Of a stretch of DNA of 64,000 nucleotides, positions 1 to 64,000 are shown in pieces. A program made the position numbers and the translations under genes. The first letter of the stretch is position 1. The number at the start of each line of letters is the position of its first letter. Where the stretch lies: contig NZ_ABCG01000003.1 in the NCBI RefSeq assembly GCF_000181515.1, forward strand, positions 124,001 to 188,000, written 5' to 3'. Under the pieces are notes generated by a model that was not told where the DNA came from, did no database searches, and worked only from the letters and a program-made list of their open reading frames with translations. The DNA is from Erythrobacter sp. SD-21 (lineage in GTDB: Bacteria > Pseudomonadota > Alphaproteobacteria > Sphingomonadales > Sphingomonadaceae).

Positions 1-3
1 GGA

Positions 4-1713
4 ATGGCAGGCGAAGCGCTGGTTCCCACGATAAAATGGCTGGCGGCATCAACTCCGCGCAGCCTGCTCCGCGACGTGATCGCGGGCCTCGTTCTTTCCA
101 TCCTTCTCGTGCCGCAGGCCATGGCCTATGCGCAGTTGGCGGGCCTGCCGCCGCAGATGGGGCTCTTCGCCGCGCTCACCCCGCCGCTGCTCTACCTCGT
201 CTTCGGGACCAGTCCCTTCGTTTCGCTCGGCCCGGTCGCGCTTGTCTCTCTGGTGATTGGCGAAGTGGTCGGCTCCACATCGCTTGCGCCCGAAATCGGG
301 GCGGAGATCATCGCGATCGAGGCCGGTCTCTTGCTCCTCCTGCTTGGCGGGTTCGGGCTCGGCCGGTTGGTCAATTTCATCAGCGAGCCGGTGCTTCTGG
401 GCTTCACGGCTGCGGCGGCAGTGCTGATCGCGGCGAGCCAGCTGCCGACTCTGCTCGGCATCAACGCGGCGCGGGCCGGAGATCTCCCCACCGCCCTCGG
501 CGGGCTTTGGGTGCGCTTCGGATCGATCAAACCGGTAACCGCCGCGATCGGCCTTGCGGCGCTTGTCACGCTGGTGCTGGCGGGCCGGTATGCGGCGCCG
601 CTGCTGTGGAAGATGGGAGTGAAGCCGCCGTTCCGCCTCGCGCTCGCCAAGTCCTTCCCGCTGGTCGTGATCGTGGTTGCGGGCCTGGTGGCCAGCTCCA
701 GCGCCGCGCCGGTGCCCATGGTCGAGGCCGTCGAGGGCGGACTGCCCGAGCCGGTCTTCCCGTTCGTGCCACTGGAATACTGGCTCCAGTTGCTGCCCGG
801 CAGCTTTGCGGTCGCGATCATCATTTTCGTGACGGCAACGGCGGTTGCCAAGGCTCTCGCGGGGGAAGACCGGAGCAATCTCGACACCAGCCGCGAAGCG
901 GTGGCGCTGGGGGCAGGCAATGTCGTGGCAGCGGTGACGGGCGGCTATGCGGTCGGGGCCAGCCTCAGCCGTTCCGCGCTGGTGCGGGACAGCGGGGGAC
1001 ATAGCCCGCTGGTCACGGTCTGCGCATCAGCTGTAGTCGTAGCGGTGCTGTTCTTCCTTGCCCCCCTGCTTGCCTATCTTCCGCAGACCGCGTTGGCCGC
1101 GCTCGTCATCAGTGCCGTGTTCGGCCTGGTGAAGACGCGCGACATCAGAATGGTCTGGCAGCACGACCGGGTGGAGGGGCTGATCATCGGAGCAGCTTTC
1201 GTGGCGACGCTGCTGTTCGGTGTACAACTGGGCCTCGCGATCGGGGCTGTGCTGGGGCTGGCGCACTTCCTGTGGTTTTCCTCCACCCCTCGCGTCACGC
1301 AAATCGGCACGGCGGACGGGGGCACGACTTATCGTTCAGTCCGGCGTGACGATGTCACGATCAAGACGCTGCCCGTGCTGGTCGTGCGGATCGACCGGAC
1401 CATCTATTTCGGGAACAGCGAATATTGCGAGGACCGCATCGTGAAGCTGGTCGCCCAATACGAAGGTGTCGAGCACCTCGTCCTCGACATGCGGGCGGTA
1501 AATGCGGTCGATGCCAGTGGGGCGGCGATGCTGCTCCGCCTTGTGCAGCGAATGCGCGATTATGGCGTGATCGTACATTTTGCCGCTACGCACGAGCCGG
1601 TAGCGCAAAAGATCAGGCCCTATGGAGGGGAAAGGAGCGACTTTCACCGCACCGTGTCCGACGCGCTGGAAGCCTGCGGCGTGCCCGAGGAGGGGCCGAT
1701 TCCCTATACCTGA
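4..1713 (+). CDS. SulP family inorganic anion permease with STAS domain
   Basis: A 569-residue inner-membrane anion transporter. The first ~420 residues are a series of hydrophobic helices and carry the SulP signature at about residues 37-55 (PQAMAYAQLAGLPPQMGLF). From about residue 446 to 555 there is a cytoplasmic STAS domain, with the VDASGAAML stretch typical of the fold. Family members move sulfate, bicarbonate or other anions, and the substrate cannot be told from sequence. The start lies three bases inside the window, so an upstream start is possible. It converges on pyruvate kinase with a gap of three bases and no visible terminator between them. Confidence 0.93.
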   Translation: MAGEALVPTIKWLAASTPRSLLRDVIAGLVLSILLVPQAMAYAQLAGLPPQMGLFAALTPPLLYLVFGTSPFVSLGPVALVSLVIGEVVGSTSLAPEIGAEIIAIEAGLLLLLLGGFGLGRLVNFISEPVLLGFTAAAAVLIAASQLPTLLGINAARAGDLPTALGGLWVRFGSIKPVTAAIGLAALVTLVLAGRYAAPLLWKMGVKPPFRLALAKSFPLVVIVVAGLVASSSAAPVPMVEAVEGGLPEPVFPFVPLEYWLQLLPGSFAVAIIIFVTATAVAKALAGEDRSNLDTSREAVALGAGNVVAAVTGGYAVGASLSRSALVRDSGGHSPLVTVCASAVVVAVLFFLAPLLAYLPQTALAALVISAVFGLVKTRDIRMVWQHDRVEGLIIGAAFVATLLFGVQLGLAIGAVLGLAHFLWFSSTPRVTQIGTADGGTTYRSVRRDDVTIKTLPVLVVRIDRTIYFGNSEYCEDRIVKLVAQYEGVEHLVLDMRAVNAVDASGAAMLLRLVQRMRDYGVIVHFAATHEPVAQKIRPYGGERSDFHRTVSDALEACGVPEEGPIPYT

Positions 1714-1716
1714 CCC

Positions 1717-3186
<1,470 letters not shown>

Positions 3187-3235
3187 GGACACCGCCTATG
3201 GCAGAGACGTGTGGCAACTCAAGGACTAGTAATCG

Positions 3236-3547
3236 ATGGATACCAATTCAGACACCCTCGCAAACCTCCCCGATGACGTAGCGGCAGCGGCCTTCCGCCG
3301 GCTGGTGCGCCACTTGCAGCATCGTCACGATGCGCAGAACATCGACCTCATGGGCCTTTCCGGTTTCTGCCGCAATTGCCTCGCCGACTGGATCATGGAC
3401 GCCGGCTTCGAAGGCGACAAGCTCGCGGCGCGCGAGCTGATTCACGGCATGCCGCAGGACGAGTGGAAAGCGACCCGCCAAACGCCCGCTACCGAGGAGC
3501 AATTGGCGCGCATGAAAGCGAGTGTCGCGAAAAATCGCGTGGACTGA
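3236..3547 (+). CDS. DUF1244 family protein
   Basis: A 103-residue soluble protein matching the compact DUF1244 family, which is common in Proteobacteria and has no established function. The conserved core is visible as [20 protein letters not shown] followed by FCRNCLADW, which carries a CxxxxC-like pair of cysteines. The next two genes are also short conserved proteins on the same strand, with leaders of 83 and 58 bases between them. They may be co-transcribed, but this is not proven. Confidence 0.85.
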
Positions 3548-3630
3548 CGAGTCGCCGCCTTCACCCCGCGCTGGCGGATGGCTATCGAACCCGCCAACCG
3601 ATTCTCACCTTTACTGGAGTTTTCACGAAA

Positions 3631-3867
3631 ATGGCCGAAGCCACCGACGACCGCCTGCGCCTTCTGATCGAGCGTATCGAACGCCTCGAGGAAGAAAAGA
3701 AGGGCATCGCCGACGACATCCGCGACGTCTACGCCGAAGCCAAGGCGGTGGGCTACGACACCAAGATCATGCGCCAGATCATCAAGCTGCGTAAAATGAA
3801 GCCCGACGAGCGCAGCGAGCAGGAAACCATTCTCGACACCTACAAGGCCGCACTCGGAATGGGTTGA
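3631..3867 (+). CDS. DUF2312 family small helical protein
   Basis: A 78-residue, highly charged, almost wholly helical protein. Its core [20 protein letters not shown] reads as a short coiled coil and is the hallmark of DUF2312, a family found in most alphaproteobacteria. Relatives are often described as GapR-like nucleoid-associated proteins, which would make it a DNA-binding protein sensing overtwisted DNA. The section [20 protein letters not shown] fits that family well. The start is the ATG after GGAG (3616-3619). Function is inferred from family similarity only. Confidence 0.88.
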
Positions 3868-3883
3868 TTTTGCGGGGCTGCGT

Positions 3884-3914
3884 CCTATCTCGATAACACA
3901 CCGATCGAGATAGG
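3884..3914 (+). promoter_or_regulatory. Perfect 11-bp hairpin overlapping the ybjQ ribosome binding site
   Basis: Arms 3884-3894 and 3904-3914 are perfect inverted repeats with a nine-base loop. The right arm ends in ..TAGG, so its last bases are the first bases of the AGGAGG Shine-Dalgarno (3912-3917) of the next gene. There is no U-tract, so it is a poor intrinsic terminator. It could partly mask the ribosome binding site. Role inferred. Confidence 0.5.
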
Positions 3915-3925
3915 AGGAACTGCAC

Positions 3926-4273
3926 ATGCCCGGACCCTGGAAAGACGCACGCGGCGTCACCGTCACCACCACGCCCACCATCGAAGGCCGTCCGATCCAG
4001 GACTACCTCGGCATCGTCACGGGCGAGGTAATCGTGGGCGCGAACCTGTTTCGCGACCTCTTTGCCAATATCCGCGATATCGTTGGTGGCCGCTCGGGCA
4101 GCTACGAGCGCATCTTGCGCGATGCGCGCGAGCAGGCGATCGAGGAATTGCAGGCGGAAGCCGCAACGCGCGGCGGCAACGCCGTGGTCGGCGTCGATCT
4201 CGATTACGAAGTGATCGGCGATACCGGTTCGATGCTGATGGTTTCCGCCAGCGGGACCGCGGTAAAGATCTGA
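3926..4273 (+). CDS. YbjQ/UPF0145 family protein
   Basis: A 115-residue protein of the YbjQ family (PF01906), often labelled heavy-metal-binding on weak evidence. The family pattern is clear: a beta-rich start with [20 protein letters not shown], a central helix with [18 protein letters not shown], then [16 protein letters not shown]. Members form small pentamer-like rings, and the physiological role is unknown. A strong AGGAGG lies eight bases before the ATG and is partly inside a hairpin. The gene converges on trpS with one base between them. Confidence 0.9.
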
Positions 4274-4274
4274 C

Positions 4275-5327
4275 CTAGCCGCGTACGAGGCCCAGCGCCT
4301 CGTAAGTCGCGCCCAGCGTGGGCACCGCGATTTCGCGGGCCTGCGCAGCGCCGCGTGCGAGGATGGCGTCGAGCGCCTCGCGGTCTTCGAGCAGCTCGTT
4401 GAACCGCGCCGAAATGGGCCGCAGCGTTTCGACCAGCATTTCGCCCAGCGCGGGCTTGAACGTGCCGAAGCCTTCGCCGCCGAATTCGCCGAGAACGTCG
4501 TTTACGCTCCTGTCGGTCAGCGCGGCGTAGATCGTCACGAGGTTCAGCGCCTCGGGCCGGTCTTCCAGACCCTTTTCCTCACCCGGAAGCGGCTCGGGAT
4601 CGGTCTTGGCCTTCTTGACCTTCTTCATCACCTCGTCGGCGTTGTCGGCAAGATTGATGCGGCTCATGTCGGAGACGTCCGACTTGCTCATCTTCTTCGA
4701 CCCGTCGCGCAGGCTCATGATGCGCGCGGCCTGTGGCGGCACGATCGGATCGGGCAGGGTAAATACAGGCGCGTCTTCGGAAGCGAAGTCGTTGTTGAAC
4801 TTCTGCGCGATGTCGCGCGCCAGCTCGAGATGCTGCTTCTGGTCTTCGCCCACCGGCACATGCGTCGCCTGGTAAAGCAGTACGTCGGCGGCCTGCAGGA
4901 CGGGGTAGGTGAACAGCGCGACCGACTGGCCTTCGCGGTTTTTGCCCGCCTTGTCCTTCCACTGCGTCATGCGGTTGAGCCAGCCCATGCGTGCCGTTCC
5001 GCCCAGCAACCATTGCAGCTCGGCGTGCTGCGGGACTTGTGCCTGGTTGAACAGCACGCTTTTGGCCGGGTCGATTCCGCAGGCAACCAGCGCCGCGGCC
5101 ATTTCCAGCGTGCCCTTTTTCAGTTCCGCCGGATCATGCGGCATCGAGATCGCGTGCAGGTCTGCCAGGAAGAATAGACACTGATTGTGTGCGCTACCGC
5201 CTTCAGCTGCTTGAGCGAGGTTCGCGTCTTCCATATCGTCCTGCATCCGCACCCAATTGCGGATCGCCCCCAGGTAGTTACCGAGGTGGAGATTGCCGGT
5301 TGGCTGGATGCCGGAGACTACTCGCAT
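4275..5327 (-). CDS. trpS: Tryptophanyl-tRNA synthetase
   Basis: Class Ic aminoacyl-tRNA synthetase charging tRNA-Trp. The 350-residue product has the HIGH-like element PTGNLHLGN at residues 9-17 and a perfect KMSKS at 212-216. I take the start at the ATG beginning [11 protein letters not shown]. It matches the family N terminus, and the next gene upstream (murJ) ends four bases before it. The longer frame reading back into murJ is not needed. A short insert around residues 36-47 ([11 protein letters not shown]) is typical of alphaproteobacterial enzymes. It forms a tight unit with murJ. Confidence 0.96.
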
Positions 5328-5331
5328 TGAA

Positions 5332-6936
5332 TCAGGATACTTTCTTCTTGGTGAGGGCAGCGATGCGCTGCCTGTCGATGGCGCCGACCGCAAAGGCCAC
5401 GCCGAAATAGACCACTGCCGAGCAGCCCACGAGCACGAGGAGCGCGCCGAGGCGCTCGAACAGGCCTGCGGAATACCATCCGGTTAGCAAATCGCGCGCG
5501 AACCACAAGGCAGCGCCCATGGCCGCGGCGGCCACGAGCTGGCGCGCAACGCGGCCCAGCAATGCAAACGGCACCGAATAATAGCCGCGCCTGGCGAGGA
5601 TCGCGTAGAGATAGCCGACGTTAATCCACGCGCCGATGACACTGGCGGCGGCGATGCCGGGGACGCCGTAGCCGAGCGGCTCGATCGTGAAGCCGGGAAG
5701 GGTCAGGCCGATGTTCCAGATGCAGCTCGCCACGAACACGCCGAGCGAGATGAAGGCGGCATAGACCGGCGTCCGCGTGTCCGATCGCGCATAGAAGTTT
5801 GGCACCAGCACCTTGACCAGCACATAGGCCGGCAGGCCGAGCACAAGGACCGCGAGCACGGCTCCGGCAGCGGCGGCGTCTTCCATCGTGAATCGCCCGC
5901 CCTGGAAGATCATGGTGATGAAGGGCGTCGCGCACACGGCCAGCGCCACGGCGGCCGGAATGGTCAGCAGCATCGACAGCTCGATCGCATCGGACTGGAT
6001 GCGGTCGGCCCCTTCCTTGTTGTCGCTCCCGACGAATTTCGACAGCGTCGGCAGGATCGCGGTCGACAGGGCAATGCCGATAATGCCCAGCGGCAGCTGA
6101 TTCAGCCGGTCTGCATAATTCATGTGACTGACCGAGCCGTTGTATAGCTGGTTGAGGAAATAGAGCTGGACCAGCGTGTTGATTTGGTAGGCTCCGCCGC
6201 CGATGGCAGCCGGCAGCGCGATGATCGACAAACGCTTCACCTCGGGCGTGATGCGCGGCCACAGGATGCGGGGGCGAAAGCCCTCGACTCTTGTCCAGAT
6301 ATAGAGCCAGACGAGCTGCAACAGGCCCGCCACGGGCACCGCCCAGGCGATCGCATAACCGACCCGCTCCACGCTCCATCCAAAGCGGGCGGCCGCGTAT
6401 TCGCCGCCTAGCAAGGCCGTGATCAGTACGATATTGAGAATGATGGGAAAGCTTGCCCCTGGCGCAAACCGGCTCACCGAATTGAGCATGCCGGTGAACA
6501 GCGTGACGAGGCTGACCAGCAGAATATAGGGGAACATTATCCGCGCGAAAGCGACCGCGATGTCGAATTCGGCTGGATCGACCGGCTTGTCCGCAAGGAT
6601 CCAGATGACGCCCGGCATGGCGATCATCATCACCGCGCAAAGCAGGATCAGGACCGGCAGGAAGATGCTGAGAACGTCGTCGGAAAAACTGCGTGCGTCA
6701 TCCAGCCCCCCGTCCCCGTGGAGGCGCTTGGAAAACATCGGCACGAAGGCCGCGGAAAAAGCACCTTCCGCGAACAGGCGGCGGAAGACGTTGGGTATGA
6801 TGAAGGCCTGGAACCACGCGTCGGTCACGGCATTGGCGCCGAGCACGCGGCTGAAGATCATCTCGCGCACCATGCCGGCGACGCGGCTCACCATGGTGAG
6901 CGAGCCAATCGTCCCGACATGTTTGAGCAGGCTCAT
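5332..6936 (-). CDS. murJ: Lipid II flippase MurJ
   Basis: A 534-residue polytopic inner-membrane protein of the MVF/MviN family, which moves lipid II across the membrane for peptidoglycan synthesis. The N terminus ([20 protein letters not shown]) and the stretch [14 protein letters not shown] are strongly characteristic. There are about 14 hydrophobic segments, as expected. Its stop lies four bases from the trpS start, so the two are probably translated from one message. secB lies 21 bases downstream of the murJ start in the opposite sense of transcription order, reading toward murJ. Confidence 0.95.
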
Positions 6937-6957
6937 GGCCTAGCTAAGCGCTTGTGA

Positions 6958-7491
6958 TCAGGCGTCGCCGGTCGGTGCCGCAGGCGCGCCTTCGCCCTGC
7001 TGCGCCGCACGGGCTGCAAGCTGCTGCTGGTAAAGCGCGCCGAAATCCATCGGGTCGAGCATCAGCGGCGGGAAGCCGGCGTCGCGCACGGCATCCGAAA
7101 CGATGGCGCGTGCGAATGGGAAGAGCAGGCGCGGCGCTTCGGCGAACAGGAAGGCGTGGGCATGCTCGTCGGGCAGGTTGCGGATGCCGATGAGGCCGCA
7201 ATAGGCCAGCTCGATCAGGTAGAGATTGCCCTTGTCGGTATCGGCCCGCACGACCAGCTTGAGTTCGACCTCGTGGATCTCGTCATTCACCTTGTCGGCC
7301 GCGATGTTGACCTGCACGTCGACACGCGGCTGCTCCTGCCACTGGTAGCTGCCAGGCGCATTCGGGTTCTCGACCGAGAGGTCCTTGATGTACTGGTTGA
7401 TCACCCCGACCGTGGGGCGGTTGTCCGCGCCGTTGGCACCGGCTGCGGGGTCCATGTTGAGATCGGTCAGTACGTCGTTTTCGTCGGCCAT
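6958..7491 (-). CDS. secB: Protein-export chaperone SecB
   Basis: A 177-residue cytosolic export chaperone that holds preproteins unfolded for SecA. Family features include PRVDVQVNIAADKVNDEIHEV, ELAYCGLIGIRN and the C-terminal FPPLMLDPMDFGALYQQQ. I start at MADENDVLTD, since the preceding in-frame extension is Arg/Pro-rich and unlike SecB. It diverges from the Tim44-domain gene across 262 bases, which must hold both promoters. secB, tim44, mltA and smr clustering is common in alphaproteobacteria. Confidence 0.95.
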   Translation of the reverse strand: MADENDVLTDLNMDPAAGANGADNRPTVGVINQYIKDLSVENPNAPGSYQWQEQPRVDVQVNIAADKVNDEIHEVELKLVVRADTDKGNLYLIELAYCGLIGIRNLPDEHAHAFLFAEAPRLLFPFARAIVSDAVRDAGFPPLMLDPMDFGALYQQQLAARAAQQGEGAPAAPTGDA

Positions 7492-7753
7492 GGGAAAATC
7501 ACTTCTTTCGCGAATATCGAATCGGAGAGGCCGGAATGCGCCCGTTCGGCAGCCCGGCTGGTTCGGCGCGCGCCTAGCACCCCCGTGCGCGCGGGGCAAT
7601 GCGGCACGCCCGCTTCGCTTCGACCGGACGCAAACGGCGCGTACTCGGCCATTGCCCGTTTGTAATTCATACCTATCTAGGGCACGTATGAATGGAACTG
7701 CCTCGCCGTGTGGCGCGTAGGCAGGAAAGACAGCTTCGAACGGACAAGTATCT

Positions 7754-8410
7754 GTGATCTACGAGATCGTAATCCTCGCCGCCATCGCCGCCTTCCTCGG
7801 GCTGCGCCTCTATTCGGTGCTCGGCGAACGCTCCGAGCATGAGGAAGAACCGGCGCGCCACCGGTTCGACGCGCCCGATGCGGTGCCGCCCGCGGCCGAG
7901 CGACCGGCGGCCCCGGCGCGCGAGTCCGTGCGCCTACGCAGCGTCGACAACGCCTCGTCGGCAAACGAAAACGCGATCCGCGCCATTGCCAGCGCCGATC
8001 CGCGATTCGACCTGCTCGCTTTCCTCGAAGGGGCGAAGGCGGCTTACGGCATGATTCTCGAAGCCTTCTGGAAGGGTGACAAGGACACGCTTCGCGATCT
8101 TACGGACGACGATGTCTACGCGGGCTTCTCTGGCGCTATCGACGCGCGCGATACCGCCGGTGAAAGTCTGGAAAACCGTCTTGTCCGTATCGAGGATGCG
8201 ACGATTCATTCGGCCGAACTGGACAATCGCACCGCGCGCATTTCGGTGCTTTTCGTGTCGGACATCGCCTCGCTCACGCGGGACAAGGACGGGAATGTCA
8301 TCGCCGGCTCGCTCGACGACGCTGTCGAAAGCCGCGACATCTGGACCTTCACCCGCAATGTCGACGCGATGGACCCGAACTGGGTGCTCGACGAGACCGA
8401 TCAGGGCTGA
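7754..8410 (+). CDS. Tim44/TimA-domain membrane-anchored protein
   Basis: A 218-residue protein with one N-terminal transmembrane helix (residues ~2-20, IYEIVILAAIAAFLGLRLYS). A Pro/Ala-rich linker leads to a C-terminal Tim44-like domain (about 80-215; FLEGAKAAYGMILEAFWKGD is typical). Bacterial Tim44-domain proteins are thought to act at the inner membrane in protein import or assembly, by analogy with mitochondrial Tim44. The start codon is GTG. It lies upstream of mltA on the same strand with 25 bases between, and divergent from secB. Confidence 0.9.
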   Translation: MIYEIVILAAIAAFLGLRLYSVLGERSEHEEEPARHRFDAPDAVPPAAERPAAPARESVRLRSVDNASSANENAIRAIASADPRFDLLAFLEGAKAAYGMILEAFWKGDKDTLRDLTDDDVYAGFSGAIDARDTAGESLENRLVRIEDATIHSAELDNRTARISVLFVSDIASLTRDKDGNVIAGSLDDAVESRDIWTFTRNVDAMDPNWVLDETDQG

Positions 8411-8435
8411 CGCCTTTTCCGATACCGGAGGACGC

Positions 8436-9620
8436 ATGCGTATTCTCGCCGGGCTGGCTGCAGCCTTCAGTCTCGCGGGATGCGCTTCCATTCCCGACGC
8501 GCGTCCGCCGATGGACACGGGCGCGGTGGAAGCGCCCGAGCCGATCCCTGCCGATACCGCGCTGGCCGCAACGTTGTCGCCGGGTCCGGCCATCGACACC
8601 ATGCCTTTCGCCGGTTGGGACGCCGCCCCCGCGCTCGCAGCTTTCAAGCGATCCTGCGACAAGATCCTCTATCGCGAGGATACCAGCGGCCTGACCCGCC
8701 GGGTGGACTGGCAGGCGCCCTGCGGCGCTGCCGCCAATTGGTCGAGAGATCCTGTCGCCTTCTTCAAGAGCCAGTTCGAAACCGTCGTGGTGGGCGACGG
8801 CAGCGCCTTTGCCACCGGCTATTACGAGCCGGAAATACTCGGCAGTCGCACCCGCGCGCCGGGATACGATGTGCCGATCTACGCCATGCCGACTGACCTC
8901 GAGCGCGCCTGGCCCGCCGATATGCCCGAGGATGAACGCACGGGCCGCCCGCCGCTCGGCCGCTACAACGAAAACGGCGAGTTCGTGCAATATTACGAGC
9001 GTTCCGAAATCGTCGCAGGGGCGCTGGAGGACAAGGTCCCGGTCATCGCCTGGGCCGCCGATCCGATCGAGTTCTTCTTCCTCCAGATCCAGGGCAGCGG
9101 CCTCCTTCGCTTGCCCGATGGCGAGGTAATGCGCATCGGCTATGCCGGGCAGAACGGCCGCGAATATGTCGCCATCGGCCGGCCCATGCGAGAGCAGGGA
9201 CTGATCGGCGACGGGACGGACTATCCGACATCGATGCAGGGCCTCATGGGTTGGCTGCGCGACAAACCGGCGCGCGCGGACGAGATCATGAACCTCAACA
9301 AGAGCTGGATCTTCTTCCGCACCCTCGACACCGAAGGGCCGCTCGGCTCGCTCGAAGTGCCGGTGTTCCGGCAGGACAGCGTGGCGGTCGATCCGAAATT
9401 CGTGCCCTATGGCGCGCCGGTCTGGCTCGACATGGAGGCCGACATCGCAGACGGCCTCTGGATTGCGCAGGACACGGGCGGCGCAATCAAGGGTGCGAAC
9501 CGCTTCGATACTTTCTGGGGCAACGGGAGGGATGCGCGCGAGATCGCGGGCGGCATGAGCAGCCGCGGCAGGGCATACCTGCTGCTGCCCAAGGGGACGC
9601 TCGCGCGCCTGAAGCAATGA
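8436..9620 (+). CDS. mltA: Membrane-bound lytic murein transglycosylase A (lipoprotein)
   Basis: A 394-residue lipoprotein that cleaves peptidoglycan glycan strands to 1,6-anhydro products. The signal peptide ends in a lipobox, SLAGC, at about residues 12-16. The MltA core follows (FFKSQFETV, TGYYEPEILGSR), and a C-terminal 3D domain holds the catalytic Asp region WIAQDTGGAIKGANRFD. The start chosen here has GGAGG just upstream. A longer in-frame reading would lose the lipoprotein signal. The stop overlaps the smr start by four bases (ATGA). Confidence 0.95.
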   Translation: MRILAGLAAAFSLAGCASIPDARPPMDTGAVEAPEPIPADTALAATLSPGPAIDTMPFAGWDAAPALAAFKRSCDKILYREDTSGLTRRVDWQAPCGAAANWSRDPVAFFKSQFETVVVGDGSAFATGYYEPEILGSRTRAPGYDVPIYAMPTDLERAWPADMPEDERTGRPPLGRYNENGEFVQYYERSEIVAGALEDKVPVIAWAADPIEFFFLQIQGSGLLRLPDGEVMRIGYAGQNGREYVAIGRPMREQGLIGDGTDYPTSMQGLMGWLRDKPARADEIMNLNKSWIFFRTLDTEGPLGSLEVPVFRQDSVAVDPKFVPYGAPVWLDMEADIADGLWIAQDTGGAIKGANRFDTFWGNGRDAREIAGGMSSRGRAYLLLPKGTLARLKQ

Positions 9621-10177
9621 CCGCGCCCCGGGGGCTCACGACGGAAGAGGCGGAGGCCTGGGAGAAGGTTGCCGCAACCGTCGCGCCTTTGCACCCGGCT
9701 GGCCTGCGTTTGGAAAAGCCGAAGCCTGTCGTGAAGCTCCCGCCAGCGCCACAGCCCAACGCGAAGAAGGTGGCGGCACGGCCTGCACCAGCCCCAGCGC
9801 GGCCTTCACCGCCGCCGCGTCCACCGCAGAACTCGCTCGACTCCACCTGGGACAAGAAGCTGAAATCCGGCAGCATCCAGCCCGATGTCACGCTCGACCT
9901 TCACGGCCACGGCCTCGATGCGGCCTATGACCGGCTGATGAGCGGCGTTGCACAGGCCCGCGCCATGGGGGCACGCACGATCCTGCTGGTGACGGGCAAA
10001 CCGCGCCCTGTCGACCCGGCGGATCGCGGCAGCAAGCGCGGGGCTATCCGCGCCAAGGTGCTCGACTGGCTCGCAGCCTCGAGCCACCACGCGGCCATCG
10101 CCGCCGTACGCCGCGCCCATATCCGCCACGGCGGCGATGGCGCGCTTTACATCGTGCTCAGGCGGGAGCGCGGATAA
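9617..10177 (+). CDS. Smr/MutS2 C-terminal domain protein
   Basis: A 186-residue protein. The first ~85 residues are a Pro/Ala-rich disordered region. The remainder is an Smr domain with the LDLHG motif (VTLDLHGHGLDAAYDRL), a TGK element (LLVTGKPRPVD) and a C-terminal GGDGALYIVLRR. Smr domains nick or bind DNA or RNA, and the stand-alone role here is unknown. It is translationally coupled to mltA (ATGA overlap). Its last 20 bases overlap the convergent Pr6Pr gene. Confidence 0.92.
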   Translation: MTAPRGLTTEEAEAWEKVAATVAPLHPAGLRLEKPKPVVKLPPAPQPNAKKVAARPAPAPARPSPPPRPPQNSLDSTWDKKLKSGSIQPDVTLDLHGHGLDAAYDRLMSGVAQARAMGARTILLVTGKPRPVDPADRGSKRGAIRAKVLDWLAASSHHAAIAAVRRAHIRHGGDGALYIVLRRERG

Positions 10178-10772
10178 GCTTGCGGATCGCCAGCAATAAC
10201 GCCGCGACGAACAGGAAGAGGAATGCCAGCCCTACCATGTTGAGCAGCACCATTCCGAGTCCCAGCTTCGGCTCGTCGAGGAAGAAATAGGGATAGAACC
10301 CGGTCAGCACGCCGTTCACCAGCGCAAAGCCGCCGTAGACGACCGGCACCAGCATCACGATGGGGAGCGAGCGCCATCCCGCTAGGCCATCGCGCGAATA
10401 GGCCAGCCACCACAGCACACCGCCTGCCGGCACCAGTGTGTGGTGCGCGAGGTTTGTCCACCAGTCGGCGCCCTGCGGGTCGTGCGCGGAGGCCAGCAGG
10501 ATGTGGTAGACCGCCGCGATGATGACCAGCGCTGCGGCGAGCGCAAAGAGGATGCGCGGCTCGATCCGCCCGCGAAGCGCGATCCAGCCGAAGAACACGC
10601 TCGCGGCGACATTGCCCCAGATGGTGAACCAGCGCAGCATCGCGCTCCACGCGGCCAGCATCGTTCCGTCGCGTTCGAGATTACCGACCGACTGCGCTAC
10701 CAGCGAGACGATGGCGATGAGCGAAACGAGCGCCGCGCAAAAGCGAGCGGTGCGGGAGAAGGCGGTGTCCAT
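10158..10772 (-). CDS. Pr6Pr family six-helix membrane protein
   Basis: A 204-residue polytopic membrane protein with six hydrophobic helices. The pattern WFTIWGNVAASVFF near residue 47 and HHTLVPAGGVLWWLAY in the middle, plus GFYPYFFLDEPKLG, fits the Pr6Pr (FAR-17a/AIG1-like) family. Function in bacteria is unknown. Its 3' end overlaps smr by 20 bases on the opposite strand. Confidence 0.78.
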   Translation of the reverse strand: MDTAFSRTARFCAALVSLIAIVSLVAQSVGNLERDGTMLAAWSAMLRWFTIWGNVAASVFFGWIALRGRIEPRILFALAAALVIIAAVYHILLASAHDPQGADWWTNLAHHTLVPAGGVLWWLAYSRDGLAGWRSLPIVMLVPVVYGGFALVNGVLTGFYPYFFLDEPKLGLGMVLLNMVGLAFLFLFVAALLLAIRKLIRAPA

Positions 10773-10876
10773 TCCCGCCTCCTAACGTTCCCTCTCGATT
10801 AAGCCAGCACGCCTGCAGGCCTATTCGACGGGTTCGTCCTGCCACGCCACTGCCTCCACGATATTTTCCGCCGACG

Positions 10877-10909
10877 AAAAAGCCCCCCGACATCGCTGCC
10901 GGGGGGCTT
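10877..10909 (-). terminator. Intrinsic terminator of katG
   Basis: Arms 10880-10889 and 10900-10909 form a perfect 10-bp stem of mostly G-C pairs, with a 10-base loop. A TTTT run follows on the minus strand. It lies 28 bases after the katG stop. Confidence 0.88.
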
Positions 10910-10936
10910 GGTGCGGCCCAAAAGGCTATTGGCCCC

Positions 10937-13153
10937 TTACTTGTGGTACTTCGCGTAAGTCAGGTCGAAGCGATCGGCGTCCATGACCTTGGTCCAGGCC
11001 TTGACGAAATCGCGCACGAACTTCTCTTCGTTGCCGTTCTCGGCATAGACTTCCGCCACTGCGCGCAGGCGCGAATTGGAGCCGAAGACGAGGTCGGTGC
11101 GCGTGGCGCGCCACAGCTCCTTGCCGGTCTTGCGGCAGGTGCCGACGAATTCCTCGTCGCCGCTGTCGTCGACCTCCTTCCAGATCACGCCCATGGCGAG
11201 CAGGTTTTTGAAGAAGCTGTTGTCGAGCTTGCCCAGCGTCTCGGTCAGCACGCCAATACGGTCGCCGTGGGTGGTGTGTTTGGTCACCGCACCCATGGCG
11301 CGCAGGCCGCCGACCAGCACGGTCATCTCGGGGATCGAGAGGCCGAGCAGGTGTGCACGGTCGACCAGCATATCCTCGGTCTTCACCGAAGCCTTGGTCT
11401 TGAGGTAGTTGCGGAAACCGTCGGCAAAGGGCTCCAGCGGCTCCCAGCTTTCGGCGTCGAAGTCCTCGCGCTTCGCATCGCCGCGACCCGTTGTAACGGG
11501 CACGGAAATGTCGAAACCGGCGTCCTTCGCCGCCTTCTCGACTGCCGCCGAACCGGCAATGACGATGGCGTCGGCCATCGAAATGCTGCCGCGGATTTCA
11601 TCGAGCTTGGAGAGGACCTGGCCCAATTCCTCGGGATCGTTGACCTTCCAGTTCTTGATCTCGTCGAAGCGGATATGCGCGCCATTGGCGCCGCCGCGAT
11701 GGTCCGAGTTGCGATAGGTCGAGGCCGAGGCCCAGGCCGCCTTGACGAGTGCCGCAAGGCCGAGGCCGCTGTCGAGGACCTTCGACTTGAAGGCGGACAG
11801 GTCGCTGTCCGAAACCTGCGAACCGGCGGGGACGGGGTCCTGCCAGATCAGGTCTTCTTCGGGCACTTCGGGGCCGAGGTAGCGGACCTTGGGACCCATG
11901 TCGCGGTGGCACAGCTTGAACCATGCGCGGGCGAAAGCATCGTCGAGCGCCGCCTGGTCGTCGCGGAAGCGTTCGGAAATCTTGCGATATTCCGGGTCGC
12001 GCTTCAGCGCCATGTCGGCGGTGGTCATCATGGTCGGGACCTTCTTGGACGGATCGCGCGCGTCGGGCGTCATGTCCTCGGGGTCCGGATTGACCGGCTG
12101 CCACTGGTTCGCGCCCGCAGGCGACTGGACCAGCTCGTAATCGTATTTGAACAGCAGGCGGAAGTAGTCGCCGCCCCACTGCGTCGGGTTCGGGGTCCAC
12201 GCGCCTTCGATGCCCGAAGTCGTGATGTGGCCCTTGCCGATTTCCTCGGGGTCGGTCAGCCAGCCGAAGCCCATCGAATGGAGGCCTTCGCCTTCCGGAG
12301 CGCCGCTGAACGTGTCCGAGGGCTTGGCGCCATGCGCCTTGCCGAAGGCGTGCCCGCCCGCGGTCAGCGCGACGGTTTCCTCATCGTTCATGGCCATTCG
12401 GGCGAAGGTCTCGCGCATGTCGCGCGCCATGCCCTCGGCGTCGTGCGGGTTGCCGCCCGGTCCTTCGGGGTTAACGTAGATGAGGCCCATCTGAATCGCG
12501 GCGAGCGGGTTTTCGAGCGCGCGACCCTCATCGGGATGGATGCGGGTTTCGGCGCCCGTATCGACCCATTTTTCTTCCGTCCCCCAATAGACGGTTTCGG
12601 GATCGAACACGTCCTTGCGGCCGCCGCCGAAGCCGAAGACGGGGCCGCCCATGCTCTCGATCGCGACATTGCCGGTGAGGATGAAAAGGTCGGCCCAGCT
12701 GATATGCTTGCCGTATTTCTGCTTGATCGGCCACAACAGGCGGCGCGCCTTGTCGAGGTTTCCATTATCGGGCCAGCTGTTCAATGGGGCGAAGCGCTGC
12801 TGGCCACTGCCGCCGCCGCCGCGCCCGTCGCCGGTGCGATAGGTTCCGGCTGCGTGCCAGGCCATGCGGATGAAGAAGGGGCCGTAATGACCGTAGTCTG
12901 CCGGCCACCACTCCTGGCTGTCGGTCATCAGGTCGGTGAGGTCCTTTTTGAGCGCCTGGTAATCGAGCGCGTTGAAGGCCTCGCAATAATCGAAGTCCTC
13001 GCCCATCGGATCGGCCGCGCGGCCGCCTTCGGTAAGGATTTCGAGATCGAGCTGATCGGGCCACCAGTCGCGGTTGCGGCGGCCGAAGAGGTCGCGTGTG
13101 CCGCTGTCTCCGGTGAAGGGGCAGCCGCTGATATCTCCGGTTTTGGCGTCCAT
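10937..13153 (-). CDS. katG: Bifunctional catalase-peroxidase
   Basis: A 738-residue class I haem peroxidase that removes hydrogen peroxide. The distal site [11 protein letters not shown] places Arg96, Trp99 and His100. The proximal His is in [11 protein letters not shown] near residue 262. Full length indicates the usual duplicated N- and C-terminal peroxidase domains. A strong terminator follows, and the upstream region holds an inverted repeat also partly found before ahpC. It sits beside ahpF and ahpC, so this is a peroxide-defence cluster. No oxyR is present in the window. Confidence 0.97.
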
Positions 13154-13233
13154 GTAATCGCTCTCCTCTCAAATAAAGACTCGGTCTCCCGTCCGAGAAT
13201 GAAAGCGACCCTGAACCTCCCCCGGTAATTCGT

Positions 13234-13263
13234 CCAATCGATTAAACGGGTCAAATTGATTGG
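13234..13263. promoter_or_regulatory. Inverted repeat upstream of katG, candidate regulator site
   Basis: Ten-base arms (13234-13243 and 13254-13263) match at nine positions around a ten-base spacer, 81 bases or more upstream of the katG start. The left arm contains AATCGATTAA, which also occurs upstream of ahpC. The position suits an OxyR-type LysR activator, but no regulator gene is visible here and the spacing differs between the two genes. Confidence 0.35.
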
Positions 13264-13301
13264 CTGAGGCGATTTTGCGGTGCGGCGAGCCATCCATGCG
13301 A

Positions 13302-13336
13302 AAAGCGCCGCCATCCCGCTGGAATGACGACGCTTT
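13302..13336 (-). terminator. Intrinsic terminator of ahpF
   Basis: On the minus strand, arms at 13336-13322 and 13316-13302 can form 15 base pairs (three of them G-U) around a five-base loop, ending in TTTT. It lies 20 bases past the ahpF stop and insulates katG from ahpF transcription. Confidence 0.85.
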
Positions 13337-13356
13337 CATGTCCGGTTGGTGACCGA

Positions 13357-14946
13357 TCAGGCGGCTTCGGCGATATCCTCGACCGGTTCGGTGCGGATCA
13401 GATAGTCGAAGGCGGAGAGGCCGGCCTTGGAGCCTTCGCCCATCGCCACCACGATCTGCTTGTAGGGCACGTCGGTCACGTCGCCCGCGCCGAATACGCC
13501 GGGCAGGTTGGTACGGCCTTCCTCGTCGGTGACAATCTCGCCGAACCTGGTCAGTTCGAGACCGCTGCCCTCGAGCCATTCGGTGTTGGGCACCAGGCCG
13601 ATCTGGACGAAAACGCCTTCCAGGTCGATGCGGCGCTCATCGCCCGATGTGCGATCCTTCAGCACGAGGCCGTCGACCTTTCCGTCCGTGCCGGTGATTT
13701 CGGTAGTCTGGCCGCTGGTGACGATTTCGACATTGCTCATGCTCCGCAGCTTTTTCTGGAGCACGTCGTCGGCGCGAAGCCTGTCGTCATATTCGATCAA
13801 CGTCACATGGCCGACGATCTTGGCAAGGTCGATCGCGGCCTCGACACCCGAATTGCCGCCGCCGATCACTGCGATGCGCTTGCCCTTGAACAGCGGGCCG
13901 TCGCAGTGCGGGCAATAGGCCACGCCCTTGTTGCGATATTCCGCCTCGCCCGGAACGCCGAGGTTGCGCCAGCGCGCACCCGTCGCAAGGATAAGGCTGC
14001 GGGCCTTGAGGCTTGCGCCATTGCCCAGCTCGACTGTGTGCAGGCCGCCTTCTTCCTTAGCCGGAACGAGCTTCACGGCTTTGGCGAGGTTCATCAGGTC
14101 GATTTCGTTCTCGCCGACCTGGCTTTCGAGCTGGCCAGCCAGTTTCGGGCCTTCGGTATAGGCGGTGCCGGGCAGGTTCTCGATGCCGAGCGTGTCGTGC
14201 AGCTGTCCGCCGAAGCGTTCGGCCGCGATGCCGGTGCTAAAGCCCTTGCGCGCGGTGTAGATGCCGGACGCCGCACCTGCCGGTCCGCCACCAACGATAA
14301 GCACCTCGAAGGGCTCCTTGGCCGACAGTTTCTCGGCCGCCTTGGCGTCCGCTCCGGTGTCGATCTTGGCGAGGATCTCGGCCAGTTCCATCTTGCCGTT
14401 GTAGAAGGGCTCGCCGTTGAGGAAGGTTGCGGGCACGGCCATGACGTCGCGCTTTTCGACCTCTTCCTGATAGGTGCCGCCCTCGATAAGCGTCGCGGTG
14501 ATGCGCGGATTCTCCAGCGCCATCAGCGTCAGCGCCTGCACCACATCGGGGCAGTTGTGGCAGGAAAGCGAGAAATACATTTCGAAATGGAAATCGCCTT
14601 CGATCCCGCGAACCTGTTCGAGGAGGTCGGCGTCGACCTTGGGCGGATGGCCGCCGGCCCACAACAGGGCGAGCACCAGCGAAGTGAACTCGTGGCCCAT
14701 CGGCAGGCCGGCAAACCGGATCCATTTTTCCGCATCGCTCGCGCGGCGGATGACGAAGCTGGGCTTGCGTTCGTCGGTGCCGTCGAAGCTGGCGCTGACC
14801 ATCTCGTGCAGCGCGGCAATTTCCTCGAGCAGTTCACGCGTTTGCCGCGATTTGTCGTCATCGCCCAGCGAGGCGACGAGTTCGACCGGCTCACGCAGGT
14901 TCGTGAGGTAGGTCTTGAGCTGCTGGGTAAGGTTCGCATCGAGCAT
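13357..14946 (-). CDS. ahpF: Alkyl hydroperoxide reductase subunit F
   Basis: A 529-residue flavoprotein that passes electrons from NAD(P)H to AhpC. The N-terminal thioredoxin-like module carries Cys129 and Cys132 (CHNCP). The FAD-binding motif [14 protein letters not shown] is near residue 215, the redox-active CPHCDG near 350 and the nucleotide-binding [12 protein letters not shown] just after. It lies downstream of ahpC on the same strand, but a strong hairpin between them should reduce read-through. Confidence 0.96.
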
Positions 14947-15002
14947 GGACGGACTCCGGGCGTGGGTTGCGGACGGGGTTTTGAAGATCAGGGGAGTTGG
15001 AA

Positions 15003-15041
15003 AAGGCCCGGGGCGGGGGGGAGGGAGATGCCCCGGGCCTT
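15003..15041 (-). terminator. Strong hairpin between ahpC and ahpF
   Basis: Arms 15003-15014 and 15030-15041 are a perfect 12-bp inverted repeat with a 15-base purine/pyrimidine-biased loop, followed by TTTT on the minus strand. It lies between the ahpC stop and the ahpF start. This fits an intercistronic terminator giving more ahpC than ahpF mRNA. Confidence 0.85.
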
Positions 15042-15119
15042 CCAGCGACCCAAGTTATGGGCTCGGGCTCTTGTAGGCGAGCGCCTCTATGTGCGCCCAC
15101 CTTAACGGGAGATTTCCGC

Positions 15120-15686
15120 TTAGATCTTGCCGACGAGATCGAGCGAAGGTGCCAGCGTGTCGCTGCCTTCTTCCCACGCGGCCGGGCAGACCTGGCCGGG
15201 GTTGGCGCGGACGTACTGGGCGGCCTTGATCTTGCGGGCGAGTTCGTTGGCGTTGCGGCCGACGCCTTCGCAGGTCTGTTCCATGATCTGGATCACGCCG
15301 TCCGGGTCGACAACGAAGGTCGCACGATCGGCAAGGCCAGCGCCTTCACGCAGCACGTCGAAATTGCGCGCAAGGACGTGGTTCTGGTCGCCGAGGAAGG
15401 GGAAGTTCAGCTTGCCGATCTTCTCGCTGGTGTCGTGCCAGGCCTTGTGGCTGAAGTGCGTGTCGGTCGACACGGCGTAGACTTCGACGTCCATTTTCTG
15501 GAGCATGTTGTACTGCTCGCCAAGGTCTTCGAGTTCGGTCGGGCAGACAAAGGTGAAGTCGGCCGGATAGAAGAAGAAGACGGCCCACTTGCCCTTCACG
15601 TCTTCGTCGGTGACGTCGAAAAAGTCCTTGCCGGCCTGGAAGGCGGTAGCGTTGAACGGCTTGATGGTGCTTCCGATGATACCCAT
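15120..15686 (-). CDS. ahpC: Alkyl hydroperoxide reductase subunit C (peroxiredoxin)
   Basis: A 188-residue typical 2-Cys peroxiredoxin that reduces peroxides using AhpF. The peroxidatic cysteine is Cys48 in DFTFVCPTE, and the resolving cysteine is in [10 protein letters not shown] near the C terminus. The start [11 protein letters not shown] has GGAG nine bases upstream and matches family length (187-188). The longer frame upstream would add 30 unrelated residues. Confidence 0.97.
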
Positions 15687-15784
15687 GGTTTTCTCCGTTA
15701 ATCGGGTTTGAAACTGATGGGCTTCAGATAGGGGCTGTTGCGATGCACAAAAGCGATATGTTGCGATTGCGAGCATCGGAATAA

Positions 15785-15801
15785 TCGATTAACTGCATCG
15801 A
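15785..15801. promoter_or_regulatory. TCGAT-N7-ATCGA dyad upstream of ahpC
   Basis: A short inverted repeat about 100 bases before the ahpC start. It overlaps AATCGATTAA (15783-15792), a ten-base word shared with the katG upstream region. Candidate OxyR-type site, by position only. Confidence 0.3.
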
Positions 15802-15883
15802 ACTTTCGAAAAGTGCAACGAAGCCTCTGGAGGGTTGCGTTTTTAGCAAGGCTGCCTCGCGCAAATCGTTGACGGGGTGGTTC

Positions 15884-16438
15884 TCAGTCGAGAAGAAGTG
15901 CCAATCGTACACGTCCGGTACCGGAGCGGATCAGCCCGATCTTTCGGGCCGCAGCGGTCGAGAGATCAATGACGCGGTTGCCGTGGAAAGGGCCCCGGTC
16001 ATTGATGCGAACGACGACTGCTTGACCACTGCGGGGGTTTGTTACGCGGACCTTGCTGCCAAGCGGCAAGAAGCGATGCGCAGCGGTCAGCTGCGAAGGG
16101 TCGAACGCCTCCCCGCTGGCAGTAAGGTTTCCAGCCAGTTCGCTACCGTAATAGCTGGCCTCTCCATCGGCCATCGGGCTTTCGGAGGCGGCGGGCTCGG
16201 GTTCGGTTGTGGGCCGCTCTGCAATCGTCGTCCGCGGTTCGATGTCGGCTACCTTCTTTGCATCGACACTCGCCAGGCCCTTGCCCAATCTCACGACTTC
16301 GGGCGACTGGCTTTCGCTGAATGCGACCCCGCCCAGGGCCAGGCCCAGCGCGGTCACAGCGCCAAGGCCGATAGCCAGGTTCCTGCGTTGCGCCTTCAAG
16401 CGCATGAACGCCTTTAATCGTTCACGACGGGAGGGCAT
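15884..16438 (-). CDS. RlpA-like septal ring lytic transglycosylase/lipoprotein-like protein
   Basis: A 184-residue protein with a basic N terminus and a hydrophobic segment (LAIGLGAVTALGLALGGVAF, about residues 21-40), so it is exported or membrane-anchored. The C-terminal ~95 residues are a double-psi beta-barrel of the RlpA type: GEASYYGSELAGNLTASGE, LPLGSKVRVTNPRSGQ and INDRGPFHGNRVIDLS, including the conserved Asp of NDRGPF. RlpA proteins cut or bind denuded glycan strands at the septum. There is no SPOR domain. aroC lies upstream on the same strand, with 119 bases between. Confidence 0.88.
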   Translation of the reverse strand: MPSRRERLKAFMRLKAQRRNLAIGLGAVTALGLALGGVAFSESQSPEVVRLGKGLASVDAKKVADIEPRTTIAERPTTEPEPAASESPMADGEASYYGSELAGNLTASGEAFDPSQLTAAHRFLPLGSKVRVTNPRSGQAVVVRINDRGPFHGNRVIDLSTAAARKIGLIRSGTGRVRLALLLD

Positions 16439-16557
16439 TGAATGGGTGTGTTCGGTTGTTTCTTGCGGTCTACTCACGCTGAATAAAGCGGCTGACGCAA
16501 CGCGATGTTCCGAAGTCGTTCCGCGGCAACGGCTTTCGAGCCAAGGCGGGGTTCGAT

Positions 16558-17625
16558 TCACCCACACTGCGCCCGGTGGAGCAGTTTGTGATCTGCCAGC
16601 ACCAGCGCCATCATCGCTTCGACCACCGGCGTGCCGCGGATGCCGACGCAGGGATCGTGGCGGCCCTTGGTGCGCACTTCGGTGGCCTTGCCTTCGCGGT
16701 CGATGCTGGCGACGGGGGTGAGGATCGAGCTGGTCGGCTTGAAGGCCACGCGGCAAACTACCGGCTGGCCAGTCGAGATCCCGCCTGCGATACCGCCTGC
16801 GTGGTTGGCCGCGAACTCGGGGCCGTTCTCGCTGGGCGACATGGCATCGGCGTTCTGTTCGCCGGTCAGGCGTGCCGCGTCGAAGCCGTCGCCGATCTCC
16901 ACGCCCTTAATGGCGTTGATGCTCATCATGCCGCCCGCCAGGTCGCTGTCGAGCTTGGCATAGACCGGAGCACCCCAGCCAGGGGGAACCCCCGTCGCCA
17001 CGCATTCGACCACTGCGCCGAGCGAGGAGCCGGCCTTGCGGGCATCATCGACCAGCTTTTCCCAGCGTTTCGCGGCCTCCGCATCGGGGCACCAGAAGGG
17101 ATTGCGGGCGATTTCGTCGCGGTCGAAATTGGCCGGGTCGATCCGGTCGCCGCCAATTTCCGCGACATAGGCGAGGATGCGTACCTCGCCGATCACCTTG
17201 CGCGCCACCGCGCCTGCCGCCACGCGCATCGCCGTTTCGCGCGCGCTCGACCGTCCACCGCCGCGGTAGTCGCGAAAGCCGTATTTCGCGTCATAGGCGT
17301 AGTCGGCGTGGCCGGGCCGATAGGTGTTGGCGATCTCCGAATAGTCCTTCGATCGCTGGTCCGTGTTTTCGATCAGCAGGCTGATCGGCGTGCCGGTCGT
17401 TTCGCCCTTGAACACGCCCGACAGGATGCGGACCGCGTCCGGTTCCTTGCGCTGGGTGGTGAATTTGTTCTGCCCCGGCTTGCGTGCATCGAGGAAGGGC
17501 TGGATGTCGGCCTCGCTCAGCGCGATGCCCGGCGGGCACCCGTCGACCACCGCGCCGATCGCGGGGCCATGGCTTTCGCCCCAGGTAGTGAAGCGAAGCA
17601 CGCGTCCGAATGTGTTCCAGCTCAT
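16558..17625 (-). CDS. aroC: Chorismate synthase
   Basis: Last step of the shikimate pathway, EPSP to chorismate, using reduced FMN. The 355-residue product shows all three family signatures: [18 protein letters not shown] near the N terminus, [20 protein letters not shown] in the centre, and [18 protein letters not shown] near the end. The start MSWNTFG is the family N terminus; upstream in-frame sequence is Arg-rich and not conserved. It diverges from ruvA. Confidence 0.97.
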
Positions 17626-17896
17626 GCCCCGTGTCTTAGCGCATCGCGCCCCGCTGTCGAGCGGAGCGCGCGCCAAGATTTTCCTACCCGGCATGAAGGC
17701 GGCATGGTGGCGCCATGACCAGACCCCAAGCTTCCGCTCCGGCGATTCCTTCCCCAGGACCGTGTTCCAAGTGTTCCAGCCTGACGGGTCCGCCCCCGTG
17801 GTTCACAACTTCGATCCAACACTGGCCAAGCGCGCGGCGTTGGGGCAGGAACAAAACGCGCTCAAGCAGCGCAAGCGGTAGCGCAGAAAGAGACTC

Positions 17897-18502
17897 ATGA
17901 TTGCAAAGCTGAAGGGCCTGCTCGACGAAACCGGCGCCGACTGGGCGGTGATCGACGTCTCGGGCGTCGGTTATCTCGTCCACTGCTCGACCAAGACGCT
18001 CTCCAAGCTGGGCGAGAAGGGCGAGGCCTGCACCGTCTACACCGACCTGCAGGTGTCCGAGAACGACATGCGCCTGCTCGGTTTCGCCGAAGCGGCCGAG
18101 CGCGACTGGTTCCGCCTGCTCACGCAGGTGCAGGGCGTGGGTAGCAAGGTCGCACTGGCGATCCTCTCCGCGCTCTCGACCGGCGAGGTGCAGCAGGCCT
18201 GCTCCAACGGCGATGCCGCCACGGTGGCGCGCGCGCAAGGCGTGGGGCCGAAGCTGGCCGGACGGATCGTCAACGAGTTGAAGGACAAGGCGGGCGCGCT
18301 TCCGGGCGGCGGCGTTGGGGGCGGAACGGCTCCAGCCACACCCGCTGGCGGCGCGAGTGCCGATGCTGTGAGCGCGCTCGAGAACCTCGGCTTCAAGCCC
18401 GCCGTAGCTGCGCGCGCAGTGGCGGCAGCGCAGGGCGAACTGGGCGAAGGCGCGAGCGAGGGCGACCTCATCCGCGTCGCGTTGAAGAGGGCAGCGGGAT
18501 GA
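17897..18502 (+). CDS. ruvA: Holliday junction branch migration protein RuvA
   Basis: A 201-residue DNA-binding subunit that grips four-way junctions and loads RuvB. The N-terminal OB-fold (MIAKLKGLLDETGADWAVID), the paired helix-hairpin-helix region (VQGVGSKVALAILSAL and AQGVGPKLAGRIVNELKDK) and the C-terminal RuvB-contacting domain are all present. It opens an operon with a DsrE-type gene, a small membrane protein and ruvB. No ruvC is in the window. Confidence 0.96.
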   Translation: MIAKLKGLLDETGADWAVIDVSGVGYLVHCSTKTLSKLGEKGEACTVYTDLQVSENDMRLLGFAEAAERDWFRLLTQVQGVGSKVALAILSALSTGEVQQACSNGDAATVARAQGVGPKLAGRIVNELKDKAGALPGGGVGGGTAPATPAGGASADAVSALENLGFKPAVAARAVAAAQGELGEGASEGDLIRVALKRAAG

Positions 18503-19056
18503 AAAGCATGGCATTGAAGCTTGGCCTGATGAGCGCAGCGGCGGCGCTGCTGGCGACTGCGGTGAGCGCGCAGGACATGAGTGCGTTCAAAACCGGTCCG
18601 GTATTCGAGGGTTTCGGCCCTCATGCGCCGGTCGAGGGCGTCGAGATGTTCGCGCCCGATGCCGAACTTGCGCACAGTTTCGACGTCGCAGAACCCGCCA
18701 AGGACGGCAGCCGCAACCGCGGCTTCGAGAGCGCGGCGCGCTTCATCAACATGCATGTCGGGCATGGCGTGGCCGAAGAGAACATCCGCGTCGCCGTGGT
18801 GGTGCATGGCAAGGCGGTCCACGACTTGCTCTCGGCCGAGGGCTGGGCGGCGCACGATCTTGAAGGCGATCACGGCAGCGCTGCCATGGTCCGCGCGATG
18901 CTCGACCAGGGCGTGCGCTTCATCGTCTGCGGCCAAAGCGCGGCAGCCTATGGCGTGACCTGGGACGAGTTGATCGAGGGCGTCGAGATGGACCTCTCCG
19001 CCATGACCGCCCACGCCAGGCTCCAGCAACGCGGCTACACGGTGAACCCGTTCTGA
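18499..19056 (+). CDS. Exported DsrE/DsrF-like family protein
   Basis: A 185-residue protein with a cleavable signal peptide (cleavage near VSAQD, residues ~23-27) and a DsrE-like alpha/beta fold. The fold shows in AARFINMHVGHGV, IRVAVVVHGKAVHDLL and QGVRFIVCGQSAAAYGV. The cysteine in IVCGQSA is the one usually conserved in this family. Periplasmic DsrE relatives are linked to sulfur relay or thiol chemistry, but no substrate is known. The start overlaps the ruvA stop (ATGA), so it is translationally coupled to a DNA repair gene. Confidence 0.85.
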   Translation: MKSMALKLGLMSAAAALLATAVSAQDMSAFKTGPVFEGFGPHAPVEGVEMFAPDAELAHSFDVAEPAKDGSRNRGFESAARFINMHVGHGVAEENIRVAVVVHGKAVHDLLSAEGWAAHDLEGDHGSAAMVRAMLDQGVRFIVCGQSAAAYGVTWDELIEGVEMDLSAMTAHARLQQRGYTVNPF

Positions 19057-19087
19057 TGGTGGGACTGTGATTTTCGTTCGCGGGATA

Positions 19088-19324
19088 ATGGGCGACATCA
19101 AGCTCAACCCAGCGATAAAGCTGTGGGGCGGTCTGGGCTTGTTTCTGCTTGTTGCTGTCGGGGGTCTAGTGTTTCGAGTAGTAGACTACATGGAGAAGGC
19201 AGAAGAGTGCGCAGAAAAAGGCGGCGCTTGGACGGGAAGCTTGGTACCAGCGCGTTTGGGGACGTCGATATCCCTATCTGACGCGTGTGTATTCGAGCAC
19301 GAACAGCCTGGAGAAGAGTGGTGA
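19088..19324 (+). CDS. Small single-pass membrane protein in the ruv operon
   Basis: A 78-residue protein I do not recognise. Residues ~9-30 ([20 protein letters not shown]) form one transmembrane helix. A short C-terminal domain has two cysteines, at [10 protein letters not shown] and DACVFEHE. The sequence is less biased in base composition than its neighbours. The start could be the ATG used here or a GTG seven codons upstream. Its stop overlaps the GTG start of ruvB, so the four genes probably form one operon. Confidence 0.65.
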
Positions 19325-20361
19325 CCGAACCCGTTGCCCTCCATTCGCCCGACCGGCAGCCGGAAGACCCGGATGCGGCGCTGCGGCCCAAGAGCCTCGC
19401 CGAGTTCGTCGGGCAGAAGGCGGCGCGCGAGAATTTGCGCGTGTTTATCGAAGCGGCCAAGAACCGCGGCGAGGCTATGGACCATGTGCTGTTCTTCGGA
19501 CCTCCGGGCCTCGGCAAGACCACGCTGGCGCAGATCGTTTCGAAAGAACTGGGCGTCGGCTTCCGCGCTACCAGCGGACCGGTGATCGCCAAGGCGGGCG
19601 ACCTTGCCGCGCTGCTCACCAATCTCGAGCCGAACGATGTTCTGTTCATCGACGAGATACACCGGCTCAATCCGGTGGTCGAGGAGGTGCTCTATCCGGC
19701 GATGGAAGACCGCGCGCTCGACATCATCATCGGGGAGGGGCCCTCGGCGCGCAGCGTGCGGATCGATCTTCCGCCCTTTACGCTGGTGGGCGCGACAACG
19801 CGACAGGGCTTGTTGACCACACCCTTGCGCGACCGTTTCGGCATTCCGGTGCGGCTCAATTTCTACACCGAGGACGAACTTCTCAAGGTGGTTACTCGCG
19901 GGGCGGGGCTGCTCGGAATGGGGATCGACGAGGGCGGTGCGCGCGAAATCGCCCGCCGTTCGCGCGGAACCCCGCGTGTCGCCGGGCGCCTGATGCGCCG
20001 CGTGCGCGATTTCGCGTCCGTGCTGGGCGAGCCGGTGGTGACCACCAGGGTCGCGGACGAGGCGCTGACCCGGCTGGAGGTCGACAGCCTCGGCCTCGAT
20101 GCAATGGACCGCCGCTACCTCACCATGATCGCCACCACCTACAAGGGCGGCCCGGTGGGCGTGGAGACGCTGGCAGCGGGCCTCAGCGAACCGCGCGATA
20201 CGGTGGAGGAAGTGATCGAACCCTATCTGATCCAGCTCGGCCTGATCGCGCGTACCGCGCGTGGGCGGATGCTGAACGATGGCGGCTGGAACCATCTGGG
20301 AATGCGACCCCCGCAGGCTTCTCAGCCGCCGCAGCGCGGTTTGTTCGAAGACGACGCCTAG
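19321..20361 (+). CDS. ruvB: Holliday junction branch migration helicase RuvB
   Basis: A 346-residue AAA+ motor that drives branch migration with RuvA. It shows Walker [13 protein letters not shown], Walker [11 protein letters not shown], sensor region [20 protein letters not shown] and a C-terminal winged helix. Translation starts at a GTG preceded by GGAG seven bases away, overlapping the upstream small gene. The stop shares a CTAG with the convergent 2OG-Fe(II) oxygenase gene. Confidence 0.97.
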
Positions 20362-21083
20362 GCGTTTTCGGCCGGTCCCGGACTGCGGCACCAGTCTTCC
20401 ATCCGGTACCACTGGGTCACGACATATTTGCGCCCGGCTTCGACCGGCATCCCTGCGTGGAGGGTCGCCGGGTTGGGATGACCGTGGCGGTCGACATTGT
20501 TCCAGGCGATGAGCAATCCCGGTTCGGGCGCGACGCTCAGGTCAAGCACGGGAAAATCTGTCTCGCCGCCAGCCTCTATCGCGTTGAGGTAGACCATGGC
20601 CGACCATGTCCTCTGGCCGCCACGGCGGCGTTCCAACTGCCAGTGCTCGCGTTCGACCCGGAAGAAGTCGCGATGGTGGCGGTATTCCTGCCCGACGTCA
20701 TAACGCTGGCCCTGAACGGTTTCGGCTTGCCGCCGTTCGAGGCCGAGAAGATCGTCGAGCTTCGCGCCCAGCGCCGCGACTTCAGGCTCCTCGGCGGAGA
20801 AATAGTGGGTCTGGCTGGTGCGCGCGCCGGTTCCGGTCGGGTCGGAAAACAGGGGCGAGGGAAGCAGATTGCTTTCGATCAGCTCGATCAGCCGCGTGCA
20901 TTCCGCTGGCGCGAGGAAGCCCGGCATCAGGAACAGTTCGGCCTTCTTGCCGCCCCGCTCGCTTACGCCGTCGGTTGCGCGCAACCGATCTGCCACCCTC
21001 CGGCCAATAGCGGAAAGGCGCGCGGGATCGGCTTTCTCGTCGAACTTTCCGAAGGCGAGGCGGCGGCGCAGCCAGTTCAGCAT
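20358..21083 (-). CDS. 2-oxoglutarate/Fe(II)-dependent oxygenase, prolyl 4-hydroxylase type
   Basis: A 241-residue protein with a C-terminal double-stranded beta-helix of the prolyl 4-hydroxylase alpha-subunit type. The iron ligands are the HxD pair in [11 protein letters not shown] and the distal His in [20 protein letters not shown], where the following Lys would bind 2-oxoglutarate. Bacterial relatives hydroxylate prolines or small substrates; the target is unknown. It is convergent with ruvB, sharing four bases, and lies downstream of acnA. Confidence 0.88.
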
Positions 21084-21101
21084 TGCCGCCGCCCTGTTAG
21101 T

Positions 21102-23777
<2,676 letters not shown>

Positions 23778-24008
23778 GCGGGGCGTTTTCCTTTCGAGTG
23801 TGGGTTCGTCACCTGACCAATGGGCAGGGCGGTGAAATGTGCCGCGCCTGTGCGCCGGACAATGCAAAAAATCAAGGGTCGCCGCCCCTCAGAAACGCTT
23901 CATCGGGAACCAGAAAAGCTCTTCATCGGTTATTAAGGCACAATCTGGGCAATCGTTGTGCACGGCCAGGACGCCGGAAGCGCGCGGCCCACATGAGGAG
24001 TTTGTTAT

Positions 24009-24176
24009 ATGAGTGCCCTGTTGGACGCGACCGATACGTCGCGCCGAACCCTGCGTGTCGCTGTCATCACTGCCGCCCTCGGCGTGGCAGGCATGTTCAC
24101 CGCCGCAGCGACTTTCGCTGCCGACGAGGCGCAGGCAGAGGAAACGCCGTCGCAAATCGCATCGGTGGAGCGCTAG
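24009..24176 (+). CDS. Small exported protein of unknown function
   Basis: A 55-residue reading frame with a good GAGGAG ribosome binding site eight bases before the ATG. Residues ~17-38 (VAVITAALGVAGMFTAAATF) form a signal-peptide-like helix with a likely cleavage site at TFAADEAQA. The mature part is only ~17 acidic residues. A GGAAC...CGGTT pair of boxes 90-70 bases upstream loosely resembles a stress sigma-factor promoter, but is not convincing. The stop overlaps that of the convergent transporter gene. I do not recognise a family. Confidence 0.6.
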   Translation: MSALLDATDTSRRTLRVAVITAALGVAGMFTAAATFAADEAQAEETPSQIASVER

Positions 24177-25063
24177 AGCGAGCTTTGCTCCGGCCGCTTC
24201 TTTCGGGTGGCCACCCAGCATCCCATCACGATGAGCACCGCACCCATGATGGTCGCGGCGCTCACGCCTTCGCCGAAATAGAGCCAGCCGAACAGCGAAG
24301 CCCAGAGAAAGCCGGTGTATTCGATCGGCACGAGCCGCTGCGTTTCGGCGCGTGCATAGGCCCAGGCGAGGAACAGCGCCGCTCCCACGGCGAGCAGCGC
24401 TCCTGCGCCGATCTCCAGCCACGCGCGCCCTTCCGGCCAGACGAGCAGGAAGGGGGCGCCTCCGAGCAGGACCAGCGTGACGACACCGTTCTGGAACGTG
24501 GTGACCTCGGCCGGTCTGGACACGAGCGCCTGCTGGCGTTGCAGGACGAGGTTCCATGCATAGAGCAGCGCCGACAGCCCGATAAGCAGTAGGCCCACCG
24601 TCGCGTCCTCCGTGAGTTTCTCGCGCCCGATCCTTCCGCCGATGATGACTACCACGCCCGTGAGGCCGAGCAGGGCCGCAAACACCGCGCGGCGTTCGAC
24701 CCGTTCGCCCAGCAGGAGAGCGGCGAGATAAAGCGCGATGAGCGGGGCTACGAAACTGATCGCGATCGCCTCGGCTAGCGGCAGTCGCACAAGCGAGGCG
24801 AAAAAGGTCCAGCCCATGAACGCGACGACAACCCCGCGGATGATGTGGACGCGCAAGACCGCCTTGCCGGGCATCCGCCCTCCGCGCAGCCACCAGATCG
24901 GCGCGATGACGAGGAAGCCGATAGCGCAGCGCAGCAGGTAGGCGCTGTAGGCGCCCACGGCGATGCTTGCGCTTTTCATGACGGCGTCCATTGCGGAAAA
25001 CAGGGCGATCCCCGCCATGGTGGCCAGGATAGGCCGGATCGAATGATCGGGGTTGCGCATCAT
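24173..25063 (-). CDS. DMT superfamily (EamA) transporter
   Basis: A 296-residue inner-membrane protein with about ten transmembrane helices arranged as two EamA repeats, the first near residues 8-135 and the second near 150-285. Motifs such as LALAAALLLGERVERRA-like ALLLGERVERRA and GEGVSAATIMGAVLIV are typical of metabolite exporters. The substrate is unknown. Start is one of two tandem ATG codons (25063 or 25060); a much longer frame upstream is low in membrane character and unlikely. Confidence 0.88.
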   Translation of the reverse strand: MMRNPDHSIRPILATMAGIALFSAMDAVMKSASIAVGAYSAYLLRCAIGFLVIAPIWWLRGGRMPGKAVLRVHIIRGVVVAFMGWTFFASLVRLPLAEAIAISFVAPLIALYLAALLLGERVERRAVFAALLGLTGVVVIIGGRIGREKLTEDATVGLLLIGLSALLYAWNLVLQRQQALVSRPAEVTTFQNGVVTLVLLGGAPFLLVWPEGRAWLEIGAGALLAVGAALFLAWAYARAETQRLVPIEYTGFLWASLFGWLYFGEGVSAATIMGAVLIVMGCWVATRKKRPEQSSL

Positions 25064-25206
25064 CGCTGCCCTAGTGCGCTTTGCCTCATGCGTCACCCGG
25101 TTCAGCGGTGGGTAAGCCTCGATACTCGATTGTAGGGACAGGTATAGTATAGATAGCGCCGGGAACGCGGTTCGATTATCGCGCTCGATATTTACTGGTG
25201 GGCCCA

Positions 25207-26634
25207 ATGAAACGACTGACGACCATGACCGGAACCGCACTTGTTGCGGTCCTCCTCGCTGCTTCGGCCGGTGCGCGGGAAGCTGCGCCGGAGAGCCTGT
25301 TGCCGCAGCCCAAGCCGGCGACTGCTCCCGCATCGCCGCCCGAGCCCGCGCCGGCTCCGGCTCCGGCGAAAGGCCAGACGGTCGATGAGGCATTTGGCGA
25401 TATCCGGATGTCGAGCGGGGAGATCGTGCAGGAAATCCCCTCGCTGGAAGGCGTGTGGACCGTGGCGCAGGCGCAGGAATTGCTCGACTTCATTCCGGGG
25501 ATGAAGGCGGAAGGACTCAACCCATCGGACTACCGGGTCGAAGCGCTGACCGCCGCCATTGCCGCAGGCGAAGGCGAAAAGCTAAGCAAGCTGGCCAGCG
25601 AGATTTTCGTCTGGCTGGTCGAGGACCTGCGCGACGGCCGCACGCCGATGGATTCGCGCCGCCAGTGGTTCGTCGTCGATCCCGATGCGGACCGCCTGCC
25701 GACGTGGAAGCTGCTCGAAGACGCGCTGGCGAGCGGAGACATTGCCGCCACGCTGACCTCGCTCAATCCCAAGCATCCCGATTACGCCGCCCTGCGCGCG
25801 GAACTGGCAACCGCGACCGATCCGGCGCGCATCAAGCTGATCCGTGCGAATATGGATCGCTGGCGCTGGCTGCCACAGGATCTGGGGCGCCAGTACCTCG
25901 TCACCAATGTGCCCGAATATATGCTCCGGCTGACGGTCAACGGCCGGATCATCAAGAGCTACCGCACCATCGTAGGCAAGCCGGGCCGCACGGCGACCCC
26001 GCAGCTGGCCGAAATGGTCGAGGCTGTCATCTTCAATCCCACCTGGACCGTGCCGCAATCGATCGTGGTCGGCGAAGGGCTGGGCAACAAGGTACTGAAT
26101 AACCCGGGCTGGGCGCGCAACGCCGGCTACAAGGCGACCAAGGGCGCCAATGGCTGGATTACTGTTGTCCAGCAGCCCGGACCGACCAATTCGCTCGGCC
26201 TGATGAAACTCGACATGCCCAACGAGCACGCCATCTTTCTCCACGACACGCCCAGCCGTCACCTTTTCAACCAGGACGCGCGCGCGTTGAGCCATGGCTG
26301 CATCCGCGTGAAGGGCGCGCGCGAACTGGCGATGACCATGTCCATGCTCGGCAACGCAAGCAACCGTGCCGATATTCCCGCGATCCAGGAGGAAGTCTCC
26401 GAGATCACCATGAGCGGCGAATACACGCGCTACGAAATGAAGAAGCAGTGGCCGGTCTACATCACCTACTTCACCATGGCGACCGATGTGAATGGCGAGA
26501 TGAAGACCTTCAGGGACATTTACGACCGCGACAAGCCGGTGCTCGCAGCGCTCGATGCACCGCGTCAGGAAAACCGTGCGCGGGAAACCAGCGAAGAAGC
26601 GGTCGAAATCATCGACGACATGCAGACGAGCTAG
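25207..26634 (+). CDS. L,D-transpeptidase, YcbB/LdtD type
   Basis: A 475-residue periplasmic enzyme that forms 3-3 cross-links in peptidoglycan, or related bonds. It has a signal peptide cleaved near AAGAREA, a Pro-rich linker, a peptidoglycan-binding-like region and the YkuD catalytic domain. The catalytic motif is SHGCIRV, with His363 and Cys365, preceded by IFLHDTPSRHLF. Length and order fit the YcbB group. It faces a second, unrelated-looking L,D-transpeptidase-type gene with 20 bases between the stops. Confidence 0.93.
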   Translation: MKRLTTMTGTALVAVLLAASAGAREAAPESLLPQPKPATAPASPPEPAPAPAPAKGQTVDEAFGDIRMSSGEIVQEIPSLEGVWTVAQAQELLDFIPGMKAEGLNPSDYRVEALTAAIAAGEGEKLSKLASEIFVWLVEDLRDGRTPMDSRRQWFVVDPDADRLPTWKLLEDALASGDIAATLTSLNPKHPDYAALRAELATATDPARIKLIRANMDRWRWLPQDLGRQYLVTNVPEYMLRLTVNGRIIKSYRTIVGKPGRTATPQLAEMVEAVIFNPTWTVPQSIVVGEGLGNKVLNNPGWARNAGYKATKGANGWITVVQQPGPTNSLGLMKLDMPNEHAIFLHDTPSRHLFNQDARALSHGCIRVKGARELAMTMSMLGNASNRADIPAIQEEVSEITMSGEYTRYEMKKQWPVYITYFTMATDVNGEMKTFRDIYDRDKPVLAALDAPRQENRARETSEEAVEIIDDMQTS

Positions 26635-26654
26635 ACGATCGCTCCGTCGGCCTG

Positions 26655-27362
26655 TCAGAAGACTCCGGGGTTGGTCCGCTCGAAGGTCCCACCACCCGGG
26701 CCACGGAGCAATTCCGTCTGGGTGACCGGCGGCGCGACGCGGCTGCCGTCTTCGGCGAGGCCAAGGCTTTCCGCATAGAGCAGGCGACCGCCCGACAGCT
26801 TCAGCAGCACCGCGTCGAACTGGTCGGGCCCAAGCGCGAAACAGCCGTTGGAGCGCCCGAGGCGGCCCCAGCGGTCGATATGTTCGGGCCGCGCGTATTC
26901 GGCCTGGTGCATGACGATGGCGCGCGGCAGGGCCATATCGTTGGTCGGGTCGAGCCCGTCGAGGCGGATCGAGGTGCCGTAGAGGCCCGTGTACCAGCTG
27001 CGCGTCATATAGGCGCCGCGGCTGGTTGCCTCGCTGCCTTCGATGTTGGAATAGCGTTTGAGCCAGCCGTCATGTTCGCTGTCCGAACCGGTCCCGTGGC
27101 TGACGTGATAGCTTTCGACCCGCTCGTTCACGAGGTCGACGAAGTGGAAGCGGCGCCGCGAGGAATGCAGGCCGAAGTCGGCGATCCCGACGATGTCCCT
27201 CTTCCAGATGCCATCACCGACCCGGGCCAGCTGCTCGCGCGCGATGCCGATCAGCTGGGCGTCGCGGCTGGCCGTCGGGCGCGCCTGCGCAAACACCTGT
27301 GCCGGCGCGAGCGTGGCGACGCTGGCGGCGAGGGAGGTCTTGAGAAGGTCGCGGCGGTTCAT
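26655..27362 (-). CDS. Exported L,D-transpeptidase catalytic-domain protein (YkuD_2 type)
   Basis: A 235-residue secreted protein. The N terminus begins NRRDLLKTSLAASVATLAP, a Tat-like or Sec signal ending near VFAQARP. The catalytic domain resembles the murein L,D-transpeptidase catalytic domain family: HGTGSDSEHDGWLKRYSN, then GRSNGCFALGPDQF, where Cys is the nucleophile. It lies directly downstream of a deacetylase-fold operon on the same strand, beginning six bases after that operon's last stop in map order. The role in wall chemistry is inferred. Confidence 0.87.
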   Translation of the reverse strand: MNRRDLLKTSLAASVATLAPAQVFAQARPTASRDAQLIGIAREQLARVGDGIWKRDIVGIADFGLHSSRRRFHFVDLVNERVESYHVSHGTGSDSEHDGWLKRYSNIEGSEATSRGAYMTRSWYTGLYGTSIRLDGLDPTNDMALPRAIVMHQAEYARPEHIDRWGRLGRSNGCFALGPDQFDAVLLKLSGGRLLYAESLGLAEDGSRVAPPVTQTELLRGPGGGTFERTNPGVF

Positions 27363-27368
27363 ATCGTC

Positions 27369-28310
27369 CTATCCTATAGCATGGCCATTGCTACCGATAG
27401 CTGAACGCGCGAATTGGGCGTTCGTTCTGGCGCATGTCACCATCGAACGGGCGTGCCGCGCGCCGATTTCCCGCGGATCGGCGCCATATCCGCCACCCAG
27501 CGAGCTGGCGAGAGGCGCTCCGCGCGAGCGAACCGCCTGCACGACATAGGCGTCGCGGCGGTCCAGCCCCTCGTCGCTGAGATTTATGCGCCCAAGCCTG
27601 TCATCGCCATGGACGTCGACTCCGGCCTGATAGAGCACGAGGTCGGGATCGAAGCTTGCCAGCACTTGAGGCAGATGCCGGTCGAGCGCGTCGAGATAGC
27701 CATCATCGTCGATCCCGTCGGCCAGCGGCACGTCGAGGCTGGAGCGGGCCTTGCGGACCGGGAAGTTCTTCTCGGCGTGGAGCGAGAGCGTGAAGACATC
27801 GTCGCGCGTCGCCGTCAGGCTGGCCGTGCCGTCACCCTGATGCACGTCGAGATCGACGATGAGGATGCGCTCCGCATCGCCCTCGGCGATCAGGCGGTTG
27901 GCGGCGACGGCGAGGTCGTTGAACACGCAATAGCCCGCCCCGGTGTCGAACAGCGCATGGTGGCTACCGGCGGCCGAATTGGCAGCATAGCCATGGGGGC
28001 GCGCCAGCTGGGCGGCGAGCCATGTGCCGCCGTTGGTGTGCTGAACCCGCTGCGCGATATGCGGGGTGACGGGGAAGCCGATGCGCCGCTCCTTCGCTTG
28101 GGGGACACTGGCGGTGAAGACCTCGTCGACGTAATCGGGGCAGTGCACCGCCTCCAGCCAGCGGCGCGGCATCGGCGGCGGGGCATGTTCGCTCAGCGGA
28201 TAGCCGCTGGCCCTCAACGCCTCCATCACCGCCATGTATTTGTCGAACCGGAAAGTCCCGCGCGTGGGCGCAGGCGCCATGTAATCCGCGTGGTGAACGA
28301 CGTGGAGCAT
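27369..28310 (-). CDS. Histone deacetylase/AcuC/AphA superfamily hydrolase
   Basis: A 313-residue arginase-deacetylase-fold zinc hydrolase. The metal and active-site motifs are present: AAGSHHALFDTGAGYCVFND, then IVDLDVHQGDGTA, then LYQAGVDVHGDDRLG. Bacterial members remove acetyl groups from polyamines, lysines or acetoin-like substrates; the substrate here is unknown. The start ATG shares a base with the stop of the upstream membrane protein (TGATG), so the two are translationally coupled. Confidence 0.92.
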   Translation of the reverse strand: MLHVVHHADYMAPAPTRGTFRFDKYMAVMEALRASGYPLSEHAPPPMPRRWLEAVHCPDYVDEVFTASVPQAKERRIGFPVTPHIAQRVQHTNGGTWLAAQLARPHGYAANSAAGSHHALFDTGAGYCVFNDLAVAANRLIAEGDAERILIVDLDVHQGDGTASLTATRDDVFTLSLHAEKNFPVRKARSSLDVPLADGIDDDGYLDALDRHLPQVLASFDPDLVLYQAGVDVHGDDRLGRINLSDEGLDRRDAYVVQAVRSRGAPLASSLGGGYGADPREIGARHARSMVTCARTNAQFARSAIGSNGHAIG

Positions 28311-28735
28311 CAGCTTGGTTCTATCGGCCGCCCGTTGATCAGCGGACCCTTGCCTTGTTTCACGACAATGGGTGGAGCGGCACTGCGACCAGCACTCCTG
28401 CCGCCGGCGGTGAGGAGCCACACGAGGAGGCGCTTCAGTTTCTCGCCCGCGAGCACGGCGACCAGCGGCGCGAAAAGGAACACGACAAAGGCCTCGGCCT
28501 CGCGGTATTCGCGCATCAGGTGGAGGCCGGCCACCAGCCCGGCAAGCGGCGGGAGGCCGATCATGACCAGCGTCGGCAACGTGCCGAGGGCCTGTGCGAA
28601 CTGCCCCGGCCTCTCGCGGCCCATCCAGGCAAGCACGGCATGGATGACCGCGAGGAGGATGATCGCGCCGAACCACAGCAACAAGGCCTCGCGCCAGTAG
28701 GGCGAGAGCGAGCGCAGGAAGGCTTCGGCCATCAT
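28310..28735 (-). CDS. Conserved membrane protein of unknown function
   Basis: A 141-residue protein with three to four hydrophobic helices (about residues 17-37, 53-72 and 82-108). A polar C-terminal tail carries KQGKGPLINGRPIEPS. I do not recognise a family. It lies in a run of same-strand genes (ispG, thioredoxin-fold lipoprotein, this gene, deacetylase-like gene) with gaps of three bases or overlaps, so it is very likely part of the ispG operon. Confidence 0.75.
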   Translation of the reverse strand: MMAEAFLRSLSPYWREALLLWFGAIILLAVIHAVLAWMGRERPGQFAQALGTLPTLVMIGLPPLAGLVAGLHLMREYREAEAFVVFLFAPLVAVLAGEKLKRLLVWLLTAGGRSAGRSAAPPIVVKQGKGPLINGRPIEPS

Positions 28736-28738
28736 GGG

Positions 28739-29233
28739 TCAGCCGGCCAGTGCGGCGAGTTCTTCGTAGATCGCATCCTCGCTGCGGCTGGCGGCGTTGC
28801 GCCAGCTGGTCGCGGTCTTGGCGTTGAGAAGGGTGCCGAAAGGCGAGAGGACGAGCACATTGGGGGTGCCGGGCAGGTCCTCGAGGCCGAAGCGCGCGGC
28901 GATGTCGAGGTTATGCCCGTCGCCCGTCTGCGGCATGCCGACGTTGACGAAGACCAGTTCGTATTCGCGCTCGAGCAGTTCGGCAAAGCGCGGGGTCTCG
29001 AACAGGCCCGCCAGCGCGCGGCTGTCGTGCCACCAGTTGGCCCCCATCACCAGCATGACCTTTTTGCCATTCGCCAGAGCGCGCTCGAGTGCGGCATCAA
29101 CTTCGGTCGTCGCATCGCGCGACGTATCATAGGCGCGCGCTTCGGGGTGATGGTCCCCCGCGGTCCTCGGCGCCGACATGGCGCAAGCAGCAAGCGAAAG
29201 CGCGGCAGCGAGCGCCATTGCGATGCGCTTCAC
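28739..29233 (-). CDS. Thioredoxin-fold lipoprotein lacking CxxC
   Basis: A 164-residue lipoprotein with lipobox LAAC (Cys17) and a thioredoxin-like domain. The element [18 protein letters not shown] aligns with the strand and active-site loop of thioredoxins, but where CxxC would be there is WWHD (residues 67-70). [12 protein letters not shown] supplies the cis-Pro-like segment. It therefore should not do dithiol chemistry. Its stop overlaps nothing, but its start overlaps the ispG stop by four bases, so it is coupled to ispG. Confidence 0.8.
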
Positions 29234-30369
29234 TCGGCCGCCTCCGCGTGCGGGTCGAAGGCGATCTCTTCGCCGGCTTCAATAGCGGCGGCCTTTTCCT
29301 CGACGAGGCGGACGATGTGGTCGAGCATGTCCGCGCTTTCGATGTGGTGGTCCTTCACGCCGGAAAGATAGACCATGTGCTTGCCCGAACCGCCACCGGT
29401 GAGGCCGATATCGGTCTCGCGCGCTTCGCCGGGGCCGTTGACCACGCAGCCGAGGACCGAGAGGCTCATCGGCGTCTTGATATGTTCAAGGCGCTTTTCC
29501 AGCGTTTCCACCGTGCGAATGACATCGAAACCCTGGCGCGAACAGCTGGGGCAGGAGACGACGCGCACGCCGCGGGTGCGCAGGCCGAGCGCCTTCAGCA
29601 TTTCGAAGCCAACCTTCACTTCCTGCTCCGGCTCGGCGGACAGGCTCACGCGAATGGTGTCGCCGATGCCCGCCCACAGCAGGCTGCCGATGCCGATCGA
29701 ACTCTTCACCGTGCCGCCGATCAGGCCGCCCGCCTCGGTGATGCCGAGATGCAGCGGGCAGTCCACCGCCTCGGCAAGGCCGTGATAGGCCGCCACGGCG
29801 AGGAACACGTCACTGGCTTTCACCGCGACCTTGTATTCGTGGAAATCATGGTCCTGCAGCAGCTTGATATGATCGAGCGCGCTTTCGATCAGCGCTTCGG
29901 GACAAGGCTCGCCGTATTTCTCCAGCAGGTCCTTTTCGAGGCTGCCTGCGTTCACGCCGATGCGGATCGCGCAGCCGTTGGCCTTGGCCGCGCGCACGAC
30001 TTCGGCGACGCGTTCGCTGCTGCCGATATTGCCCGGATTGATGCGCAGGCAGGCCGCGCCCTTGTCGGCGGCTTCGAGCGCGCGCTTGTAGTGAAAGTGG
30101 ATGTCCGCGACGATCGGCACATTGGCCGCGCGCGTGATCTGGTCGAAATTCGCGGTCGATTCCTCGGTCGGGCAGGACACGCGAATGATGTCCGCGCCCA
30201 CGTCCTCGCAGCGGCGGATCTGGTCGATCGTCGCGCCCACATCCTCGGTGGGCGTGTTGGTCATGGTCTGCACCGAGATCGGCGCATCGCCGCCGACAGG
30301 GACATTGCCGATCATGATCTGGCGGGACGGACGGCGCTCGATATCGCGCCAGGGACGTACGGAAGACAT
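29230..30369 (-). CDS. ispG: 4-hydroxy-3-methylbut-2-enyl diphosphate synthase
   Basis: Penultimate enzyme of the MEP isoprenoid pathway, a [4Fe-4S] protein. The 379-residue length fits the common bacterial form. Cluster ligands lie in [14 protein letters not shown] and [11 protein letters not shown], and the TIM-barrel start ([20 protein letters not shown]) is clear. It leads a four-gene same-strand group through the deacetylase-like gene and lies 56 bases downstream of the FadL-type gene. Confidence 0.96.
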
Positions 30370-30425
30370 GGGCGCGATATAGAGCGCCTAATGTGAAGGG
30401 GCAATGACGCGCCGTGCGGCGTGGA

Positions 30426-31733
30426 TCAGAAGCGCGCGCCCAGCGAAAAGGCGAGCACGTCGGCGTCGCCGCTGCTGTTGGAGCGGATGCGGGCGTCGAT
30501 GGCGGCCGGCGTGCCTTCGAAGAAAGTATCGGTGCGGTCGATCGGCTCGCTCTTCACAAAGACATGCGCATAGGCGAGGCTGGCGGAGAAGCGGTCGTTG
30601 ATATCGTAGCTCGCGCCGACCGACAGCCAGGTGCGGTCGCCATCGGGCACGCGCGTCGAACGAAACTCGTCGGTGATCGGCGAGGCGTCGAACATGGTGC
30701 CGGCGCGCAGGGTCAGCCGCTCGTTCACATCGTATTCGGCACCCAACGCCATGGAATAGGTGTCGCGATAGAACTGCTCGTTCACCTGCGGCTCGACGCC
30801 CTCGGGCTCGACGCGGATTTCGTCGAAATTGCTCCAGTTGTACCAGCGCCAGGTGCCGTAGACGCGCCACGGCGTGTCGGTGCCGAAGAGGACGCTGACC
30901 GTGGCGATGTCGGGGGTCGAAAGCGGCGCGGCGGCAGGCGTGGTGACGTTGTTCTCGGCCAGCAGGCCGGTGAGGCCGGAGAGGTCGAATTCGCCTTCCA
31001 GATCGTGATCGATGGCCGAACGGTAGTGCGCGCCGATGCGCACCGGATCGAAAGTGGCGGTGAAGCCGGCGTTCCAGCCGACCGAGATATCGTCACCGGT
31101 AATGCGCAATTCGGCATCGGGGTCGGCCGGATCGGGGTTCGGCACGGCGTTGGCCAGTTCGACTTTGATATACTGGATGTCCACTCCGGCGCCGATCGAG
31201 AAATTGTCGGATATCTTGTAAGCGACGCTCGGTTGGGCGTTCAGTGTGAAGAGATCCGAGGTGACGGAATCGTAACGGCCGAAGAAGTCCTCGTCGTAAT
31301 CGACGACGACGCCGAAGGGGCTGTTCACGCCAAGGCCGACCCACAAGCTGTCAGTGACCTGCGCGCTGGCGTAGATCGAGGGCACGACCAGCGGCTGGGC
31401 GAATGGACTGCCGCCGTCGCTGCCGGTTACGGGCAGGGTGGCGGGCAGGCCGGGCACGCTGCGCGTTGTGCCGGCGTCGGACTGGCGCGCGGTGACGAAG
31501 AGCGCCTGCGCGTTGGCCTCCACCTGGATGCCTTCGAGCTCGGTCATGCCGGCGGGATTGAAGAAGATCGTCGCCGGACTGTCGGCGGCCACCGCATTGC
31601 CCGAATAGGCTCGTCCCGCCTCTTTGGTCGATTGCTCCTGGATGTAGAAGCCGCCCGCATGGGCGGGGCTTGCGAGGACCATGCCGAGGCCGATGGCGAG
31701 GGCGGACGAAGCGGTTTTGGATGGGGGCGTCAT
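30426..31733 (-). CDS. OmpP1/FadL family outer-membrane transporter
   Basis: A 435-residue outer-membrane beta-barrel with a signal peptide (cleavage near PAHAGG). The mature N terminus GGFYIQEQSTKEAGRAYSG is the FadL hatch-type start, followed by NPAGMTELEG, another family marker. Alternating amphipathic strands run to a C-terminal Phe (FSLGARF), the usual BAM signal. Likely imports hydrophobic compounds such as fatty acids or aromatics. It diverges from zntB. Confidence 0.92.
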   Translation of the reverse strand: MTPPSKTASSALAIGLGMVLASPAHAGGFYIQEQSTKEAGRAYSGNAVAADSPATIFFNPAGMTELEGIQVEANAQALFVTARQSDAGTTRSVPGLPATLPVTGSDGGSPFAQPLVVPSIYASAQVTDSLWVGLGVNSPFGVVVDYDEDFFGRYDSVTSDLFTLNAQPSVAYKISDNFSIGAGVDIQYIKVELANAVPNPDPADPDAELRITGDDISVGWNAGFTATFDPVRIGAHYRSAIDHDLEGEFDLSGLTGLLAENNVTTPAAAPLSTPDIATVSVLFGTDTPWRVYGTWRWYNWSNFDEIRVEPEGVEPQVNEQFYRDTYSMALGAEYDVNERLTLRAGTMFDASPITDEFRSTRVPDGDRTWLSVGASYDINDRFSASLAYAHVFVKSEPIDRTDTFFEGTPAAIDARIRSNSSGDADVLAFSLGARF

Positions 31734-31825
31734 GGGCGAGGAACGCGCCAGCCGCGCGAGTGGTTTCCACCGCCCACTGCGCGGGACGCTGGCAATGGGC
31801 CACCGCTTGCGGCATCACTCCGGCG

Positions 31826-32827
31826 ATGAGCGAAGCAACCGACGACAACCAAACGGAAACTCCGCTGCTCTTCGGGCGCGTGCTCGACGGGAAGGGTGGC
31901 GCGAGGCCGATCGACTGGGCCGAAGCGCAAGGCTGGGGGCCCGCCGCGCAAGGAGAGGTGCTTTGGCTTCACCTCTGCCGCAGCCGCGAAGGCGTGCAGC
32001 AATGGCTCGAAACCGAACTCGGCATTCCCGAACCGACGGCGGAACTGCTCACCAGCGACCAGACCCGCCCGCGCGCCTTTCGCGAAGGCGCGACGCTGGT
32101 CGGCACTTTGCGCGGCATCAACTTCAACCCGGGCGCGGAACCGGAAGACATGATCTCGATGCAGCTGTGGTGCGACGGCAACCGGTTAATCACGCTGCGC
32201 CGCCATCCGCTGCAGACGCCGCGCGAAGTCGTCGCCCAGCTCGACAGCGGGTTCGGACCGGTCGATGCGGGGGCTACGATAACCCTGCTCGCCGAATACA
32301 TGATCGCGCGCATGAGCCAGTCGATCATCGACATGAACCAGGTGCTCGACGAGTTGGAGCATGACGATCCCGAAGAGCATGCCGAGGCGATGCTGAAGCG
32401 CATCTCTACCATTCGCCGCAATTGCCTTGCTCTAAAACGCCACATGGCGCCGCAGCACGAGGCGTTGGAACAGATCAGCCGTGACGCTCCGCACTGGTTC
32501 GAGGAGGAGGACCGCCGCGAGATCGCCGAGAGTATTGCGCGCCTGCGCCGCTATCTCGACGATATCGATATCAGCAAGGAAAGCGCGCTGGTGCTGCAGG
32601 ACGAATTGCGCGCCCGCAGCCTCGCTTCCTCGGAACACGCGACCTACATGCTCACCATCGTCGCCGGTATCTTCCTGCCGCTGGGGTTCCTCACCGGCCT
32701 TCTCGGTATCAATGTCGGCGGCATGCCGGGCATGGACGATCCAGACGCGTTCTGGGCCGTGGTGGTGCTCTGCGGTTTCCTGTTCGTAGCGCTGATCGTG
32801 GTCTTCCGGCGGCTGCGCTGGCTGTAG
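31826..32827 (+). CDS. zntB: CorA-family metal transporter, ZntB type
   Basis: A 333-residue 2-TM-GxN channel. The large cytoplasmic N-terminal domain is followed by two C-terminal helices. The signature after the first helix reads GINVGGMPG, with GIN rather than the GMN of Mg2+ CorA. This favours a ZntB-type Zn2+ carrier. The start MSEATDDNQTE is chosen because the longer frame upstream is Arg-rich noise. It converges on the DUF885 gene with three bases between stops. Confidence 0.88.
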   Translation: MSEATDDNQTETPLLFGRVLDGKGGARPIDWAEAQGWGPAAQGEVLWLHLCRSREGVQQWLETELGIPEPTAELLTSDQTRPRAFREGATLVGTLRGINFNPGAEPEDMISMQLWCDGNRLITLRRHPLQTPREVVAQLDSGFGPVDAGATITLLAEYMIARMSQSIIDMNQVLDELEHDDPEEHAEAMLKRISTIRRNCLALKRHMAPQHEALEQISRDAPHWFEEEDRREIAESIARLRRYLDDIDISKESALVLQDELRARSLASSEHATYMLTIVAGIFLPLGFLTGLLGINVGGMPGMDDPDAFWAVVVLCGFLFVALIVVFRRLRWL

Positions 32828-32830
32828 CGA

Positions 32831-34609
32831 TCAGCCGCCGCGCTGTTCGGGAATGAATTCCTCGCGCACTGCCTTGGCGATCAGTTCGAGCGGGATGATG
32901 CCTTGGCCGAGCAGGAAGTCGTTGAACGCCTTCTCGTCGAAATCGTCGCCCAGCGCCACTTCGGTCGCGATCCGGAGGTCGACCAGCTTGCGATAGCCGT
33001 AGTAATACGAGCCCGCCTGACCCGGCATATTGAACTGGTAGCGATCAAGTTCCTGTTTCGCCATCGGGCGCGAGAGGAGGACGTCCTCAAGCAGCACCTT
33101 CTCGGCGTCCTCGCGGGTGATCATGCCTAGGTTGAGCATCGGGTCGAGGAAAGCGCGGGCCGCGCGCAGCAGGCGGAACTGCTGGGCGACGAACTGGCCC
33201 TCGATCGGTTCGTGCGGCAGCATTTCGGCCTCGGCATAAAGCGCCCAGCCTTCGACATTCACGCTGTTGAAGGCGTAGAGCAGGCGGGCGAGGCTGACAC
33301 CCTGCTCGACCAGCGCAGCGAACTGCATTTCATGGCCGGGACGCGCTTCATGCGCGCTCAGTGTCCAGCTAGCAGCCGCGAAGTTGAAATCGTCATAGAC
33401 CTCGCCTTCTCCCGCGCTCGGATTGCCGACGGTGAGAACGAAGGTGCCCTGTTCGCCCGTGTTCCCGATGAGGCGCGGCGGGCGCATGTGCGGGGCGGGC
33501 TGGGCGGCGCTTTCGGCTTCCGAGGCGAGCCGCATCGCCAGCTCGTATTCGGGAAGCGAGACGATGTCGTTCTGGCGGATTTTCTCCTCCAGCTGCGCGT
33601 TCACACCGCGGTAGTAAGCCTCGATTTCGTCATTCGGGATGGTGCGGCTCTTCAGAGCGCGCATGACCCCCTGGTAGCTGGTGTCTTCCCAGCCGTTTTC
33701 GGCCGCGATCTGCGGGGCGAGCGCTTCCATCTGGGCGCGGATTTCGTAGAAGCCGCGGCGCGCCTGCGCCATGGTTTCGCGCGGATCGGCGTCGATCCCC
33801 CAGGCCTTGAGGCTGTAGGCGTAGAGCTCTTCCGGCATCCGCGGATCCTCGCGCGTCAGCGGCAGGACAACCTCTTCGGTCCATTCCTTGTAATCGGCGA
33901 ATTGCGCATCCATCGCCGCCAGCGCCTCCTCCGCGCCTTCGATCTCGTAGCGGGCGAAGAGTTCGCGGATGCCTGCGGCGTAGGTATCGATCTTGGGCAG
34001 GCCTTCGCGCACCTCGACGACGTAGGGGCCCATTTTTCCGTCCGCCCGGCTGGCTTCGAAGCGGCGCTTGGCGAGCTCGGTCATCGGTTCGGTATCGGGC
34101 CAGGTGCCGGTAAAACGCTGCAGCAGGTCGAGCGCCTTGGCACGGCGGTTCGCCGCCGTCTGGTCGGAGAGGAGCAGCCCGACCGATTGGAAAACATCTT
34201 CTGGCACATTGCTGAACTCGAGTGAATATTGCTGGTCGAGTTCGACCCCGCGAATGCTCTGGTCGAGCGAGTCGATCAGGATCTGCAAATCCTGCTGGAC
34301 ATAGGGGTTGGTTTCGGCCTGCATGGCGGCTGCGAATTCGGCGCGCAGGGCACGGGCGCCGGCGAGGTAGCGCTCGTCCCGGTCGGGTGCCATGTCGCTC
34401 ACGAGGCCGTCATACTGCTCGTAGCCGGAGGCCGAGGCGTTGATCGGGAAGAACTCCGCCTGGAAGGTGATCAGCTTCTGCGTATAGGCGTTGCTGGTCT
34501 CGACCCATTCCGGCGCTGCGGGCGCTTCCTGTGCGGCCAGCGGCGCTGCGGGAAGGGCGAGGGTGGCGGTTGCGGTGGCGAGCGCGATGGCTGCGGCAAA
34601 GGTTTTCAT
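32831..34609 (-). CDS. Exported DUF885 family protein
   Basis: A 592-residue secreted protein with an N-terminal signal peptide (cleavage near LAAQEAP). DUF885 (PF05960) members are metallopeptidase-like; the conserved element here is LSAHEARPGHEMQF, followed by EGWALYAEAEMLP. These provide His and Glu positions expected for a zinc site. The substrate is unknown. Its ribosome binding site sits inside a seven-bp hairpin. It lies downstream of the sigF-nrsF pair on the same strand, 76 bases away. Confidence 0.9.
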   Translation of the reverse strand: MKTFAAAIALATATATLALPAAPLAAQEAPAAPEWVETSNAYTQKLITFQAEFFPINASASGYEQYDGLVSDMAPDRDERYLAGARALRAEFAAAMQAETNPYVQQDLQILIDSLDQSIRGVELDQQYSLEFSNVPEDVFQSVGLLLSDQTAANRRAKALDLLQRFTGTWPDTEPMTELAKRRFEASRADGKMGPYVVEVREGLPKIDTYAAGIRELFARYEIEGAEEALAAMDAQFADYKEWTEEVVLPLTREDPRMPEELYAYSLKAWGIDADPRETMAQARRGFYEIRAQMEALAPQIAAENGWEDTSYQGVMRALKSRTIPNDEIEAYYRGVNAQLEEKIRQNDIVSLPEYELAMRLASEAESAAQPAPHMRPPRLIGNTGEQGTFVLTVGNPSAGEGEVYDDFNFAAASWTLSAHEARPGHEMQFAALVEQGVSLARLLYAFNSVNVEGWALYAEAEMLPHEPIEGQFVAQQFRLLRAARAFLDPMLNLGMITREDAEKVLLEDVLLSRPMAKQELDRYQFNMPGQAGSYYYGYRKLVDLRIATEVALGDDFDEKAFNDFLLGQGIIPLELIAKAVREEFIPEQRGG

Positions 34610-34613
34610 GAAG

Positions 34614-34634
34614 GCCTCTCCTGTTTCGAGAGGC
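34614..34634 (-). promoter_or_regulatory. Hairpin enclosing the Shine-Dalgarno of the DUF885 gene
   Basis: Arms 34614-34620 and 34628-34634 are a perfect seven-bp inverted repeat with a seven-base loop. On the minus strand the 3' arm is GAGAGGC, part of the AGGAGAGG ribosome binding site four bases before the ATG. No U-run follows. It may limit translation, or be chance. Confidence 0.4.
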
Positions 34635-34685
34635 GGGGTGCGCTTTTCCCCCTAGCTTTGCAAGCGGCAGCCCGACGAACGCGCC

Positions 34686-35327
34686 TTACCAGCGGACCAA
34701 GGGCGGGATGGCGAAGCGGCCGACCAGGCCGGAAAGCACCACCGGCGCGACATGCCAGATGCCGAGGTGGCCGATATCGTCCACCGGGCAGGCGAGGCCG
34801 AAGGCAAAGCTGCCAATCGCGCCGGCCGCAATGCCGGTATAGGTGCCTGCGGCCTTCAGCGATACGGGCGCACCGCGCCGCAGCCAGAGGGTAAGTGCAG
34901 CAGCGGTGGCGAGCCCGAAGGCGCTTCCCGCGACGAAACAGCCGAGCCCGTACATATCCTGCGTCAGCGCAGCGGCGAACCCGCCGAAGCCGAGCATCAC
35001 GAGCGCAGTGAGCGGCAGGAGGGTCAGCATGCCCGCAGACCAGCGCGCGCCCTCGTGGCTGTTGCCGACATGGGGCGTCGCCATGCGCAGCACGGCGTAG
35101 GCCGAGGCGGCGCCGAGCAGGCCGAGCATGCCGTTGGTCATGAAGAATTCGGTGGAGGGCGCGCCGTCCAGGATTCCGCGCCACAGCCCTTCGATCAGTT
35201 CGACGAGGACCACGGTACCGATGGCGGCCAGCGCCACCAGAGCGACACCATGCGACAGGCGGATCGGGCGGACAGGCGCGAGATCCTGCGCCAGAGCGTC
35301 AATGAGAGGGGTGGAGACCCGGTTCAT
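34686..35327 (-). CDS. nrsF: NrsF-like anti-sigma factor (DUF1109), six-helix membrane protein
   Basis: A 213-residue integral membrane protein with six hydrophobic helices and a short cytoplasmic N terminus (TPLIDALAQDLAPVRP). NrsF (negative regulator of SigF) was described in Caulobacter as the anti-sigma partner of SigF. The context matches: it starts one base after the stop of an ECF sigma gene. Cysteines in LGCFVAG and LACPVDD are plausible sensing residues by analogy with Caulobacter, where two Cys in NrsF matter. Confidence 0.85.
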   Translation of the reverse strand: MNRVSTPLIDALAQDLAPVRPIRLSHGVALVALAAIGTVVLVELIEGLWRGILDGAPSTEFFMTNGMLGLLGAASAYAVLRMATPHVGNSHEGARWSAGMLTLLPLTALVMLGFGGFAAALTQDMYGLGCFVAGSAFGLATAAALTLWLRRGAPVSLKAAGTYTGIAAGAIGSFAFGLACPVDDIGHLGIWHVAPVVLSGLVGRFAIPPLVRW

Positions 35328-35328
35328 G

Positions 35329-35859
35329 TCATTCGGCCTTTTCTACTAGCGCGGACAGCTTCTTCAGACCGCGATGGATATTCACTTTGACCAGGCTTTC
35401 GCTCTGGCCTGTTCGCTGGGAGGCTTCGGCGATGCTCAATCCCTCGATCTTGACGAGTTCGATGGCTTTCGCCTGCTTGTCGGGCAGGTGGACGAACAGC
35501 CGTTCAAGGCTCATCCGCGCCATTACCGCCTCTTCCTCGCTGTCTTCGGCTACGTCGTGATCGCCCAGCTCGTCTTCGGCAGAGCGGTAGACCTTGCGCA
35601 GGTGGTCGACCCAGCGATAGCGGGCGATGGCGGCAAGCCAGGGATAGAAGGCGCGGCGGTTGTCCCAGGTCGCGCGTTTCTTGTGCACCGCCAGCAGCAC
35701 ATCCTGCACGAGGTCATCGAGCTGGGAGGGCGGCACGCGCCGCCTGTAATAGCGTTCGAGCCAGAGCTGCACTTCGGCCAGAAGCGCGCGGTACATGGCC
35801 GCATCGCCATTCTGGGCGGCGGTCATCATCTGCGCCAGGCTGGCCTCATCGGCCATCAT
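35329..35859 (-). CDS. sigF: ECF sigma factor of the SigF type
   Basis: A 176-residue group IV sigma factor. Region 2 is seen as QLDDLVQDVLLAVHKKRATW and AFYPWLAAIARYRWVDHLRK. Region 4 HTH is LSIAEASQRTGQSESLVKVN. In Caulobacter, SigF responds to oxidants and heavy metals and is held by NrsF. A sequence matching the SigF consensus (GTAACC-N16-CGAA) lies 37 bases upstream, so the pair is probably autoregulated. Two tandem ATG codons are possible starts (35859 or 35856). Confidence 0.9.
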   Translation of the reverse strand: MMADEASLAQMMTAAQNGDAAMYRALLAEVQLWLERYYRRRVPPSQLDDLVQDVLLAVHKKRATWDNRRAFYPWLAAIARYRWVDHLRKVYRSAEDELGDHDVAEDSEEEAVMARMSLERLFVHLPDKQAKAIELVKIEGLSIAEASQRTGQSESLVKVNIHRGLKKLSALVEKAE

Positions 35860-35895
35860 CGACCATCTCCTGCACCAGAGCGTGCTGGACCGAAG

Positions 35896-35921
35896 TTCGG
35901 ACGGGTGGTCGTAAAGGTTAC
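35896..35921 (-). promoter_or_regulatory. Predicted SigF promoter, GTAACC-N16-CGAA
   Basis: On the minus strand GTAACC (35921-35916) and CGAA (35899-35896) are separated by exactly 16 bases. This matches the consensus reported for Caulobacter SigF. It sits 37 bases upstream of the sigma gene start, a normal leader length. Confidence 0.7.
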
Positions 35922-35931
35922 AGCTGCCCGA

Positions 35932-36894
35932 TCAATAGGCGAAGGTCTGGCCGACCATTTCCTCGCTGATGGTCCAGAGCCGGTCTGCATTTTCCTTGTC
36001 GACAGCGTAGCTGCGCACGCCGCCGCCGGTGTCCTCATTGTCCTCGTTGGCGACGTGACAATCCTCGCAGTAGAGGCCGCCAGCGCCTTCGAGTTCGTCG
36101 GTCGTGGCGACCCAGCAGGTGGTCGCCGCGCCTTGCGGGATGGTCTTGAAGGGCTGCGGTTCCTCGCCGCGTTCCTCGGCGGCCTTCTGTATTCGCGCCA
36201 TCAGGTTTGCGACGTCTTCCTCGCTCATGTGGCGGCCGAGATTGGTGTGGATGCCGCCCGGGTGCAGTGCATAGGCGTGGATGCCCTTGTCCGTGAGCCG
36301 CTCCTCCAGCCCCACGGCGAAGAGGACGTTGGCGGTTTTCGACTGCCCGTAGCTCACCCATTTGTCGTAAGCGCGGTTTTCGAAATTGGGATCGTCGAAA
36401 TCGACCGGCGCGATGTGGTGGCCGCGGCTCGACAGATTGACGATGCGGGGGCGCTCGCCCTTTTCGACCAGCGGCATGAGCAGATTGGTGAGCAGAAAGT
36501 GGCCAAGGTGATTGGTCCCGAACTGCATTTCGAAGCCGTCCTCGGTCTTCGCCTCGTCGCAGGCCATGACGCCGGCGTTGTTGATGAGGAGATCGATCTT
36601 CTCGAAGCGATCGTTGGCTTCCTTGCCAGCCTTGCGCACGCTGTCGAGCGAAGCGAGGTCGCAGACCAGAGTATCGACCTTGGCGCCAGTCGCGGTAGCA
36701 AGTTCGTCGGCGGTGGCGGACAGCTTGGTCGCGTCGCGTCCGGAGAGGATGATGTGCGCGCCCTTTGCAGCCATCGCGCGGGCCGTTTCCTGCCCGAGGC
36801 CGGAATAGCCGCCGGTGATGAGCGCGGTGCGGCCCTTCAAGTCCTTGTCCGCCAGCACCTCGTCCGCCGTGCTCTCGAATCCGAATTCGCTCAT
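35932..36894 (-). CDS. Short-chain dehydrogenase/reductase
   Basis: A 320-residue classical SDR of the retinol-dehydrogenase/protochlorophyllide-reductase-like type. The Rossmann motif is TGGYSGLGQE; NNAGVM is intact; the catalytic Tyr and Lys are in YGQSKTAN, with Ser in NLSSRGHH. The substrate is unknown. A C-terminal CEDCHVANEDNEDTGGG stretch is characteristic of this subgroup. Start MSEFGFES is preferred over an upstream in-frame start because of its better ribosome binding site (AGAGAGGG). Confidence 0.9.
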   Translation of the reverse strand: MSEFGFESTADEVLADKDLKGRTALITGGYSGLGQETARAMAAKGAHIILSGRDATKLSATADELATATGAKVDTLVCDLASLDSVRKAGKEANDRFEKIDLLINNAGVMACDEAKTEDGFEMQFGTNHLGHFLLTNLLMPLVEKGERPRIVNLSSRGHHIAPVDFDDPNFENRAYDKWVSYGQSKTANVLFAVGLEERLTDKGIHAYALHPGGIHTNLGRHMSEEDVANLMARIQKAAEERGEEPQPFKTIPQGAATTCWVATTDELEGAGGLYCEDCHVANEDNEDTGGGVRSYAVDKENADRLWTISEEMVGQTFAY

Positions 36895-37026
36895 GTCTGG
36901 CCCTCTCTTCCGGTTGCAAATCGGGACGTAGCACAAAGAAGGGGGCGCACAACGAAAAGGGGGCGCGGAGATTTCTCCCCGCGCCCCGCCGACACCCTCT
37001 CTCCCTGGTGTCCTGTCAGTCCCGCA

Positions 37027-38289
37027 TCAGGCGCCCGGAGGTAGCGGGTCGTCGCTCTTGGGTGCAGCCGCCTTGCGGCGCTTCGGCTTGGGCGCTGCGG
37101 GGCTGCCGCCTGAGGTGCCCCCACCGAGGTCGCTGTCCATCTGCTCGAGCTTACGCGCCGCCCAGTCGCGGCCACCGAGGCCGAAGGCAAGCGCGCCGGC
37201 CACCGCGACGCCGCCGATCAGGATCGTCAGCGCGTTGGCCGGGATCATCCCGCCGATGCCGGTGAACTGCAGGCCCATGAAGACGAACAGGATGATCGTC
37301 GCCCAGCGCACGATGGTCGCCGCGGTTCCGTTCTCGCCTGCGTCGCCAGCGATAAGCCGGGCGAGCAGGTTGGCGATGAAGAAGCCGAAGGCGATCACGA
37401 CTGCGCCGAAAATCACGCGCCCGCCAAGTTCAAGCACCTGGTCGAGAATGGCGGTGAGTTCGGGGAAACCCAGGAGGCGTGTGGCGGCGATGGCGAAGAA
37501 CAGGATGATCGCAACCTGCACGACGCGGGCGATGATGCTGGATGCGCGCGTGCCTTCCGCCATCATGCCGCTTTCCGCCAATGCCCTGTCGACGCCGAGG
37601 CCGGGCAGCACTTCCTTCAGCACCTGCACCACGAACTTGCTGATGAGGTAACCGATGCCGAGCAGGATCGCGGCCGCGATGATGTTCGGGATGGCGTTGA
37701 AGATAAGGGTCAACATGCCGCTTGCGGGTCCGGAAATGCTTTCGATGCTGAGAGCTTCCAGCGCCATGATCGAGACGAAGATCACTATAATTGCATAGAC
37801 GATTGTGGCGATGGTCTTGCTGATCGCGGTGTTGCCGGTGACATTGTCCACCCCGCCGCGATTAGCCCATTTGTCGAAATCGACCGTCTGCAACGTGGTA
37901 GTGATGAGATCGCGCACGATCCGCGCCACCATCATGCCGATGAAGAAGATCAGGCCCGCACCCACCAGATTGGGGATGAAGTCCACTATGTTCTCGAGCA
38001 GGCTGTCCACCGGCCCTGCCACGGCGCCGAGGCCGAGGATCTGAAGGATCACGAGGAGGCCGAAGAGCCAGATCAGCAGGCTCACGATCTTGCCCAGCGA
38101 TTCACCCAGCGACGATCCGTTGCCGGTGCCGCGCTGGAAGAAAGAAATGTTGTCGACGAGCTTGGCGAAGGCCCACTTCGCGGCCTTGGCCGCCGCCCAT
38201 GTGATAAGCAGGACGATCAACGCGAGACCGATTTTCTCGATCACGTCCATCGCGACCTGCTGGTCGAAACGATAATTACCGATACGCAT
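37027..38289 (-). CDS. Membrane protein with conserved TM-helix repeats (mechanosensitive-channel related)
   Basis: A 420-residue polytopic inner-membrane protein with about ten helices. It contains repeated elements such as PNLVGAGLIFFIGMMVARIVRD-like blocks (here split by polar loops) that match the TM_helix repeat (PF05552) linked to small mechanosensitive channels. Near residue 350 the MIPANALTILIGGVAVAGAL section resembles a pore-lining helix. The C terminus is Lys/Pro-rich and disordered. No MscS beta domain is evident, so channel activity is uncertain. Confidence 0.82.
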   Translation of the reverse strand: MRIGNYRFDQQVAMDVIEKIGLALIVLLITWAAAKAAKWAFAKLVDNISFFQRGTGNGSSLGESLGKIVSLLIWLFGLLVILQILGLGAVAGPVDSLLENIVDFIPNLVGAGLIFFIGMMVARIVRDLITTTLQTVDFDKWANRGGVDNVTGNTAISKTIATIVYAIIVIFVSIMALEALSIESISGPASGMLTLIFNAIPNIIAAAILLGIGYLISKFVVQVLKEVLPGLGVDRALAESGMMAEGTRASSIIARVVQVAIILFFAIAATRLLGFPELTAILDQVLELGGRVIFGAVVIAFGFFIANLLARLIAGDAGENGTAATIVRWATIILFVFMGLQFTGIGGMIPANALTILIGGVAVAGALAFGLGGRDWAARKLEQMDSDLGGGTSGGSPAAPKPKRRKAAAPKSDDPLPPGA

Positions 38290-38398
38290 GAAACCTCTCC
38301 CTCATGGTTTCTTCCGCGGCAGGGCTATCACCCTTGGCGGTTTTATCCAAAAAGTCGGCGGGGATTGAGTGGATAACTTTCGGTGCTATCCCAGAGGG

Positions 38399-39496
38399 AT
38401 GAGAGGTTTCGCATCCCCGCTCGCCGCTAGTCTTGCGCTGGCCCTGTCCGTTTTCGCCGCGCCCGCGGCGGCCGAGGACGAGGCGACGCGCTGGTCGCTC
38501 GCCATCCATGGCGGGGCGGGGACGATCGCTCGCGCCGACATGACGGCAGAGGAAGACGCGGCCTATCGTGCCTCGCTGCAAGAGGCGCTTGATGCCGGCG
38601 CAAAAGTGCTGGCCGAAGGCGGCGAGGCGCTCGACGCGGTCGAGGCGGTGATCCTGATCCTCGAGGACGACCCCAAGTTCAACGCCGGGCGTGGAGCGGT
38701 TTTCACCTGGGAGGGCGGGCACGAACTCGACGCCTCGATCATGGACGGCCGCAACCGGGGCGCAGGCGCGGTGGCGGGCGTTTCGGGCATCCGCAACCCG
38801 ATCCTGCTCGCGCGCAAGGTCATGACCGACAGCCCGCACGTGATGCTGGCGGGCGAGGGGGCGGAGGTTTTCGCCGCCGAAAACGATCTCGAACGCGTGC
38901 CCAACGAATGGTTCGACACCGACTTCCGCCGCGAGGCGCTGGAGCGGGTGAAGGCGGAGAAGCTCTCTTCGCTCGATGTCGATGCCAAGTTCGGTACGGT
39001 CGGTGCGGTGGCGCTCGACACGCATGGCAATCTTGCCGCCGGAACCTCGACCGGAGGCATGACGGGCAAACGCTGGAACCGCATCGGCGACAGCCCGGTG
39101 ATCGGCGCCGGCACCTATGCCGACAACCGCAGCTGCGCTGTTTCGGCAACGGGCTGGGGCGAGTATTTCATCCGCGTCGGGGTGGCGCACGAGATATGTA
39201 CGCGACTGCGGCTGGCGCAAAGCCTTGATGAGAATACGCTCGTGAGGGCGATGGAGCGGAACGTGGAGGCCGATGAGGGCGAGCTGGTCTACAACGTTGG
39301 CAGGATTGCGGCGGATGAAGCGCAGGAAATTGGCGATGCCGTGTTGCGCGACGTCAAGGCGCTAGGCGGCGACGGCGGTATCATCCTCGTCACGCCCGAA
39401 GGCCACGCGCTTTACAGCTTCAACACCGAGGGCATGTACCGGGGCCGCGCGACGAGCGAAGGCACGAGCGAAGTCGCAATCTACGGCGACGAATAG
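38399..39496 (+). CDS. Isoaspartyl peptidase/L-asparaginase, Ntn hydrolase, exported
   Basis: A 365-residue plant-type asparaginase. It should self-cleave before the catalytic Thr in KFGTVGAVALD, giving alpha and beta chains. The motif GTSTGGMTGKRWNRIGDSP is the substrate pocket. A signal peptide (LAASLALALSVFAAPAAAED) sends it to the periplasm. The start used gives the normal signal peptide. A GTG 30 bases upstream (38369) is the alternative, giving ten more residues. It converges on pheA. Confidence 0.92.
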   Translation: MRGFASPLAASLALALSVFAAPAAAEDEATRWSLAIHGGAGTIARADMTAEEDAAYRASLQEALDAGAKVLAEGGEALDAVEAVILILEDDPKFNAGRGAVFTWEGGHELDASIMDGRNRGAGAVAGVSGIRNPILLARKVMTDSPHVMLAGEGAEVFAAENDLERVPNEWFDTDFRREALERVKAEKLSSLDVDAKFGTVGAVALDTHGNLAAGTSTGGMTGKRWNRIGDSPVIGAGTYADNRSCAVSATGWGEYFIRVGVAHEICTRLRLAQSLDENTLVRAMERNVEADEGELVYNVGRIAADEAQEIGDAVLRDVKALGGDGGIILVTPEGHALYSFNTEGMYRGRATSEGTSEVAIYGDE

Positions 39497-39511
39497 CCGG
39501 ACTGCCGCGGC

Positions 39512-40405
39512 CTAGCCCCGCTTGCGGGCCTGCGCATAGCTGCCGAGCAACCGTACATCGTTGGTCTGAAAGACGAGCTCCTCCAGCGCGCTATCGACGC
39601 CCGGATCGCCTGGCGCGCCTTCGATATCGGCATAGAACCGCGTAGCGGCGAAGCTGGCGCCCTTCTGGTAGCTCTCCAGCTTGGTCATATTGACGCCATT
39701 GGTCGCAAAACAGCCCAGCGCCTTGTAGAGCGCGGCGGGCACGTTCTTCACCTCGAAGATGAAGGTCGTCATCTTCGTCGCCGCCTCGATAAGCGCCGGA
39801 TCGCGCTGCTCCTTCGCCAGCACGACGAAGCGCGTGGTGTTGTCGGCGGCGTCCTCGACCGCCTCTTCCACGATATCGAGACCGTAAAGCTCGGCCGCCA
39901 TGGGCGGGGCGATGGCGCAGAATTTGGGATCGCGCAATTCCGCGATATAAGCCGCCGCCCCGGCCGTATCGGCATGGGCAAGGGCGACGATGCCGCGCTG
40001 CTGGAGGAATTCGCGCGACTGGCCGAGCGCCTGCGGGTGGCTGTAGGCCGCCTCGAACGGACCCGGCCCGGTGGCCATCAGCGCGTGGGTAATGCGCATG
40101 AAATGTTCGGCCACGATTGCGAGGCCACTTTCGGGCAGCAGGAAATGGATGTCCGAGACACGGCCGTGCTGGCTGTTTTCGATCGGGATCATTGCGCAGC
40201 CTGCCTTGCCGCTCTTCACCGCGTCGAGGGCATCCTCGAAGCCGAGATAGGGCAGCGGCAGGCATTCGGGGTCGAACTGCATCGCGGCCTGGTGCGAATT
40301 GGAGCCGGGCGCACCTCCGAAGGCGATAGCGCGCGCAGGATCGGCCGCGGCGGCGCGGCGCATGGTGTCGACCATATCGACGGCGGGCTTGGCAAAGGTA
40401 CGCAT
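39512..40405 (-). CDS. pheA: Prephenate dehydratase
   Basis: Makes phenylpyruvate from prephenate, for phenylalanine synthesis. The 297-residue enzyme has no chorismate mutase domain. The catalytic PDT domain shows AIPIENS-type AMIPIENSQHGRVSD and the TRF motif NTTRFVVL. A C-terminal ACT domain (about 205-285) has NMTKLESYQKGA, the Phe-binding ESRP-equivalent, so feedback inhibition is likely. It diverges from the cytochrome c gene. Confidence 0.95.
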   Translation of the reverse strand: MRTFAKPAVDMVDTMRRAAAADPARAIAFGGAPGSNSHQAAMQFDPECLPLPYLGFEDALDAVKSGKAGCAMIPIENSQHGRVSDIHFLLPESGLAIVAEHFMRITHALMATGPGPFEAAYSHPQALGQSREFLQQRGIVALAHADTAGAAAYIAELRDPKFCAIAPPMAAELYGLDIVEEAVEDAADNTTRFVVLAKEQRDPALIEAATKMTTFIFEVKNVPAALYKALGCFATNGVNMTKLESYQKGASFAATRFYADIEGAPGDPGVDSALEELVFQTNDVRLLGSYAQARKRG

Positions 40406-40539
40406 GGAAACGGCTGTGTTAGCGACGAATTCCCGCCCCGCAAGCTCTATTGCCAGTTGTGCACTTGCGCGAAAAGGCCTGTCGCACTAGAGCGACGCGC
40501 AACCATCAGACCACACGGATTCTCGCAGGCACACACGCA

Positions 40540-41247
40540 ATGGACGACCGTTTCAATACCGCTTCCGGCTGGGTTCTTTTCGCCGGCATCGTCGCGCTCG
40601 GCGCTTCGATCGGCTCGGGTATGTATTTCCACGCCGACAGCCATGAATATCCCGAAGGCCAGGACTGGGGCTATTTCGTGGAAGGCGCGGAAGAAGAAGG
40701 CGACGCAGATGCGGGGCCCGATCTCGGCACGCTGCTCGCCAGCGCCGATGCGGCTGCGGGCGAAAAGGTCTTCGCCAAGTGCACCGCCTGCCACACGATC
40801 GACCAGGGCGGCGCAAACGGCATCGGCCCAAATCTTTACGGGATCATGGGTAAAGCTGTCGGCGGCGGCGCGGCCGGTTTCGCTTACTCTTCGGCTCTGG
40901 CGGATCACGGCGGCCAGTGGACCTGGGAAAACATGGACGCATGGCTCAAGAGCCCGCGCGCCTTTGCCAGCGGCACCAAGATGAGCTTTGCCGGTCTCTC
41001 CAAGCCGGAAGACCGCGCCAACGTGATGGAATTCCTGTCCACCTATGGCGGCGCTCCGGCCAAGCCCGAACCGGCTGCTCCGGAAGTGGAAACGGGTGAA
41101 GGCGAGGACTTCCCCGGCGCCGGTCCGGGACCTGTCGAAGGGGTTCCGGTAGAAGGTCCCGAAGCGGCCACCGGCATGAGCGCAGACCAGCCGGTTCCCA
41201 GCGAAAACGCGGCCGGCGACAACGAAGGTGCGACCAAGATCGACTGA
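40540..41247 (+). CDS. Membrane-anchored class I cytochrome c
   Basis: A 235-residue protein with an N-terminal uncleaved helix (residues ~10-28), a cytochrome c domain and a Pro/Glu-rich C-terminal tail. The haem site is CTACH (Cys81, Cys84, His85), and the axial Met is in TKMSFAG. The arrangement matches CycM/c552-type electron carriers between the bc1 complex and oxidase in alphaproteobacteria. The acidic, disordered tail after residue 170 is longer than usual. A strong terminator follows. Confidence 0.92.
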   Translation: MDDRFNTASGWVLFAGIVALGASIGSGMYFHADSHEYPEGQDWGYFVEGAEEEGDADAGPDLGTLLASADAAAGEKVFAKCTACHTIDQGGANGIGPNLYGIMGKAVGGGAAGFAYSSALADHGGQWTWENMDAWLKSPRAFASGTKMSFAGLSKPEDRANVMEFLSTYGGAPAKPEPAAPEVETGEGEDFPGAGPGPVEGVPVEGPEAATGMSADQPVPSENAAGDNEGATKID

Positions 41248-41270
41248 TCTTCTCGAGCTATCGCGATTGA

Positions 41271-41298
41271 AAAACCCCGCCTTCGAGCGGGGTTTTTT
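41271..41298. terminator. Bidirectional intrinsic terminator between cytochrome c gene and rlmE
   Basis: Ten-bp perfect stem (41271-41280 with 41287-41296), six-base loop CTTCGA, T-run to 41298 on the plus strand and a complementary T-run on the minus strand. It can serve both convergent genes. Confidence 0.93.
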
Positions 41299-41320
41299 GT
41301 GCCTGACGAGGAGGGGGGCC

Positions 41321-41980
41321 CTAACCCTTGAACCCTTGCGCGATGACATACCACTCGCTCGAGCCTTTGCGGCTGGCGGGAGGCTTGGCGTGCTTGACCG
41401 TCTTGAAGTGCTTCTTGAGCAGATCGAGCAGGTCCTTGTCGGTCCCTCCGGCAAGAACCTTGGCCAGGAAGGTCCCGCCCGTATCGAGGTTCTCGACCGC
41501 GAACCAGGCCGCCGCCTCGACGAGGCCCATGGTGCGCAAATGGTCGGTCTGCTTGTGGCCGACGGTGTTGGCCGCCATGTCGCTCATCACGAGGTCGGCC
41601 TTGCCGCCCAGCGCCTCTTCCAGCACCCGCGGCGCGTCGTCGTCCATGAAGTCCATCTGGAAGATGGTGACGCCCTCGATCGGCTCGGTCTCGAGCAGGT
41701 CGATGCCGACAACGGTGGCCTTGGGCCGCACCTTGCGCGCCACCTGGCTCCAACCGCCCGGCGTGATGCCGAGGTCGACGATCCGGCTGGCGCCTTTCAG
41801 CAGGCCGAACTTCTCGTCCATCTCGATCAGCTTGTAGGCCGCGCGGCTGCGATAGCCGTCCGCCTTGGCCTGTTTCACATAGGGATCGTTGAGCTGGCGC
41901 TGCAGCCAGCGGGTAGACGATTCCGACCGCTTCTTCGCCGTGCGGACACGCGTGTCCTTGTCCTTCCCCGAACGGCTCAT
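41321..41980 (-). CDS. rlmE: 23S rRNA (uridine 2'-O) methyltransferase RlmE/FtsJ
   Basis: A 219-residue SAM-dependent methyltransferase that modifies U2552 of 23S rRNA late in 50S assembly. Motifs include SRAAYKLIEMDEKFGLL (RNA-contacting Lys), SRIVDLGITPGGWSQVA (SAM motif; the usual GAAPGGW has ITPGGW here), and VMSDMAANTVG with the catalytic Asp. The start overlaps the stop of the upstream phosphatase gene by four bases (ATGA). Confidence 0.94.
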   Translation of the reverse strand: MSRSGKDKDTRVRTAKKRSESSTRWLQRQLNDPYVKQAKADGYRSRAAYKLIEMDEKFGLLKGASRIVDLGITPGGWSQVARKVRPKATVVGIDLLETEPIEGVTIFQMDFMDDDAPRVLEEALGGKADLVMSDMAANTVGHKQTDHLRTMGLVEAAAWFAVENLDTGGTFLAKVLAGGTDKDLLDLLKKHFKTVKHAKPPASRKGSSEWYVIAQGFKG

Positions 41981-43212
41981 ACGTCCTGTTCCTTCATGCG
42001 TTGGAGCGCGGCGCGGCTGCGATCGCCTGTCGCATCGGCAGCCATCAGGCTGCGCAATATGCCCTCGCGTATGCCGCGGTCGGCCACGCCCAGCGTTTCC
42101 GAAGGCCAGATATCGAGGATGCTTTCCAAGATCGCGCAGCCGGCCACTACGAGGTTGGCGCGATCATCCCCGATGCAGGGAAGCTTGCGGCGGTCCACCC
42201 CGCTCATATGGCTGAGCCGGACCGAGATGTCGCGCATCGCCTGCGCGGGAAGAATGAGCCCGTCGACTGCCTGCCGGTCGTATTGCGGCAGTTCGAGATG
42301 GAGGCTGGCGAGCGTAGTGACCGTGCCGCTGGTGCCGAGCAGGCGGATCGGGTGTGGGCCTTTGGCGAACTCGCGCACTCGCTCGGCAAAGGGCTTGAAA
42401 CTGTCGCGCACTGTCTTGCGCATCCGGCGGTAGCGGTCGAGCCGCTCGTCCTCGCTGTCGTCAGAGCCTGTCACGGTATCGGTCAGCGACACCACACCCC
42501 AGGGGACGCTCATCCAGTCGATGATGCGCGGGACCGCGCCGCTCGGTTCGACCAGCACCAGCTCCGTCGAACCGCCGCCGATATCGAAGATGACCGCCGG
42601 GCCTTCGCCGTCTTCCAGCAGGATGTGGCACCCCAAGACGGCGAGGCGCGCTTCTTCCTGGGCTGAGATGATATCGAGCACGATGCCTGTCTCGCGGCGC
42701 ACCCGTTCGATGAACGCCTCGCCATTGGAGGCGCGGCGGCAGGCTTCGGTCGCGACCGAACGGGCAAGGTGGACGTGCCGGCGACGCAGCTTTTCGGCGC
42801 AGACGTGCAAGGCCGCCAGCGTGCGGTCCATCGACTCGTCCGAGAGGCGGCCGCTTGCCGCCAGTCCTTCGCCGAGGCGCACGACACGGCTGAAGGCGTC
42901 GATCACGGTGAAATTCTCGCCCGAAGGTCGCGCGATCAGAAGGCGACAATTGTTGGTGCCGAGATCAAGCGCGGCATAGGCCTGTTTGCGGCCACGCGGG
43001 ATCGGCGTCACATTTGCGCTCTGGATTACGGAGGGTCGGGCACCGGGCGCTTTCGCGTCGTGCGAAGCCGAGCCGATGCGCGCGCCCTTGTTCTTGGGGC
43101 GCTTGTCGGGCCGGGAGGGGCGCTTGTAGCGGAAATCGGCTACCTTGCCGGACGTGCCGCCCCTTGGTTTTCCGTGCCCCCGTTTCATGTCCGGCGGAGA
43201 CTGTTCCGCCAT
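41977..43212 (-). CDS. Ppx/GppA family phosphatase
   Basis: A 411-residue exopolyphosphatase/guanosine pentaphosphatase family protein of the ASKHA fold. The two phosphate loops are YAALDLGTNNCRLLIA and VIFDIGGGSTELVLVE. The catalytic Glu lies in ISAQEEARLAVLG. The first ~75 residues are basic and disordered (KRGHGKPRGGTSGK), an extension usual in sphingomonads. The start is uncertain; a second ATG at 43188 would shorten this tail by eight residues. It is coupled to rlmE and may link (p)ppGpp or polyP metabolism to stress, by family knowledge. Confidence 0.9.
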   Translation of the reverse strand: MAEQSPPDMKRGHGKPRGGTSGKVADFRYKRPSRPDKRPKNKGARIGSASHDAKAPGARPSVIQSANVTPIPRGRKQAYAALDLGTNNCRLLIARPSGENFTVIDAFSRVVRLGEGLAASGRLSDESMDRTLAALHVCAEKLRRRHVHLARSVATEACRRASNGEAFIERVRRETGIVLDIISAQEEARLAVLGCHILLEDGEGPAVIFDIGGGSTELVLVEPSGAVPRIIDWMSVPWGVVSLTDTVTGSDDSEDERLDRYRRMRKTVRDSFKPFAERVREFAKGPHPIRLLGTSGTVTTLASLHLELPQYDRQAVDGLILPAQAMRDISVRLSHMSGVDRRKLPCIGDDRANLVVAGCAILESILDIWPSETLGVADRGIREGILRSLMAADATGDRSRAALQRMKEQDV

Positions 43213-43403
43213 GGGGATATCTTTCGTTATTCCTCCCGCGCAAAACCACCTCGCGCGGGGACCTGTTACCGATGCTAGCGGCGGAAGGGCGAAGGGGCAA
43301 GCGTGCATGACTGGCTTGGGGTTGACCTTGTGCGCGCACGAAACTAGATGCGCGGCCTCTCTTGCGACGGCGAGACGATTCTCGCGAGTTGCCGCATGGC
43401 TGA

Positions 43404-43477
43404 TGCCCCGTCGTCTAATGGTAAGACTACGGACTCTGACTCCGTCAATTGAGGTTCGAATCCTCACGGGGCATCCA
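43404..43477 (+). tRNA. tRNA-Gln (anticodon CUG)
   Basis: A complete cloverleaf. The acceptor stem is TGCCCCG (43404-43410) with CGGGGCA (43467-43473), discriminator T, and encoded CCA (43475-43477). The anticodon stem ACGGA/TCCGT encloses loop CTCTGAC, giving anticodon CTG, which reads CAG. The T arm contains GGTTCGAATCC. The weak U1-A72 pair is a known identity feature of tRNA-Gln. It lies just upstream of the RTX gene cluster; no duplicated tRNA end was found downstream. Confidence 0.97.
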
Positions 43478-43646
43478 CTTTTCCCTCGCTGCCAACTCGC
43501 CACGCCCGTTCATGACCGGCGTGCCATGGCATGTGCAGCAGGTGTCGGCGGGAATACGGAATCCACAAAATATCCCGATTCAGGACGGCAAGTTTTTACC
43601 TTTCGCCGCGAAAGAGGCCCCCGGACGAAACCAAGGGGTCTCGACC

Positions 43647-44686
43647 GTGAAAAAGAACAAGTCGTACTTGCCGGAGGACAAGGTCCTTCGCCAGGAACTG
43701 CCCGGATCGGGAATGGCCGACGAGATTGTCGGCACCGAAGGTGACGACACGATCTCGGGCTATGCGGGCCAAGACCATATCGATGGCGGCGCGGGTGCCG
43801 ACACGATCTACGGCGGTCTCGTACGGCGGCGCGGATGCCGATACGCTCTACGGCCAGGAAGACAACGATCGCCTCAACCGCGACGGTGGCAACGACTTCC
43901 TTTATGGCGGCACCGGCAACGATATCCTGAGCGGCGGCTGGGGGACCGACTTCGTCTCCGGTGAGGAAGGCGACGACACCGCCACCGGCGGCGAGGGCGA
44001 CGACAAGCTCTATGGCGGTGACGGGATCGACAATCTGTCGGGCGATAACGGCAACGATCTCGTCCTCGGCTTTGCGGGCTTCGATTTCCTCTACGGCGGT
44101 CTCGGGAACGACCGCATGTTCGGCGGCGAGGATGACGATGTCATCGACGGCGAAGATGGCGACGACAGCGTCTATGGCGGCGACGACAACGACGAACTGG
44201 TTGGCGCAGACGGCATCGACTGGCTGTATGCGGGATCGGGCAACGACCTCGTCTACGCCGGTGAGAACGACGACACCGTGTATGGCGGGGACGGGCATGA
44301 CACACTGCTCGGCGAAGAGGGCAACGACCGCATCGAAGGCGGGGCCGGCTACGACTATATCATTGCCGGCGATGGCGATGATGTGATCTTCGGCGGCAAC
44401 GACAGCGACTATTTGTATGGCGATGCCGAACTTCCAGCTGGGCACCGAAGCCGACGATGCCGACGACAGGATTATCTACGACCAAACCACCGGTAATCTT
44501 TATTTCGATGCCGACGGGAACGGCGAGGGCGAACAGATCCTCGTCGCCAATCTCGGCAAAGGTACAGTGCTCGAATACACCGGTATCTTCTCTGGTGGCG
44601 GACAGGCCTCGGAGCCGGCCAAGGTGAGTGAGCCGGTCATCGAGCCGATCCAGGACCTCGCCGTCTGGGACATCTTTATGGTGTGA
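43647..44686 (+). pseudogene. RTX-repeat protein gene broken by two frame changes
   Basis: A hemolysin-type calcium-binding repeat gene split over three frames. It starts at GTG 43647 after AAGGGG, reading VKKNKSYLPEDK..., then GTEGDDTISGYAGQDHIDG. Near 43815 the frame moves by +1 and the repeats continue (GGNDFLYGGTGNDILSGG) to about 44425. There it moves +1 again into the C-terminal motif FQLGTEADDADDRIIYDQTT. The ~45-residue block usually found between the repeats and this motif (as in the next gene, from GGGGADVFVFN) is missing. So the second break looks like a deletion, not a read error. The last residues WDIFMV resemble the hydrophobic ends of type I secreted proteins. Confidence 0.75.
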
Positions 44687-45016
44687 CCCGGACAGGGTGA
44701 GGCGCAGCGCCTCCCCGACCGAAGCGCGGGCGCCGTTCCTTTCCAGGGAGCGTCGCCCGTTTTCGATTCCCGTCGTAAGCGAATCGGGTGGGCAGCTATC
44801 CCCGGGTCGTTAACAGTTTAGGGCCCCGCAATTCCCTGTTAACCATAATTCGACGTAATACCGTGAAATAACATGTGATTTTTCGCATTTTTCGGGAAAT
44901 ACGTAGTCCCTCGTTAACGTTTGGAGGCCATAACCCAGCGTGACGAAATCCATGGTTGGGGGCCATTCATGGTGCGCATGTGCCGGCCCCTGCCTTTTAC
45001 GGACGGGAAGACGCAG
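44687..45016. other. Intergenic region between the first two RTX genes
   Basis: 330 bases with no gene I can support. The first part holds an imperfect hairpin that probably terminates the broken RTX gene. The second part (about 44815-44925) is AT-rich with several TTAAC words, and likely contains the promoter of the serralysin-like gene. A TTG at 44921 opens the frame earlier but lacks coding character. Confidence 0.5.
44727..44763 (+). terminator. Probable intrinsic terminator after the broken RTX gene
   Basis: An imperfect GC-rich stem: CGGGCG at 44727-44732 pairs with CGCCCG at 44754-44759, extended inward past one mismatch. TTTT follows. Position about 40 bases past the stop is suitable. 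Confidence 0.5.
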
Positions 45017-47899
<2,883 letters not shown>

Positions 47900-48066
47900 G
47901 TGCGGTCCTGCTCCGACAGGAAGTGTTCGCAAACGAATGGGGACGGGCGTCGGCGCTGCCGGCGCCCAATTCGTTTGTGCGCGGAAGATTACCCGCGATA
48001 GTCCCCCGAAAACTGGATTTGCCTTCTAGAGTGACAGCGGTTGGCAACTGTGCCAGACCTCGCCCG

Positions 48067-48699
48067 ATGGTGCAGGAACGAAGCCGGACAACGCGCGCAA
48101 ACGTGCTCAAGGCGGCGCGTGAGCTCATTGTCGAGCATGGGCATGAACAGGTTTCCCTGAAGCAGATCTGCGAGCGTTCCGGCGTGTCCAACGGCAGCGT
48201 GTTCCATCACTTCGGCTCGAAGGAAGGCATCGTTCGCGAGCTTTTCCGCGAAGAGCGCGGAAAATACCTCCATGTGATCGCCGATGCGATCATCGGGCAC
48301 AAAGGTGATCCCTGCGATGCCTTCGCCGCCGGGACCCGTGCAGCCCTGACGTACCAAGCGAAGAATCCGGTGCGTTACGAGCGGCTAATCGCCGAATTTA
48401 TCGATGGTGAGTGGATGCGACACAATGTCGATGTTTGGCTCGAGGTGGCATCGAAGGAAGAAGCCCCCGTAATCCAGTGGGCCGCCGAACATTTCGCCAA
48501 CGGCGCTCTTCCAATACTGCCGCCCGCCTTCTTCCAAGCCAGCTTTCTCGGCCCGGTCGACCTGCTCGCCCGCGCGCATCGACAGGGGCGGCTTTCGGGT
48601 GAACTTGATGAGTATGGAGAAGCGCTAGGCAATGTTGTCAGCAACGGGCTTAAGGCCTTGCGCGGAAATATTTCAGAAGGTGCCGGGACCTCAGATTAA
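48067..48699 (+). CDS. TetR/AcrR family transcriptional regulator
   Basis: A 210-residue regulator with an N-terminal TetR HTH (about residues 10-55): TTRANVLKAARELIVEHGHE, then VSLKQICERSGVSNGSVFHH and FGSKEGIVRELF. The helical C-terminal ligand domain gives no hint of the inducer. It lies between two RTX genes on the same strand, so it may regulate them or itself; that is inference. The start ATG is plausible; a GTG at 48031 is an alternative. Two inverted repeats and a hairpin terminator follow. Confidence 0.88.
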   Translation: MVQERSRTTRANVLKAARELIVEHGHEQVSLKQICERSGVSNGSVFHHFGSKEGIVRELFREERGKYLHVIADAIIGHKGDPCDAFAAGTRAALTYQAKNPVRYERLIAEFIDGEWMRHNVDVWLEVASKEEAPVIQWAAEHFANGALPILPPAFFQASFLGPVDLLARAHRQGRLSGELDEYGEALGNVVSNGLKALRGNISEGAGTSD

Positions 48700-48720
48700 C
48701 AGGACAAGGTTCCTAATTCG

Positions 48721-48798
48721 CACGCATAAAATGCACGTGCGTCAAGTGCAAATTCCATGGACACAGTCGAGAGAATCAACGAAAATACGCATTTGCGT
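48721..48798. promoter_or_regulatory. Two short inverted repeats downstream of the TetR gene
   Basis: CGCACGCAT...ATG(CA)CGTGCG at about 48721-48744 and ACGCA-TT-TGCGT at 48787-48798 share the ACGCA/TGCGT core. They lie in the only regulatory gap before the third RTX gene. They could be operator sites, for example for the adjacent TetR protein, but no binding data exist. Confidence 0.3.
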
Positions 48799-48864
48799 CA
48801 ACACCCGAATGGGGCTGGGCCGGGGCCGATTTCCCGCTGATCTGATTGCCGATCATGAGCATGA

Positions 48865-48899
48865 GAAAGGGGCGCTGCCGTAAGGCATGCGTCCCTTTC
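48865..48899 (+). terminator. Probable terminator of the TetR gene
   Basis: GAAAGGG and CCCTTTC arms with a further CGC and TGCC pairing across one mismatch and one bulge; tetraloop-like GTAA. The T-run is short (CGTTTCC after the stem), so efficiency is uncertain. Confidence 0.5.
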
Positions 48900-48989
48900 G
48901 TCGTTTCCTGAACCGTCATTTCAGGGCGAATTCAGGATCGTAGCCGCAGGTTCTGACCAACAGTTCAGGACGCCTCGCAGGAGAAACTC

Positions 48990-52810
<3,821 letters not shown>

Positions 52811-52826
52811 AGAGCGCTAGGGTATG

Positions 52827-52848
52827 GGGGGAGTCGGAGCGCTCCCCC
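52827..52848 (+). terminator. Possible terminator hairpin after thiC
   Basis: A perfect seven-bp stem (52827-52833 with 52842-52848) with an eight-base loop, but no T-run. Weak evidence for intrinsic termination. Confidence 0.3.
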
Positions 52849-52874
52849 GGAGCGCGGAGACGTGCAAAGCATAA

Positions 52875-52932
52875 ATGAGCGAGGTGTACCGGGAGAAAGG
52901 CGAGAAGTTGTAGTTGCCGGAGGGGTACGGCT
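52875..52932 (+). pseudogene. Divergent remnant of a thiC 3' end
   Basis: Reading from 52875: MSEVYREKGEKL, stop, LPEG. This matches the thiC tail [17 protein letters not shown] residue for residue in most positions, with a TAG where thiC has TAT. Codons differ often, so it is not a recent copy of the local gene. It looks like the tail of a donor thiC brought in with the adjacent AT-rich gene. Confidence 0.7.
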
Positions 52933-52936
52933 TCTC

Positions 52937-52948
52937 GCCCACGTGGGC
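52937..52948. promoter_or_regulatory. 12-bp palindrome before the AT-rich orphan gene
   Basis: GCCCACGTGGGC is a perfect palindrome 21 bases before the start codon of the next gene, and TTGATCAA (52951-52958) follows. Possible operator, or chance. Confidence 0.25.
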
Positions 52949-52969
52949 TATTGATCAATCGAGGTGAGA

Positions 52970-54022
52970 ATGACGGTCTGTATTGGCATATCTCCTGATG
53001 CCTTTTGTATGCCTTTGCTGGTAACGGACACGCAAGTGACTAGTGAACACGGATCGCTCTTCGAGCAATTGCCGGGACGCAACGAACTCAAAGGTTGTCG
53101 CAAGTTTCTCGCTCGCAAAACAGAAATCATCAATGACGTTGCGGCAGTTGCTTGCGCAGGTCGAGTCACAGCCATCGCAGACTTCTTACAATACGCAGAT
53201 GTATTGGTTGGCGATGGGACCGGCGAAAGACCTCTAAGGGGCCTTTCTGAACGTGCGGGAGGCTATCCGAAGGGGCACCTTAACGCGATCGCATATCTAC
53301 CTAGAGTGCGTGAATGTGGCGCAGTCGAACTAGCATTCTTCAAGCCATTATCGATAGAACTAAGTGAATCAGACCTCTTTGGTAAAGTGGCGGCGATTGG
53401 CTCTGGATCAGCTGAGGCACTAAACCTTATTGAAGAATTGGCTCAAAACCATGAGAACATTTACGCTGAAAAGACTGGAAAATCCCTAGTTGCTCACCAC
53501 GTGTTCTTAGTAGATCAGCTAAATATGTTGGTTCTTGGCGAAGAGATATGGGTTAAGTTTGATGAGTTCGATGAAAACCGGCAGTCTTGGGGCGGTTTTC
53601 TTGAGTACACATATTTTGACATTCATGTCAAAAAGTGGAGAAGGCAGCCGCGAACAATCTATCTATTCTATCAACTCGATTTTGAGACCGAATATCGGCA
53701 CTCTGGCACCCCAAATCTAATAGACCGTTTGTACTTTTACGACCCCGGCGGTTCAAATGGGCGACTACTTGCTATTAGCTCGAGCCAAACTCGAGGGGTC
53801 TACGAAAACGAGTACATCTTCAAAAGCTTGTTGGCTAAAGATGATCTGCGCGAGTTTGATTGGACTGCGTGGCAGCCAGAGAAAGTGTGCGTGTTGGTCA
53901 ATGGCTTGTTGGAACGCGAGGGTAAATCGGAAGTTGTTTACCGTTATTCCGGCACCTACGCTTGCGATCAAGACAATGGTGTAACGATTTATCCAAGAGG
54001 AGGGGACAGGGCGCTATGGTAA
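52970..54022 (+). CDS. Orphan protein with proteasome/HslV-like Ntn-hydrolase N-terminal domain
   Basis: A 350-residue protein in DNA clearly AT-richer than its surroundings. Residues 2-175 resemble HslV and proteasome beta subunits. Thr2 would be N-terminal after Met removal (MTVCIGIS); Asp20 (LLVTDTQVT) fits the conserved Asp17; Lys45 in CRKFLARK fits Lys33; then NDVAAVACAG matches the strand-Gly turn, and AAIGSGSAEALNLIEELA matches the HslV AIGSG helix. Residues ~180-350 are an extension I do not recognise. No signal peptide or membrane helix. Good GAGG five bases upstream. Inference from eye alignment only; it could be an inactive homologue. Confidence 0.6.
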   Translation: MTVCIGISPDAFCMPLLVTDTQVTSEHGSLFEQLPGRNELKGCRKFLARKTEIINDVAAVACAGRVTAIADFLQYADVLVGDGTGERPLRGLSERAGGYPKGHLNAIAYLPRVRECGAVELAFFKPLSIELSESDLFGKVAAIGSGSAEALNLIEELAQNHENIYAEKTGKSLVAHHVFLVDQLNMLVLGEEIWVKFDEFDENRQSWGGFLEYTYFDIHVKKWRRQPRTIYLFYQLDFETEYRHSGTPNLIDRLYFYDPGGSNGRLLAISSSQTRGVYENEYIFKSLLAKDDLREFDWTAWQPEKVCVLVNGLLEREGKSEVVYRYSGTYACDQDNGVTIYPRGGDRALW

Positions 54023-54098
54023 TTCGAACCTTTTGGCCCATCTTTCGATAAACTTATGTATGACATGCTTTCAAGAGTTTGAGATACCTTGAAAAATA

Positions 54099-54268
54099 TC
54101 ATCGTTTCGCCGGAACCAGCTTCTCCACCAGCGCCCTGAGTTCGCTCGGCGTGGTGTGGCCGGCGACGATCTCGTGATAGCCGATGCCCGCCTCGCGCGC
54201 TTTTCGACCTATCGCTGCGCTGCTTGAGGACGGGCTTCCTTCTTCACCGCATCGCGCGAGGCGGCGCT
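54099..54268 (-). pseudogene. Divergent, frameshifted remnant of a DUF2726 gene tail
   Basis: On the minus strand it reads SAASRDAVKKEA, then 41 bases in place of the nine in the intact gene, with a stop and frame change, then AGIGYHEIVAGHTTPSELRA and LVEKLVPAKR, stop. The neighbouring intact gene has SAAARDAVKKEALRKAGIGY and HEVVAGHTTPSEVRALVEKL. Many silent differences mean it is not a recent duplication. It borders the AT-rich orphan gene on its right. Confidence 0.75.
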
Positions 54269-54273
54269 ATGGC

Positions 54274-54921
54274 TCAGCTTGCCTTGCGACCGAACTGCGC
54301 GACAGGACCAGTGCCAGCTCCTGCCGGAACCAGCTTCTCAACAAGAGCCCGCACTTCGCTTGGCGTGGTGTGGCCCGCGACGACTTCGTGATAGCCAATA
54401 CCAGCCTTGCGCAGCGCCTCTTTCTTTACGGCATCGCGTGCGGCGGCGCTGCCCTGATGGTGGCCTGTGCCTTGATATTCGATAGCGTGAACCACGCGGC
54501 AGTTTTCGTCCATCAGGGCGAAATCGACGCGTTTGGAATTGACGCACCCATAGGCATTGCGGTCGGGTGAGGAAAGAAATTCGCCCAGCGACACTTGCGC
54601 CATCACCTGCCAACGCGGATTACGACCGATCACCGCATCGTCAAGCGCTTTGAAAACAGAGGCTTCCGGCCGATTGAGCAGCGGGCGCGGCTTGAAGTCG
54701 GCAGCCATGACGATTTCGAGCTGGTTCGCAGCACTCGAAAGCTTGGAGTTATCGGCTCCCCCGCCTTTGCGGTTGTAGCGGCGATTGTTGTTTTTGCGCC
54801 TGCGGTTGCTGTTCTTCTTTCCGGCCTTGCTCCATTCGACAACAAGAAAGACGACAAGGGCCATGAGTCCGATCATGACGACCTGACTGGTCATTGCACC
54901 TTTGAATAGAGTCTCGAACAC
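54274..54921 (-). CDS. DUF2726 family protein, membrane-anchored
   Basis: A 215-residue protein with one N-terminal transmembrane helix (residues ~12-29), a very basic Asn/Arg/Lys linker (33-53) and a DUF2726 domain (about 75-190). The domain has RVDFALMDENCRVVHAIEYQ, with Asp133, Glu148 and Gln150 spaced as in PD-(D/E)xK nuclease-like folds, followed by HHQGSAAARDAVKKEALRKA. Nuclease activity is not shown for this family. A damaged second copy of its 3' end lies immediately downstream. Confidence 0.85.
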   Translation of the reverse strand: MFETLFKGAMTSQVVMIGLMALVVFLVVEWSKAGKKNSNRRRKNNNRRYNRKGGGADNSKLSSAANQLEIVMAADFKPRPLLNRPEASVFKALDDAVIGRNPRWQVMAQVSLGEFLSSPDRNAYGCVNSKRVDFALMDENCRVVHAIEYQGTGHHQGSAAARDAVKKEALRKAGIGYHEVVAGHTTPSEVRALVEKLVPAGAGTGPVAQFGRKAS

Positions 54922-55089
54922 TTGGGCCTCCGCTTAGCAGCCTACATTGGCTTTGCTGCCCCAATTATCGGGAAAACCTTTTGATTTTCCTACTCGGGTA
55001 GAATCGCCACTTCTTCGCCGCCTCCCCCGCAACCAACCACCCCTCCCACCGTTGTTGCAGTGCAGCATCTCGTTGCCGGAGTATCTCCC

Positions 55090-55380
55090 ATGACCAAGAC
55101 CCCCACAAAAACCTGGCCCGAACTCGCGATCGAGGGGTGGATGCTGGGGGCGGAAATGTCGGCGGTGATCTGGCTGCGCAGCTTGCGGATGATGACGGGC
55201 GGCAGGCTGGCGACGCGCGAGGCGGAGCGGATGGTGGGCGAGAAGATTAACGCCGCCATGACCCTCGTCCCCGAAGTCCTCGTGGGCGGCCTCGGCCAGT
55301 CGGCGGAGGAAGCGACAGGCCGCGCCATTGCGCATTACAGTAGGCCCGTTCGCGCCAATCGCGAGCGCCTGAGTCGGTAA
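55090..55380 (+). CDS. Small protein of unknown function
   Basis: A 96-residue protein starting MTKTPTKTWPELAIEGWMLG, moderately amphipathic, with no signal peptide. The helix-rich composition with REAERMVGEKINAAMTLVPE loosely recalls phasin-like or small helical proteins, but I do not recognise a family. It lies alone on the plus strand between the DUF2726 gene and a 59-residue gene. Confidence 0.6.
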   Translation: MTKTPTKTWPELAIEGWMLGAEMSAVIWLRSLRMMTGGRLATREAERMVGEKINAAMTLVPEVLVGGLGQSAEEATGRAIAHYSRPVRANRERLSR

Positions 55381-55442
55381 GTCCCGGCACCGCTGGCTTT
55401 CCGGGTGCTGGCTTTTCAAGGCGCCAGCGCCCATAGCGGCGC

Positions 55443-55622
55443 ATGGCCGATCTCTACCGCAAGAACCTCGAATCCGAACGCCGCAAGCTGTGGGGCGAAT
55501 GCCGCCTCAAGGGATTGAAGCGCGACACGCCCGAGCGCTTGCGCATTGCCGAGATCGACCGGCTGCTGGCGGAGCACAAGGCAAAGAAGCAGCAGCCGCC
55601 GGTCGAGCGCGAAGAAGGCTGA
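55443..55622 (+). CDS. Small basic coiled-coil-like protein
   Basis: A 59-residue frame, MADLYRKNLESERRKLWGEC onward, very rich in Arg, Lys and Glu and predicted helical. High third-position GC supports coding. Ribosome binding site is weak (GCGCCAGCGCCCATAGCGG region). Not recognised; function unknown. Confidence 0.5.
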   Translation: MADLYRKNLESERRKLWGECRLKGLKRDTPERLRIAEIDRLLAEHKAKKQQPPVEREEG

Positions 55623-55628
55623 AGCCGC

Positions 55629-55760
55629 CTAGTCGTTACGCATATTCTCCAGCCCCTTGATCGCGCCGGGCTTGGTGCTGGGGTTGGAAGCGTTGGTCTT
55701 CACCTTTTCCTGCTTGGGTTTGCGGTTCTCGCGGCTCTTCTTCTGCTGGCCCTTGGCCAT
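55629..55760 (-). CDS. 43-residue Lys-rich protein
   Basis: MAKGQQKKSRENRKPKQEK onward, ending GLENMRND. Strongly basic and disordered. GGAAAAG lies a few bases upstream of the ATG. Similar short Lys-rich frames occur widely in Proteobacteria, often annotated as hypothetical. It converges with the 59-residue gene, with six bases between. Confidence 0.55.
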   Translation of the reverse strand: MAKGQQKKSRENRKPKQEKVKTNASNPSTKPGAIKGLENMRND

Positions 55761-55863
55761 GGTCTTTTCCAATCGGAGCGGAATGCCCCGGCCGCACTAT
55801 GGGCCGATTGCAGGGAATAGATAGCGAAACCGGCGGGTGGCTCCGGTCCGGCCGGTTTCACCC

Positions 55864-56331
55864 TCACTCCATCCTCACCAGCACCCGGTCCAGCGCCTGC
55901 AGGAAGTTCGACCGATCCGTCTTGCTGAACGGCGGCGGGCCGCCACCAACTCCGTCCATCCCGGCGCGCAGGTCTTCCATGATCGCGCGGGTGGCGATGG
56001 CGCTGCCGATGCTGGCGGCGTCGAAGCTCTTGCCGTCGTGGCGCAGCACCGTCGCGCCTGCCTTGAGGCAGCGTTCGGCCAGCAGGATGTCGGCGGTGAT
56101 GACCACGCTTCGCTGTCCCGCGTTTTCCGCGATCCAGTCATCCGCAGCATCGAAGCCGTCCGAGACCACCACGCGCTTCACCCGCTCGCTCACCGGCACG
56201 CGGAAAGGGCTGTTGCTGACCACGCGGACGTGTGCCTTGCGGCGGCTCGCCACGCGATAGACCTCTTCCTTCACCGGGCAGGCATCGGCGTCGACGAGGA
56301 TGGTGACGGGGGTATCGGCGGATGGGTTCAT
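55864..56331 (-). CDS. YaiI/YqxD family (UPF0178, DUF188) protein
   Basis: A 155-residue protein with a PIN-like fold. The family hallmark ILVDADACPVKEEVYRVA is at residues 11-28, VVSNSPFRVP follows, and VITADILLAERCLKAG and GPPPFSKTDRSNFLQALDRV complete it. Some relatives are suspected nucleases because of the acidic cluster; no function is established. Confidence 0.92.
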   Translation of the reverse strand: MNPSADTPVTILVDADACPVKEEVYRVASRRKAHVRVVSNSPFRVPVSERVKRVVVSDGFDAADDWIAENAGQRSVVITADILLAERCLKAGATVLRHDGKSFDAASIGSAIATRAIMEDLRAGMDGVGGGPPPFSKTDRSNFLQALDRVLVRME

Positions 56332-56425
56332 TGCGCGGGCGATAGCGCAAATTCACATGCGGGGTTTGGATTTTTCGGGCGCACCGCCTAGGCCTTGCTT
56401 CCGCACAGCCATGGGGAGCCGCATC

Positions 56426-56749
56426 ATGCCGACAACCGAACCCACCACCGTTCTCGACGACAAGCGCGAACGGCGTCGCCTGCCGCTGATCGGGCTGGCG
56501 CTGACGGCGCTGTATCTTGCCGGTCTGGTCGTTTACCTGGCGGTGCAGGGGCAGAACCCGGCCGACCTCAGGCTCAACGAACTGGGCGATTTCCTGGGCG
56601 GCGTGTCGAGCCCGCTGGCCTTCCTGTGGCTGGTGCTCGGCTTCTACCAGCAGAGCCGCGAGATCCGGCTGTCCTCCACCGCGCTGCACCTGCAGGCGGC
56701 CGAGATGAAACGGTCGGTGGACGAGCATCGGCGCATCGCGGAAGGCTGA
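56426..56749 (+). CDS. Small membrane protein of unknown function
   Basis: A 107-residue protein with two hydrophobic helices (about 16-38 and 52-72), then a polar helical tail, LHLQAAEMKRSVDEHRRIAE, that may form a coiled coil. GGGGAG lies seven bases before this ATG; an ATG at 56411 is also in frame. Not recognised. Confidence 0.65.
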   Translation: MPTTEPTTVLDDKRERRRLPLIGLALTALYLAGLVVYLAVQGQNPADLRLNELGDFLGGVSSPLAFLWLVLGFYQQSREIRLSSTALHLQAAEMKRSVDEHRRIAEG

Positions 56750-56973
56750 ATCCGCGAATAGGTTAGGTGATCGGGGAAAGCCGTGCTAGAGCGCGCTCGC
56801 TGACGTCGGAATTTGCGACGGATGTCGAGATTTGAAGACCGCCGCTTGCCCGAGCATTCGCTCACCGGCCCCGGCGTAAACCAGGCGACGATTTCCTTTC
56901 TTCGGACGACTTTTTGCATACCCGCCCCGCATGTCGCGGCGCGGCAATCACTTGTTCTCGAAAGGAACATCAC

Positions 56974-57186
56974 ATGGCCAAGACCGGCACCGTAAAATTC
57001 TTCAACTCCGACAAGGGCTATGGCTTCATCCAGCCCGACGATGGTTCGGCCGACAGCTTCGTTCACATCAGCGCCGTGCAGGCCGCCGGCATGCAGACGC
57101 TCGATAAGGAACAGCGCCTCAACTACGAAGTCGAGCAGGGACGCAACGGCAAGGAAAGCGCCGTGAACATCTCGGCTGCCGACTGA
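56974..57186 (+). CDS. cspA: Cold-shock domain protein
   Basis: A 70-residue single cold-shock domain that binds single-stranded RNA and DNA. RNP1 KGYGFIQPD and RNP2 DSFVHIS are both intact. The upstream region has about 220 bases without genes, room for the long structured leader typical of csp genes. A clear AAAGGAA ribosome binding site precedes the ATG. Confidence 0.95.
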   Translation: MAKTGTVKFFNSDKGYGFIQPDDGSADSFVHISAVQAAGMQTLDKEQRLNYEVEQGRNGKESAVNISAAD

Positions 57187-57275
57187 CACCCGACTTCGAG
57201 GCTCGCGCGCCCCGGCCTGGGATATCCCGCCGGGGTGCGCGGCACCTCCTCATACCTGTCCCAAGGAGTTTGCCG

Positions 57276-57491
57276 ATGAGCCAGTCTTACGAATTCTACA
57301 TTACCCGTGCCGATGCCTCCCGCAAGGCGGCCGAAGCGGCGACACTCGACAATGTCCGCAACCGCGAATTGCGCGCGGCAAAATCCTGGGCCGAGCTGGC
57401 CGAACACGCCCGCGGCGTGGCCGAAGCGCGGATCAAGACCGAACGCGAAAAGCGCGAGGCGCGCGAGGCCTTGGCAGCCGCAGAGGCCTGA
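57276..57491 (+). CDS. Small charged helical protein
   Basis: A 71-residue protein (MSQSYEFYITRADASRKAAE) with a long charged helix ending in Glu/Lys/Ala repeats. Strong AAGGAG eight bases before the ATG. Found downstream of the cold-shock gene, 89 bases away, on the same strand. I do not recognise a family. Confidence 0.65.
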   Translation: MSQSYEFYITRADASRKAAEAATLDNVRNRELRAAKSWAELAEHARGVAEARIKTEREKREAREALAAAEA

Positions 57492-57648
57492 GCCTTTCCT
57501 ACAGGACGACGTGCGGGCTACGCCCCTCGCATGAGCCTGTCCTACCCCCACGAACCCGCGCGAAACCGGGGCTTTGCGGCCTTGCGGAGTTTTTCGCCCT
57601 GGACTGTGCTCCATGCGCTCCATCCTGTTGGAAAGCGTGTCGGCCACG

Positions 57649-57674
57649 GGAAACCCCGGCGTGCCCCACTCGTT
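57649..57674 (+). promoter_or_regulatory. GGAAAC-N16-CGTT promoter-like site before hpf
   Basis: GGAAAC (57649-57654), 16 bases, CGTT (57671-57674), 35 bases before the start of the HPF gene. The boxes resemble the GGAAC-N16/17-CGTT promoters of the alphaproteobacterial general stress sigma factor EcfG. An identical arrangement lies before the fasciclin gene. Confidence 0.6.
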
Positions 57675-57708
57675 GATTGTATAGACAACAACAAGAGGAG
57701 CATTCGCT

Positions 57709-58053
57709 ATGCAGGTCCAGTTCAACTCCGACAGCAGCGTGATGGGCACCGAGAACGTCGCAACACGGATCGAAGCGCGGGTGCGCGAGAAGCTGGCGCG
57801 GTTCGAGGACCGACTGACGCGGCTCGAAATCCATGTGCGCGACGAGAACGGCGCCAAGGGCGGGGCCGACGACAAGGCCTGCACCATCGAGGCACGACCC
57901 ACAGGCGGTGCGCCGGTAGGGGTTACGGGACACGCAGCGACGGTCGACGATGCGGCGAACAAGGCAGCTAATACGCTCGCCCAGCGCCTTACCCGGCACT
58001 TTGGCAAGGAAAACCGCCACGGCCACGATCCGCGCCCCGACAAGGTAATGTAA
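57709..58053 (+). CDS. HPF/RaiA family ribosome-associated protein (short form)
   Basis: A 114-residue protein with the S30AE/sigma54-modulation domain. It shows MQVQFNSDSSVMGTE, the beta-strand ALEIHVRDENGAK-like LEIHVRDENGAK, and ANKAANTLAQRLTRHF. Such proteins bind 30S subunits and hibernate or protect ribosomes in stress. There is no C-terminal dimerisation extension, so this is the short type. An EcfG-like promoter motif precedes it, fitting a stress role. Confidence 0.88.
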   Translation: MQVQFNSDSSVMGTENVATRIEARVREKLARFEDRLTRLEIHVRDENGAKGGADDKACTIEARPTGGAPVGVTGHAATVDDAANKAANTLAQRLTRHFGKENRHGHDPRPDKVM

Positions 58054-58212
58054 ACCGTGGGTTGGGGCGGAAAAAGGCGTTGGAGGATCAAGCTACGAGG
58101 TCGGTGATCGTTCGTGCCTGTGCGCGCTTGGACTGCAATCGACCACGCAGTTCATCGCTTGGCCAAGAAAGCAGAACGGCGCAATTTCAAGACGCTATAA
58201 AGAGCTGAACGA

Positions 58213-58641
58213 TCACATGCCGTATTCTTCCGCATCCATCTTATGCCTGTCGATCAAGAGCCCCAGTGTCATGCTCAGGAGCGCCGGCATCGACCAGAAA
58301 GCTCCAAGCCGCCAAGCCAACATCATGTATTCTCCGGGGAGCACCAGGGCTGCGAGTTCGAAGAGGACAGTGGCAGACTGAAAGCCACAGAACCAGATCG
58401 GCCAGAAGCGTCGACTGGTTCGTGCAAATGCAAAAACGAATAGCAAGAGTGCGATATCAATCACGCTCACAAACAGAAGCGCAGGTTCTGCCTCGAAAAG
58501 TGAAAAAACCGCAGCAGACATCATCGCCGCGGCCACAATTCCCATGATCATCCGTCGATCATGCCGATCTCCTGCCCGCCAACTGATGACCAACGCTCCG
58601 AGGAGGAACAGCCAGAAGGCAAGCAGGAAAATACTCGGCAT
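58213..58641 (-). CDS. Four-helix membrane protein of unknown function
   Basis: A 142-residue protein with hydrophobic segments near residues 2-20, 31-45, 53-72, 81-100 and 112-128. The ending DRHKMDAEEYGM is charged. I do not recognise a family. It is the last gene of an AT-richer four-gene run led by a LuxR-type HTH protein, three bases after the previous stop. Confidence 0.6.
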   Translation of the reverse strand: MPSIFLLAFWLFLLGALVISWRAGDRHDRRMIMGIVAAAMMSAAVFSLFEAEPALLFVSVIDIALLLFVFAFARTSRRFWPIWFCGFQSATVLFELAALVLPGEYMMLAWRLGAFWSMPALLSMTLGLLIDRHKMDAEEYGM

Positions 58642-58644
58642 CGC

Positions 58645-58992
58645 TTATCCTCGCTTGTGCGCAAGCTCACGATTGGATGCGCTACCCATGGGTTGATATT
58701 CGGGCGGACATCCAAAGTTGACCGTCTGCAAAGTCGAGGCGTTCTGAATTTTGCGCAACTCTCTTGTAGCCTGACTGAGATCTTCTCGTGTCCCGATCAC
58801 TCTGTTCAAACCTTCACCCGCGTTTGCCAGCGCACTCTGGACAGTAGTTATCGGGAGTCGAGACGCATTGCTGACCTCGACGATGCTGGCACACAGGTGG
58901 GAAAGCGAGATCACAGCCCTGTTGACGGCGTCAACGGAGTTTTGAGTATCTGTGGCGATTACCTGGCCAACGGACTGTTCGATATCGTGCAT
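58645..58992 (-). CDS. Protein of unknown function in the AT-richer operon
   Basis: A 115-residue protein starting MHDIEQSVGQVIATDTQNSV. The first two thirds look like one amphipathic helix array, and a CPPEYQPMG stretch is near the end. No signal peptide or clear transmembrane segment. Not recognised. Spacing of three bases to the next gene suggests one message. Confidence 0.6.
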   Translation of the reverse strand: MHDIEQSVGQVIATDTQNSVDAVNRAVISLSHLCASIVEVSNASRLPITTVQSALANAGEGLNRVIGTREDLSQATRELRKIQNASTLQTVNFGCPPEYQPMGSASNRELAHKRG

Positions 58993-59042
58993 TAGATGGT
59001 CCTTCCTTGCCTTTCCGGGATTGGTTGGGCGAAGGAATTAAA

Positions 59043-59288
59043 TCAGTGGTCTAAGTACGAAGCTAAGTCTGATAGCCCCAAAATGGATAGAACCAGCAAA
59101 CAACTCGCCATAGCAGACAGGATCCCTATCCGCATAATCCATTGGAGCCGCGTCCTTTTCGTATGGCAATTGGGGCGGCCACCCAAAGGCGGGAAAATCG
59201 AGCTATCTTCCGAAGTCGGTTTCGTTTTGACCTTGGTGCACAGGCTAGCAGAAAAACCGCTGTTGAGATCAATGAATCGCGCGGTCAA
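59043..59288 (-). CDS. Small single-pass membrane protein
   Basis: An 81-residue protein. Residues ~50-73 (IMRIGILSAMASCLLVLSIL) form a transmembrane helix near the C terminus; the N-terminal half is polar with two cysteines. Its start overlaps the stop of the LuxR-type gene (ATGA), so it is translationally coupled. Not recognised. Confidence 0.55.
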   Translation of the reverse strand: MTARFIDLNSGFSASLCTKVKTKPTSEDSSIFPPLGGRPNCHTKRTRLQWIMRIGILSAMASCLLVLSILGLSDLASYLDH

Positions 59289-59530
59289 TCCGGGGCCGTT
59301 TCCCGGTTTCCCGGTTTCCCTTCCAGCTCTTGAAGCCGTTCGACTGCTGCCAATCGATTGTTGACTTGTAATCTCTCGATCACGGCAGCGATATGCTGGT
59401 CGACGGTTCGGGATGAAATCCCGAGTTCCCTGCCAATCTGTTTGGAAGTGTAGCCTTTTCGAACGAGCCTTATACAGTCAAACTGACGGCTCGTTAGTGA
59501 GGGTATCGCTCTTTCTCCGTGCGCGTTCAT
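59285..59530 (-). CDS. LuxR-type HTH-only regulator
   Basis: An 81-residue protein that is little more than a GerE/LuxR HTH: LTSRQFDCIRLVRKGYTSKQ, IGRELGISSRTVDQHI, AAVIERLQVNNRLAAVERL. No receiver or ligand domain. It leads the AT-richer operon and probably controls it. Its 3' end contains three tandem copies of an 8-base unit (about 59299-59322) coding the C-terminal tail. Confidence 0.85.
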   Translation of the reverse strand: MNAHGERAIPSLTSRQFDCIRLVRKGYTSKQIGRELGISSRTVDQHIAAVIERLQVNNRLAAVERLQELEGKPGNRETAPD

Positions 59531-59646
59531 CGCGCTTCTCCAACAATTCTCCTACGGTCTATAAAACTTACGCTTTATCGCGAACATCGTGCCGCAAGAC
59601 GGTTCGTCTCGCCTGAATGTCAATTCAGCATGTAAGAAAAGACCTT

Positions 59647-59672
59647 GGAAACATCCATTGAACTCTTTCGTT
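59647..59672 (+). promoter_or_regulatory. GGAAAC-N16-CGTT promoter-like site before the fasciclin gene
   Basis: GGAAAC (59647-59652), 16 bases, CGTT (59669-59672), 72 bases before the fasciclin gene start. Same boxes and spacing as before hpf. Confidence 0.6.
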
Positions 59673-59743
59673 CGTACCTTGAAGCACCAGCCGGGTGGGC
59701 CGGCTGCGACAATGCTGATTCCACGAAAGAAAAGGGAACTATC

Positions 59744-60319
59744 ATGAACAAGATAACACTCGCGCTCGCCTCGGCCGCATCGCTCGCTCTCGCCGCCTGT
59801 GGCGGGGAAACCGAAGAACCCATGGCCGACGACACCGCCATGGCCGACCAGATGGCCAACGACACGGCGGAAACCGGCACCATAGTCGACGTCGCACAGG
59901 GCGACAGCCAGTTCTCGACGCTTGTGAGCGCGGTGACCGCAGCCGGTCTCGGCGAAACGCTGTCGGGCGAAGGTCCGTACACCGTCTTTGCGCCGACCAA
60001 CGATGCCTTCGGCAAGATCCCCGAAGCGACGCTGACCGAGCTGACCACCAACGACACCGAGACGCTGGGTAACATCCTCCAGTACCACGTCGTCGAAGGC
60101 AATGTGGACGCTGCCACGCTGACGCAGGCGATCACCGATGCAGGCGACGCAGGCTACACGATCAACACCGTGGGCGGCGGCACGCTGACGGCCAACGTGG
60201 TCGATGGCAACGTTGTCCTCACCGATGCCGCCGGCGGCACCTCGACCGTAACGGCAACCGATGTCGCGGCGTCGAACGGCGTCATTCACGTCATCGATAC
60301 CGTGCTCATGCCGCAGTAA
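59744..60319 (+). CDS. Fasciclin-domain lipoprotein
   Basis: A 191-residue lipoprotein with lipobox LAAC (Cys19), an acidic Asp/Met-rich linker and one fasciclin (FAS1) domain, seen as GDSQFSTLVSAVTAAGL, GPYTVFAPTNDAFGKIPE and LQYHVVEGNVDA, ending in VIHVIDTVLMP. FAS1 domains mediate adhesion or matrix contacts. An EcfG-like promoter motif precedes it and a strong terminator follows, so it is monocistronic and probably stress-induced. Confidence 0.93.
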   Translation: MNKITLALASAASLALAACGGETEEPMADDTAMADQMANDTAETGTIVDVAQGDSQFSTLVSAVTAAGLGETLSGEGPYTVFAPTNDAFGKIPEATLTELTTNDTETLGNILQYHVVEGNVDAATLTQAITDAGDAGYTINTVGGGTLTANVVDGNVVLTDAAGGTSTVTATDVAASNGVIHVIDTVLMPQ

Positions 60320-60338
60320 GCGCGGGTAGCCGACAACG

Positions 60339-60371
60339 AAAAGGCGGCCCTTCGACCGGGCCGCCTTTTTT
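60339..60371 (+). terminator. Intrinsic terminator of the fasciclin gene
   Basis: Twelve-base arms (60339-60350 and 60358-60369) with a seven-base loop and a six-T run. It also lies just before the stop of the convergent PNPOx-fold gene and could serve both. Confidence 0.93.
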
Positions 60372-60395
60372 GTGTTTGCTCTCCGGAAGAGCGGG

Positions 60396-60815
60396 TCAGA
60401 ACGTCAGCTGCCCTTCCTCGCGGCCTTCCCACCAGTCGATCCGCTTGGGGCTGACTTCGATAAGGATCAGGCCTTCGGTGTCGAGACCATTCGCGAACCA
60501 GGCTTCGAGGTCCTTTACCCAGTGCCTTTCCAATATCGCGCGGTCGCGGTGCAGCTTGCCGGTTCCCTGCACCGCGCAATAGAACTCGTCGCTGGTATAG
60601 GTAGCGCCGCATTGGTCCGAGTTCTTCAGATCGTCGTCGATCCGGCCGTCGTCGGTGGCGAAGTGGTAGGAGGTGCCGTCCTCCTCGCTCACATCTTTGT
60701 TGTTCGACATCGGCCGCGCGGCAATAGCACCCTCGCTGCCGGTTTTGGTGACCAGCATGGCGATATCGATGGATTTGAGCTTCTCGGCAATCTGGGAAAC
60801 CGAACGGTCGGACAT
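60396..60815 (-). CDS. PNPOx-fold flavin-binding protein, general stress protein 26 type
   Basis: A 139-residue pyridoxamine-5'-phosphate-oxidase-like split barrel. It shows VSQIAEKLKSIDIAMLVTKT, AARPMSNNKD and YHFATDDGRIDDDLKN, then WFANGLDTEGLILIEVSPKR and IDWWEGREEG, all typical of the COG3871 group. These bind FMN or other cofactors; the substrate is unknown. AAGGAG precedes the start. Adjacent stress genes fit. Confidence 0.9.
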   Translation of the reverse strand: MSDRSVSQIAEKLKSIDIAMLVTKTGSEGAIAARPMSNNKDVSEEDGTSYHFATDDGRIDDDLKNSDQCGATYTSDEFYCAVQGTGKLHRDRAILERHWVKDLEAWFANGLDTEGLILIEVSPKRIDWWEGREEGQLTF

Positions 60816-60891
60816 AAACGCGACTCCTTCAAGGGTGTTGGGGGTGAAGGAGTAACGGGCGAACCCGTTAAGTGTGCCGCCCGCTCCGCCT

Positions 60892-61485
60892 TCAATTCCT
60901 GCGAGCGAGGGCCGCACTGACGTTGACCGTCTTGGAACTGCCCACGCTGGTCTCGCTGGCGGACGGCTGAGCGGGTTGCACCTGTGCTGCAACCTTCACC
61001 GGTTCGGCCAGCGCCATCGGCGCTTCGGCACGGGTCATGCGCCCCGGGACGGCTTGGACAGCTCGTTCTTCGCGGTAGGCGTATTCAGCGTCTTCGCGCG
61101 CGCCTTCCTGGAAAGCCAGCAGGCGGCGTTCGTGTTCGATGCGTTCGGGGCTGGCTGTCGCGTAGAAGTCGTACTCCGCCGACATACGGAGCGCATCGTC
61201 TTCGCTACGCTCCCACCACATATCGCCGCCGCGGTCGCGAAGGCGACCGTGGAGCGCGAGTTCGCCCACTTCGATCGTGCCCTTGGGCGTTTCGAGCGGG
61301 TAGTGATCAGGCGGGCGCTGCGAAGTACGCACGGCTTCGTTCGAGGCGGCCACGAGCTGGGCCTCGGGCAGGGTGTCGGTATGCCCTCGTTTGAGGACGG
61401 GGCTGTCTCCAATGGTGGCGCCACTAACGGCTCCGGCAATTGCCACCACGGCCACCGCGCCCAGCATCTGGGGGGTGAATTTCAT
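60892..61485 (-). CDS. Exported or membrane-anchored protein of unknown function
   Basis: A 197-residue protein with an N-terminal hydrophobic segment (MLGAVAVVAIAGAVSGATIG), then a polar acidic region and an Ala/Val/Pro-rich C-terminal tail ending ALARRN. A charged patch, GGDMWWERSEDDALRMSAEY, is notable. No family recognised. It lies upstream of the PNPOx-fold gene on the same strand, with 76 bases and a small UUCG-loop hairpin between. Confidence 0.6.
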   Translation of the reverse strand: MKFTPQMLGAVAVVAIAGAVSGATIGDSPVLKRGHTDTLPEAQLVAASNEAVRTSQRPPDHYPLETPKGTIEVGELALHGRLRDRGGDMWWERSEDDALRMSAEYDFYATASPERIEHERRLLAFQEGAREDAEYAYREERAVQAVPGRMTRAEAPMALAEPVKVAAQVQPAQPSASETSVGSSKTVNVSAALARRN

Positions 61486-61684
61486 GGCTGTTTCTCCGCA
61501 TAATGCGTCTTTCCCACGCAACGCCTCCCGGGCGCGCCGTGTTCCCGCCCGGCGGGTCTTCCCGCTTCACCGCTCTTTAACGACAGCCGGTAAGGGGGCG
61601 GCAAAGCTTGGATGCCAAAGTTAATGGGATAGTGAGATTTCTGCGCCATGAGCTGGCGTTCAAGGGGCTGACGGACCGCAAAGC

Positions 61685-62587
61685 ATGCATGAATTACAAA
61701 CACAGTTCGCGACGCAGGAGGGCGAAGACGCCTGGAACGCGGTAATGCACGAGCATTTCCACTCGGGTCAGCTAGGGGAGGCACAGGCCTATCTTGTCTC
61801 GCAGCTGGAGACGCTGGGTACGGAACTGGCGACCCGCTGCCTGATCGACGATCCGGACCGCGTCTCGATCACCGGCTGGTACGAACTGATCGAAGCGATC
61901 GAATTGCACGAGGGCGAACCGATTACGGGCGTGACACTTGCCATAGCCAACGAAGCGGATCGTGCCTTCGAAAAGGGCCAGGTCCACTACCCCTACATGT
62001 TGCTCGGCCTCTACAGCGACGAGCCCTTTGCCTTTAGCTGTGCCGATAGTGCCGCCATGATCGGGCAGGCCCTCGACGAGGAAGGCCCTGCTTGGGCGGG
62101 CTATGACGAGGACATAGAGGTTTTTCTTGAATGCGAGGGACTCTCGGCGATCAACACGGCGCTGGTACATCACAAGGAACGCCATTTCTTCCGCGACGAC
62201 GCGCCCGAGCATGCGCCCGCGCGCTATGTCGAATACGTCCTGGCCTGCTGGTGGCGCGCGCTCCTCTTCCACCGTGCGGTCGAGAAGATCTGCGCGCAGA
62301 AGCCGTTGCCGCACAACGTGCCCGTGCTCGCCGGGATGGTCGACATGAAACCCGAAGCAGTGGCCGTCCACGGTTTCGTCGAAGGCGCACGCCCCGCCGT
62401 GCGTGACGAAAACGAAGGTCCGCAGATGGCTGAGATGCTGCCTTCCTCGATGATCACTCGCCGCGAGGTGGCAGAGGTGAAGGAGCCGCCGACCGGTGTC
62501 GACCTGCGCCGCCGCGTCGCGGAATCGGCCGAGGTTGAGCAACCGGCCAAGAAGAGCCTGATGGCGCGCATTTTCGGCCGCGGTTGA
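61685..62587 (+). CDS. Large protein of unknown function
   Basis: A 300-residue soluble protein, acidic in the first ~220 residues (ETLGTELATRCLIDDPDRVS and similar), with a basic, disordered C-terminal part ending KKSLMARIFGRG. Tryptophans and cysteines in YVEYVLACWWRALLFHRAV suggest a folded helical core. I do not recognise a family. Possible membrane-associating tail; no clear signal peptide. Confidence 0.65.
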   Translation: MHELQTQFATQEGEDAWNAVMHEHFHSGQLGEAQAYLVSQLETLGTELATRCLIDDPDRVSITGWYELIEAIELHEGEPITGVTLAIANEADRAFEKGQVHYPYMLLGLYSDEPFAFSCADSAAMIGQALDEEGPAWAGYDEDIEVFLECEGLSAINTALVHHKERHFFRDDAPEHAPARYVEYVLACWWRALLFHRAVEKICAQKPLPHNVPVLAGMVDMKPEAVAVHGFVEGARPAVRDENEGPQMAEMLPSSMITRREVAEVKEPPTGVDLRRRVAESAEVEQPAKKSLMARIFGRG

Positions 62588-62663
62588 CCGCTCGTTTCAT
62601 GGCGCCTCTTGCGCGGAGGCGGCGCTTCGGTAGGCTCTTTCGTCCAAGAGGGAGGAGCCTGTC

Positions 62664-63584
62664 ATGCCAAGCTTGCGCGCACGCCTAGTGGAATTTGCGC
62701 TTCCGCTGCTGGGCATAAAGCGCTTCTTTTCGCAACCCGACCGGCTTGACGAGCGCATTGCGAAGCTGCGCTTCCGGAAGTCACCCCGCCCACGAGGCAA
62801 ATGGCATCGGCTGTTCGCAATCGAGGAAACGCGCTTCCAAGGCTTTCCGGTCCTGACCCTGAGCCCGGCTGGCGGGGCGAGGGAAGGCGCGCCGCACCTG
62901 TTTTATCTTCACGGCGGCGGCTATGTGATGGGTATCGCTGCTATCCACTGGGAAGCGATCGCCTATCTGTGCGAACGGCTGGGTGCTTCGGCCACCGTAC
63001 CGATCTATCCGCTCGCCCCCGAACACAAGGCGGGCCAGACGCTTCCGGCCATGCGCGCGCTCTACGACGCGATTGCGGCCACCCAGGGCGCCCGGACTGT
63101 CACCATGATGGGGGATAGCGCCGGGGCGGGCATGGCGCTGGCGCTGGTACAGGACCTGCTGGCGAGCGGCGCGCCCATGCCATCCCGCCTCGTCCTCTAT
63201 TCGCCCTGGCTTGATGCCACGGCTTCGGGAGAGGAGCAGGCGGCAATCGAGCCCCAGGACTGTATGCTCGCGATTGCCGGGCTCGAAGCCTGCGCCCTGC
63301 GCTACGCTGGCGGGCTGCCGCTCGAAGACCCGCGCCTCAGCCCCCTGTTCGGACCTATCGCCGACCTGCCACCCACCGCGATTTTTGCCGGAACTCATGA
63401 TATACTGCTGGTCGATGCGCGACGGTTCGCGGAAAAGCTGGCCGGATCGGGAACGGACCACCTCTACCGGGAATATGACGGTATGTTCCCCGACTGGATG
63501 CTCTTCCCGATCCCGGAAGGCCGACAGGCGCTGGACGAGACAATTGGGTTCATTTCCGGTGCGAGGGTTGGAGAGGGTTCGTGA
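62664..63584 (+). CDS. Alpha/beta hydrolase of the hormone-sensitive-lipase type, catalytic His apparently lost
   Basis: A 306-residue esterase-like protein. The oxyanion motif HGGG is at 83-86, and the nucleophile Ser152 lies in GDSAG (150-154). The acid is probably in THDILLVDARR. The His expected in the next block, usually GMFHDWML, is Pro276 here (DGMFPDWMLFPIPEGRQALD). One base change (CAC to CCC) would explain it. The enzyme may be inactive, or use another His; DHLYREY lies nine residues before. The stop overlaps the next gene's start. Confidence 0.85.
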   Translation: MPSLRARLVEFALPLLGIKRFFSQPDRLDERIAKLRFRKSPRPRGKWHRLFAIEETRFQGFPVLTLSPAGGAREGAPHLFYLHGGGYVMGIAAIHWEAIAYLCERLGASATVPIYPLAPEHKAGQTLPAMRALYDAIAATQGARTVTMMGDSAGAGMALALVQDLLASGAPMPSRLVLYSPWLDATASGEEQAAIEPQDCMLAIAGLEACALRYAGGLPLEDPRLSPLFGPIADLPPTAIFAGTHDILLVDARRFAEKLAGSGTDHLYREYDGMFPDWMLFPIPEGRQALDETIGFISGARVGEGS

Positions 63585-64000
63585 GATCGCAATATTCAGC
63601 AGCGCTGTTCGGACTTGCCCTGGCGGCATGCCAGTCGGGCGAGAGCGCGCCGGCCAGCGGCCCCACCGAGGCGTTCTCCGGCATTGCCCTGGACGAGACG
63701 GTTTACCTCACCGGGACGGAGCCCTTCTGGAACGCCGAGGTCAGCGCTTCCAAGGCGATCTATTCCACACCCGAAAACCAGGACGGGGTTTCCTTCAAGG
63801 TCGATCGCTTCGCGGGGAACAATGGCCTCGCCTTTACCGGTTCCATCGATGGCGCAGCGTTCGATCTCACTGTCACTCCGGGGGAATGTTCGGACGGCAT
63901 GAGCGACCGAACCTATCCTTATACCGCGACACTCAGGATCGGTGAGGATCAGCGCAACGGATGCGCCTGGACCGATCTCCAGAACTTCTCCGGACCCGCC
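63581..64000 (+). CDS. COG3650-like lipoprotein, truncated at the window end
   Basis: The GTG start overlaps the stop of the hydrolase (GTGA). A lipoprotein signal is present, with LAAC near residue 17, followed by a domain with TGTEPFWNAEV and then CSDGMSDRTYPYTATLRIG and NGCAWTDL. These are the markers of a small exported protein family of unknown role. 140 residues are present without a stop; the 3' end lies beyond the window. Confidence 0.8.
   Translation, partial: MRSQYSAALFGLALAACQSGESAPASGPTEAFSGIALDETVYLTGTEPFWNAEVSASKAIYSTPENQDGVSFKVDRFAGNNGLAFTGSIDGAAFDLTVTPGECSDGMSDRTYPYTATLRIGEDQRNGCAWTDLQNFSGPA

Follow-up and report, generated by a model that had tools for sequence, protein, structure and literature searches.

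The open reading frame at 52970-54022 on the forward strand of the window, a 64,000-nucleotide stretch of Erythrobacter sp. SD-21 DNA, is well supported as a stand-alone cargo gene of a compact defence hotspot located directly behind thiC. Our best explanation for this gene, which we regard as an evenly balanced proposition, is that its product is hotspot cargo that most likely acts against phages by a mechanism centred on its second residue, Thr2. The defence role is inferred from location: because related bacteria often fill the same slot with different anti-phage genes, the candidate is probably an undescribed defence protein.

The gene and its relatives

The coding region and its probable translation signal are as follows.

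52970..54022, forward strand: proteasome-like candidate gene, an open frame of 350 aa with an ATG start
52961..52964, forward strand: GAGG, a likely ribosome-binding site 5 bases before the ATG

A GTG at 52964 is also listed as a possible start, but the ATG is the likelier one because the GTG overlaps the GAGG site. The gene is compositionally foreign, as the first-pass annotation had claimed when calling it AT-rich. Its GC content is 0.479 (48%) and its GC3 is 0.47. In a comparison set of 53 further window ORFs the mean GC3 is 0.79, a value that is biased upwards because the set was picked greedily with a GC3 of at least 0.65 demanded, although the contrast is still real. The same annotation had placed the gene outside any protease operon and beside a DUF2726 gene, and both observations stand: the hslVU genes and the Anbu gene of this genome are found on other contigs, and the next gene encodes a DUF2726 protein. 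Its description of the gene as an orphan was nearly right, except that two relatives exist in the genomes searched.

Collections of known families offered little to classify the protein. No Pfam family and no PADLOC family matches it at E<=1, which leaves it without a known anti-phage defence model. In NCBIfam the candidate had one irrelevant match (E 0.25), and neither relative had any at 0.01. PHROGs gave one match (0.075), and the PDB produced a single chance match with the protein by itself (E 1.3) and another with the family profile (E 1.4). When the same genome was searched with PF00227 at E<=1, the model recovered HslV, Anbu, and one sub-threshold stretch, and did not reach the candidate gene.

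Identity to the window protein is 35% and 30% for the two full-length relatives. One is encoded by an uncultured Sphingomonas MAG (G206, CAJYJW010000338.1; locus L002, identical to L004) and the other by a second genome of the window's genus (G870, locus L003), and the three members are spread over two genera. The L003 protein starts with a GTG at 1498 behind GAGGAGG and begins MTACMYLSP. Among the genomes that could be searched, the family is rare. Searches with the single protein found it in 2/298 genomes of the taxonomic family (this genome included) and 1/385 genomes of the class (this genome only). A two-sequence profile (A1) found it in 2/396 genomes of the order, and a three-sequence profile (A2) gave genuine matches in 2/60 genomes of the genus, this genome included, and in 2/298 of the family, with 1/398 in the phylum, again this genome only. 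Weak A2 matches in G949, G155, and G186 (E 0.01-0.08) were taken as chance and dropped before counting; by eye, the matches in regions L079 and L080 fall within a glycosyltransferase-like ORF and within a frame opposite a receptor-like ORF, and the G949 match contains an internal stop. Of two scans of genome contigs, one found no relatives and the other returned only L004, on the same contig as the G206 member.

The plasmids, phages, and viral contigs searched contained no further member. This result bears on the idea that the protein is phage-derived, for which there is precedent in the PPH and AAH proteasome homologues reported to occur in phages (Fuchs et al. 2021; PMC8665760). We find this origin scarcely credible, given that neither 50,697 phage records nor three pattern-based IMG/VR scans produced a match to the family, and that no phage genes are seen by eye around the three loci.

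The slot behind thiC

In this genome the slot is delimited by the following features.

50741..52810, forward strand: thiC, the left border (NCBIfam NF006763 ThiC, 1034.7 bits)
52875..52926, forward strand: relic of the 3' end of a foreign thiC (stop codon in frame), with 40/52 positions identical to the corresponding end of the Sphingomonas MAG gene
54108..54249, reverse strand: relic of the 3' end of a DUF2726 gene, with 130/142 positions identical to what follows the G870 member and 76/90 to the host's DUF2726
54274..54921, reverse strand: DUF2726 gene, the right border in this genome (PF10881, E 3e-23)

The true start of thiC may lie further in, because residues 1-68 of the listed ORF fall outside the profile match. 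All three family genes reside directly downstream of thiC in the same orientation, with 159, 52, and 20 bases in between. At each locus the gene stands alone with no second cargo gene seen, and neither hslU nor a conserved ATPase partner is present in the three loci read. Such a consistent position could mean that the protein is a functional partner of ThiC in thiamine synthesis. This seems very improbable to us, since a thiC match occurs in 56/60 genomes of the genus and the gene in only two of these 60, and since unrelated defence-like genes hold the same place elsewhere.

To characterize these other occupants, 40 regions behind thiC were taken from 40 genomes (15 of the 56 thiC-matching genomes were left out), and ORFs were listed for 38 of them. 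Thirty regions were scanned. Of the rest, L059 is truncated, L054 holds a family member (the one seen in L003), seven (L040, L045, L051, L068, and L070-L072) have no obvious cargo, and L036 has an ORF that does not adjoin thiC and was left unscanned. The scanned set comprises 40 proteins picked by eye after reading the ORFs. Most of them come first among the variable ORFs behind thiC; in at least L037, L052, L058, and L060, thiC and the pick are separated by another ORF. Shorter cargo may be missed because the length cut-offs of the ORF lists ranged from 90 to 165 aa.

At E<=1e-15, 18/40 cargo proteins from 16 of the 40 regions match a PADLOC model, compared to 1/53 of the other window ORFs, this one by a generic 2OG oxygenase model (Fisher test, p = 2e-7). 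At E<=1e-3 the cargo count rises to 24/40, from 20 regions, and the control to at most 9/53, as nine PADLOC families matched one member each (p = 2e-5 against this upper bound). Both enrichments are possibly inflated, as the cargo was chosen by eye. The control is one window rather than matched positions, and the PADLOC families include mere candidates (PDC) and generic ones (methyltransferase, Fic). The strong matches are listed here by region.

L038, type II methyltransferase; L039, PDC-S05; L047, caspase; L048 and L074, SoFic
L049, Orf5/HEC-06; L050, PDC-S19; L052, PDC-M41A/B; L053 and L067, dCTPase (a model that we take to represent AvcD-type deaminases)
L056, retron RT type VI; L058, AbiU; L061, Drt6; L063, dGTPase; L064, PDC-M34A/B; L069, PDC-S24

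A core gene adjoins the slot, and other genomes carry diverse defence genes at the same place. It is therefore well supported that the slot behind thiC (window 50741-54921, L035-L074) is a compact defence hotspot of the genus. This evidence strengthens the suggestion, made in the first-pass annotation, that the protein could be a defence factor. Of the two kinds of neighbour mentioned there as worth seeking beside homologues, defence genes do fill the same slot in other genomes, whereas no conserved ATPase was seen and the gene is alone at 3/3 loci.

Further defence candidates can be sought in this same compact slot, where 16/40 cargo proteins lack a PADLOC match at 1e-3. A Pfam scan of 10 cargo proteins left 6 without a match at 1e-3. 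DUF4062, DO-GTPase2, and DUF3800 were recognized in three cargo proteins that have no PADLOC match, and the L046 protein has a sub-cut-off HATPase match. Several cargo proteins, from L039 (435 aa), L042 (421 aa), L057 (298 aa), and L073 (275 aa), have no match at 1e-3 in either PADLOC or Pfam. Region L055 (134-1602) carries a two-gene cargo, by eye a 312-aa DGQHR-domain-like protein and a 177-aa HEPN-like one; neither has a PADLOC match, and the 312-aa protein has no Pfam match.

An alternative that retains the proteasome-like nature of the protein is that it has a housekeeping or stress role, such as quality control or peptide processing, and simply landed in the hotspot. Part of the hotspot cargo lacks a defence match, and the survey of new proteasome homologues reports no genomic context suggestive of function for them (PMC8665760). 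We nevertheless judge this explanation rather unlikely, because the gene is present in so few genomes of the genus, because this genome already has HslVU and Anbu, and because all three members found share the same slot.

The borders of the slot also carry information on how the gene arrived. DUF2726-like ORFs, identified by eye, with a Pfam test on the window copy only, lie beside the slot in 11/38 listed regions with various cargo; we therefore rejected DUF2726 as a partner, and it probably is none. The in-frame stop shows that the segment at 52875-52926 is a relic. Its local alignment score was reached by 0/2000 shuffles for the MAG thiC, whereas the host thiC (311/2000) and the G870 thiC (1232/2000) match it no better than chance, in a test that is after the fact because the likeness was first noticed by eye. 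The relics flanking the gene suggest that it was imported, and the cassette apparently brought along fragments of the donor's border genes, presumably by recombination through those genes. No integrase is seen by eye in the window slot. A DUF2726 3'-end relic also lies behind the G870 family member (L003 2739-2880), and the ORFs listed for the 3.9 kb that L003 spans include no intact DUF2726. Upstream of thiC, by eye, the window encodes two long proteins with RTX-type repeats (44921-47899 and 48990-50636); the N-terminal part of the former looks protease-like, and a TetR-like ORF separates the two.

A putative proteasome-like domain and a private C-terminal part

The division of the protein and the residues of its putative active site are given below; the boundary between the two parts was chosen by us, and the single residues and the GSG triplet are invariant in all three members.

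52970..53584, forward strand: N-terminal part, residues 1-205, proposed proteasome-like Ntn domain (invariant residues in A2; order of elements as in HslV and Anbu)
52973-52975, forward strand: Thr2
53027-53029, forward strand: Asp20
53117-53119, forward strand: Lys50
53159-53161, forward strand: Gly64
53399-53407, forward strand: Gly144-Ser145-Gly146
53585..54019, forward strand: C-terminal part, residues 206-350, without known family (no Pfam or PADLOC match, no relevant NCBIfam match)

Across the three members, 53/350 columns are invariant, and all of the residues named above are among them. The elements follow one another as an MT strand, a second strand ending in DT, the lysine, a strand ending in AG, two helices, strands, an IGSG or TGSG motif, and a helix, with the secondary structure assigned by eye and from low-confidence models. 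This order matches that of HslV and Anbu from this and other genomes, and Thr2 has no preceding propeptide, as in Anbu. The motifs pointed out in the first-pass annotation (MTVCIGIS, Asp20, NDVAAVACAG, and AIGSGSAEAL) are all present as written. Its choice of Lys45 as the catalytic lysine is not tenable, however, as this position is K/T/T in the three members; Lys50, which is K/K/K, takes its place.

In the proteasome, the triad Thr1/Asp17/Lys33 and Gly47 imply a lysine-glycine distance of 14 (PMC8665760). The corresponding distance from Lys50 to Gly64 is 14 in the window protein, 14 in L004, and 13 in L003. Other distances fit more poorly: the threonine and aspartate are 18, 18, and 24 residues apart rather than 16, and the aspartate and lysine 30, 29, or more apart (30, 35, and 40 in each row's own numbering), again versus 16. 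These distances are too long, and proteasome equivalence would require insertions. By motif and spacing, then, Thr2/Asp20/Lys50 fits a proteasome-type Thr/Asp/Lys centre, and the protein has the putative threonine nucleophile and the Asp17-, Lys33-, and Gly47-equivalents that are among the marks of a proteasome-like protein in the structural sense.

Profile comparisons are suggestive in the same direction. We built an HslV profile from 17/30 loci and an Anbu profile from 19/20 regions, with some others dropped for frame or strand trouble. Using hhalign, the family scored 25.6 with the 17 HslV sequences and 20.0 with the 19 Anbu sequences, compared to 18.1 for HslV against Anbu, which are true homologues, in the same setting; the whole-protein Anbu match falls in the C-terminal half, where the catalytic residues are unaligned. 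For the N-terminal part, the score with HslV (24.79) was reached by 0/299 valid column shuffles and that with Anbu (20.55) by 3/299. Such scores are not unique among real proteins. With the HslV profile, one of the 53 other window ORFs scored 25.56, above the 25.26 of the window protein alone, whereas with Anbu the window protein, at 21.13, ranked above all of them (the runner-up had 20.59). Taken by itself, the L003 protein gave a background-level score. The ORF that exceeded the window protein on the HslV profile lies at 13360-14946 on the reverse strand and encodes 529 aa.

These scores, together with the unusable AlphaFold models, whose mean pLDDT is 35 for the full length and 30 for residues 1-205 with an input of only two sequences, could also be read to mean that the protein is defence cargo of a different fold whose HslV-like motifs arose by chance. 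We consider this unlikely, since Thr2, Asp20, Lys50, Gly64, and the GSG triplet are invariant and in the right order, even though few columns are invariant overall, and since the N-terminal scores lie above all or nearly all shuffles. A proteasome-like fold is what we expect with good, though not full, confidence. The Ntn-hydrolase reading of the first-pass annotation is accordingly supported by the conserved residues and the order of elements, and the fold itself is a prediction from these features.

The C-terminal part has its own invariant residues (WGG 207-209, W223, PG 259-260, FDW 296-298, W301, and PE 303-304), and so far appears to be private to the family. If the proteasome-like reading is correct, removal of Met1 would free Thr2 as the N-terminal nucleophile, Lys50 and Asp20 would set it up, and Gly64 would sit in the oxyanion hole. 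In this scheme, the C-terminal domain may recognize a phage protein or one altered by infection and deliver it to the N-terminal domain, which would cleave, or otherwise act on, an amide bond and so stop the infection. Anti-phage action by Thr2 catalysis is plausible in this light. More tentatively, the protein could be a lone proteasome-like Ntn peptidase (or ligase) that works with no ATPase, so that a single gene would make up the whole anti-phage system, with sensing done by a C-terminal domain of its own. Such a system would provide a first function, in immunity, for many lone bacterial proteasome homologues. The recurrence of a distant proteasome-like protein, alone, in a defence slot suggests a function that is direct and testable.

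Comparison with known systems

The candidate resembles HslV in having an N-terminal Thr, an Asp, a Lys, an AG turn, and an AIGSGG motif with a helix-like stretch behind it, all in the same order. Unlike HslV, it has no adjoining hslU (the hslVU genes of its genome being elsewhere), an Asp20-to-Lys50 spacing longer by about 14 residues, an extra C-terminal part of about 145 residues, and no Pfam match. With Anbu it shares a direct MT start without a propeptide (MTYC in most Anbu rows), a D(T/S) after the second strand, and the AG turn. Anbu differs in having no AIGSG motif and a shorter ORF (265 aa versus 350), and in this genome it is a separate gene on another contig.

Beyond these well-known proteins, 22 new proteasome-like prokaryotic families have been described (Fuchs et al. 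2021; PMC8665760), among whose proteasome homologues RPC, DAH, DGH, FC4, and connectase have additional C-terminal domains. The candidate is like these, by description only, in combining a predicted proteasome core with an extra C-terminal domain, and RPC is confined to proteobacteria. It is unlike them in that the article reports no informative context for them, whereas the candidate family resides in a defence hotspot. Proteasome homologues with no assigned function have been described already. Judged by titles and the starts of abstracts, the matches listed from the open-access literature include neither a proteasome homologue in phage defence nor a thiC hotspot or sphingomonad defence hotspot.

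The slot itself has parallels in hotspot 37 of E. coli (PMC10121019) and in the core defence hotspots of P. aeruginosa (PMC10250203), which are likewise reported to have fixed core-gene borders and diverse defence cargo; the E. coli hotspot is also alike in often having no detectable mobile element. As a whole word, thiC is absent from the main text of PMC10121019. What sets the present slot apart from both is its position behind thiC in Sphingomonadaceae and its cargo, which by eye mostly consists of one or two genes.
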